Source: Myxococcales bacterium (GTDB lineage: Bacteria > Myxococcota_A > UBA9042). From it: a DNA stretch of 37,394 nucleotides. The notes below the pieces were generated by a model, which saw only the letters and a list, made by a program, of their open reading frames with translations, ran no database searches and was not told the origin of the DNA. Location of the stretch: positions 1 through 37,394 of the forward strand of contig JAGSHB010000042.1 of the NCBI GenBank assembly GCA_023954815.1. The letters are read 5' to 3'. Below are positions 1-37,394 of the stretch, piece after piece. A program made the position numbers and the translations under genes. Position 1 is the stretch's first letter, and each line of letters starts with the position of its first letter.

Positions 1-960
1 ACCTCCCTGAGAACTGTCGGTGCGGCTGACAGCGACCGCCTCCCGCATGAACAGCTCCTCCAGCGTATCGCGCACCGGATGAAGTTCGACCAGCTGACCG
101 CCTAGTTCTGTGACCGTCGCGGTCAATCCGCTCACCGCCGTGGGTGGTAGTCGCACACTCACCAGGCCCTCTCCCGCACTGACGATCTCCACGTCCGCTA
201 GCGCCGTGAGCGCATCCGTCGCCACATCGCCTGGGAGCCGCAACATTGCCTCACTGAGCAGCCGGTCCCGGTGCAGCAGGGAGTCCAGCGTGCCCTCGGC
301 AATAGCAGCGCCTTCGTTGAGGATCACGACCGAGTCACAGACGCTCTCGATGTCGCTCAGCACGTGGCTGGTGATAAATAGCGTGCGGCCCTCTTCGCGC
401 AGCTCGACCATCAGATCGCGCAGCTCCTTACGACCGATGGGGTCGAGGCCGCTCATGGGCTCGTCGTAAACCAGCAGATCGGGGTCGTTGATCAGGCTCT
501 GCGCGATGCCTACCCGCTGCAGCATGCCCTTGGAAAAGCCGCGCAACGTCCGGTTCATCGCGTGGCCGAGACCGAGACGCTCAAGTAGCGCGACAATGCG
601 AGTTTTCCGGACCTCAGCGCTGATTCCGAACAATTGGCCGACGTAGTCCAGCACCTCGGTGGGCTTGAGGTAGTCGTAGAAATACGGGTGCTCCGGCATG
701 TAGCCAATGCGCGCCCTGGCCATGGGATCGCTGGTCTTCCTACCGAAGAGCTCGATGTCGCCGCGGGTCGGCTCGATGAGGCCCAGCATGCACTTGATAG
801 AGGTGGTCTTACCCGAGCCATTAGGCCCGAGGTAACCGAGCGCCTGGCCGCGTTGCACGGTGAAGCTGACGTCTCTGACAGCTTCGACTTTGGTGCCGCG
901 CAGCCCCGTCCGAAAAGTCTTGCCGAGGTGCGAAACATTGATGATGGGGGCGTCGCTCAC
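1..960 (-). CDS. ABC transporter ATP-binding protein (3' end cut by window edge)
   Basis: This is the ATPase subunit of an ABC transporter, which would power a membrane permease that probably lies beyond the left edge. The start is GTG at 960, preceded by AGGAG at eight bases, and it overlaps the stop of the upstream epimerase gene as GTGA. The reading frame is open for 320 codons to the edge. Visible motifs are Walker A GPNGSGKT (residues 45-52), a signature-region variant FSKGM (142-146) in place of LSGGQ, Walker B LLVYDEP (162-168) and the H-loop histidine at 199. The order and the roughly 100-residue C-terminal extension resemble the ABC-2/CcmA-like exporters (including GldA/NatA types). 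The substrate is unknown. Coupling to a sugar-nucleotide epimerase hints at envelope polysaccharide or lipid export, but that is inference. Confidence 0.93.
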   Translation of the reverse strand, partial: MSDAPIINVSHLGKTFRTGLRGTKVEAVRDVSFTVQRGQALGYLGPNGSGKTTSIKCMLGLIEPTRGDIELFGRKTSDPMARARIGYMPEHPYFYDYLKPTEVLDYVGQLFGISAEVRKTRIVALLERLGLGHAMNRTLRGFSKGMLQRVGIAQSLINDPDLLVYDEPMSGLDPIGRKELRDLMVELREEGRTLFITSHVLSDIESVCDSVVILNEGAAIAEGTLDSLLHRDRLLSEAMLRLPGDVATDALTALADVEIVSAGEGLVSVRLPPTAVSGLTATVTELGGQLVELHPVRDTLEELFMREAVAVSRTDSSQGG

Positions 961-1976
961 AGGCCCATCTCCTCGCGATACCAAGCGATGGTTCGCCGCA
1001 ATCCCTCTTCGAGATCGATGGTGGGGGCGTAGCCGATGAGCTCACGCGCTTTCGAGATGTCCGGCACGCGCAGCTCCACATCCGGGTGGTCCCAGCGCAC
1101 GTGCTCCACAGCGCTGCCAGATTTGGTCAGCCGTTTGATGTCGTGGGCGAGCTGGTGAATCGTCACCGTCGAACGGGGCGTGCCGATGTTGAAGCTCTGG
1201 CCGACGGCGCCTTCTTCGGTCAGCACGAGCAGGATGCCGTCGATGATGTCGTCGATGTAGCACCAGGAGCGAATCTGCGATCCATCGTTGTGGATCGTCA
1301 GCGGCGTGCCCTCGAGCGCGCGGCGGATGAAGTGGTGAATCGCGCCGGTACCCACCTGCCGGGGCCCGTAAATATTGAAGGGCCGGATACTGACCGTCGG
1401 CATGCCGTACTGCTTGTAGTAGTTGTGGCACAGGTGCTCGGTCGCCAGCTTGCTGACCGCGTACGTCCACCTGGCCTCGCCGACAGCGCCCAGGGAGGTT
1501 GCGTCGCCCTCGGTGACACGAAATGCATAGCGGCCAAAGACCTCAGACGTTGAAAAATCGATGACCCGAGAGAGTTTGTGACCAGCGCTCATCAAGCTGT
1601 GCGCGATCTCCAGGACGTTCATCGTGCCCTGCATGCTGACCTGCATCGTCAACACCGGGTTATTCATCACCGTGTCGACCCCCGCGATGGAGGCCATGTG
1701 GATGATGTGATCTGCACCCGCCAGCGCGCCGAGCAGCGCATCTTTGTCGCGCACATCACCACGGACCAGGCGCACGTTGTCGCGCTCGAGCAGGTCGGAT
1801 GCGGTGACCGCGTCCCTGTGCAGGTTGTCGAAGAGCACCACGGAGACCGTCGGATCGTCCGAGAGGCGCCGGGCGAGCGTCGAGCCGATAAAACCAGCAC
1901 CGCCGGTGATCGCGACGGTAGTTCCGCTGAGTTTTTTCGCGGCTTGTGCAGCGGAAGCGGGCGAACGACCAATCAT
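957..1976 (-). CDS. NAD-dependent epimerase/dehydratase (extended SDR family)
   Basis: This is a cytoplasmic sugar-nucleotide-modifying enzyme of the extended short-chain dehydrogenase family (UDP-glucose 4-epimerase, dTDP-glucose dehydratase and UDP-glucuronate decarboxylase relatives). At 339 residues it has the usual family length. The NAD-binding GxxGxxG motif is at residues 25-31, the catalytic YxxxK pair is Y172/K176, a Ser/Thr-rich strand (FSTSEVFG) precedes it, and the RPFNIYGPRQ segment is typical of the substrate-binding part. The ATG start overlaps the stop of the preceding gene by four bases (ATGA), and its own stop overlaps the ABC ATPase start by four bases, so the three genes are translationally coupled. 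The exact substrate cannot be decided from motifs; a UDP- or GDP-hexose is likely. Confidence 0.9.
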   Translation of the reverse strand: MIGRSPASAAQAAKKLSGTTVAITGGAGFIGSTLARRLSDDPTVSVVLFDNLHRDAVTASDLLERDNVRLVRGDVRDKDALLGALAGADHIIHMASIAGVDTVMNNPVLTMQVSMQGTMNVLEIAHSLMSAGHKLSRVIDFSTSEVFGRYAFRVTEGDATSLGAVGEARWTYAVSKLATEHLCHNYYKQYGMPTVSIRPFNIYGPRQVGTGAIHHFIRRALEGTPLTIHNDGSQIRSWCYIDDIIDGILLVLTEEGAVGQSFNIGTPRSTVTIHQLAHDIKRLTKSGSAVEHVRWDHPDVELRVPDISKARELIGYAPTIDLEEGLRRTIAWYREEMGL

Positions 1977-3118
1977 GGGGACTCCGAGGCGGCGGCAGTG
2001 GCCGCCCGAGGCAGAAACATCGATGGGGAGACGCTGTCAGGGGCAGGTGGCGCAGGCGGTGCTGGGCGTCCGGCCATCGGCAACTCTTCGTTGGGATCGA
2101 GGGTGTCACCGGCGTCGAGCGCGCCCCGGGGGGCTTGCACCATGGCGATGTCGAGCTGCTTGAGGAGACCCGGCACGACCGGGTGCTCGGGCATCCAGTT
2201 TTCCGGCTGATAGTAGGTAATCGGCGGCGCAGTGATGCGCTTGGGACCGACGACCATCGAGAGGGTCTCCTCCAAAATCGGCCAATCGCGGCCATGGCCA
2301 TGATCGAGCCAGCCGAGGGTCGCCGCCGCGATGTTTTTGTCCCGTTGGCGCAAGCGGATCCGCAGCTCTCGCCGCTCGTTGGCCGTGCCCGCCGCATAGC
2401 TCGCCATGGCTGCCCCGACGCTGTCCGTCATCCGCCCTGCGCGCGCGTATTGGTGCGCCAAGTAGTTCGGGTTGAGCGTAAAACCAGGCATTTGGTAGGC
2501 CATGGCCAGGTATTGCAGCGCCACGGCCTCGCGTTGCTTGCGTTCGATGACCCCATACCGCGCCCGGTAGGCGAAGATGTTGTAGGCGATCTCGTGATAC
2601 AGCCAGCCATCGAGCGGAAAGTGCTCGAGGCCCAGCCGGGCAAAGGCGTTGGCCCGCCGGTTGACGTCTTCGTCGATGGCCTGACCGAATTTGATGACCT
2701 GCGCGCCCCAGCGATAGGTCGACTGATTGTGCGCATCCAGGCCCCAGATGGCGTCGAGGTACAGATCGATGTACGGCATCTGGCTGTCGCCGAGCAGGTG
2801 ATCGACGAAGTAGTGGGCCACCCGCAAGAACAGGAGATCGGCGACGAAACTCTGGTTGCCGAGGGAGGCGACGCGCAGCACCTCAACCGGCGGCACGTAG
2901 ATCGTCTCAGCGCGGATGCCCAGGTACCGCTGCGGCCGGGCGATGTCCTTGTTGGTGTGCAGCCATTGATTGGCGAAAATCAGCAGCCACAAGCTCATAG
3001 CGAGGACGCTGAGCAGACGACGATTGCGCGGGCGACGCAGCCAAAACCCCGAAAATTCAGCCCACCAGCCGGTTGATGCTGCGGTAGGTTGTGATGTGTG
3101 AAGCGAAGGTTTGGCCAT
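1973..3118 (-). CDS. Membrane-anchored protein of unknown function
   Basis: I do not recognise a named family. The 381-residue protein has a basic N-terminus and one hydrophobic segment (about residues 35-51, LLSVLAMSLWLLIFANQWL), then a long hydrophilic region rich in aromatic residues and predicted helix pairs, which look TPR-like but lack a clear repeat consensus. The last 40 residues are Pro/Ala-rich. A single N-terminal anchor with the bulk outside the cytoplasm is the likely topology. The start chosen is ATG 3118; a longer in-frame TTG start at 3172 is possible but its GGAG touches the start codon, which is poor spacing. It is the first gene of the operon with the epimerase and ABC ATPase (ATGA overlap), so it probably works with that transporter, perhaps as an accessory or lipid/glycan-handling subunit. 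That role is inference. Confidence 0.8.
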   Translation of the reverse strand: MAKPSLHTSQPTAASTGWWAEFSGFWLRRPRNRRLLSVLAMSLWLLIFANQWLHTNKDIARPQRYLGIRAETIYVPPVEVLRVASLGNQSFVADLLFLRVAHYFVDHLLGDSQMPYIDLYLDAIWGLDAHNQSTYRWGAQVIKFGQAIDEDVNRRANAFARLGLEHFPLDGWLYHEIAYNIFAYRARYGVIERKQREAVALQYLAMAYQMPGFTLNPNYLAHQYARAGRMTDSVGAAMASYAAGTANERRELRIRLRQRDKNIAAATLGWLDHGHGRDWPILEETLSMVVGPKRITAPPITYYQPENWMPEHPVVPGLLKQLDIAMVQAPRGALDAGDTLDPNEELPMAGRPAPPAPPAPDSVSPSMFLPRAATAAASESP

Positions 3119-3354
3119 CTGACGCGCGATTCCTACTTGCCTGCCTACGAGCGCTAACGAACGGGGGGACAACTCCGGCGGGGCCTGAATCTACGCGCGT
3201 TGAGCCATCGTGCCAACTCTCTGAGCGGTGACAATTCGGACCCTCTTGGGGTGTCCATACACTGGCCCTGTGCGTGTTCGTCCGGCTTTTGATTGACCGC
3301 TTCGCTGCAGCCGCGCCAATCTCCACCTCCGAATTGCTGATCCGAGAGGTCTTG

Positions 3355-6300
3355 ATGCGCCATTTGCCTGTTGTCCTGCTGTCCCTGGCGCTTGCCTTGT
3401 CGCCGATTTTCGGTTGCAGCTCAGAGACGTCTTCATCGTCTGAGGATGCGGCCGTCAAAACTGATGGCGGCACCGATGGCGGGACCACGGCAGACGGCGA
3501 AACCGAGGCCGATAGCGCGGCCACCCAGGACATCGCTACCCCCGATTCAACAGCGACAACGCCAGATGCGGCGGCGGGCGATGCTGGAAGCGATGGCGGA
3601 ACCGACGGCGGAGCCACCCCTGACGCGAACATCGATCCCTGCACTGCCACGACCGGCGGCCTGAAAAAGACCATCGGGATTCCCCTGGGCGAGACCCTGC
3701 ATTTCTCCGGTGACGACTACCTCGCATTTTGGGGCAAGGATCGGCCGTGTGCGGTGCAGTTGGTCGACAAACCCAAAGGTGCGCAGGCAGGTCTCCTCGG
3801 TGGCGGGACACGGCTGACCCCGGATGTTGCGGGCAATTGGCAGATCCAGAGCGGCGCCGACGTGATCACCATCACCGTGATCGAGAACTACTGGAACGCC
3901 GACACCTTCCAGAACTTCAACTACTCGCCGACCTCGCCGATCGCAGTGCAGATGACCGGCAAGGCCAAGAGCGTCATCTGGATCGCGGCGCCCACCTCGT
4001 GCTTGGTCCAGCAGGTCGATCTGACAGACGCCGGCGCCAAGATCGTCAAGACGGTGCGCACTGGCGCTTGGCCAACCGCCGTCGCTGTGTGGCCCGGCAC
4101 GGACTTCTTGCTGGTGACCCAGACGGCGAGAGACAGCATTGGTTTCCTCAATACCAAGACCGGCGTGCTCGAAGACGCGGTGCTCGTCGGCAATGAGCCG
4201 GCCAATATCGTGCTGGAAAAAACCGACGGAAAGCCCCCGAAGTTCGCCTATGTCGCGCTATCGGGCGAAGACAAGGTGGCGAAGTTGGATCTGCAGAGTC
4301 GGCAGATCGTGGCGACGGTCAGCGTCGGGCGTGATCCCCGCGCGATGACGCTGGTCGGGCAGACGCTCTATGTCGCCTCGCTCATCTCATCCAATACCCA
4401 CCCGCGTGGGCCCAAGCAGCTCAAGGACAAGAAGACCGGCGAGAAACACCCGGTGCCCGAGTTCATGCAGCGCGATGTTGCCGCGATCGATACGACCACC
4501 ATGAAAGTCAGCGGCTGGGCGCGCGAGGTCGGCACCATTTTGCGTGGCGTGTTCATGCAGCCGGCTCAGGGCAAGGTCGCTAGCCGTCTGTTGGTGGCGG
4601 CGACCTTCGCGGACAATACCAAGCTCATGGTCGACGCCAATACGCGGCCTCATGCGCACCACCTCGTCGCGCTAGATCCCGATAAATTCAGTCTTAAAGC
4701 GCCAGGCAAGGCCGAATCTGCGGTGGTGACTGACATCGATTTGGACAAGCAGATCCACGGGGCTGGTGCCGCGGCGAGCCCGTACACCATGGCCACGACG
4801 CCGGATGGCAACTACTTGGTGGTCAGCCTGAGCGCGAGTCGCGGGCTGCTCTTTCTCGATCCCAAGACCTTGGCCGAGCGGGGCCGTATCAAGACCGGTC
4901 ACGACCCCCGCGGGTTGGTGTTCGCCCAGGGTCGCGTGTGGACCTACGCTTGGCTCAGCGACACGCTGGAGGGCGTTCCACTCCCCGGCGCGCCGACGGA
5001 GGTTGAGGTCAACGCTGGCGGTTTGGGTGGCGGCAAGGGCGGCAAGACCAAGATCAAGATCTGGAAAATGGGTCCGCTGGGACCTGCGAAACCGGTGAAG
5101 CTGACCATTGGCAACGATCCGACGCCGAAAGAGGTGCGTGCGGGCCAGCGCATCTTCAACGACGCTGAGTTTTCAAAGTTCGGCCAGTTCTCCTGCAACA
5201 ACTGCCACGTCGATGGGCTGACCGACGGGCTGACGTGGGATCTGCTCATCGACGGTCCGGTCAACACGTTGGCCTTTCGCAACGTCGGCGGAACCGATCC
5301 CTTCCTGTGGGGCGGGCAGCTGCCGACGCTCTTCGACTTTTCCCGGGAGGTGCTCAAGCTCGTCGGCGCGCAGGCCAGCGGCAAGCAGATGGAGCAGCTG
5401 ACCCAATACATGATGAGCGTCACCGCGCCGCCCAACCCCTTCGCGCTGCCGGGTGGCAAGCTCACCGCTGACGCGAAAAAGGGCAAAGTGTTGTTCAACG
5501 AGTTCACGAGCAAAGGTGGCGGCGAGTGTGCGGGCTGTCATGGCGGACCTTTGGGTACGACCGGCATCACGGTCGACGGCAAGACACCGGATGAGAAGAC
5601 CGACGTACCCAGCCTGCTCGGCGTCTACGACACGGCTCCTTACGGCCGCCAAGGCCAGTGGGCCACGCTCTCGGAGATGGTCGACTACGCCCTTGAATTT
5701 ACGGGCGCAAAGCTCTCGGATAGCGAGCGGAAGCAGGTGACTGCATTCGTGGCGCAGCTGCCCGGCGACCTGCTCACGCTCAACAGCGCGACCCCCGCCA
5801 ACAACGCCAAGTACGTGTGGAAGGGCACGGCTGTGGAGCTGATCTTCAGTCATGTGATGGCGCCCGGTCAGGAAGACAAGTTCACCATCGTCACGGGCCA
5901 GGGCTCGAAGGCCAAGCCACTGCCAGGATCGTGGAAGCTCAGCGGCCGTTATGCGCGCTTTACGCCAACGAGCCCGCTCACAGCCAACACGGTCTACGGC
6001 ATCACGGTCGCTGCGGGTCTCCAGGGTACGTTTGGCCAGCACCTGCCCTCGCAGTTGGTGTTGGGGTTTGAAACCGGCGGCACGCCTGCCTTCGATGTCT
6101 CCGGCCAGTGGAAGCTCACGTTGCAAAACCAGCTGGTCGGCAAGATCGGCGTGGACATCGCCCTGCTCATGGCCAAGGGCGGAAAGTTCACCGGTGTGCT
6201 GCTCGACAAATTCGAGGAAGGCAACGTCGGCGCCGACGCGGTGGCCGGAGTGGTCAGCGATAAGGTCTTGGTACTGGAGCCTTTTTACGTCGACTCACAG

Positions 6301-6471
6301 TTCGGCAAGTTCTTCGTCAAGGACGGCATCAAGTCGAACATGACCGATGGCAACAAGGACGGCTATGCAGATGCAGGCGTGGGCAGCTTCGACTTCAAGT
6401 TTGGCAACACGGTCTACAAGGTCAACGTGACCTGGAAACGCACGGCGCTTCCCAAAACGACGGCGCCATAG
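3355..6471 (+). CDS. Lipoprotein with beta-propeller-like region, two c-type heme motifs and Ig-like domain
   Basis: This is a 1038-residue exported redox protein. The start is ATG 3355, with GAGAGG just upstream. It begins with a lipoprotein signal ending SPIFGC (Cys21), followed by a low-complexity Asp/Gly/Thr/Ala linker to about residue 95. Residues around 150-540 contain repeated strands of the YVTN/lactonase beta-propeller kind (surface-cell-antigen style, such as VVATVSVGRDPRAM and RIKTGHDPRGLVF). Two heme c attachment sites follow: CNNCH (Cys614) and CAGCH (Cys725), in a di-heme cytochrome c peroxidase/MauG-like arrangement. After that comes an Ig-like Big_5-type domain (NSATPANNA, about 810-910) and a C-terminal beta-rich domain. 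Likely location is the outer membrane or periplasm, attached by lipid. Substrate and electron partner are unknown. The gene stands alone and is followed by a hairpin element. Confidence 0.88.
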   Translation: MRHLPVVLLSLALALSPIFGCSSETSSSSEDAAVKTDGGTDGGTTADGETEADSAATQDIATPDSTATTPDAAAGDAGSDGGTDGGATPDANIDPCTATTGGLKKTIGIPLGETLHFSGDDYLAFWGKDRPCAVQLVDKPKGAQAGLLGGGTRLTPDVAGNWQIQSGADVITITVIENYWNADTFQNFNYSPTSPIAVQMTGKAKSVIWIAAPTSCLVQQVDLTDAGAKIVKTVRTGAWPTAVAVWPGTDFLLVTQTARDSIGFLNTKTGVLEDAVLVGNEPANIVLEKTDGKPPKFAYVALSGEDKVAKLDLQSRQIVATVSVGRDPRAMTLVGQTLYVASLISSNTHPRGPKQLKDKKTGEKHPVPEFMQRDVAAIDTTTMKVSGWAREVGTILRGVFMQPAQGKVASRLLVAATFADNTKLMVDANTRPHAHHLVALDPDKFSLKAPGKAESAVVTDIDLDKQIHGAGAAASPYTMATTPDGNYLVVSLSASRGLLFLDPKTLAERGRIKTGHDPRGLVFAQGRVWTYAWLSDTLEGVPLPGAPTEVEVNAGGLGGGKGGKTKIKIWKMGPLGPAKPVKLTIGNDPTPKEVRAGQRIFNDAEFSKFGQFSCNNCHVDGLTDGLTWDLLIDGPVNTLAFRNVGGTDPFLWGGQLPTLFDFSREVLKLVGAQASGKQMEQLTQYMMSVTAPPNPFALPGGKLTADAKKGKVLFNEFTSKGGGECAGCHGGPLGTTGITVDGKTPDEKTDVPSLLGVYDTAPYGRQGQWATLSEMVDYALEFTGAKLSDSERKQVTAFVAQLPGDLLTLNSATPANNAKYVWKGTAVELIFSHVMAPGQEDKFTIVTGQGSKAKPLPGSWKLSGRYARFTPTSPLTANTVYGITVAAGLQGTFGQHLPSQLVLGFETGGTPAFDVSGQWKLTLQNQLVGKIGVDIALLMAKGGKFTGVLLDKFEEGNVGADAVAGVVSDKVLVLEPFYVDSQFGKFFVKDGIKSNMTDGNKDGYADAGVGSFDFKFGNTVYKVNVTWKRTALPKTTAP

Positions 6472-6566
6472 CAGTGTGCGGCGTAATTAAAATTACTGTC
6501 GCAGCACACTGCTAGTTTCCTTCATTATTGGGGGGCTAAGAGCGCCCCCAGCCGCGGCAAGCCGCG
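6471..6566. repeat. Intergenic hairpin element, copy 1 (terminator-like, related to 19644-19746)
   Basis: The element starts at the last base of the preceding stop codon. A perfect nine-base stem, GCAGTGTGC at 6471-6479 with GCACACTGC at 6504-6512, encloses a 24-base A/T-rich loop that has its own inner hairpin GTAAT/ATTAC. A pyrimidine-rich tract (TTTCCTTC) follows directly, which gives an intrinsic-terminator look. Next comes a 26-base block at 6521-6546 that matches 19688-19713 at 22 of 26 positions, then GGGGGC/GCCCCC (6531-6536 with 6544-6549) and CGCGGC/GCCGCG (6553-6558 with 6561-6566) hairpins. It lies between convergent genes. Termination is a plausible role, but the conserved block beyond the T tract suggests something more, such as a processed RNA or a repeat family. 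Confidence 0.7.
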
Positions 6567-6667
6567 ACTTCCCCATCCCAGCAGCCTGCGCCCCAAACGC
6601 GTCCTTCTCCGAAAAATCGAGAAAAAGCGCAGTCTGATAGCATTCCGATCAAACGGGCCATCCAACC

Positions 6668-7783
6668 CTACGAGACCAGCGCCTGCCAACGCGAAAGGCA
6701 GGCGTCCATCGCGTAGTGAACTGCGATCTCATTCGCTGCTTTTTTACCGGATTTACGGGTCTTTTTGCGGTGGTTGGCTGCATCGCAGAGCGCGGCTGCC
6801 AGCCCCTGGACGTCCCCGGGCGGAACCTTGGCGAGCGCGTGCTCCAAGTCAGCGGCAGCACCCACATCGGTGCCCACAACCGCGCAACCCACGGCCGCCG
6901 CTTCCAGTACGGCCATCCCTTGGCTCTCCCACCACGACGTCTGCGCGATCACATCCCATTTGGCCGCCATGCTGGTCAGTCGCTGATACGGGACGGCGCC
7001 CACAAAGCGGGCGTCGACGCCCAGCCGCTGCGCTTGGCGCGTCAACCTGGCTCGCAATGGTCCGTCTCCTACAACAGTCACTTGCAATCGGGTACCCCTG
7101 TGCCCAGCCGTGGCCGCCGCCGACAGCAGCAGACCGGGCGCCTTCACCGGCAGGAGGGAGGCGACGAGCCCCACCCGTAGCGGGGCGTCATCTCCTTGCG
7201 GTTTCGGCCTCTGGCTCTGGGATTGAATCACGCGATCGGGCAGGGGCAACGGCATCTGGGTCGTCTTGGCGCGCCACCGTTCGGGCACCCGGTCTGCCAA
7301 CCAGGGGGAGCCAACGGTGACGTGATCGGCATGGCGGAGGGCAGATTGCACCAACCAAGGGCCGAGGCCTTCCAGTCGACCGCCGTAGGGCACGGCAGGC
7401 AATCGGGCCAGCTCGCCGCCCATCAGCGAGACGATGGTGCGCGCACCGAGCGCCCGGCCAGCCAGCACAGCGACCATGCCGGGCTCGTCGGCCCAGAGTC
7501 CTTGCACCACGTCGAACGGACCCGCCCGCACCACCGTGGCGACCGCGCGGGCCAGCAGGGACAACCGACCGGCGCCAGAGATGTCTGCCCCACCGAGCGG
7601 AATGACGCGCAGTGGGCCGAGCGTGTAGGGAGTATCGGAGTGAGGAAACCGCAGACTGACGACGGTGACGTCGTGGCGGCCACCCAATGCCGTGGCCCAG
7701 GCGCGCAACGCCGGGATGCAGTTATCCGCCGTGTCCGTCGAAAACCCAGGAACGACCAGGCACACGCGCAGGGGCTGGCTCAC
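6668..7783 (-). CDS. Glycosyltransferase family 4 protein
   Basis: This enzyme transfers a sugar from a nucleotide-sugar donor to an acceptor, probably a lipid-linked or surface glycan, at the cytoplasmic face of the membrane. It is 371 residues long with the GT-B fold pattern: an N-terminal acceptor domain starting LRVCLVVPGFS, a glycine-rich LMGGELARLP loop, a linker, then LRVGLVASLLPVKAPGLLL and VVGDGPLRARL in the donor domain, and the retaining-enzyme EX7E motif in ESQGMAVLE. The start chosen is GTG 7783, which overlaps the stop of the upstream gene as GTGA; the open frame runs further upstream without typical family sequence. It is the last gene of the long minus-strand run, and its role there fits glycan assembly. 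Sugar specificity is unknown. Confidence 0.9.
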   Translation of the reverse strand: MSQPLRVCLVVPGFSTDTADNCIPALRAWATALGGRHDVTVVSLRFPHSDTPYTLGPLRVIPLGGADISGAGRLSLLARAVATVVRAGPFDVVQGLWADEPGMVAVLAGRALGARTIVSLMGGELARLPAVPYGGRLEGLGPWLVQSALRHADHVTVGSPWLADRVPERWRAKTTQMPLPLPDRVIQSQSQRPKPQGDDAPLRVGLVASLLPVKAPGLLLSAAATAGHRGTRLQVTVVGDGPLRARLTRQAQRLGVDARFVGAVPYQRLTSMAAKWDVIAQTSWWESQGMAVLEAAAVGCAVVGTDVGAAADLEHALAKVPPGDVQGLAAALCDAANHRKKTRKSGKKAANEIAVHYAMDACLSRWQALVS

Positions 7784-8433
7784 CAGCCGACACCGAGTGA
7801 GATACTCGAAAAGGGCTGAAGGGCCGCCATGGGAGTGATCAGCTTGCGGGCTCCCGGCAGCCATGCTGCGCCGGCCTTCAGGTCGCCGACGAACTCGAAC
7901 CCCAGACCGATTGGGCGCGTCCATTGCACCCCGACCGCTGCTTCGGGGCCGGCGGTCTCAATCGCGTCTTCCACGTCTGGATCGCCAAAGTCGAAGCCAG
8001 GTTCGTCCGGCGCGAGTTGGAGTTCCGCCATGCCCAGGCCCACCCGCAATTTGAGCAGCTGATCGCCGAAGCGCCAGGACATCGCGGAGACATTGAGTCG
8101 AAAGTGAGCGATTTCGGCGCCGGGGTCGCTGTGCAGGATGCCGCTGCCCGTGCCGCAACTTTCAATCGATACCCGCTCGAGAGGCGACAGCTCGACACAG
8201 ATCGTCGGGCGACCGTTGGTGCTGCTGGTCGCGGCGCCAGCGCGCATGTTGAACCACGTGCGGGCGGGCGGGGCTGCTTTGGTCAGCTGGAACTGGCCGC
8301 TGAGCTGGGCATGGGCCGACGTGGGGGCGAGTAGCGGACAGACGAAAAGAGGCAAAATGGCCGATAAAACCAGGTAGATTATGCGGTTTCGCCTCATCTG
8401 TGATGACTGCCATCTGTGTGCGGTCAAGCCCAT
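7780..8433 (-). CDS. Exported protein, probable outer-membrane beta-barrel-like
   Basis: The family is not recognised. The 217-residue protein starts at ATG 8433, with GGAG five bases upstream. It has a long N-terminal region and a signal peptide (hydrophobic residues about 18-37, cleavage likely after AHA at 40-42). An internal ATG at 8397 would give a more standard signal peptide but lacks a ribosome site. The mature part is rich in alternating hydrophobic/polar residues, glycine and aromatics (WFNMRAGAA, LKLRVGLGMAELQL, IGLGFEFVGDLKAGAAWL), and ends in ISLGVGW, an aromatic C-terminus as in outer-membrane barrels. Its length would fit an eight-stranded barrel. It is coupled by GTGA to the GT4 gene, which may point to surface glycan export or anchoring. 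Confidence 0.7.
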   Translation of the reverse strand: MGLTAHRWQSSQMRRNRIIYLVLSAILPLFVCPLLAPTSAHAQLSGQFQLTKAAPPARTWFNMRAGAATSSTNGRPTICVELSPLERVSIESCGTGSGILHSDPGAEIAHFRLNVSAMSWRFGDQLLKLRVGLGMAELQLAPDEPGFDFGDPDVEDAIETAGPEAAVGVQWTRPIGLGFEFVGDLKAGAAWLPGARKLITPMAALQPFSSISLGVGW

Positions 8434-8551
8434 TTCTTCTCCGACAAACGCGGGCCAATCTCCAGCCGTTGGCGCGTTCGGCCCTCATTCCATGCCCGAT
8501 CGCCAGCTCAATCGCAATCACGCATCACCCCAATGACATGCACGGGTGGAA

Positions 8552-9256
8552 TCACGGCTGTTGTGACGAGGGGTTCGTCGCCACGAGCGTCCAGATCAAC
8601 AGGGCGAGCGCCGGAAGGCCCAGTGCGGCCCACACAGCGAGCTCCGGCGCTGCAGCCGACGCCGCGCCGGCACCGGCTACGGCGTACACACAGCTGATCG
8701 GTGCGGTGCCGATGGCTGAGAGTGCGGCGAACTTTCGGGCTGACATGCGGGTGAGGCCTGCCAAGCACGAGACGGTCTCCGTCATCATCGGAACCGCCCG
8801 TGAACTGACGATGAACCAGCCGCCGACCTGGTCCGTGCGATTCGCGACTTTGGCCGCCTCATCGGCGCCGACGTAGCGCTCAAACGCGGCCTGCCCGTAG
8901 CGCCGGCACAGGGCGAATCCAGCCATCGCGCCGGCCATCGCGCCCACAAAGTTGGCGAGCGCGCCCCAAATCGGCCCAAGCATCCACCCGGCGGCGGTCA
9001 TGACGACACTGCCGGGCACGGGGAGGATCAAATCGGCAGCGAGCAAGCCAACGACCAATGGCGCGATCACAGCGCGGTCGTTCGCCCACCGGTCGAGCCA
9101 CTGTCGCGCCGCGGCTTCATCGGTCAGGCCCAAGACGGTGGCGAGGGTAAAGCTCACGGTGAACAGGACGATGAGGAGGAGTCCGATTTTGCCGAGGCTA
9201 CGCAGACCGCTGCGGCCGCCACTCACTGGGCTTGGTCTACGGGGCAACCCGCGCAA
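8552..9256 (-). CDS. VTT-domain (DedA/TVP38 family) membrane protein
   Basis: This is an integral inner-membrane protein of the VTT/DedA superfamily, whose members are linked to undecaprenyl-phosphate or phospholipid transport across the membrane. It has a first hydrophobic helix at about residues 22-44. The VTT core has a re-entrant-type segment LPVPGSVVMTAAGWMLGP (79-95) and a glycine/alanine-rich helix GALANFVGAMAGAMAGFAL, then a second helical hairpin after SRAVPMMTETVSCLAGLTRM, and C-terminal helices at about 180-226. The start at ATG 9256 has GAGG six bases upstream and overlaps the previous gene by 34 bases. GTG 9226, which forms a GTGA overlap with that gene's stop, is an equally possible start. 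A link to lipid-carrier recycling for the glycosyltransferases in this run is inference. Confidence 0.85.
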   Translation of the reverse strand: MRGLPRRPSPVSGGRSGLRSLGKIGLLLIVLFTVSFTLATVLGLTDEAAARQWLDRWANDRAVIAPLVVGLLAADLILPVPGSVVMTAAGWMLGPIWGALANFVGAMAGAMAGFALCRRYGQAAFERYVGADEAAKVANRTDQVGGWFIVSSRAVPMMTETVSCLAGLTRMSARKFAALSAIGTAPISCVYAVAGAGAASAAAPELAVWAALGLPALALLIWTLVATNPSSQQP

Positions 9257-9654
9257 TCGCGCACCATGTTGGCCTCGCGCTCAGCTGGAACGGCGCCGTC
9301 GGTGTGCCATGCGGCGCCAACGACGGCTTGCACGTCGCCGTCGGGGCCCAGCACGGGGATGGCGATGGCGGCTTTGGCGTCGACCGCCTTGGCCCCTGGG
9401 CGCACATTGCCGGACTTGTCGTCCTTGAGGTTACAGGTCTGTACCGGTGCCTTCGCCAGCTGGGCAGCGCCAGCCATCCCCCGGCCGTGGGGTACATGGC
9501 GGACCGCCGCGATGACCGGCGGCGGAATGGCGATGGCTGCCGCGAGATGCAGATCGCCCTGTTTGGCGACATGCACTGTACCGGCGCTAGCACCGTGATC
9601 GGCGAGAAATTGAGTCAGCCAGCGCTGCAGCGGGGTGTTCGTCCATGGGGGCAT
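9223..9654 (-). CDS. Small GAF-domain protein
   Basis: This 143-residue cytoplasmic protein consists of little more than one GAF domain. The pattern of an N-terminal helix, GTVHVAKQGDLHLAAAIAIPPPVI, then VPHGRGMAGAAQLAKAPVQTCNL, then AKAAIAIPVLGPDGDVQAVVGAAW is that of GAF sensor modules (compare GMAG and the VP/IPV strands). GAF domains bind small ligands or act as redox or phytochrome-like sensors; no ligand can be named. Several cysteines (QTCNL, DCAGC near the C-terminus) could give redox sensitivity, which is inference. The start is ATG 9654, with GGAG seven bases upstream. It lies 46 bases after the GT39-like gene and overlaps the VTT gene, so it is in the same transcript and may tune that pathway. 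Confidence 0.83.
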   Translation of the reverse strand: MPPWTNTPLQRWLTQFLADHGASAGTVHVAKQGDLHLAAAIAIPPPVIAAVRHVPHGRGMAGAAQLAKAPVQTCNLKDDKSGNVRPGAKAVDAKAAIAIPVLGPDGDVQAVVGAAWHTDGAVPAEREANMVRDCAGCPVDQAQ

Positions 9655-9700
9655 CTGTGTTCTCCACTGTTTGATCAGCACGGTCGACTTTCGGGGTGAG

Positions 9701-11182
9701 CTAGCGTCGAGTCAACGCCCAGATGGTCCATTGATCGACCTGCTTGAGCTTCGTGAGCCGACCGTGTTGGGCCAGCCAGTCGAAGTTCAGCGCCGGACCG
9801 CGGCCGCGCCATTGCCCGGCGAGGTCTTGACCGCTGGCGACTACAAAACTTGGCTGCTTTGACGGCCATTTCTGCTCGAGTACAGGCGGCGGCGTGGTGG
9901 CGAGTTCGAGGACTGCGCGGCCGGTGCGTCCCGCCAGATCAGCGGTGAGTCCAAATGCGAAGATCTGGGCGCGTTTGGGGAGGAGTTGGTCGATTTGCAT
10001 GGCTGCCGCACGGCGACTAGCTGCCATGTCGAGGTGACGAACGATCACCCGAGGAGCCCACACAACCTGCACAACGATGGCTAGTACCAATGCCGTCTTG
10101 ACCCAGCGCCGCTGCCACATGCGCGCCGCACCCAGCCCAGCGAGCAGCGCCCACGGCGTGATCGCCAACAGGCCAAAGCGAAAGTTCTGGTACGGCATGC
10201 CTGCGAAAAACAGCCAGACGGCGAAGGTCCAGGCGAGCAAGACCGCCCCCCCAGGCCCGCGCTGGCGGGTGAAATAGAGCGCTGCTGGAGCAGCGAGAAA
10301 AAAGCTGAACGTGCCCAAATAGCCCGGATGAATCGCCGAAAAAGCGGCAAATACGCCTTGCGGCCAGCGATAGGAGGCGGCGCCGTCAACCGTCTCGAAG
10401 GTGGACTGCCACATGTGCCACGGCCGCCAGCCTGTAAGCCATGGATGGGCAATGCCGCTCTCCGGGGCGCTGAGCCAGAGGATGAGCTGCGGAACCAAGG
10501 CCAGACTCAGGGCAATGACGAGTGTAGCCAACACCCGCCGGTCAGATAGGTGCCAAACGGCGCCGATCGCGAAGGCCGGGAGCAACAGACCACAGGCGAG
10601 GCGGGTCGATAGCGCAAGGGCCAGCAGGGCGCCGCATGCCGCGGCCCAGGCGATGCGAGGCCATGCGCTGGCCAGTGTGTCTTCGCCGGCTTTGCCCAGA
10701 CAGACCAGCGCACCGGTGACCGCGGCCGTAGCCAGGGCATCGCTCGTCGCACACATCGACCACAGCACATGGACCGGCGAGAGCATGACGAGCAGCGCTG
10801 CCACGCGCCCGGGCGTCTGTTCGTGTTGCGGCCACCAGGCTCGCGCCGCCAGCCAAACCAGCGGCACGGTCGCCGCCCCAGCCAAGAGACTGGTCCACTG
10901 CAAGGCCGCTGGCAGCGCGACGCCAAGGGTGCTCAGCAAAACCGCAGTGGCGGGATAACCCTGGGGCCAACGGGCGATGGGCAGCTCTCCGCCGCCGAGC
11001 CAGGAGACGATGGCGTGGGCCTGGGTGAGGTAGCCCCAGGGATCTTGGCCCCAGAGGCCGTCAAAATCGAAAACCGACTGGATGCCGACACGGATGGCGC
11101 CCGCACCGACAAACCAAGCCAAGCACAGCAGCGCGGTGTGGCCGGGGCTCGCTCGCCCAATGTTGCCAGGCGCCCTATGCAC
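9701..11182 (-). CDS. GT39/ArnT-like polytopic glycosyltransferase (GT-C)
   Basis: This 493-residue integral membrane protein has about nine to eleven hydrophobic helices and a soluble C-terminal tail of about 100 residues. The first outer loop carries an acidic cluster, DFDGLWGQDPWGYLTQA, which matches the catalytic Asp region of GT-C enzymes (ArnT/PMT type). These enzymes use polyprenyl-phosphate-linked sugars on the periplasmic side. The start chosen is GTG 11182, which overlaps the end of the methyltransferase gene by eight bases; the open frame extends upstream only as an antisense-like artefact of that gene. It sits inside the radical SAM/methyltransferase run, so it may decorate the product of that pathway. 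Donor and acceptor are unknown. Confidence 0.85.
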   Translation of the reverse strand: MHRAPGNIGRASPGHTALLCLAWFVGAGAIRVGIQSVFDFDGLWGQDPWGYLTQAHAIVSWLGGGELPIARWPQGYPATAVLLSTLGVALPAALQWTSLLAGAATVPLVWLAARAWWPQHEQTPGRVAALLVMLSPVHVLWSMCATSDALATAAVTGALVCLGKAGEDTLASAWPRIAWAAACGALLALALSTRLACGLLLPAFAIGAVWHLSDRRVLATLVIALSLALVPQLILWLSAPESGIAHPWLTGWRPWHMWQSTFETVDGAASYRWPQGVFAAFSAIHPGYLGTFSFFLAAPAALYFTRQRGPGGAVLLAWTFAVWLFFAGMPYQNFRFGLLAITPWALLAGLGAARMWQRRWVKTALVLAIVVQVVWAPRVIVRHLDMAASRRAAAMQIDQLLPKRAQIFAFGLTADLAGRTGRAVLELATTPPPVLEQKWPSKQPSFVVASGQDLAGQWRGRGPALNFDWLAQHGRLTKLKQVDQWTIWALTRR

Positions 11183-11975
11183 CGCTGGCGTCCCGGCGTC
11201 GCAGCACCAACGCATAGTGATCACAGAGTGAACGGCACGGCGGCAGCCCAGCGATACGCGCTTCGAGCTGGGCCGCGGCGCCAAAGAGCCGAGGAAAGCG
11301 ACCGACGAGATGACCGGCTTCGCTGATCGGCAGGAGCACGCCCAGGCCTTCGGTGTGCACGACTGAAAAGCTGGCCGCGGCCTCTGACGCCAGGGTTCGC
11401 CACGACGGATACCAGACCCGCACCGTGCTGCCAGCGCCTGCATTGGCCCGGCCGCCCTGGCCACGCCGGCGCGTGGCTGCCCGCAATTGGCCGTGGGCGC
11501 CGAACCAGAGCCAATCCCACGGCGCCAGCGGCGCCATCACCACCAAGACGACGGTGCCACCCGGGCGGATGCGTGTCGTGAGCCATTGCCACAACGGTCC
11601 GCGGTCGGCGATGCAGTTGAGCGGGCCAAAGCTTGACCAAGCGCCGTCGAACTGGCCCGGCGCGTTCTTTGGTAGGGCCGGTGCTGCCAGATCCAAAGCG
11701 GCGGTTTGAAGCTGAACGCCCTGTTTTTCAGCCTTTTTGCGCGCAACCGACAGCATCTCCTCGCTTTGGTCGGTCGCCCAGACACGGGCGCCGCGCCCAG
11801 CTAGATGGACGGCGTCGTGGCCCGTGCCGCACCCCAACTCCAGCAGTTGTCCATCGGTGGGCAGGTGCTGGTCCAACAGGGTCCACAGGCGTTCGCGCAG
11901 CAACGCCCCCAACGGCGTCGTCGTAAAATCGGCGTCATACGCTCCGGCGATGGCGTCGAAGGCGGCCGGGCTCAC
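11175..11975 (-). CDS. SAM-dependent class I methyltransferase
   Basis: This soluble methyltransferase of 266 residues has the Methyltransf_11/25 pattern. Motif I LELGCGTG is at residues 46-52, the acidic residue of motif II is in VWATDQSEEML, and motif III-like GGTVVLVVMAPLAPWDWL follows. The start is GTG 11975, overlapping the stop of the upstream radical SAM gene as GTGA; the stop overlaps the GT39-like gene. The substrate is unknown. Its position between a radical SAM enzyme and a membrane glycosyltransferase suggests methylation of the pathway intermediate, which is inference. Confidence 0.9.
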   Translation of the reverse strand: MSPAAFDAIAGAYDADFTTTPLGALLRERLWTLLDQHLPTDGQLLELGCGTGHDAVHLAGRGARVWATDQSEEMLSVARKKAEKQGVQLQTAALDLAAPALPKNAPGQFDGAWSSFGPLNCIADRGPLWQWLTTRIRPGGTVVLVVMAPLAPWDWLWFGAHGQLRAATRRRGQGGRANAGAGSTVRVWYPSWRTLASEAAASFSVVHTEGLGVLLPISEAGHLVGRFPRLFGAAAQLEARIAGLPPCRSLCDHYALVLRRRDASGA

Positions 11976-13399
11976 GTTTGGCTCTCACGCTGCACGCGCT
12001 CACCGGCTGTCCATCGCATCCCGGCGCGGCCGATCTGCGCGCTCAGTCTCGCTTTGACCAAGCGGGCTTCATCGCGGGGTGAACGGTCGATTTGGTTGTT
12101 CAAGCGACTAGCGTTGACGCTGCCCACCATCCACCGCGTCGCGAAATCGTAGTAGCGGCGGCTGTGGCGGCCGACCACGTCAAAATCACGGTCCGAGCCT
12201 TCTGCCCACGGCTTGCGCGAGACGATGCGATCTTTGACCTGTTCGAAGTAGGGCGTGTTCTTGATCGGATAGCTCACCGTGGTCAGAAAGACGTCTGGTG
12301 CGGCCTTTTTCAACACGCGCACGGTCTCTTCAAGGTCTTGCAGCTCCTCGCCGTCGTAGCCGAGCATGATGAACATCCCCGCCTGAATCCCGCGCTTTTG
12401 CAGCCCATGCACCATGTCGATGACCCGACTCGCGTCCGTCTTGCGCTTCATCTTGTCGAGGACCCGCTGACTGCCACTCTCTGCGCCGACCCAAATGCGG
12501 TAGCAGCCCATCTCGGCCAGGGTGTCCATGGTCGCTTCGTCGAGCCGGTCTTCCCGTGTGATCGTCTCAAAAGGGCGACGGATACCGCGGCTGGCCAGCT
12601 CATCAGCGTATTGTCGCAGCCACTTCCGGTGGATGGTGAACACATCGTCCGCGTACCAAACCAGCTCCGGATTGTAGCGATCGACGATGTGACTGACCTC
12701 GTCCGCCACATTGGCTGGTGACCTGCGCCTGTGGCTGTGGCCGTACACCGCGTGGCTACACCACGTGCAATGGAAGGGGCATCCCCGTGCCGTAATCAGG
12801 CTCACCGACCCCTGGCCGTGATGGCGTCGCCACGTCCGCACGTAGGCGTCGATGTCGACGAGATCTCGCGCTGGAAAGGGCTGCGCATCCAGGTTGGGAA
12901 GCTGTCGCCTGGGCATGTTGCGGATGACTTCCCCGGTCGTATCGCACCAGATGAGCCCCGGTATTTGACTGAGATCATCGGCTGCTTTGCCGGCGTGATC
13001 GCCCCAATGAGCCGCCAGCTCGGTCAGGGTCTCTTCCCCCTCCCCAATGGCGACCGCATCCGCGCCATGCATGAGGTAGCGCTCCGCCCAATTCGCTGGA
13101 TCTGGGCCGCCAACGACCACTTTCGCACCGACCTGCTTGGCCGCTGCAATCATGGCCAGCACCCGCACCCGGGTCAGCATGTTGGCGTAAATCCCCACGA
13201 CCCGCGGCCGGCTTTCCTGGAGCGTGCGAATGAAGTCGCCCGTCGCCATGAAGGTGCTGTCGAACACGCCGACATCGACGCCCTGAGCCCGCAAATGCGA
13301 GGCGATATAGAGGATGCCGAGCGGCGGATAGGGCCGCATCGTCTGTCGTTCGTGGGGGTCATCCCAGAGGTGGTAGCCGTGGGTCAGCAGCACATGCAT
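11972..13399 (-). CDS. Radical SAM protein with B12-binding-like N-terminus (first paralogue)
   Basis: This is a 475-residue iron-sulphur enzyme of the B12-binding radical SAM group (BchE/methyltransferase-like). The N-terminal 140 residues have the Rossmann pattern (YPPLGILYIASHLRAQGVDVGVFD, then VGAKVVVGGPDP and GADAVAIGEGE), but no DxHxxG motif that would ligate cobalamin. The [4Fe-4S] motif CPFHCTWC has Cys207, Cys211 and Cys214. Downstream is a typical ESGSQRVLDKMKRKT element of the radical SAM barrel and YPIKNTPYFEQVK. The start at 13399 has AGGAG eight bases upstream. It lies 27 bases after a second, clearly related radical SAM gene and overlaps the methyltransferase gene. The reaction is unknown. 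Confidence 0.92.
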   Translation of the reverse strand: MHVLLTHGYHLWDDPHERQTMRPYPPLGILYIASHLRAQGVDVGVFDSTFMATGDFIRTLQESRPRVVGIYANMLTRVRVLAMIAAAKQVGAKVVVGGPDPANWAERYLMHGADAVAIGEGEETLTELAAHWGDHAGKAADDLSQIPGLIWCDTTGEVIRNMPRRQLPNLDAQPFPARDLVDIDAYVRTWRRHHGQGSVSLITARGCPFHCTWCSHAVYGHSHRRRSPANVADEVSHIVDRYNPELVWYADDVFTIHRKWLRQYADELASRGIRRPFETITREDRLDEATMDTLAEMGCYRIWVGAESGSQRVLDKMKRKTDASRVIDMVHGLQKRGIQAGMFIMLGYDGEELQDLEETVRVLKKAAPDVFLTTVSYPIKNTPYFEQVKDRIVSRKPWAEGSDRDFDVVGRHSRRYYDFATRWMVGSVNASRLNNQIDRSPRDEARLVKARLSAQIGRAGMRWTAGERVQRESQT

Positions 13400-13426
13400 C
13401 GGGAGCTCTCCTGACGTCGTGCGCCG

Positions 13427-14956
13427 CTAGTTCGGGTCCTGTGGGGTCGGCGCAGCAGCCTCGGCGAAGGTCATACCACCGCTGAGATCAGGCGCCCCGT
13501 CGTGGGCCATGGCCGCCAGACGGTCCAGCGTGCGCTCGGCCAGGGGCAACGACAATCGGTCCCACGCCATCCGCGCCGCTCGTTTGAGCACTTTGCGGCC
13601 CACCGGCAGCTCACCGGCGCGCAGCTGTCGCCAGATCTTGGCGCTGCGATATTCCTTGTGAATCACCGTGTGCAGCTGGCGATAGAACGCCGTGTTGAAC
13701 GGGCCCTTGTAGAGCATGTCCAAGTCCGACGAGTCGACCCAGTTCTGTTTGTCGCCGAGCTGTGAGCGCACCCGCTCATAAAACGGGGTCCCGGGGAGCG
13801 GATAGCTGACGGAAATGCCGATATCATCGGGCTTACAGGTCCGAATCATCTGGCGCGTGAGCTCGATATCCTCGCGCTGTTCACCCGGGTAACCGAACTG
13901 CAAAAAGAAGGCGACACGCACCCCCGCGGCATGGAGCCGTTCGGCGGTCTGCTCGATGTGTCCGACCTCGGTGCCCTTGTCCATGGCGTCGAGCACCTTC
14001 TGACTGCCGCTCTCGGCGCCGATCCAGACGATGTCACAACCGGCGCTGGCCAAGGCCTCGATCTCCCCGCGACGCAGCAGCAGATCGGCCCGGCTCAGGC
14101 ACTTAAATGGCCGGCTCACACCACGGGATTTAGCGAGCTCACCATAGCGCGACAACCAGCCCTTCTTCAGGCCCATGATGTCGTCCATAAACCAGATATG
14201 ATCGGGGTTATAGCGTTCGACGAGCGCCGCCTGCAGCTCGACGATTCGCTCCGGACTGTGGCTGTTGTAGCGCTGGCCCCAGATCGGTTTGGCGCACCAA
14301 TTACAGTGAAAAGGGCAGCCGCGTGTGGTCACCAAATTGAGCGAGAAGTAGCCGTGGTGGGCCTGCCAAAGGGCACGGTAGGGCTCGATGTCGATGAGGT
14401 CCCAAGCAGGCATGGGCAGCGCATCGAGCTCCCGCATGACTGGGCGCGCTGGCGTCTGCTGCAACCCGGCGCCGGTCTGCCAGGTCAGCCCCAAGATGTC
14501 CGTTAGTTTTGTCTCCGACCCTTCGAGATGCAGCATCAGCTCCCGCAGCGTCGCGTCTCCCTCACCGCGAATGACAAAATCGGCCCCCGCATCGAGGTAC
14601 GTCTTTGCGTGGTCGGTCGCATCCGAGCCGCACACGATGACTTTAGCGCCGCGGCTGTGGGCAGCGCGGATCATCGTCAGCGCAGCGTCGCGCATCCGAG
14701 TCAGACACATCTTCGAGAGATAGTTGAAGTTGTCTTCGAAGAGCACGGCATAGCGCGGATTGTGGGTCGTCAACGCCTGGGTGAACTGCACCTCGCTGTC
14801 GGCCAGCATGGCGTCAAACACAGCCACATCGAGGCCCATTTCACGGACCACTGCAGCTGCCTGCAGGCTACCCAAAGGCGGGTAGGGCGCCATGGCATCC
14901 CACAGCTTTGGATCGAACCGCAGGAAGTAGCTCTGACCAAATAGCACGTCACTCAT
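13427..14956 (-). CDS. Radical SAM protein with B12-binding-like N-terminus (second paralogue)
   Basis: This 509-residue protein has the same architecture as the neighbouring radical SAM protein. The N-terminal B12-binding-like region starts APYPPLGSLQAAAVVREMGLDVAVFDAM, followed by GAKVIVCGSDATDHAKTY and GADFVIRGEGD; again there is no DxHxxG. The cluster motif CPFHCNWC uses Cys214, Cys218 and Cys221. The barrel contains WIGAESGSQKVLDAMDKGT and SYPLPGTPFYERV. The tail has an extra C-terminal segment of about 60 residues ending in a Pro/Ala-rich stretch. The ATG start overlaps the nucleotidyltransferase stop (ATGA). The two paralogues share many identical blocks, so they probably arose by duplication and may act on successive steps or as a pair. 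Confidence 0.92.
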   Translation of the reverse strand: MSDVLFGQSYFLRFDPKLWDAMAPYPPLGSLQAAAVVREMGLDVAVFDAMLADSEVQFTQALTTHNPRYAVLFEDNFNYLSKMCLTRMRDAALTMIRAAHSRGAKVIVCGSDATDHAKTYLDAGADFVIRGEGDATLRELMLHLEGSETKLTDILGLTWQTGAGLQQTPARPVMRELDALPMPAWDLIDIEPYRALWQAHHGYFSLNLVTTRGCPFHCNWCAKPIWGQRYNSHSPERIVELQAALVERYNPDHIWFMDDIMGLKKGWLSRYGELAKSRGVSRPFKCLSRADLLLRRGEIEALASAGCDIVWIGAESGSQKVLDAMDKGTEVGHIEQTAERLHAAGVRVAFFLQFGYPGEQREDIELTRQMIRTCKPDDIGISVSYPLPGTPFYERVRSQLGDKQNWVDSSDLDMLYKGPFNTAFYRQLHTVIHKEYRSAKIWRQLRAGELPVGRKVLKRAARMAWDRLSLPLAERTLDRLAAMAHDGAPDLSGGMTFAEAAAPTPQDPN

Positions 14957-15948
14957 GAGCGCTCTCCGCCCAGGCCTTGTGCCGCCGCGCGTGTCTTGTG
15001 TCTGCGCCGTAGCCGTTTGCCCAGCGCGCGTTCAAACCTGTCTTCCAACAGACCCCATTCATGGAGCCTGTCGCGGTACTTCGTGACGATGTCTCCGCGG
15101 TTATCGGTCGTATGTAGCTTCAAAATGCCCGGTCTGAGCAGCACGTCCGCGGTTCCCGCGCGGTCGGCTTGACCCTGCAGCCGCCTGCCTAAAAACGTGC
15201 GCGCGCCGCGTTCGAGCAGCCACAGCTGCGGCCACAAACCCAACTCCAGACCGCGCCGCAGCAACGGTTCCGCCGGCAGGGATTCCCACAGGCGCTCTGG
15301 TCCTCGGGCGCTGGCGTTCGGCATCAACCGCTCCACCCAGGCGTTCTTCTGGACCATATGCGCGAGCCAGCGCTCTCCGATGAGCGGCCGCAGGGCCATC
15401 AGCTCGTGACCGGTGAAGAGATCTCCCCCGTCCGGCACCGTCACATGCACGCGATCGACCAGGTAGTTCGCGCACAAGACGTCGCGGCAACCCAGGGCCC
15501 GCGCCAGCACCACCATGAGCGTGTACACCGTCCAGGCGCGACCCTTTTCGGCGACGATGAACAGGTCCAGGTCGTTGTCGTTGACGGAGTTTTTACGGCT
15601 GGTGCCGCCCGAAAAAGCGACCATGCGCACGTAGGGCATCGCACTCAACAGCCGTAGCACCGTGATATGGCGCTGGATAAGCGCATCGGTCTGTTCTCGT
15701 TGTCGATTGCGGCGTTCACACAACGCCGACCGGCCGATGAGGTGGTACAGCCCGCCGGTTTCTTCGATCTTGTCGTGCAGCCAGACGTCGGACCGCAGTC
15801 GCTGGGCCACATCGCCGAGGTCCGCACGCACGAGCAGCAGCTGCCGATGAATCTCTTCGGCCCGCATGGGAAAGTCGAATAGATCGGCATACAAGATCGC
15901 CCGCAAAATGGCGCCGGTCAGTTCATCTGGCTGTGCCACTTGAGTCAT
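14953..15948 (-). CDS. Nucleotidyltransferase-fold protein with N-terminal helical region
   Basis: This 331-residue cytoplasmic protein looks like a polymerase-beta-type nucleotidyltransferase. The key block is FSGGTSRKNSVNDNDLDLFIV, where the GG pair (114-115) is followed by Asp124, Asp126 and Asp128, matching the GG/S...DxD metal-binding signature. The first 70 residues form a winged-helix-like region (AILRAILYADLFDFPMRAEEI). The remaining C-terminal part is helical and very basic at the end. It heads the nine-gene minus-strand run and is coupled to the second radical SAM gene by ATGA. No strong ribosome site is visible before ATG 15948. It may activate or transfer a nucleotide onto the pathway substrate, or act as a regulator. 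It is not a known sugar-nucleotide pyrophosphorylase by motif. Confidence 0.8.
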   Translation of the reverse strand: MTQVAQPDELTGAILRAILYADLFDFPMRAEEIHRQLLLVRADLGDVAQRLRSDVWLHDKIEETGGLYHLIGRSALCERRNRQREQTDALIQRHITVLRLLSAMPYVRMVAFSGGTSRKNSVNDNDLDLFIVAEKGRAWTVYTLMVVLARALGCRDVLCANYLVDRVHVTVPDGGDLFTGHELMALRPLIGERWLAHMVQKNAWVERLMPNASARGPERLWESLPAEPLLRRGLELGLWPQLWLLERGARTFLGRRLQGQADRAGTADVLLRPGILKLHTTDNRGDIVTKYRDRLHEWGLLEDRFERALGKRLRRRHKTRAAAQGLGGERS

Positions 15949-16190
15949 GGGGGCATCTCATCGGAATTTGGGCGGGGACATTCTCTAACCTCAATAGCGT
16001 CCGTCGGCGGGCCATGCAAGACGCGAGCGATCAACTCAGCGCGGTGACAGCGGCATTTGGGGCGTGACTCGTTGGCATCGAGTCGCCTTGCTGCGAGGCA
16101 GGTGGGTTGCGACCGGCCTGAGATAGATCCGACGTGGACTTGGTGCGTCGAAGCTGTGTGAGGCCGTGTGCCCGAATCCGAGGAGACCTA

Positions 16191-16511
16191 ATGCAGCATG
16201 ATGATTCGACAGACAAAGATACCAATCGCCAGGTCGGGCTGGACCCCGATGAGGCGCAGCTCGCCATCGCTGCAATGGCTGTGGCGACCGATGCGACGAA
16301 ACCAGATCGCTTGTTCTGGGTGATCGGTGTGGTGGCTGCGGCGCTGTTGGGCGTGCTCGCGCTCGGCGCTGCCGCTCAGGCACGTTTTTCCGACAGCCTG
16401 ACGTTTCTACATCAGTCCCGGTCAGTGCCAGAGCCTCTCTACGCTGCGAGTTGGACTGAACCACCGCGTACCCTCGACGACATCATCGCCTCCATCAAGG
16501 CCGAGCGATGA
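16191..16511 (+). CDS. Small single-pass membrane protein of unknown function
   Basis: The family is not recognised. The start is ATG 16191, with a strong AGGAG six to seven bases upstream. The 106-residue product has a hydrophilic N-terminus (1-40) with many Asp, Gln and Thr, one transmembrane helix at about residues 41-63 (FWVIGVVAAALLGVLALGAA), and a 40-residue outer tail rich in Ser, Pro and Trp. The charge pattern (basic KPDR just before the helix) predicts N-in, C-out topology. It is divergent from the nucleotidyltransferase gene and convergent with the CarF-like gene, ending 25 bases from its stop. The shape is compatible with a small anti-sigma-like or signalling partner of the neighbouring sigma-like gene, but nothing in the sequence proves that. 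Confidence 0.65.
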   Translation: MQHDDSTDKDTNRQVGLDPDEAQLAIAAMAVATDATKPDRLFWVIGVVAAALLGVLALGAAAQARFSDSLTFLHQSRSVPEPLYAASWTEPPRTLDDIIASIKAER

Positions 16512-16536
16512 CACGAGCGATTGGAGCGCGAATAGC

Positions 16537-17247
16537 TTATGAATGTGAGCTTTTAGCGTATTTTGGGTCTTGGTAGGCTGCCATGCCGGTCACTCGCTCG
16601 ATGAGCGTCTCGGTGCGCTGCCAGAAGCGAATCCTATCCAAACCTGGGTTCAGCCAACCGCTGGTGATGCAGTAGTACTTATCGTGCGGCGCCGTGTGAT
16701 GAACATTGTGATGATCGGCCGCGAGCACGATCCCCGCGCGCTGCAGCCTAGCGATGAGCGCCGGCACGTCGTCTTGGTGGGCCCACTTATGAAACTGGTT
16801 GGTGAGGAACACCCAAAAAGCCAGGCTCACGAGCGCGGTGAACGCAAAGAGTCCCAAAGAGCTATCGACGCTGATGAACCACGCCGACGCCATGAGCGGC
16901 ACCGTCACGATGGAGTTGTTGCCGTTGGTCTCGATGAAGTCGTGGTACGTCATCCCCTTTGGGTCGCTGTGGTGCTCCCGGAAGGGTTTTACGTAGTTCT
17001 GGCCGACGAACGGCGTGGTCTCTGTGCCGTATCTGTCGGCCATCCAGTGCACAAAGCCCGAGCAGAAGTCCGCCATGACATAACCAAAGAACACCGCAGC
17101 GGCGATCCACGCAAATTGCGCACCAGATGCGGCGCCGAACGCGCGGTGGGCTCCGGCGCCGACCAACGAAAAGAGCATTGTGATCGCAAGGATCTCAGCC
17201 GCACGGTGGGCTGGGGAGTAATCATAACTGCGCTTGCTGTCTGCCAT
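16537..17247 (-). CDS. carF: Plasmanylethanolamine desaturase (CarF/TMEM189-like)
   Basis: This 236-residue integral membrane di-iron-type desaturase is expected to introduce the vinyl-ether double bond that makes plasmalogens from ether lipids. The match to human TMEM189 (PEDS1) and myxobacterial CarF is plain by eye: DFCSGFVHWMADRYG (60-74), VKPFREHHSDP (86-96), HDFIETNGNN (102-111), HKWAHQ (153-158), and HHNVHHTAPHDKYYCITSGWLN (179-200). The conserved histidines are H67, H92, H93, H102, H153, H157, H179, H180, H183, H184 and H188. Hydrophobic segments lie at about 18-36, 44-60 and 115-148. It is read away from the sigma-like gene at 17492. In Myxococcus xanthus CarF is needed for the carotenoid light response through a sigma/anti-sigma pair, which makes that neighbour notable. 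Confidence 0.92.
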   Translation of the reverse strand: MADSKRSYDYSPAHRAAEILAITMLFSLVGAGAHRAFGAASGAQFAWIAAAVFFGYVMADFCSGFVHWMADRYGTETTPFVGQNYVKPFREHHSDPKGMTYHDFIETNGNNSIVTVPLMASAWFISVDSSLGLFAFTALVSLAFWVFLTNQFHKWAHQDDVPALIARLQRAGIVLAADHHNVHHTAPHDKYYCITSGWLNPGLDRIRFWQRTETLIERVTGMAAYQDPKYAKSSHS

Positions 17248-17426
17248 CGATGACTCTCACTCTCGCCGCACTACCTAGCAAATGCCGATTCGGCGCCCGC
17301 GAGTGTACTCCCAGGGGCGTCCGTGTAAACCTGGATCTTCACAGTCGCACATCGAGTTGCTTGTTGATTCGCTATGCTCGTCAGTGCGATCGAATGTGGG
17401 CGTTGGGAGCTTTGATCGTTTCAATG

Positions 17427-17441
17427 TCTGTCGACAACAGA
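17427..17441. promoter_or_regulatory. Short inverted repeat upstream of the sigma-like gene
   Basis: The inverted repeat TCTGT-N5-ACAGA is centred about 58 bases upstream of ATG 17492, in the 244-base spacer shared with the divergent CarF-like gene. It contains an eight-base palindrome TGTCGACA at 17429-17436. It could be an operator or part of a promoter for either gene. There is no independent support beyond its position and symmetry. Confidence 0.25.
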
Positions 17442-17491
17442 TAGATTATGGGCCCCCGGAGATTAGGCTCCGTGTGCCGCTTTGTGATCCT

Positions 17492-18379
17492 ATGGACCTG
17501 CTCGCCGCTTTCAGACAGCTTCAGCCGCTTACCGCAAAGTTGTCGCCAGCTGATCGCCGGCTCGTCCAGCGATCGGCTCAGCTGTTATTCGCCGAGCTTC
17601 ATCGGCTTGCCGGCCGAGAGGTCCGTGGTTTTGGCTTCTCCGAGGCTGACCGGGACAACGTCGTGCAGACGATTCTCTACCGCATGGTGGCGGCTGGTCC
17701 ACGCGGCGTTCGAGAGCACGATCCCCAGAGCGCCGATGCCGTCAGTGGTTGGTTGACCCAGGCCGTGCGCAACGCAATGCGCGACATGTTCCGCAAACGC
17801 AAGCACTTTGCCCAGCCCCGCAGCATCGGAACCGACGGCAAGGAACGAGACTGGTTCGCCCAGCAACCGGCAGATGACAGCGTGGACGATGGGCTGCTTG
17901 TCGATAGGCTGGAGCGGCGTCGTATGGCCGAGGTGATCAAGCGCGCACGGACCCGGCTGTGGGCAGTGCTGGTGCCGCGGGCCGTATCGCGCAAAGAGCG
18001 CAGATCTGCCGGTGCTGGTGCACGACTTCACCTGACCCTGGAAGAGCTTCGCGGCGCAGTCGCGGAAGGGATCGATGTGGGCGAGGTGGCACGCCGAGCC
18101 CTCATCGCGGAGGGCAACGAGCCGATCAAACGCGTGCTGGGTAAGCGGCGGACAGCGCTCGACAAGCGATTTCAGCGGGCCCGCGAGGCGCTTCTGGCGG
18201 TCATCGATGAAGATGTGGACCGCGGCGATGTCGACGAGGTGATGGGTAGAGCGCTTGTGCTGGTGGTTCAGGACGAACTGTATATGCAGCGCAGAAAGGA
18301 CAGCTTGGCCGCACGGGGCCGAAAGGCGCAGCCAATTCCCGGGCCGCGCAGTTCTTCGGGTGGCTGGCCGGTCGGGTAG
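17492..18379 (+). CDS. Divergent sigma-70/ECF-like factor
   Basis: This 295-residue cytoplasmic protein resembles an RNA polymerase sigma factor at low similarity. Residues 52-105 (DNVVQTILYRMVAAG, then VSGWLTQAVRNAMRDMFRKRK) follow the region 2 pattern of ECF sigma factors, in which a helix with DxVQ is followed by a W/L...RN...D...R/K-rich helix that contacts core polymerase and the -10 element. Residues 182-240 (IKRVLGKRRTALDKRFQRAREALLA) look like the end of region 4. The link between them is longer than in classical ECFs, and a roughly 50-residue C-terminal extension is present. The start is ATG 17492; GTG 17474, after TTAGG, is a real alternative. It heads a three-gene set with the short ORF and the gene at 18549. 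Confidence 0.6.
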   Translation: MDLLAAFRQLQPLTAKLSPADRRLVQRSAQLLFAELHRLAGREVRGFGFSEADRDNVVQTILYRMVAAGPRGVREHDPQSADAVSGWLTQAVRNAMRDMFRKRKHFAQPRSIGTDGKERDWFAQQPADDSVDDGLLVDRLERRRMAEVIKRARTRLWAVLVPRAVSRKERRSAGAGARLHLTLEELRGAVAEGIDVGEVARRALIAEGNEPIKRVLGKRRTALDKRFQRAREALLAVIDEDVDRGDVDEVMGRALVLVVQDELYMQRRKDSLAARGRKAQPIPGPRSSSGGWPVG

Positions 18380-18417
18380 GACTCCAGGCAAGCAGTTGAA
18401 ACAGGAGACAGCTTTCG

Positions 18418-18549
18418 ATGACAGGTCCACGCAACACAAACTGGCAGGCGACCGCGCAGGACACGGTTTTGATCAGCCTGTCAGAGTGCGTCGGGCCGGG
18501 CGTCATGGAGGGGACAAGAGCGAAGTCCCTGACCGGTAGGAGTCACTGA
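18418..18549 (+). CDS. 43-residue small ORF of unknown function
   Basis: This small gene starts at ATG 18418, with AGGAG ten bases upstream, and ends in TGA whose last base is the first base of the next gene's ATG (TGATG overlap). It follows the sigma-like gene by 38 bases. The predicted product is polar, with no signal peptide or membrane helix; the middle reads TVLISLSECVGPGV and the tail is basic. The correct ribosome site and the overlap argue for translation, at least as a leader that couples translation into the gene at 18549. No family is recognised. Confidence 0.5.
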   Translation: MTGPRNTNWQATAQDTVLISLSECVGPGVMEGTRAKSLTGRSH

Positions 18550-19643
18550 TGTCGAGCTTTAACGCCCGCCCCCATCTTGCACCCGACGCATTGAGCCGTC
18601 TCGGCTTGGACCATGCACGCCTTGGCCGCGGAGTGCGTTTGTCACCCAAGGAGCAGCGCCGCAGAGCGCGCCGCCGCAGCTCTCGGACTCGCCAGGCATG
18701 GGAGCCAGGGTTTGGGGCTGGCTTGTACGAAGAGGCGACGCGACCTGCAGTCGACCTCGGTGGATTTCATCTTCGCGCCTGTCGCAGCGGAGAGCGTGAG
18801 GTCTATCGCCTGACCTGTGACACGGCAGAACTCGTCGTCGAGGTGTCCGGCGGAATCGCGCCGTGGACCCGCGATCCCAATGACGGCCGCATCCTCTACA
18901 TCGAACCCGGCGCTGACGTCGTCTACCGGATTTCCAGACCGGATGGCACCGGCGTCGTTGTGGTCAACGAGGAGGGCAAAGGCGTCTATGCCTACGCCTT
19001 CCGCCCGAAGACAGGCATGGTCGATGTTCGTCGCATTTCCTCACCCACTTGCCCGGCGCCGAACTGGTTGACTGGCCATGATGCCGACTGGTTGCGGGAG
19101 TTGGTGACGACGCGCGCGGCTCGTAAGGGCACGTTCTCAGCTACGGTCGCTGTCGGTGTTTGGATGCGTCTGCACTCACCGGCGCCAGAGCAACGCGTGG
19201 CGGCCTTGGATGCCCTGCTGTCGGGTCGCATTCACGAGGAGACGTCCGCACCCTTGTCTTGGTTTGAGTCATTGGATCCCGGTCATCGGGGCGCAGCGCT
19301 TTCGGGGGCCCTGAGTCACACGGGCGCTTTGAGTGAGCACCTAGCCATGCTGCGTACGACCCTCGATCTGGAGCGGCCGGATTGGTCCGATCGCCTGCGC
19401 AGCGTCCTACACATTCGAGATGACCTGGAGGGGGTGCGCAGCCTGCTGCTCCACACAGGTGAAGTGGCGCTTTTAGACGAGCAACTCGCGCTGTTTGACG
19501 CGGAGGGGCGGCGTTTTCTGCTGTCTCTACCGCGGCCCGCAGGCCTCTGGGATGCTCGCTTGCGGCGGGTCGCTCAGGTCGACCCGAGCGCGTGGTGGGC
19601 CGATCCCGCACGCAGTCGTCGGCGCGCGGCGCACAGCGGATAA
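18549..19643 (+). CDS. Protein of unknown function encoded with the sigma-like factor
   Basis: I do not recognise this 364-residue protein. It is predicted soluble, with no signal peptide or membrane helix. The first 60 residues are Arg-rich. Residues about 75-170 are beta-rich (REVYRLTCDTAELVVEVSGG, GRILYIEPGADVVYRISRPDG, VVVVNEEGKGVYAYAFRPKTG), like a small barrel or sandwich domain. The C-terminal half is helical with Leu-rich repeats of no clear class. The start at 18549 is coupled to the 43-codon ORF. Being in one transcript with a sigma-like factor, it may be a regulator or output protein of that factor. A copy of the hairpin element begins at the base after its stop codon. Confidence 0.75.
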   Translation: MSSFNARPHLAPDALSRLGLDHARLGRGVRLSPKEQRRRARRRSSRTRQAWEPGFGAGLYEEATRPAVDLGGFHLRACRSGEREVYRLTCDTAELVVEVSGGIAPWTRDPNDGRILYIEPGADVVYRISRPDGTGVVVVNEEGKGVYAYAFRPKTGMVDVRRISSPTCPAPNWLTGHDADWLRELVTTRAARKGTFSATVAVGVWMRLHSPAPEQRVAALDALLSGRIHEETSAPLSWFESLDPGHRGAALSGALSHTGALSEHLAMLRTTLDLERPDWSDRLRSVLHIRDDLEGVRSLLLHTGEVALLDEQLALFDAEGRRFLLSLPRPAGLWDARLRRVAQVDPSAWWADPARSRRRAAHSG

Positions 19644-19746
19644 CGTGCTACGCAACTAGAAATACTACCCGTGCACGCGGCTCGTTTTTCATCATTGAGG
19701 GGGTACGAGCGCCGCCGAGTCGCCGCCGAGTCGCCGCCTAGTCGCC
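19644..19746. repeat. Intergenic hairpin element, copy 2 (related to 6471-6566)
   Basis: Directly after the TAA stop, CGTGC (19644-19648) pairs with GCACG (19673-19677) around a 24-base loop, the same loop length as in copy 1. The central 16 bases of the loops agree at 12 positions (CG.AA.TA.AA.TACT). The innermost four stem pairs are the same and the fifth changes from T-A to C-G. A T tract (GTTTTTC) follows, then the 26-base block 19688-19713 (core TTCATYATTGRGGGG, ending GAGCGCC). Similarity continues weakly into CC.AG.CGC.GC repeats. Both copies sit just downstream of a plus-strand gene, so a transcription terminator or 3'-end RNA element is the simplest view. Confidence 0.65.
19714..19746. 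repeat. Three tandem 11-base repeats
   Basis: Three consecutive units of GCCGAGTCGCC lie at 19714-19724, 19725-19735 and 19736-19746; the third has one change (GCCTAGTCGCC). They form the tail of the second hairpin element, about 130 bases upstream of the Ser/Thr kinase start. The corresponding stretch in copy 1 (6550-6566) forms a GC hairpin instead of a direct repeat, so the array probably arose by slippage in this copy. Confidence 0.85.
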
Positions 19747-19876
19747 ATACTGCACGCCGACTGGCGGCCATTGTCCCCAGACGTCGTGCTAGGTTGTGGC
19801 CTACCCCTTGCTTGATTTGTGACCCCTCCGCCACCCTCGAAGCTCCCTTGCGCCGTTGCGCTGCCGGAGCCCTACC

Positions 19877-21265
19877 TTGAGCCAAGCCTCATCGGAGACG
19901 TTGCAAGCGCTCGCCGGTATCCGCCGGGTCAGCGCTAGTGCGGCCGAGTTGGGCCCCGAAACGCTGCTCGACCATCGATACCAAATTACTGATATCATTG
20001 GTGAAGGTGGTTTTGGCCTAGTCTATGGCGCCGTCGACACCAAGCGGCAGCGGGACGTCGCCATCAAGGTCCTGGCTTTGTCCTACGGCAATGGCGGCAC
20101 CGACGTAATCGGACGTTTTGTTCGCGAGGCGGAGATCACGTCGAGCTTGGTCCACGGCAACACCATTCGCGTCTTTGACTGGGGCATCACCCACGACGGT
20201 CAACTGTTCTTGATCATGGAGCGACTTTACGGCGAGCCGCTGCACAGTAGCCTCGAGCGCGCAGAGAAAGAGAAGCGAACGCTGGGCGATCATGAGACCC
20301 GCGCGATCGGTGTACAGGTCCTACAGAGCCTCGCCGAAGCACACGCCCACGGGCTGGTCCACCGTGACCTGAAGCCAGGCAATATCTTCCTGCATCGGCT
20401 CGCCGATCGCGCTCAGATGATCAAGGTCATCGATTTTGGAATCGCGCGCCAACAGGGCAGCGAGCTCACCAGGGCGGGACAAGCGCTCGGCACACCAACG
20501 CACATGAGCCCCGAACAGGCGCAGGGTATGACCATCGACGGACGCAGCGATCTGTACGCCCTCGGCGTGGTCTTATACGAATGCTTGGTCGGTCGTGTGC
20601 CCTACGTCGACAAGTCCAGTGCGTTGTTGACGATGATGATGCACGTCACAGCGCCGGTCCCGAAGGTCTGCGATGACGCACCTCAACCCGTTTCGCCACA
20701 GTTGGCTGCAGTCGTCGAGCGCGCACTCGCCAAGTCTCCGGATGACAGGTTTAGCAACGCGACCGAGATGCGGGATGCGCTGAAGGCGATAAAGCTAGCT
20801 GACTTGCCGCGGGTACGAAGTCGGCGTTCAGCGACGCGAGCAACCAAGCCAAGACAGAGCAAAAAACCGAGGAGACTGCCCCGGCGAGTCTCCGATATTG
20901 TCTCGGGGCGCAATCGACCGAGACCGAAAATCAAACCCCTTAGCGAGCAGTCACGGGCTTCTGCGCATGCTTCAGAGGCGCCCTCCGGTACGGATTCTAA
21001 CTCGCAGAGCTCATCGCCGCCTCCGAGCGCGGTGCCGACCTCCGCGCCTGGTTCTGGGTTGCCAGCGGCTCGGTCTCGCACAACTTCTGGCCTGAAAAAC
21101 CAGAAGAAGTCGTCGAAATCCCCTCCGGTAGAGGCGGTCGATGCGTCGCCAACGTCGGCTTCAGACCCGCCCGCGAAAGACGCGAATGACAAAGTGAGTC
21201 GCCGCAAGCGACGAGAGCTGCTACATGCCGCGGAGACCCAGCGGTTATCCGAGGAGGATCTGTAG
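19877..21265 (+). CDS. Eukaryote-like serine/threonine protein kinase (soluble)
   Basis: This 462-residue Hanks-type protein kinase phosphorylates Ser/Thr on partner proteins. The start is TTG 19877, with GGAG seven bases upstream. The glycine loop is GEGGFGLVYG (about 42-51), the ATP-binding lysine is K64 in VAIKVLAL, the catalytic loop is HRDLKPGNI (162-170), the metal-binding DFG is 186-188 and the activation segment ends GTPTHMSPEQ (205-214). The kinase domain ends near residue 315. The rest is a basic, then Ser/Pro-rich tail with KKPRRLPRR and KSRRKRR-like clusters and no transmembrane helix, so it is cytoplasmic, unlike PASTA kinases. The next gene begins directly after its stop, suggesting a kinase-partner pair. 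Confidence 0.93.
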   Translation: MSQASSETLQALAGIRRVSASAAELGPETLLDHRYQITDIIGEGGFGLVYGAVDTKRQRDVAIKVLALSYGNGGTDVIGRFVREAEITSSLVHGNTIRVFDWGITHDGQLFLIMERLYGEPLHSSLERAEKEKRTLGDHETRAIGVQVLQSLAEAHAHGLVHRDLKPGNIFLHRLADRAQMIKVIDFGIARQQGSELTRAGQALGTPTHMSPEQAQGMTIDGRSDLYALGVVLYECLVGRVPYVDKSSALLTMMMHVTAPVPKVCDDAPQPVSPQLAAVVERALAKSPDDRFSNATEMRDALKAIKLADLPRVRSRRSATRATKPRQSKKPRRLPRRVSDIVSGRNRPRPKIKPLSEQSRASAHASEAPSGTDSNSQSSSPPPSAVPTSAPGSGLPAARSRTTSGLKNQKKSSKSPPVEAVDASPTSASDPPAKDANDKVSRRKRRELLHAAETQRLSEEDL

Positions 21266-22363
21266 ATGCAGCAGCGCTTTCGACTCGCCCAACAACAATT
21301 TGATCGAGCGTCCCGCGGCTTGGCCTTGCGCCTCGATGGTCGGCCGGCGCAGATCGTTGCGCCAGCGACCGCAGCGGCCTATCTCGCCGAAGCTGATGCG
21401 GCCTCGAAAGCCTTCGATGCCCTGGTGGCTGAGGGGCATCGCGGCGCTGCTTTGAGCGCGCAGGTGGCACGTGGCCGAATCGCAGGCTGGCAGTCAGGCC
21501 TGGAGCGGGCGACAGCTTCGGAGCGCGACGCCACCGAAGCCGATCGTGCTTTGGCGACATTGCTGACGCGGGCTCGGCTGGTCCTACATCGCTATGCCCG
21601 GCACTTCGGCGGGCAGCACCGCGCGACTCGCGACCTATCTCGCTTGGTGGAGGCCCGCATCGCTCTTGTCGCGCTCACTCGGCGTGCGCAACCGTTGGCT
21701 ATACAGGCGTCCGATCCGTTGCTGCAGCAAGAGGCGCGTGCGCTGCCGCGGTTCATTGAGTTCTTGGTGCAAGAGCAAGGCGAGATTTCCGATGGGCTCG
21801 GCTCCGCCGGACGTCTGGAGCAGGCGCAGGCCCTCGGGGCTATCTGCGCGACGTTGCAAGATGGCTGGTTGGCTGAGGTGAAGGCCGTGCACCGTCTCGC
21901 TCGCCGCCCCGGACTATTGGATCGGTACATTGGCGCGATCGACGAGGTGCTCGGTCGTATGGGCGCCGTTCGTCACGCAAATCTGCCCGATGCCCATGAA
22001 CAAGCCATCGCAACCGTGTCGCAGTGGCAGACCGACTGGCTCGCTGAGCGGGCACAGACGCTGGCGGAGCAGGCGGCGGCGGGGCAGCAGACGTGCCAGA
22101 ACGCCCTGATCGATCATGCTGCGGCTATCTGGCAGCAGCTTGAGCGCGAATTGGCCGAAGGGACGGCCGAAAAGCTCGAAGACAACCAGCCGAATGAGCA
22201 GGTTCTCGAGGATTTGCGCGCCCGCTGTGACCGCCTCGACGACGCCCTGACATGGCTTGGCGAAAGTGGCGCCGTGATGGGGGGCGAGCCGGCCTCCTCC
22301 GATCTGCGCGATGGTCTGATTTGGTTAGGCCAGCGCTACGATCAACTGGCCTCGCCGTCGTAA
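21266..22363 (+). CDS. Helical protein of unknown function paired with the kinase
   Basis: No family is recognised. The 365-residue protein is almost entirely alpha-helical, rich in Ala, Gln, Arg, Glu and Leu, with no signal peptide or membrane helix. Heptad-like stretches suggest coiled coils or helical bundles (for example TDWLAERAQTLAEQAAAGQQ near residue 255). Cysteines are few. The ATG at 21266 follows the kinase stop TAG without a gap, and GGAGG lies at the end of the kinase gene. Tight pairing makes it a candidate substrate, scaffold or regulator of the kinase. It ends 12 bases from the stop of the opposing hydrolase gene. Confidence 0.78.
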   Translation: MQQRFRLAQQQFDRASRGLALRLDGRPAQIVAPATAAAYLAEADAASKAFDALVAEGHRGAALSAQVARGRIAGWQSGLERATASERDATEADRALATLLTRARLVLHRYARHFGGQHRATRDLSRLVEARIALVALTRRAQPLAIQASDPLLQQEARALPRFIEFLVQEQGEISDGLGSAGRLEQAQALGAICATLQDGWLAEVKAVHRLARRPGLLDRYIGAIDEVLGRMGAVRHANLPDAHEQAIATVSQWQTDWLAERAQTLAEQAAAGQQTCQNALIDHAAAIWQQLERELAEGTAEKLEDNQPNEQVLEDLRARCDRLDDALTWLGESGAVMGGEPASSDLRDGLIWLGQRYDQLASPS

Positions 22364-22375
22364 GATGTCTTGGAC

Positions 22376-23221
22376 CTAGGGCTCCGCGATGGCCTCCGGC
22401 TTGAGTCGCTGGGCGAAAAGCGCCAACACACGGTCGAGTGCAGCGCGGGTGGGGTGCCCCTGCTCATCGACCAAGTCTAGCGTCAGCACCGAATGGGCTG
22501 TGCGCGCGATACCATGGGCGTTGCCGCGACGAGAGTCGATTTCGATGGTCTCCGCATGGCCGCCAAAGACCTTGCGCAGTGTCTCAAAGCGAGCGGCCGG
22601 CACCAGGGCATCGCCGGTAAAGCGGAGGGCCAGGGGGCCGCAGCCTTCGTCTTTGGCACGGCGCTGACAGATCGCCAACTCCTCCGGAGACAGTTGCAGC
22701 GAGCGTGCATGTGAAGGCGTGAGCGCCAGCGGCATGGATGGTTGGCTCAAGACAGGCGCGAGGACCGCCGGCTCGGCCATCATCGCGAGCCCATAATTGC
22801 CCGTAAAACACATGCCCACGAACCCCACACCAGGACCGCCGTGGTGGGCGTGGAGATCCCGAGCAAAGGCGCGCAGCCAGCGCGTAACCGGTGAGCTTCT
22901 TCGGCGTGAAAATGCTGCGAATTCCTTCCGAACGCAGCCCTTGAGCAATTCGCCAGCGAGGTACGCATTGCCCATCGCCTTCCCCGGCGTGCCGAAAATG
23001 GACGGCATGGCTACGAAATAGCCGGCGTTCGCCACTCGCTCACCGAAAGCGGCGACCTCGGGCGTGAGCCCCGGCATCTCGTGAACGATGAGCACGGCAG
23101 GGCCCTCTCCGCGGTAGTAGATCTCCCGCTGCGCGCCATCATAGGTGAGATGGGTGCGCCAAAATCCAGGCAGATCGTCGCTGGCAATGCCCGGCCTGTC
23201 TTGATGGGCTGTCGTGTTCAT
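22376..23221 (-). CDS. Dienelactone hydrolase family protein
   Basis: This 281-residue alpha/beta hydrolase has dienelactone-hydrolase features. The nucleophile motif is GMCFTG with Cys138 in place of the usual serine, as in true DLH enzymes. Glu48 in VHEMPGLTPEV matches the Glu that shields the thiol, and Asp207 (FTGDALVPA) and His239 (RGNAHG) complete the triad. DLH enzymes hydrolyse dienelactones in chlorocatechol breakdown, but many relatives have other ester or lactone substrates, so the substrate here is open. The protein is cytoplasmic, with no signal peptide. It is divergent from the DUF938 methyltransferase gene, with 123 bases between starts, and convergent with the kinase partner gene. 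Confidence 0.88.
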   Translation of the reverse strand: MNTTAHQDRPGIASDDLPGFWRTHLTYDGAQREIYYRGEGPAVLIVHEMPGLTPEVAAFGERVANAGYFVAMPSIFGTPGKAMGNAYLAGELLKGCVRKEFAAFSRRRSSPVTRWLRAFARDLHAHHGGPGVGFVGMCFTGNYGLAMMAEPAVLAPVLSQPSMPLALTPSHARSLQLSPEELAICQRRAKDEGCGPLALRFTGDALVPAARFETLRKVFGGHAETIEIDSRRGNAHGIARTAHSVLTLDLVDEQGHPTRAALDRVLALFAQRLKPEAIAEP

Positions 23222-23344
23222 GGGCGTAACCTAGCAGCGTAAATTGGCGATGCACAGCAGCGGTGATTGTCGATTGCGCTGGTCACCATCAGCAGGGACG
23301 TGCAGTCTCCCGGCGAGCCGCACCGCGGCAGGAGGTCGCTGCAT

Positions 23345-23962
23345 ATGGTTTCAGGTCGCCGTCTCGATTTTCCGGCCACACGTCGCAATCGCGAACCGAT
23401 TTTTGAGGTATTGGCCAAGCACTTGCCGCAGTCGGGGCTGATCCTCGAGATCGCGGCCGGCTCGGGCCAACACGCAGCTGCCTTTGCGCCGCGCCTCCCG
23501 AACCACCAATGGCAACCCACCGACCTCGACGAAGCGCATACCAAGAGCGCCGATGCGTGGCGACAGGCTGTGGGCTCCGACAACCTCCTGCCTGCCCTGC
23601 AGCTCGATGCGACCGCCGACTCTTGGCCGGTTTCACGCGCATCCGCTGTTTTTTCGGCCAATATGGTCCACATCGCGCCATGGGCAGCCTGTGAAGGGCT
23701 GTTTCGCGGGGCGGCGAAGGTCCTCACCGCCGACGGTGTGGTCATCTTGTATGGTCCTTTTCTCCAACAGGACGTACAGACCTCTGACAGTAATGTTGCG
23801 TTTGATCGAAGCCTGCGACTGCGTGACCACCGGTGGGGCGTGCGCGATCTGGCCGACGTGAGCGCCGTGGCCGAGCGTTCTGGGCTGCGCTTGCGCACGG
23901 TCGTGGCCATGCCTGCCAACAATCTCACCGTCATCTTCGAGCGGTCCGGGGCGTCTTCGTAG
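23345..23962 (+). CDS. DUF938 family SAM-dependent methyltransferase
   Basis: This 205-residue class I methyltransferase-fold protein belongs to the DUF938 family. The start at ATG 23345 has AGGAGG nine bases upstream; the open frame runs further back without support. The family signature is clear: RRNREPIFEVLAKHLP, motif I LEIAAGSGQHA (33-44), NHQWQPTDLDE, NMVHIAPWAACEGL, GVVILYGPF and a C-terminal MPANNLTVIFER. Family members are widespread in proteobacteria, but their substrate is not established. It is a single gene, divergent from the hydrolase and followed at 156 bases by a MATE transporter. Confidence 0.9.
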   Translation: MVSGRRLDFPATRRNREPIFEVLAKHLPQSGLILEIAAGSGQHAAAFAPRLPNHQWQPTDLDEAHTKSADAWRQAVGSDNLLPALQLDATADSWPVSRASAVFSANMVHIAPWAACEGLFRGAAKVLTADGVVILYGPFLQQDVQTSDSNVAFDRSLRLRDHRWGVRDLADVSAVAERSGLRLRTVVAMPANNLTVIFERSGASS

Positions 23963-24118
23963 CCCTCTAGCTCTCGAGGTGACAGCTGTCGAAGGGACAG
24001 CCTTCCGCGGCCTTACCACTCGAGCCGTGGTCTCTCGTTTCCAGCCATCAGTCGTCGTATCTTCAAGTCCACTCAGCGGCTCAAGCTTCCACTAGCGACG
24101 TCGTTCACAAGGGTCTCT

Positions 24119-25492
24119 GTGTCCGAATCCACCACCACCGTCTCCCGTCGTGAGATCGCCAAGCAGCTCGCCTCGCTGTCCTGGCCGCTCATCGGGCTCA
24201 ATGTCCTCAATGTGTTGGCACTCGCGGTCGATACGGCGATGTGTGGGCGTCTGCCGGGAGCGGAGACGGTGTTGGTTGGCCTTGGCTTTGCGACTCAGCT
24301 GGTCTTTCTACTCATGGTCGCGATGATCGGCCTGACCGTCGGCACAGTCGCGAGCATCGCGCGGGCCCACGGCGCCGGAGACCGTGATCGGGTGACCCAC
24401 ACCCTTGCGCAAAGCTCACAACTGACCGTGATCTTGGGGCTGCTCGTCGGCGTCATCGGTCAGCTGGTGGCCGGTCCCTTTGTCACCCTCATGGGCGGCT
24501 CGGACGAAGTGCGGGCGGTCGCTGAGAACTATCTGCACCCGTTGCTGGCTGGTACCGCGCTTCCGTACCTCTCCATCCTGTATGCGGCGGCGCTGCGCGG
24601 CGTTGGCAATACCCGACTCGCCTTCTTCGTGGCCCTGGTCATCAACGGTCTCAACGCGTTGTTCAACTATGGCCTCATCCTCGGTAATTTCGGCTTGCCA
24701 GCGCTGGGGCTACGTGGTGCCGCTTACGGAACGGTGCTCGCATACCTCTGTGGTGTGACGCTGATGATCACCTTGCTGGTCCGCGATCATGTGCCTCAAC
24801 TCACCTTGAAACTGAAATGGGTGCAGCTCGACAAATCCATGGCCAAGCAGTTGATCGCCGTCGGGTGGCCCGCCGCGTTCGACATGGTCGTGCTCAACGC
24901 TGCTTTTCTTGCCATCGTCGGTATGTTGGGTCGCATCGATGAGCTCGCCGTTGCGGCGCACGGCATTGGCTTGCGGGTGCAGGCACTCGCTTTTGTGCCG
25001 GGTATGAGTGTTTCTCAGGCGACCGGCGCTTTAGTCGGCCAGGCGCTTGGAGCGGGCAGCGTTGAGCGCGCTAGAAAGGTGCTCGCGGCGTCGATTGTCT
25101 TGTGCGTGGCGATCATGACGACCTTGGGCGCGGTGATTGTTGCCGCAGGCCCCATGATTGTAGCGGTTTTCGACGTCGATCCGGCCTCCACCCTCGGGCT
25201 ATTGAGTCTGGATTGGATGAACGTGCTCGGCTACGGCATGCCCATGGTCGGTCTCTACATCGCCTATGTCGGCCTACTCCAAGGTGCAGGCGCCACGCGG
25301 GTGAGTTTGCGCATCAATCTCATGACCACCTTTGGCTTTCAGATCCCGGCCTCGTACATCCTCGGGTTTCCGCTCGGTTTGGGCGCATGGGGCGTGTGGG
25401 CAGGCTTTCCGCTGGCCTTTGTCTTCAAGGGCATGCTCGCGCACCGTGCCTACAAGCGTGGGACCTGGGCTGTATTGGGGACGCGTCCGTAG
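24119..25492 (+). CDS. MATE family multidrug/metabolite efflux transporter
   Basis: This inner-membrane cation antiporter of 457 residues has about 12 predicted helices in two similar halves, as expected for MatE proteins. Typical sequences are SWPLIGLNVLNVLALAVDTAMCGRL at the first helix, LPYLSILYAAALRGVGNTRLAFFVALVINGLNALFNYGLI in the N-lobe and VLGYGMPMVGLYIAYVGLLQGAGATRVSLRINL in the C-lobe. The start is GTG 24119 (MSESTTTVSRR), with AAGGG about five bases upstream. Transported compounds are unknown. No regulator sits next to it; a ten-base palindrome GACAGCTGTC at 23981-23990 in the upstream gap is the only symmetrical site seen. Confidence 0.92.
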   Translation: MSESTTTVSRREIAKQLASLSWPLIGLNVLNVLALAVDTAMCGRLPGAETVLVGLGFATQLVFLLMVAMIGLTVGTVASIARAHGAGDRDRVTHTLAQSSQLTVILGLLVGVIGQLVAGPFVTLMGGSDEVRAVAENYLHPLLAGTALPYLSILYAAALRGVGNTRLAFFVALVINGLNALFNYGLILGNFGLPALGLRGAAYGTVLAYLCGVTLMITLLVRDHVPQLTLKLKWVQLDKSMAKQLIAVGWPAAFDMVVLNAAFLAIVGMLGRIDELAVAAHGIGLRVQALAFVPGMSVSQATGALVGQALGAGSVERARKVLAASIVLCVAIMTTLGAVIVAAGPMIVAVFDVDPASTLGLLSLDWMNVLGYGMPMVGLYIAYVGLLQGAGATRVSLRINLMTTFGFQIPASYILGFPLGLGAWGVWAGFPLAFVFKGMLAHRAYKRGTWAVLGTRP

Positions 25493-25530
25493 CGTGGTGC
25501 GTGGTGCGCTGGCCCAATGCTTCACGATGA

Positions 25531-25549
25531 GTCGCTGTGGGTGAGCGAC
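25531..25549. terminator. Possible hairpin after the MATE gene
   Basis: GTCGCT (25531-25536) pairs perfectly with AGCGAC (25544-25549) over a seven-base loop, 38 bases after the MATE stop codon. A run of six T occurs only about 25 bases later, so this is a weak terminator candidate at best. Confidence 0.25.
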
Positions 25550-25608
25550 AGGCGGTCATTTTCTCGGGCCCCTTTTTTCAACTCGCCGAGTTCGTCATGC
25601 TGCCGGTC

Positions 25609-26538
25609 ATGAGTGATTCTCTCCGGCAACGTCGTTCCCATCTAGGCGTGAATCTGATTCGACCGCGCCGTCGCGGCCTGCTTGCGCTGCTGGTGACGGC
25701 ACTCAGCTTGGCCGGTTGCGCCAAGTCGCCGCCTGCCAATGCCCCGCCGCAAACCGGCTCCAAAGTTAAGCTGCCGACTCGCGGCAGCCCTGGTTCAAAG
25801 CAATCTCCGACCCATCCGCGTGAACATGCGGCGACTGATAAGGCGGCTGCTGATCGCCCAGTGAAGCCTGTTGCGGCGGTCCTTCCCACGGCCGTCACCG
25901 CCGTCTCGGGTCCACTGATCGTCCCGAAAAATAGCGCGGATTGGGATGCGATGCGGCGTGCTGAGGGGTGCCAATGGGCGACCGCCGATGGCGCCATGGT
26001 GCTGTGTTGGTGGCAGCGCGCGGACGCCGAAAAGACGATCATCGCGCTGCGCGTAGTACGGGCGCCGGGCACCGAAGTGAAGCGCTTCGTTCTCTATGAC
26101 CAAGCCAGCGCGGCCACGGGCCCAACCTTCGATCCTGGCGCCGTGCGCGCGGGCGCCATCGTCGCCGCCAACCTCTGGCTTCACCGCAACCGTGCGCAGC
26201 AGGGAACGGCCGTGAAGCCAGAGGTGCGCCTGACCCACAACCGCTTGTCGTTCATGTGGGAAGGAGTGACCTGGGCAAAGGCGCTCTCCAAACCTCCGAA
26301 GGTCGCACCGACGCCGAAACTCGGCGGACGAGAGCAGTTGTGCTGTCGGTGGAAGCAAGCTGGCGCAGTGCACTACGGGCACTGCGGATTGCTCGCTCTT
26401 CGCTTCGCTCTGCGGTGTGATTGGCATGTCAGCCAGCGCAACAAGGACGATGTCTGCTACGACACCGCGCTCAAGCCTCGCCCGGCGGCCCCTGTGCACG
26501 CCGTGCATTTTCTGCCAGTCGGTGGCGGCGTACGTTAG
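25609..26538 (+). CDS. Predicted lipoprotein of unknown function
   Basis: This exported lipoprotein of about 309 residues carries the signal segment RRRGLLALLVTALSLAGCAKS with its lipobox Cys at position 37. A Pro/Lys/Ser-rich linker follows to about residue 90. The main domain (about 95-309) starts VSGPLIVPKNSADWDAM and has several Cys/Trp pairs, including LCCRWKQAGAVHYGHCGLLALRF and CDWHVSQRNKDDVCYD, that suggest disulphides. No family is recognised. Start choice is uncertain: ATG 25609 is used, ATG 25597 is also possible, and neither has a good ribosome site. It lies 62 bases before the phosphofructokinase gene, on the same strand. Confidence 0.7.
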   Translation: MSDSLRQRRSHLGVNLIRPRRRGLLALLVTALSLAGCAKSPPANAPPQTGSKVKLPTRGSPGSKQSPTHPREHAATDKAAADRPVKPVAAVLPTAVTAVSGPLIVPKNSADWDAMRRAEGCQWATADGAMVLCWWQRADAEKTIIALRVVRAPGTEVKRFVLYDQASAATGPTFDPGAVRAGAIVAANLWLHRNRAQQGTAVKPEVRLTHNRLSFMWEGVTWAKALSKPPKVAPTPKLGGREQLCCRWKQAGAVHYGHCGLLALRFALRCDWHVSQRNKDDVCYDTALKPRPAAPVHAVHFLPVGGGVR

Positions 26539-26600
26539 CGAGCGGGTTCCCGCCCGTTGTGCGTCCTCACAAGCCGGTACCACGAACGCTTGGAGCCCCA

Positions 26601-27713
26601 ATGACCGCCGAGAAACTCGCCCCGATCGCCGTATTGACTAGCGGCGGCGACGCCCCAGGCATGAACCCAACTGTGCGCGCGATCGTCGGCGTCGCCAGTG
26701 CGCTCGGCGCGCCAATTCTCGGGGTGCGTCGTGGTTATCAGGGCCTCATCGAGGGAGACGTGGCGGAGCTCACACCGCGCGATGTAGATGGCTGGAGTCG
26801 CCGTGGCGGCAGCAGTTTGGGCTCCAGTCGCTGCGCGGCGTTTCGCACCGAACAAGGCCGCCTCGCCGCATTGATGCAACTGGAGCGATGGCAGGTCGGC
26901 GGTCTGATTGTCATTGGTGGCAACGGCTCGCTCACCGGCGCGAAACTCTTGGGCGAACTCGCTGCATCGCGCGGGGTGGCGCTGTCGGTCGTCGGGATCC
27001 CAGCCAGTATCGACAACGATTTGGCCTGCACGAGCCTGTCGATCGGCGTGGACACGGCGCTCAACACCATCGTCGACGCCTGCGACCGCATCCTGGATAC
27101 GGCGTCCTCTCACGCAAGAACCTTCATCGTTGAGGTCATGGGGCGCGACTGCGGCTATTTGGCGATGACCGCAGCCGTTGCGACCGGCGCCGACGGCGTT
27201 CTCTTCCCCGAGGCGCGTCAACACGAAGATGAGATGATCGACAGTTTGGAACGGATCATCCAGCACGCCTACGATCCCGTTGGTGGCAAACACCGGGTTT
27301 TGGTGGTCAAGTCGGAGGGGGTTCCCATCGACAGCAGCCGGATCAAAGAGCGGCTCGATGAGCGCTTGCGTGCCGGAAATTTGCCCGTAGAGACGCGGGT
27401 CAGCGTGCTCGGCCATGTGGTTCGGGGTGGCGCGCCATCCGCGACGGACCGGCTGATCGGCGGGCGCCTCGGCCACGCCGCTGTGCGTGCGGTTGAACGC
27501 GGCATGAACGGCGTGATGTGCGGCTGGCATGTGCTGCAATTGCCCGGACAGCCGGAGATGCTGGGTCAACATTTTGATCTGGACCCCTACGTGTCCTTTT
27601 GGCCATTGGATGTCGTTCTGCGTGAAACCGAGCGTATTTTGAATGGCACGTCCGAAGTCACTCAGTGGCGCGTGCGTTTGCTCCGTGAGGCCGCGCCCTT
27701 TCTGTCCGCGTGA
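26601..27713 (+). CDS. pfkA: 6-phosphofructokinase
   Basis: This cytoplasmic glycolytic enzyme phosphorylates fructose 6-phosphate to the 1,6-bisphosphate. The start is ATG 26601, with GGAG five bases upstream. It is 370 residues, longer than the 320 of Escherichia coli PfkA. Motifs are LTSGGDAPGMNPTVRA (12-26), GYQGLIEG, RRGGSSLGSSR, PASIDND with catalytic Asp138 (134-140), EVMGRDCGYLA and GHVVRGGAPSATDR. The ATP/metal motif normally GGDGS reads GGNGS, with Asn108 where Escherichia coli has Asp103, and the usual PGTIDND reads PASIDND. The Gly after Asn108 and the small Ala in PAS argue for ATP rather than pyrophosphate as donor, but the altered Asp makes donor use and activity uncertain. Confidence 0.92.
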   Translation: MTAEKLAPIAVLTSGGDAPGMNPTVRAIVGVASALGAPILGVRRGYQGLIEGDVAELTPRDVDGWSRRGGSSLGSSRCAAFRTEQGRLAALMQLERWQVGGLIVIGGNGSLTGAKLLGELAASRGVALSVVGIPASIDNDLACTSLSIGVDTALNTIVDACDRILDTASSHARTFIVEVMGRDCGYLAMTAAVATGADGVLFPEARQHEDEMIDSLERIIQHAYDPVGGKHRVLVVKSEGVPIDSSRIKERLDERLRAGNLPVETRVSVLGHVVRGGAPSATDRLIGGRLGHAAVRAVERGMNGVMCGWHVLQLPGQPEMLGQHFDLDPYVSFWPLDVVLRETERILNGTSEVTQWRVRLLREAAPFLSA

Positions 27714-27930
27714 CCAAAGACCCATAGCCATTGTCACAAGCGGCTCTCGAGCGAGGCTCAAGCTGGTCAGTCGTGGCCAGTTGACGCGCGGCCTGCGCCT
27801 TGCCAGCATCGGCGCGCTGTTTCGAAGGCAGACCAAGCCGTCGCCTCGCAGTACTTTCCCTGCTAGTTGAGCGGTGCGCACACCAGGCACCGTGCTCAGC
27901 TGCAACCTGACCCGCCGGAGGGCCCTGGCT

Positions 27931-29373
27931 ATGACGACGCCGAAGTTTTGCTCTAACTGTGGCACTTCTCTCTCCTCGGGAGCGAAGTTCTGTGCTGATT
28001 GCGGCACGCCCGTACCGACCGCCGCTGAGCCTGCTGCCGCTGAGCCCACCGCCGCCGCGAACGAAGAGCCCGCCAACGAGCCAAAGGCGGATGCGCCGGC
28101 CGCGCCAGACTTGAGCGCCGCGCCAGCCGAAGCCGCTCCAGCGAAGAAGCCAGCCCCCGCTGCCGCTACCGCTGCCGACGGGAGCTACAAAGATCCGGTC
28201 GCCTCGCTACTCGCCGGTGGCGATGACGATGACGATGACGACGACCTCTCCGACCACCTCGATCTGCCCGGAGGCACGAGCGATGGTGGCAAAAAGTCGC
28301 TGCCACTTGGCCTCATCGCGATGCTCGGTCTAGTGGCTGTCCTCGTTGGCGGCGGCGTGTTCATCAGCTCCGATGACGAGCTCAATGCGCGCTTCCGCTG
28401 CAACATCATGGGCGAAAAGTCCGCGTGCATCACAGAGGAGGACCGCCTCTGGGAGATTGAGCAGCAAGAGAAAAAGGAAGAGATGGAGCTGATGACGCAC
28501 CACTACGGTGCTTTTGATCTGAGCTTCACGCCTGAGACCGATGCCTCATTCACGCTGGTGCAAAAACGCTACGAGGAGGGCCGCAAGGACTTCGTCAAGC
28601 GCATCCGTGAGGGCGCCGCGGACAAGCGTACGTTCAAAGAAAAGAAGATCGGCGTGTACTCGACGGGCAAGAGCGTCGAGGGTGTCATCAAAGGGCAGAT
28701 CAAGTTCAGCAAGAATGCGCCGAGCGACGTGACCTTCAAGCCGGAAGAAGGCAAGGCCCTAGTGTTGCCGCTGAGCTTGGCTGATCTACCGCTGCTTGAG
28801 CGTGAGCAGGCCGACGGCAACGGCAAGCGCCTGACCGCCGAGGACATTGAGAAGCTCGAAAAAGAGCGCGATACCAAGGGTGCCGACGCCAAGAAGGACC
28901 CGCGATTCAAGGTCAAGACGCAGGCCTTGTCGACGTGGATCTACGAGATTCACATCAGCGCCAAGGGCTTCAAGCCGCGTTCGGTGGTCTTTTACGAGGC
29001 GCCGCTCGCCCCCGGGATCGACCGCAAGAAGATGGAGACCGAGGGCAACGTGACGTTCCGCGCCTTCAAGCGTCGTCCTGACGGCAAGTTCGTGATCGAA
29101 AACGCGTCCTTCGACCTGTTGCCCGAGCCACGTACCCTGTGGACCCGCTACATCCAGGGTCTGAAAGAAGTGCATTGTCTGCAGAAGACCAAGGCCTACA
29201 AGGCGCGCGATGAGCAGGGTCAGAAAGATGCTGAGGCGCTTCTCTGGGAGCAAAAAGCCTTCAACAAAGTCCTCATGGAGATCGCTCACCAAAATGACGA
29301 AGACCCCGAGTGGATCAAGTACAAGGAAGAGCAGTTCAAGGGTTACAAATGCCCCGAAATGGTTGGTCAATAG
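27931..29373 (+). CDS. Zinc-ribbon membrane protein with large unknown C-terminal domain
   Basis: This 480-residue protein starts at ATG 27931, with GGAGG nine bases upstream. It begins with a zinc ribbon KFCSNCGTSLSSGAKFCADCG (Cys7, Cys10, Cys21, Cys24). A Pro/Ala/Glu-rich linker follows (30-95), then a run of eight Asp (about 98-105), a transmembrane helix at about 123-144 and a C-terminal domain of about 335 residues rich in Lys and Glu. That domain is predicted to be outside the cytoplasm if the ribbon is inside. It contains beta-strand and helix stretches such as HLTFKPEEGK-type charged segments and a final Lys-rich helix; no family is recognised. Ribbon-linker-helix architecture is common in signalling or assembly proteins of this group of bacteria. 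Confidence 0.82.
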   Translation: MTTPKFCSNCGTSLSSGAKFCADCGTPVPTAAEPAAAEPTAAANEEPANEPKADAPAAPDLSAAPAEAAPAKKPAPAAATAADGSYKDPVASLLAGGDDDDDDDDLSDHLDLPGGTSDGGKKSLPLGLIAMLGLVAVLVGGGVFISSDDELNARFRCNIMGEKSACITEEDRLWEIEQQEKKEEMELMTHHYGAFDLSFTPETDASFTLVQKRYEEGRKDFVKRIREGAADKRTFKEKKIGVYSTGKSVEGVIKGQIKFSKNAPSDVTFKPEEGKALVLPLSLADLPLLEREQADGNGKRLTAEDIEKLEKERDTKGADAKKDPRFKVKTQALSTWIYEIHISAKGFKPRSVVFYEAPLAPGIDRKKMETEGNVTFRAFKRRPDGKFVIENASFDLLPEPRTLWTRYIQGLKEVHCLQKTKAYKARDEQGQKDAEALLWEQKAFNKVLMEIAHQNDEDPEWIKYKEEQFKGYKCPEMVGQ

Positions 29374-29555
29374 TTGATTGGTCAAGCTGATGGCTCCAAC
29401 CCTACCTACCGGGTGTGGAAGCCGTCTATCCCTTCGCACTCCATGCAGTTTTGAGGCGTGGCTGCCGTGGACCTACCGTCTACCATTTCGGCCCTACCTC
29501 TCTCGCCCAGGTTAATTGCTTGTCATCGCAAGAGGTTTCGCTAGCCTCTCGACCC

Positions 29556-32066
29556 ATGCGGCGTTCGACTTTCCAGCCTAGGCTCAATCACAGAGGCTTT
29601 GGTGCCTTCACTGCGGCTCGTCGCCCGGTCTTTGGCCCGCTGGTTCGTGCGCTGTTGGTCGCCACCCTTAGCTTCCATGGCGGCGTGGCGTTCGCCGAAG
29701 ATGAGGTTTGCCCGCCAGCAGATCTCGGCCAGCCGCCGCTAGACCCGCCTCACGCTGCGACGTACGTCTTGGCGCCATTGGTTCACACGCACCCGCAGCT
29801 CAAGCGTCTCCTGCGAGCGCATCGATCGAAACGCAGCGGCTCGATTTTGACAGAGTCGACCAAGGTTTTGCAGGCGAAATCATCATCCGTCATGGGTAGA
29901 ACCCTGGCACGCTATGCAGCCGTCCGATCAGCAGAACGGAGCGGCGATCAGAATGCGATCAAGGCGGGGTGGCGGGCTTTGGTAGCTGAAGGGCCGCTGG
30001 TCGACCATGCTTCAATCGCTTTGGCTCGGATCGCTGTCGCTCGCCACGATGTGGCTGCTGCGGTGCGCTGGTTGGCGAAAGTTCGCCCGAGTCACCCGAA
30101 CTACCCAAGGACGACCGTCTGGCGGCTATCACTCGCGCTCGACGTCGGAGATTTGGCGACCGCGGCGCAGGCGCTGACGACCGTGAGGACGGCGAGCCTC
30201 AGTCGCCGAGACAAAGCGTGGTTCAAGTTGCGCCGTGGTGATCTGCGTCGTCGTCAAAATGACACGAACGGGGCTGCAGGGGACTACGTCGACGCGTGGC
30301 ACGCGAACATTGCACCCTTTTCGGATGCGGCGCTGGAGCGGTTGTTCGTGATGGGCAGAACGCCGAGTCGCCTCGATCAAGTGCATGCCCGATTGCGTGC
30401 GCCATTGCTGCGCACGACGCGTCCGCCGCGCAAGGGGCGTCGTGCCCGTAAACGCAAGCGACTGATCACGGCCGTAGAGACTTTGGGCGCCCCTCAGCCG
30501 GGTTTGTTGGCGTATGCGCGGGGGCGGATTCTCGCCCGGGTACGCGCCTCTCGCGCCGATGCCGTCGTCTCTTTGCAGGCTGCGGTCGAGGCCGCTGACA
30601 CGCCCCTACTCAAGGCGCACGCGCGCTATTTTCTGGGAGACCTACTCGGCCGCCTGAACCGGGATGCCGAGGCCGTCGTTGCGCTTGAGGCGATCGCGGG
30701 AACCACCGGAGGACACGAGATCGAGACCAAGGCGCGTTGGCGCTTGCACCGACTCTATCGAGCCCTGCGTCGGCCACTGGACGCGGAGCGGATGCTCAGC
30801 AGCTTGGTCGGACCAGACACGGATAGCGAGACGCGGCGTGCAGCGCTCTGGTCGCTGGCGTGGCGGCGCTATCGGGTCGGCGATCTGCATGGGTCTTTGC
30901 GCTTGCTCGGCAGGCTGGAGCACGAGGTTGGCTCGACGTGCACCACCGGTCGCCAACCTTGGCGCGCACGTTTGCAGTATTGGCAAGCGAGAAGTCTGGA
31001 GCGCCTGGGCGATCTCAATGGTGCGCAGCGTCGCTTTCGCGATATCGCCGCCCATTGGCCGATGACGTGGTACGGGTTGCTTTCGCTTGATCGCCTCAAA
31101 GTCTCGGCCCCGGATGTGGCCGCGGCGCTGTTGGGTACCGCTCCGCCCACCGGACCGACCCCCAAACTGCGTTTGGCCGACATTCACGTCGCCCGCACCC
31201 CCGCGCTCGACGAGGCCATCTTCTTGCTGCGCATAGGTGACGCGCGCGGTGCACGAAGCGCGCTCAGGTCGCTGCTTGGCAACGGGCTGTCTCGCGGCGG
31301 AGTGCAACTACTCGCGGCGTTGTACGATCAAGCTGGCCACAGGCGGTCAGCGCTCAGCGTGTTGCGGCGATTTACCCGCAGCGCAGTTCGGCCCGGCGGC
31401 GCGGCCGTCGATCTGTGGCGTCAGGCCTTTCCGACCCCGTGGCCGAAACTATTTGAACGCGCGGCGACCACCGCCGGCGTGCCGCAGTCGCTTCTGTACG
31501 CAGTCGCGCGCCATGAGAGCTCCTTTGTTCCGACGGCGACATCGGGTGCGGGCGCCATCGGCCTTGTGCAGCTGCTGCCCACCGTTGCGCGGCGCATCGC
31601 AGGATTGTATCGGCAGCGAAAGCCCAAACCACGCGCGCTCCGACGCCCCCGAGTCAGCTTGCCTTTGGGTGCATGGTATTTGACGGAGCTCAATCAGTTT
31701 CTGAGGGATAGCCATCCCTTGGTGACTGCGGCCTACAACGCGGGGCCCTATGCGGTTCGCCGATGGATCAAGCGCATCGGAATCGTGCCCACCGACGTGT
31801 TTATCGAATCCATCCCGTATCGCGGCGCTGCAGCCTATGCGATGCGTGTTTGCACCACGGCCGCTACCTACGCGTGGCTCTATCCGCAGTGGCAAGAGTT
31901 GCCGATCATCGGCCTTGGCCGTGCGCCCATGGTCCCGCGGGTGCTGGGTCCCTTCATGACGGGCCGCCGCACGACAGAGGTCATACCCCCGCTGCTGCCC
32001 ATGGACGGACACGCCCCCCCGTCAGACGTCGCGACGACCACGGTGGCCCGACGGGTGGCGCCCTAG
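29556..32066 (+). CDS. Soluble lytic murein transglycosylase (Slt-like)
   Basis: This exported cell-wall enzyme cleaves the MurNAc-GlcNAc bond of peptidoglycan, leaving 1,6-anhydro ends. At 836 residues it is longer than Slt70 (about 645 with signal). The signal peptide is PLVRALLVATLSFHGGVAFAEDE, with a likely AFA cleavage near residue 45. The middle, about 60-600, is an Ala/Leu/Arg-rich helical superhelix with TPR-like pairs, as in Slt70. The C-terminal GH23 domain has the catalytic Glu654 in ARHESSF, then GAIGLVQLLPTVARR and AAYNAGPYAVRRW. The start is ATG 29556; no good ribosome site is seen. It is followed by mutL at 21 bases, so it may share a transcript with mutL and miaA. Confidence 0.93.
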   Translation: MRRSTFQPRLNHRGFGAFTAARRPVFGPLVRALLVATLSFHGGVAFAEDEVCPPADLGQPPLDPPHAATYVLAPLVHTHPQLKRLLRAHRSKRSGSILTESTKVLQAKSSSVMGRTLARYAAVRSAERSGDQNAIKAGWRALVAEGPLVDHASIALARIAVARHDVAAAVRWLAKVRPSHPNYPRTTVWRLSLALDVGDLATAAQALTTVRTASLSRRDKAWFKLRRGDLRRRQNDTNGAAGDYVDAWHANIAPFSDAALERLFVMGRTPSRLDQVHARLRAPLLRTTRPPRKGRRARKRKRLITAVETLGAPQPGLLAYARGRILARVRASRADAVVSLQAAVEAADTPLLKAHARYFLGDLLGRLNRDAEAVVALEAIAGTTGGHEIETKARWRLHRLYRALRRPLDAERMLSSLVGPDTDSETRRAALWSLAWRRYRVGDLHGSLRLLGRLEHEVGSTCTTGRQPWRARLQYWQARSLERLGDLNGAQRRFRDIAAHWPMTWYGLLSLDRLKVSAPDVAAALLGTAPPTGPTPKLRLADIHVARTPALDEAIFLLRIGDARGARSALRSLLGNGLSRGGVQLLAALYDQAGHRRSALSVLRRFTRSAVRPGGAAVDLWRQAFPTPWPKLFERAATTAGVPQSLLYAVARHESSFVPTATSGAGAIGLVQLLPTVARRIAGLYRQRKPKPRALRRPRVSLPLGAWYLTELNQFLRDSHPLVTAAYNAGPYAVRRWIKRIGIVPTDVFIESIPYRGAAAYAMRVCTTAATYAWLYPQWQELPIIGLGRAPMVPRVLGPFMTGRRTTEVIPPLLPMDGHAPPSDVATTTVARRVAP

Positions 32067-32087
32067 CCCTACATAAAAAGGCGATCG

Positions 32088-34070
32088 ATGCCCCTGGGCG
32101 GCGTGCGGCGATCTGCTAGGCTGCCGGCCGTGAACGCTCCCCACGCCGACGGTCGCATCCACCAACTCGACCCTGTTGTAGCCAATCAGATCGCCGCCGG
32201 TGAGGTGGTTGAGCGCCCGAGTAGCGTCGTCAAGGAGCTGCTCGAAAACAGCCTCGACGCAGGGGCAAAATCGATCAGTATCCATCTCGAAGACGGGGGC
32301 AAGGCGCTCATTCGCATCGTCGATGACGGTCACGGGATGGGGCCACGCGACGCCCACTTGGCCTTCGAGCGTCATGCGACCTCCAAGCTCGTTGGCGCCG
32401 AAGAGTTAATGCGGCTCGGCAGTTACGGCTTTCGCGGGGAGGCATTGGCGTCGATTTTGTCCGTCGCAAAGGTTTCCTTGCGCACCCGCCGTGCTGGGGA
32501 TGAATTGGGTACGTGCCTCGACGGTGGCGGTACCCGTGAATTGCGTGAGCGTCCGATCGCCTGCGCCGTGGGTACGGATCTGCGAATTGCGTCGCTCTTT
32601 TTCAACGTGCCGGCTCGCCAGAAGTTCCTGCGCACGGCCGCCACGGAGCTGGGTCACGTCATTCGGCTGCTCGATGCGGTAGCGCTGTCCGATCCAACTT
32701 TGCAGCTGAGTTTGTCCCACAACGGCCGGAAGATCAGCGATTTTGCGCCGGTTGAGACGCTCGGAGAGCGGGCGGCCATGGTGTTTGAATCCGACGTTAC
32801 GCCGCATCTCTATGCCGTGCGAGGAACGGAGGATTATGCGGTCAGTGGCCAGCTCTCAGCGCCGCAGATCACCCGCGGCAGCGCCAGTGGCCTAGTCCTG
32901 TTGGTCAACGGTCGACTCGTGCGAGACAAGACCCTCCAACACGCAGTCGTTCAGGCCTATGGCGAGTTGCTGGAGCGTCGTCGATTTCCGGTTGGGGTGC
33001 TGCGTCTGACCTGTCCTCCAGGCACCGTCGATGTCAACGTGCATCCGGCAAAGACAGAGGTCCGCTTCGTATCGAGTCAGGCGGTTCATCGGGCTGTGGG
33101 CCGCGCCGTACGAGAGATGCTGGCGGCGCAACCGTGGCTCGGTCAAGATCTGCTGGGAGAGGCCCCGGGGACCTATCGTCCGCACGCAACCGCCCCATCC
33201 GGGCGCCCCTTCGTTGGCGGTCGATCAGGGACCCAGCCGGTCGCACAGCCGCGCTCGCAGCCGTTTTCTTTGCAGTCACCTCGCGCGCCCGGCAACACCT
33301 GGCAGCGACCGGCTTCTCCCACCCAACGGCAGCCCTCCGGCGGCGGGCCGCGAATCGGCAAACAGGTGTTCGTGGCGCCGCAGCCCGCTAGCTGGGCACC
33401 ACCTGAGACATCGCCTGGGTCGCGTGTCCCCCAAGTGCACCCGGTTTCTGAGGCGCAAGCTAATCGCAGTGGGCGTGATGGGGCTGAGGCTATCCCCTCC
33501 GCCGACCAGACGCCCAAGCCGATCGGGCGTATCAGCACCGGCCTGTGGGTCTATCAGCGCGCTGGCGACGTGCTCTTTGTCGATCAGCACGCGGTGGACG
33601 AATGGCTCAACCGGAAGTTGATCGATGAAAAGCTGCAAGGCCAAGGGCTCGCAAAGCAGCGCTTGCTGATGCCTAAAATTGTGCCGGTGGGACCCGACTC
33701 TGCAGCTGCGGTCCTTGCCCAGGCCGCTAATCTTCAACAGTTCGGCTTTGAAGTGGCCGGCGCCGGCGAGCGGGCGCTAATGCTGCGTGCCTTTCCTGAC
33801 ATTTTGCCTCCTGCACGCATCGAAGCCGTGATTCGCGACCTTGCCGCACGCGCGCTCTCCGGCGAGCAGGGCGAGGCGATCGTTGCAGCTGTTTTGGCTT
33901 GTCACTGCGCGCTTACGCACACGCAGCAGCCGGCAGCCGACTGGCATGAGCGATTGAGCGCTGAGCTTGGCCGGCGGCCAGCAGATCTCGACCAATTTTG
34001 CCCCCACGATCGCCGCGCGGTCACCGCCGTGCCCGAAGCATCCATCGGCCGGGGAGGCAGTGGATCGTGA
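32088..34070 (+). CDS. mutL: DNA mismatch repair protein MutL
   Basis: This GHKL-ATPase couples MutS mismatch recognition to downstream repair. The 660-residue protein has the ATPase motifs NQIAAGEVVERPSSVVKELLENSLDAG (catalytic Glu50), DDGHGMG, RHATSK and GFRGEALASI, all in place. A Pro/Gln/Ser-rich linker of about 130 residues (about 370-490) leads to the C-terminal dimer domain. In that domain the endonuclease motif normally DQHAxxExxxxE reads DQHAVDEWLNRK (499-510), so the last Glu is Lys. The CPHGRP motif reads CPHDRR (638-643), while ACHCAL is kept. The nuclease may therefore be weakened or inactive. The start is ATG 32088 (AAAGG six bases upstream); GTG 32130 is the alternative. Its stop overlaps miaA. 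Confidence 0.95.
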   Translation: MPLGGVRRSARLPAVNAPHADGRIHQLDPVVANQIAAGEVVERPSSVVKELLENSLDAGAKSISIHLEDGGKALIRIVDDGHGMGPRDAHLAFERHATSKLVGAEELMRLGSYGFRGEALASILSVAKVSLRTRRAGDELGTCLDGGGTRELRERPIACAVGTDLRIASLFFNVPARQKFLRTAATELGHVIRLLDAVALSDPTLQLSLSHNGRKISDFAPVETLGERAAMVFESDVTPHLYAVRGTEDYAVSGQLSAPQITRGSASGLVLLVNGRLVRDKTLQHAVVQAYGELLERRRFPVGVLRLTCPPGTVDVNVHPAKTEVRFVSSQAVHRAVGRAVREMLAAQPWLGQDLLGEAPGTYRPHATAPSGRPFVGGRSGTQPVAQPRSQPFSLQSPRAPGNTWQRPASPTQRQPSGGGPRIGKQVFVAPQPASWAPPETSPGSRVPQVHPVSEAQANRSGRDGAEAIPSADQTPKPIGRISTGLWVYQRAGDVLFVDQHAVDEWLNRKLIDEKLQGQGLAKQRLLMPKIVPVGPDSAAAVLAQAANLQQFGFEVAGAGERALMLRAFPDILPPARIEAVIRDLAARALSGEQGEAIVAAVLACHCALTHTQQPAADWHERLSAELGRRPADLDQFCPHDRRAVTAVPEASIGRGGSGS

Positions 34071-35035
34071 GCCCCACCGCCCTGAGTCAGACAGCCCAGC
34101 ACGACACCCCGATAGCGGCGATCGTCGGGCCGACCGCGTCAGGAAAGACTGGTTTGGCGGTCCGACTGGCCGAACGCGGGCTGCCGATCGAGGTCGTCTG
34201 CTGTGATGCCTTGCAGCTCGTACGTGATCTGGATGCCGCCACCGCCAAACCGAGCGCTCAAGAGCGCGCCGCTGTCGTCCACCACCTCGTCGACAGCACC
34301 CCACCAACAATAGCGACCGACGCCGGTCGATTTGCGGAGATGGCGGACCAGGCGATCGCTGACATCGCCGCCCGTGGCCGCTGGCCCGTGTTGGTTGGTG
34401 GGACAGGGCTGTACCACCGTGCAGTCGTCCGTGGCCTAGCGCAACTACCCACAAGTAGTCCGGAAATCAGGGCCGATTTGGAGCGGGAAGCTGCGCGGGA
34501 CGGTCTGCCGGCGATGCATGATCGCCTCAGAGAGGTGGATCCTGCCTACGCCGCGCTCACACCTGCGGCGAATCGGCAGCGGGTCTTGCGCGCGCTTGAG
34601 GTGTATCGACTGTCGGGGCGCCCGTTCAGTGCTTTTCACGCCGCCCATGCATCCGCCCCTGACCGATACCGCTGCGCCACCATCGTGCTCACGCCAGAGC
34701 GCGAGGGCCATCTGGCGCACATCGAGAAACGCGCAACCTTGATGGCTCCGAACCTGCTGCGTGAGGTCAAACAGCTACTCGCCGCTGGCTTGGCGCCAGA
34801 CGCACCCGGAATGCAAGCGCTAGGTTATCGGCAGGCCGCCGAGATGATCAGTGCCGGTCGCACCGACGCGGCTGCATTGGTCCAAATCTTGACCATCGGT
34901 CATCGCAGATATGCCAAGCGGCAGCGCACCTGGTTTCGGAAGACGACAGCTGCCCTACGGGTGGAAGATGTCGATGCGGAGACCGATGCAGTCGCTGAGG
35001 TGTTGCAAGCGTGGTTCAGCTCATCAGCCAGTTGA
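34067..35035 (+). CDS. miaA: tRNA dimethylallyltransferase MiaA
   Basis: MiaA adds a dimethylallyl group to A37 of tRNAs that read UNN codons, using dimethylallyl diphosphate. The 322-residue protein has the P-loop GPTASGKT (21-28), a VCCDALQLVRDLDAATAKPS segment that stands for the usual DSMQVYRGLDIGTAKP, HHLVD, VLVGGTGLYHRAV and the RQRTWFRK-type C-terminal motif. The start is GTG 34067, overlapping the mutL stop as GTGA with GGAGG nine bases upstream. The mutL-miaA neighbourhood is classical in proteobacteria (mutL-miaA-hfq); here no hfq follows. The last 20 bases overlap the convergent DUF2752 gene. Confidence 0.95.
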   Translation: MSPTALSQTAQHDTPIAAIVGPTASGKTGLAVRLAERGLPIEVVCCDALQLVRDLDAATAKPSAQERAAVVHHLVDSTPPTIATDAGRFAEMADQAIADIAARGRWPVLVGGTGLYHRAVVRGLAQLPTSSPEIRADLEREAARDGLPAMHDRLREVDPAYAALTPAANRQRVLRALEVYRLSGRPFSAFHAAHASAPDRYRCATIVLTPEREGHLAHIEKRATLMAPNLLREVKQLLAAGLAPDAPGMQALGYRQAAEMISAGRTDAAALVQILTIGHRRYAKRQRTWFRKTTAALRVEDVDAETDAVAEVLQAWFSSSAS

Positions 35036-35510
35036 TTGCACGTAGAACAGGCGACGTGTCGACCATGTCCTGCCAAGCCCCGGGTTGTGCGGCGAACCAA
35101 CCGGCACGCACCAGCCAGTAGGTCGTCAACGCAACGAGCGCGCTCTTTACAAGCCAACCTGGATGGCGCGGCGGGTCCCTGTCTGTTGCCAGGGCTACAA
35201 TGGCCGCAATCCACCAGAGCCACATCCAACCAAATACGATGGGCGACAGAAGATTATAGTGCAGCGCCGCGTGCCCGTGGCCGTGACTCAGCGCCACAAA
35301 CGCCCGCGTCATCCCACAGCCCGCGCAGGGCAGACCGCTACCCAGCCGGAATACGCAGATGATGGGGCCCGTCGTGATACTGGTGCCGAGCGTGGCGGCG
35401 ACGAACATGATCACCGGGATGATCGCGAGCATGGGATGACGACGAAAGACCAACACCGCGCGCCGGAGCGCATTGTACTGGGTTGCTTCACTGGCGTGGG
35501 TTTGGGCCAT
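35016..35510 (-). CDS. DUF2752 family membrane protein
   Basis: This 164-residue membrane protein of the DUF2752 family has about three to four helices. The family signature GLPCAGCGMTRAF (60-71, with Cys62, Cys65 and Arg69) and the following LHYNLLSPIVFGWMWLWW are visible. The function is not established for the family. Cysteines close to the membrane may bind a metal or be oxidised, which is inference. The start is ATG 35510 without a clear ribosome site. It is read against miaA, which it overlaps at the end by 20 bases, and is divergent from the TPR/PEGA gene with 185 bases between. Confidence 0.87.
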   Translation of the reverse strand: MAQTHASEATQYNALRRAVLVFRRHPMLAIIPVIMFVAATLGTSITTGPIICVFRLGSGLPCAGCGMTRAFVALSHGHGHAALHYNLLSPIVFGWMWLWWIAAIVALATDRDPPRHPGWLVKSALVALTTYWLVRAGWFAAQPGAWQDMVDTSPVLRAINWLMS

Positions 35511-35695
35511 GGTTGTCGACTCTGGCGACGATTGCCTGTGCGTGCAAGGAGATCAGGCAGACTCGCAACATCACGCGCGTCGAATCGTTTCGCCTCTCGG
35601 GTCGTTGTAGCCAATCCAGGGGGCGTGTCGTAGGTTGCGACAGGTCTCCACCAGGACTACTCTCGCTTTCCTATGCGTACGCTACAGGAGCATCG

Positions 35696-36547
35696 ATGCG
35701 ATCTTGCCCATCTCTCACAGCCCGGCTGATGACCCTCGCACTGAGCGTTGCTCTCGTAGGCGCTGTCGTTTCACCGACATTTGCCGTGCCGACGCGGGCG
35801 CAAGCGCTCAAACTCAAGCGCGCCGGCGAGTCTGACGACGGCGCGGCGGCGCGCCTCAACGAGGAAGGTAAAAAGCTCGTTCGAAAAGGAAAGTACTACG
35901 CAGCGCTTGATAGGTTTCATGCTGCGCTGGCGTTGTTTCCAATCTCCAACGCGATCTTCAACGTGGGCTCGATGCTCTACACGCTGAAGCAATACCAAGA
36001 GGCGTTTCCCTACTTGGAGCAGACGCTCCGCGCCCCGCTTGCACCCGAGCAGCGCCAGGTCGTTCTGCGGTATCGCGCGGACACCCTCAAGTTCCTGAAG
36101 ATGACACACGCAGCCATCATGGTGCGCACGAACCCGCCCGGAGCGAAGGTCTTAGTCAACGGCAAAGCACTGCCATTTCCGGCGCCGACCCGCGTGCTCG
36201 TTAGGTTTGGCAGGTCGGACGTGACGGCAAAATACCCTGGTTTTTCAGCGACAACCGTGGTGGTGAAGTCGAGTTCGGCCAAGCCTCCCAAGGACATCGT
36301 CGTTCGCATGAAGCGCGAAGAGCCATACGCCAAGGTGACGGTTCGTTGCCCCAAAGGCGCCGATATTTTCATCGACGGTCGCATGAGTGGATTCTCTGAG
36401 GCGCGCACAAAGCTGCTGATGGGAAATCACGTCATTCGCTGCGGAAAGACCAACCACTCCCAGGCTTTCGAGCGTAAAGTTGACGTACTTCGGCGCTCTG
36501 ACCCGTCGTTTTCCAACACCTTCGATTTCTCGGCCCTGAAGCAGTAG
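35696..36547 (+). CDS. Exported TPR/PEGA-domain protein
   Basis: This exported protein of 283 residues starts at ATG 35696, with AGGAG five bases upstream. The signal peptide is LMTLALSVALVGAVVSPTFA, with cleavage near residue 30. Residues about 50-125 form TPR-like helix pairs (GKYYAALDRFHAALALFP, QYQEAFPYLEQTL). Two PEGA-like beta domains follow, the first with TNPPGAKVLVNGKALP and the second with RCPKGADIFIDGRMSG. PEGA domains are surface or periplasmic modules of unclear ligand. It is probably periplasmic and stands alone after the divergent DUF2752 gene. Confidence 0.88.
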   Translation: MRSCPSLTARLMTLALSVALVGAVVSPTFAVPTRAQALKLKRAGESDDGAAARLNEEGKKLVRKGKYYAALDRFHAALALFPISNAIFNVGSMLYTLKQYQEAFPYLEQTLRAPLAPEQRQVVLRYRADTLKFLKMTHAAIMVRTNPPGAKVLVNGKALPFPAPTRVLVRFGRSDVTAKYPGFSATTVVVKSSSAKPPKDIVVRMKREEPYAKVTVRCPKGADIFIDGRMSGFSEARTKLLMGNHVIRCGKTNHSQAFERKVDVLRRSDPSFSNTFDFSALKQ

Positions 36548-37134
36548 GCCGCTCCCCTCTCATACGATTCACAACGGAACCTAGGTGCTCTTGACCGGCC
36601 CAATCGCCGGCAGGCTCCCTGATAAAGGCCCGGCGTGAGTACGTGCAGGCGCCATAAGCGCTAGCCGAAGTGCGGCGGGATAAGTAGCGGGTTGTCTGGC
36701 GGCGTCACCGTCGGCTCCCGACCTAGCCATGGCTGGGACCAGGGGCCGATAATGGGGCTCGCGCGTGGCTCATTGCGCAGGAGCGCGCAACGATGGCACT
36801 CGGACGGTGCCGTGTGTTGGACCGCGATTGGCATCGCGGCGAGTCAGCCCCGCATCCCAGCAAGCTCCGCCCTTTGTCGTTTTCAGTGGGCGCTCCACCG
36901 CCCGCACAATCGGCGCCATGGCCACGGAGCTGGAGCCGTTCGCACGACTACGCCAGCACGACTTGACCACCACGAGTTCAAGGCGCACGGCGACCCGATG
37001 GGCTGCACCCATCTGTCAGGGCGGCCATCTTGGTGAGAGTGAAGCGAGATATGGACTGACGCTGACAAACTCGGCGCGCAGGCCGCGGCAATCGTCCGAC
37101 TGACTCGGCCATCAACCGAGCGCCATACGGTGCG
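36548..37134. other. Stretch without a recognisable gene
   Basis: I see no convincing coding region here. Short open frames exist on both strands, but none has a ribosome site together with protein-like composition. The only structure noted is an inverted repeat with arms TTGCGC (36773-36778) and GCGCAA (36785-36790). A 3' untranslated region for the PEGA gene, a promoter region further along, a small RNA or a decayed gene are all possible. Confidence 0.5.
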
Positions 37135-37394
37135 CTAGTCCTGGAGGAAGTTGAATTCGACGCGGCGGTTCTTGGCCCAAGCGGCCTTGTTGTGCGCCGG
37201 ATCGAGCGGCCTGTCCTCGCCGAAGCCAACCGGAATCAAGCGGCTGCGTGCGATACCGCGCTCGACCAATGCCGACACGACAGACTCGGCACGGCGCTGG
37301 CTGAGCTTCTTGTTCTTCTTGTCGGAGCCACGCTCATCGGTGTGGCCTTCGACCTGCACCCGCACGTCCTGCCGCGTCTTGAGTGCGTCCGCAG
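37135..37394 (-). CDS. OmpA-family C-terminal peptidoglycan-binding domain (5' part cut by window edge)
   Basis: The C-terminal 86 codons of an OmpA/Pal-like protein are visible, reading into the window from the right edge with no start. The segment VEGHTDERGSDKKNKKLSQRRAES has the Asp of GHTDE and the Arg of LSxxRA that bind peptidoglycan diaminopimelate in OmpA/Pal domains. RSRLIPVGFGEDRPL and NRRVEFNF complete the domain. The protein would link the outer membrane to the cell wall. What precedes the domain (barrel, TPR, repeats) cannot be seen. The stop TAG is at 37135-37137. Confidence 0.9.
   Translation of the reverse strand, partial: ADALKTRQDVRVQVEGHTDERGSDKKNKKLSQRRAESVVSALVERGIARSRLIPVGFGEDRPLDPAHNKAAWAKNRRVEFNFLQD

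Follow-up and report, generated by a model that had tools for sequence, protein, structure and literature searches.

B12-radical SAM enzymes have been described chiefly in the context of natural products, cofactors, proteins and lipids. Among the closest described systems, Fom3 is described as methylating 2-HEP-CMP (PMC8158854), OxsB as contracting the furanose ring of dAMP, dADP or dATP, i.e., the sugar ring of a nucleotide (PMC13331322), and AprD4 is presented in the title of its structure entry as a radical SAM diol dehydratase in a structure with paromamine. Here, we describe a run of genes containing two B12-binding radical SAM proteins, whose conserved core most likely serves to incorporate an unusual sugar with modified carbons into a surface polysaccharide. 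The preliminary description of this DNA could not match the genes to a described pathway, and a literature search (titles and the opening of abstracts) likewise found no description of such a system.

The window, i.e., the whole stretch of 37,394 nucleotides that was analysed, contains nine ORFs at positions 6668–15948, all on the (−) strand, in agreement with the single direction originally noted. They are listed here from the upstream end, preceded by a neighbouring desaturase gene:

16537..17247 (−), Lipid_desat protein; PF10520 at 194.5 bits; outside the core
14953..15948 (−), NTF, winged-helix plus nucleotidyltransferase-fold protein, 331 aa, first core gene; assigned by fold and alignment
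13427..14956 (−), radical SAM A (rSAM A), B12-binding and radical SAM domains, 509 aa; Pfam matches above cut-offs
11972..13399 (−), radical SAM B (rSAM B), B12-binding and radical SAM domains, 475 aa; Pfam matches above cut-offs
11175..11975 (−), class I SAM methyltransferase (MT), 266 aa; Methyltransf_25 at 55.4 bits, cut-off 27
9701..11215 (−), PMT/GT39-like membrane glycosyltransferase (GT39), about 504 aa; PMT_2 at 25.2, just under the cut-off of 26.1
9223..9681 (−), GAF-like protein, insert; GAF_2 at 25.3 bits, below the cut-off of 28.6
8552..9256 (−), VTT/DedA-family membrane protein (VTT), insert not seen in relatives; VTT_dom at 75.3 bits, cut-off 33.9
7780..8433 (−), putative secreted or outer-membrane (OM) protein, insert; signal-peptide-like start and C-terminal Trp
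6668..7786 (−), GT4 glycosyltransferase (GT4), last core gene; Glyco_trans_1_4 at 68.9 bits, above the cut-off of 27

As had been reported, most of the genes overlap or are separated by short gaps. With trimmed starts, the junctions are −4 (NTF/rSAM A), +27 (rSAM A/rSAM B), −4 (rSAM B/MT), −41 (MT/GT39), +19 (GT39/GAF), −34 (GAF/VTT), +118 (VTT/OM, the largest gap) and −7 (OM/GT4). For GT39 and GT4, the mechanically assigned ORF starts (11464 and 7924, respectively) lie too far upstream; judging from the overlaps and alignments, the genes probably begin near 11215 and 7786. Scans of positions 6300–17300 for sigma-70 promoters (0 found vs. 1.5 expected) and terminator-like sites (13 found vs. 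8.0 expected) were uninformative.

The run consists of a six-gene conserved core (NTF, rSAM A, rSAM B, MT, GT39 and GT4) and three inserts (GAF-like, VTT and putative OM). The nine genes had initially been treated as one set; this holds for the six core genes, while the inserts fall outside what is conserved. The GAF-like gene is absent between GT39 and GT4 in G001, G002 and G003, and homologues of the OM protein, which had no Pfam, NCBIfam or PHROGs match, occur in G002 and G018 unlinked to the run. Since relatives lack the inserts between GT39 and GT4, and the OM homologues are unlinked, VTT, GAF and OM were rejected as members of the core pathway. (The VTT protein has the VTT domain itself, but did not reach the DedA/UptA equivalog in NCBIfam, at 29.2 vs. 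250.)

The core was present in all four genomes of the genus that were searched, except for MT in G003, in which this gene was not seen and the contigs break. The core is also found in Chloroflexota and, split between two contigs, in Latescibacterota. The run goes beyond chance, because the order NTF–rSAM A–rSAM B–MT–GT39–GT4 recurs in other genomes and in another phylum; in one Chloroflexota locus (L295), all six core genes follow one another as they do in the window, with additional genes interspersed. GT4 adjoins GT39 in G001, G002, G003, Latescibacterota and Anaerolineales.

Of 400 Chloroflexota genomes, 25 contained rSAM A, with a total of 25 loci. Every locus was counted, misses included, and related glycosyltransferase and radical SAM queries were assigned by best score. 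In 21 of the 25 loci, NTF was a same-strand neighbour at no more than 5 kb, an MT homologue was present in 22 (in 20 of these with the same strand and distance limit), and a Wzx- or Wzy-like gene was found in 21, with rSAM B (7 loci), GT39 (4) and GT4 (5) present in a minority. The neighbours in other genomes include Wzx, Wzy, GT2, GT4, PIG-L and PMT, and the superclusters add a PIG-L de-N-acetylase, GNAT, Wzx, Wzy and a SPASM radical SAM protein; one to four B12-radical SAM enzymes were found per locus. Wzx and Wzy genes are thus present in relatives, while the nine-gene run and the scanned proteins of the window yielded none. The phylum searches scored few candidates per genome: seven (A2), five (A3, A4 and single proteins) or three (A6).

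Among 282 Myxococcota genomes, NTF was carried by 31, rSAM A by 20, rSAM B by 26 and rD, a further B12-radical SAM protein that is encoded elsewhere in the window's own genome, by 25. The genes are mostly dispersed in this phylum and co-occur in the same genomes: rSAM B with NTF in 24, rSAM A with rSAM B in 19, and rD with rSAM B in 23 of 25. (These counts are based on the genome lists of the searches and of the tree.) The co-occurrence of rD and rSAM B at the genus level had p = 9e-14, in a calculation that ignores kinship. A control B12-radical SAM protein, found in 13 genomes, four of which had NTF and three of those belonged to the window's genus, showed no co-occurrence. The preliminary description had looked to homologues scattered singly, with unrelated neighbours, as evidence against its interpretation. 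This applies in part: the genes are scattered in G014 and in the Myxococcota family f32, whereas elsewhere they are clustered (Chloroflexota, Acidobacteria and Latescibacterota), and they co-occur in the same genomes. In f32, an eight-gene block between the rSAM A-like and rSAM B-like genes gives no hint of a glycan because of the types of gene it contains (FBPase, hydrolase, kinase, aldehyde dehydrogenase, DUF429, peptidase M1 and two unmatched).

NTF had no match in Pfam, NCBIfam or PHROGs. Its AF2 model had a pLDDT of 89, and residues 85–207 align to kanamycin nucleotidyltransferase (KNTase)/ANT(4′) with Z = 7.5–7.6, where 7.6 is in the range that the tool calls unsafe. In an alignment of 24 rows, G114, N120 and D128 are invariant and D126 is found in at least 90%. 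NTF thus has the G...DxD motif and the nucleotidyltransferase-like fold of the pol-beta nucleotidyltransferase superfamily, and the fold assigned at the outset is supported by G114/D126/D128 together with weak but consistent matches to KNTase and MntA. The alignment and the model give no clear third catalytic acid, and show an invariant C159 and N161 (Cys-x-Asn) in the next strand.

In 50 NTF loci, a GT4 gene was found within 3 kb in 26, always on the same strand, rSAM A in 18, and either of the two in 37. (The named loci L035–L038 and L061, which duplicate G001–G003, G014 and G023, were dropped from this count; L024 and the NTF matches of G201, G219, G274, G117 and G261 were left out, and 20 of 25 other Myxococcota NTF loci were entered.) GT4 and NTF form a single ORF in KSB1 and Latescibacterota. 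NTF is wider in distribution than the radical SAM genes, since some NTF genomes are without them: of 24 genomes from other phyla that carry NTF, five gave no match to the radical SAM proteins at 1e-60 (in one of the five, G292, an rSAM A gene is cut at a contig end), and four NTF genomes in the Myxococcota sample have no radical SAM gene of the set. Seven of the 24 have rSAM A without rSAM B.

Both radical SAM proteins have the B12-binding radical SAM architecture, with PF02310 and PF04055 above cut-off and a CX3CX2C motif, the cysteines of which are invariant in rSAM A (C214, C218 and C221; 11 rows) and in rSAM B (C207, C211 and C214; four rows). The two proteins are 37–39% identical. They were assigned in other genomes by a tree of rows with at least 330 aligned residues, in which the rSAM B clade is separate from A with a support of 89/94, which is less than the starred level; three rows on long branches were retained. 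(The cut rSAM B of G003 was added by hand, and the G277 rSAM A locus, also in the rSAM B list, was left out of the latter.) rSAM A is 51–62% identical over long stretches in Chloroflexota and Acidobacteria. A third radical SAM protein of the superclusters, rC, had no close copy among the loci of the window's own genome that were tested (27–28%). The named NCBIfam families (BchE, PhpK, HpnR, HpnJ, rSAM_ladder, ApyD, AprD4 and MJ_0865) were rejected for both proteins, which score far below the curated cut-offs; the best scores were 133.1 vs. 481.35 (BchE) for rSAM B and 109.7 vs. 750 (ApyD) for rSAM A. The fold of rSAM A, for which OxsB and AprD4 are the nearest solved structures, does not choose a substrate, since OxsB, AprD4, MgmA, TsrM, CysS and TokK all match the model at Z = 20–24.

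MT fell below the cut-off for the CpaM corrinoid protein-associated methyltransferase in NCBIfam (58.4 vs. 180). GT39 had no PHROGs match, and its orthologues pass the Pfam PMT/PMT_2 cut-offs in L247 (27.9 vs. 26.1) and L235 (37.4 vs. 22.7), but not in L027 and L251; FDGxxGQDxxxY is invariant in six rows.

The core is probably part of a surface-polysaccharide pathway, of the O-antigen or exopolysaccharide type, that makes and uses one unusual sugar. We infer the enzyme steps as follows. NTF would move a nucleotide onto a sugar or sugar phosphate, which would serve as an activated donor or provide a handle, in the way that CMP does for Fom3. rSAM A and then rSAM B, together with rD, would change the sugar carbons with B12 and SAM, by C-methylation, ring rearrangement or deoxygenation. 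MT would add an O- or N-methyl group. On the cytoplasmic side, GT4 would transfer the sugar to a lipid-linked chain, and on the outer face of the inner membrane, GT39 would add a polyprenyl-phosphate sugar. Wzx and Wzy, if used, would be encoded elsewhere than the run.

LicD also has a nucleotidyltransferase fold, and NTF could instead be a LicD/fukutin-like decorating transferase that puts a phospho-alcohol or nucleotide onto a finished glycan, with the radical SAM enzymes in a separate branch of the same pathway. The f32 loci, where NTF is found with a GT4, GT2 or Wzy-like gene and no adjoining radical SAM gene, are consistent with such an arrangement. However, NTF and rSAM A are close together in 18/50 NTF loci and 21/25 rSAM A loci, and NTF has no LicD match in Pfam; we consider this alternative rather unlikely. 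(LicD and fukutin were absent among the NTF fold matches listed, which excludes nothing.)

A glycolipid or ether-lipid pathway, in which the radical SAM enzymes would modify a lipid, as HpnR, HpnJ and a ladderane-associated protein are annotated to do, and GT4, GT39 and VTT would decorate and move it, is unlikely. The Lipid_desat gene is found upstream of NTF in 4/4 genomes of the genus, including the window's, and the radical SAM proteins have sub-threshold NCBIfam similarity to HpnR, HpnJ and rSAM_ladder_B12. However, their scores of 83–108 bits are far below the curated cut-offs of 360–650, the gap between the desaturase gene and NTF is 588 bp, and the G014 stretches examined had no desaturase match. 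A lipid product deduced from this neighbour was rejected as without support outside the genus. Moreover, the neighbours in other phyla are polysaccharide genes (Wzx, Wzy, GT2 and PIG-L). The original suggestion was a modified lipid or glycan produced in the cytoplasm and completed outside; the glycan is well supported by the Wzx, Wzy, GT2, GT4, PIG-L and PMT neighbours elsewhere, whereas for the lipid there is only the genus-conserved desaturase gene.

A diffusible aminoglycoside-like or nucleoside-like natural product, as opposed to a cell-surface polymer, appears more doubtful still. OxsB and AprD4 are the best structural matches of the rSAM A model, the NTF fold is near ANT(4′), and the superclusters contain PIG-L and GNAT; against this stand the Wzx or Wzy genes in 21/25 Chloroflexota loci, the fusion of GT4 to NTF, and the finding of no NRPS or PKS domain among the neighbours scanned. 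A chance run of unrelated housekeeping genes in one operon, to which the non-conserved GAF, VTT and OM genes and the dispersal in G014 might point, is highly improbable, and is contradicted for the six core genes by an order kept across phyla and by strong co-occurrence where the control failed.

We tentatively suggest, as a possibility, that the surface-polysaccharide pathway proposed above is undescribed and widely shared, that three or four B12-radical SAM enzymes act in series on one nucleotide-activated sugar, that NTF is a new kind of sugar-activating nucleotidyltransferase that hands its product straight to GT4, as the GT4–NTF fusions suggest, and that the result is a carbon-modified surface-glycan sugar not seen before. 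A recurrent B12-radical SAM set in the polysaccharide loci of several phyla, together with an NTF family for which Pfam has no model, points to sugar chemistry on bacterial surfaces that is still unexplored. The core set provides a short list of genes for expression and testing, and the dispersed, co-inherited copies in Myxococcota make the hypothesis testable gene by gene.

Compared with the described systems, the core would share with Fom1/Fom3 of the fosfomycin pathway a nucleotidyl-transfer step that precedes a B12-radical SAM enzyme. In contrast to the core, that pathway leads to a phosphonate antibiotic and has no glycosyltransferases, and the transferase domain of Fom1 is not known to have the pol-beta fold. 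OxsB resembles rSAM A in fold (Z = 24.2, RMSD = 4.7, 436 residues aligned), but the identity is 17% and OxsB belongs to a nucleoside antibiotic pathway. AprD4, which acts on an aminosugar, resembles rSAM A over 416 residues (Z = 23.8, RMSD = 3.6), but is cobalamin-independent, and the NCBIfam AprD4 scores of rSAM A (55.4 bits) and rSAM B (78.1 bits) compare with a cut-off of 500. TIGR04295 (B12_rSAM_oligo, a hypothetical equivalog), in whose name “oligo” presumably refers to an oligosaccharide context, is likewise a B12-binding radical SAM family, but the two proteins score only 65.9 and 72.8 bits for it, where the cut-off is 400. The Chloroflexota loci of the core resemble Wzx/Wzy-dependent loci in their Wzx, Wzy, GT2 and GT4 neighbours. 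The window's run differs from such loci in having no Wzx or Wzy gene, and the core loci are set apart by their one to four B12-radical SAM enzymes and by an NTF family that lacks a Pfam model.

The preliminary description had proposed that nine genes are read in one direction with little space between them. Nine open reading frames (ORFs) do all run leftward, from 15948 to 6668, and the junctions between them range from -41 to +118 bases. Comparison with Pfam and NCBIfam upheld the proposed identities of two B12-binding radical SAM proteins (rSAM A and rSAM B), a class I methyltransferase (MT), the glycosyltransferase GT4 and the VTT protein, whereas the GAF protein and the PMT-like membrane glycosyltransferase (GT39) scored slightly below the cut-off. 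The winged-helix, nucleotidyltransferase-fold protein (NTF) and the putative outer-membrane protein (OM) had no match in either collection. Located 5' of NTF in 4/4 genomes of the genus is a Lipid_desat (PF10520) protein (16537-17247, minus strand, in the window), which we take to resemble the plasmalogen desaturase CarF. Beyond the 3' end of the run, likewise on the minus strand, is an NAD-dependent epimerase/GDP-mannose dehydratase-like protein (957-1976) that could supply sugar nucleotides. A di-haem peroxidase/cytochrome protein of 1065 aa with a bacterial Ig-like domain (3274-6471, plus) is convergent with GT4; its homologues lie close to the same genes in G002 and G003, of the same genus, and in G014, of the same family, and in KSB1 other c-type cytochrome genes are found downstream of NTF.

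The window's genome comprises 6.44 Mb in 314 contigs. In G001, also of the genus, the desaturase is followed by NTF, rSAM A, rSAM B, MT, GT39 and GT4 in that order, with GT39 and GT4 directly adjoining, as they also are in G002 and G003. Because GAF, VTT and OM are missing between GT39 and GT4 in all three, we consider them inserts in a core of six genes. All six were found in G002, spread over three contigs, and five of the six in G003, MT being the one not seen; the same cytochrome/MauG-like gene follows GT4 in G003 and the window. Among 22 genomes searched in the family, rSAM A (1e-60 or better) was present only in the four of the genus and in G014, where NTF, rSAM A and rSAM B occupy three separate contigs, all >4 kb from a contig end. 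G003 and G001 carry tandem pairs of paralogous proteins, roughly 640-680 aa, close to the desaturase (L025:6698-8629 and L027:4259 onward); the one checked in Pfam had no match.

The conserved order extends to other phyla. A profile search with NTF gave 29 loci, all from named genomes: those of Acidobacteria, Chloroflexota, KSB1, Latescibacterota, Levyibacteriota and Myxococcales, plus some bacteria without assignment. In many of them NTF adjoins rSAM A, followed by rSAM B and MT, with 51-62% (rSAM A) and 52-59% (rSAM B) identity to the window copies. In Anaerolineales UBA2200, NTF-rSAM A-rSAM B-MT is followed some 8 kb beyond by GT39 and GT4, and in Latescibacterota GT4-NTF-rSAM A and rSAM B-MT-GT4-GT39 sit at two different contig ends. 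GT4 and NTF are fused in KSB1 and Latescibacterota; the fusion is one ORF of 713-722 residues in L039, L042 and L052 (ORFs at 8801, 8816 and 8780). Certain clusters also hold a third and a fourth B12-radical SAM protein (rC and rD), a SPASM radical SAM protein, GNAT, PIG-L, Wzx and Wzy.

Seeding from NTF (n = 50 loci) placed rSAM A within 3 kb in 18, GT4 in 26, either in 37 and neither in 13. A count in Chloroflexota was seeded instead from rSAM A, present in 25 of 400 genomes searched (every match 3.6e-176 or better), and included all 25 loci (L045 and 24 others). NTF lay within 5 kb on the same strand in 21, MT was present in 22, rB (rSAM B) in 7 and rD in 9; a polysaccharide context was seen in the 21 loci with Wzx or Wzy. 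The complete six-gene core occurred in one (L295).

The rD gene, noticed beside core genes in Chloroflexota and Acidobacteria, was later located in the window's genome, with 53.5% identity to the L048 copy:

G000:C53:23644-25131 (= L301:16845-18335), rD of the window's genome, separate from the window locus

Its contig also encodes a repeat-rich protein of 3118 aa (L301:1094-10450, minus), with IPT/TIG-like and VCBS-like repeats by eye. Though unlinked to the run in this genome, rD follows rSAM B and NTF through Myxococcota.

Co-occurrence was counted in one set of 282 Myxococcota genomes for all four genes, of which NTF was present in 31, rSAM A in 20, rSAM B in 26 and rD in 25. NTF was accompanied by rSAM B in 24 genomes, by rD in 23 and by rSAM A in 19; the radical SAM genes paired as rD with rSAM B (23), rSAM A with rSAM B (19) and rSAM A with rD (17). 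Every rD-bearing genome had rSAM B or NTF. The exceptions were rSAM B and rD without NTF (G156, G239), NTF without any of the three (G023, G038, G253, G261) and rSAM B without rD (G003, G043, G164). Across 187 genera, with kinship ignored, the association gave p = 1e-12 for rSAM B/NTF and p = 9e-14 for rD/rSAM B. A control, another B12-binding radical SAM protein from the window's genome, occurred in 13 genomes, with NTF in 4 of the 13, three of these from the window's genus. In the family f32, the radical SAM genes do not adjoin NTF; thus, the co-occurrence is not due to a single linked block.

In a tree of 62 radical SAM rows, 30 formed clade A (100/99) and 29 clade B (89/94), with three outside. 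Each clade has one sub-clade of the window's genus, G014, Chloroflexota and Acidobacteria, which G277 joins in clade A, and a second of other Myxococcota families. Most Myxococcota copies are therefore more distant from the window's than the copies in other phyla are, a pattern that fits either horizontal transfer or differential loss.

The NTF model (pLDDT 89) resembles winged-helix domains at residues 4-72 and kanamycin nucleotidyltransferase (1kny) at residues 85-207, the latter with Z = 7.5 and rmsd 3.4 over 113 residues, below the tool's safe level. In a 24-row alignment G114, N120 and D128 are invariant, and D126 almost so. In the proposed pathway, the substrate would be a sugar, NTF may act as activator or tag maker, the radical SAM proteins and MT would probably follow, and GT39 may be the transferase on the outer side. 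A literature search, with most subscription journals outside its reach, found no paper describing such a locus. A precedent is Fom3, where a cytidylylated substrate is methylated (PMC8158854). The rSAM A model (pLDDT 81) matched OxsB, AprD4, MgmA, TsrM, CysS and TokK with Z = 20-24. By their structure entry titles, the substrates of OxsB and AprD4 are sugar rings, whereas those of MgmA, TsrM, CysS and TokK are protein, tryptophan or carrier-bound. For OxsB the reaction is a contraction of the furanose ring in dAMP, dADP or dATP (PMC13331322). Since these matches act on mixed kinds of substrate, the likeness to OxsB and AprD4 is only a hint that rSAM A might modify a sugar ring.
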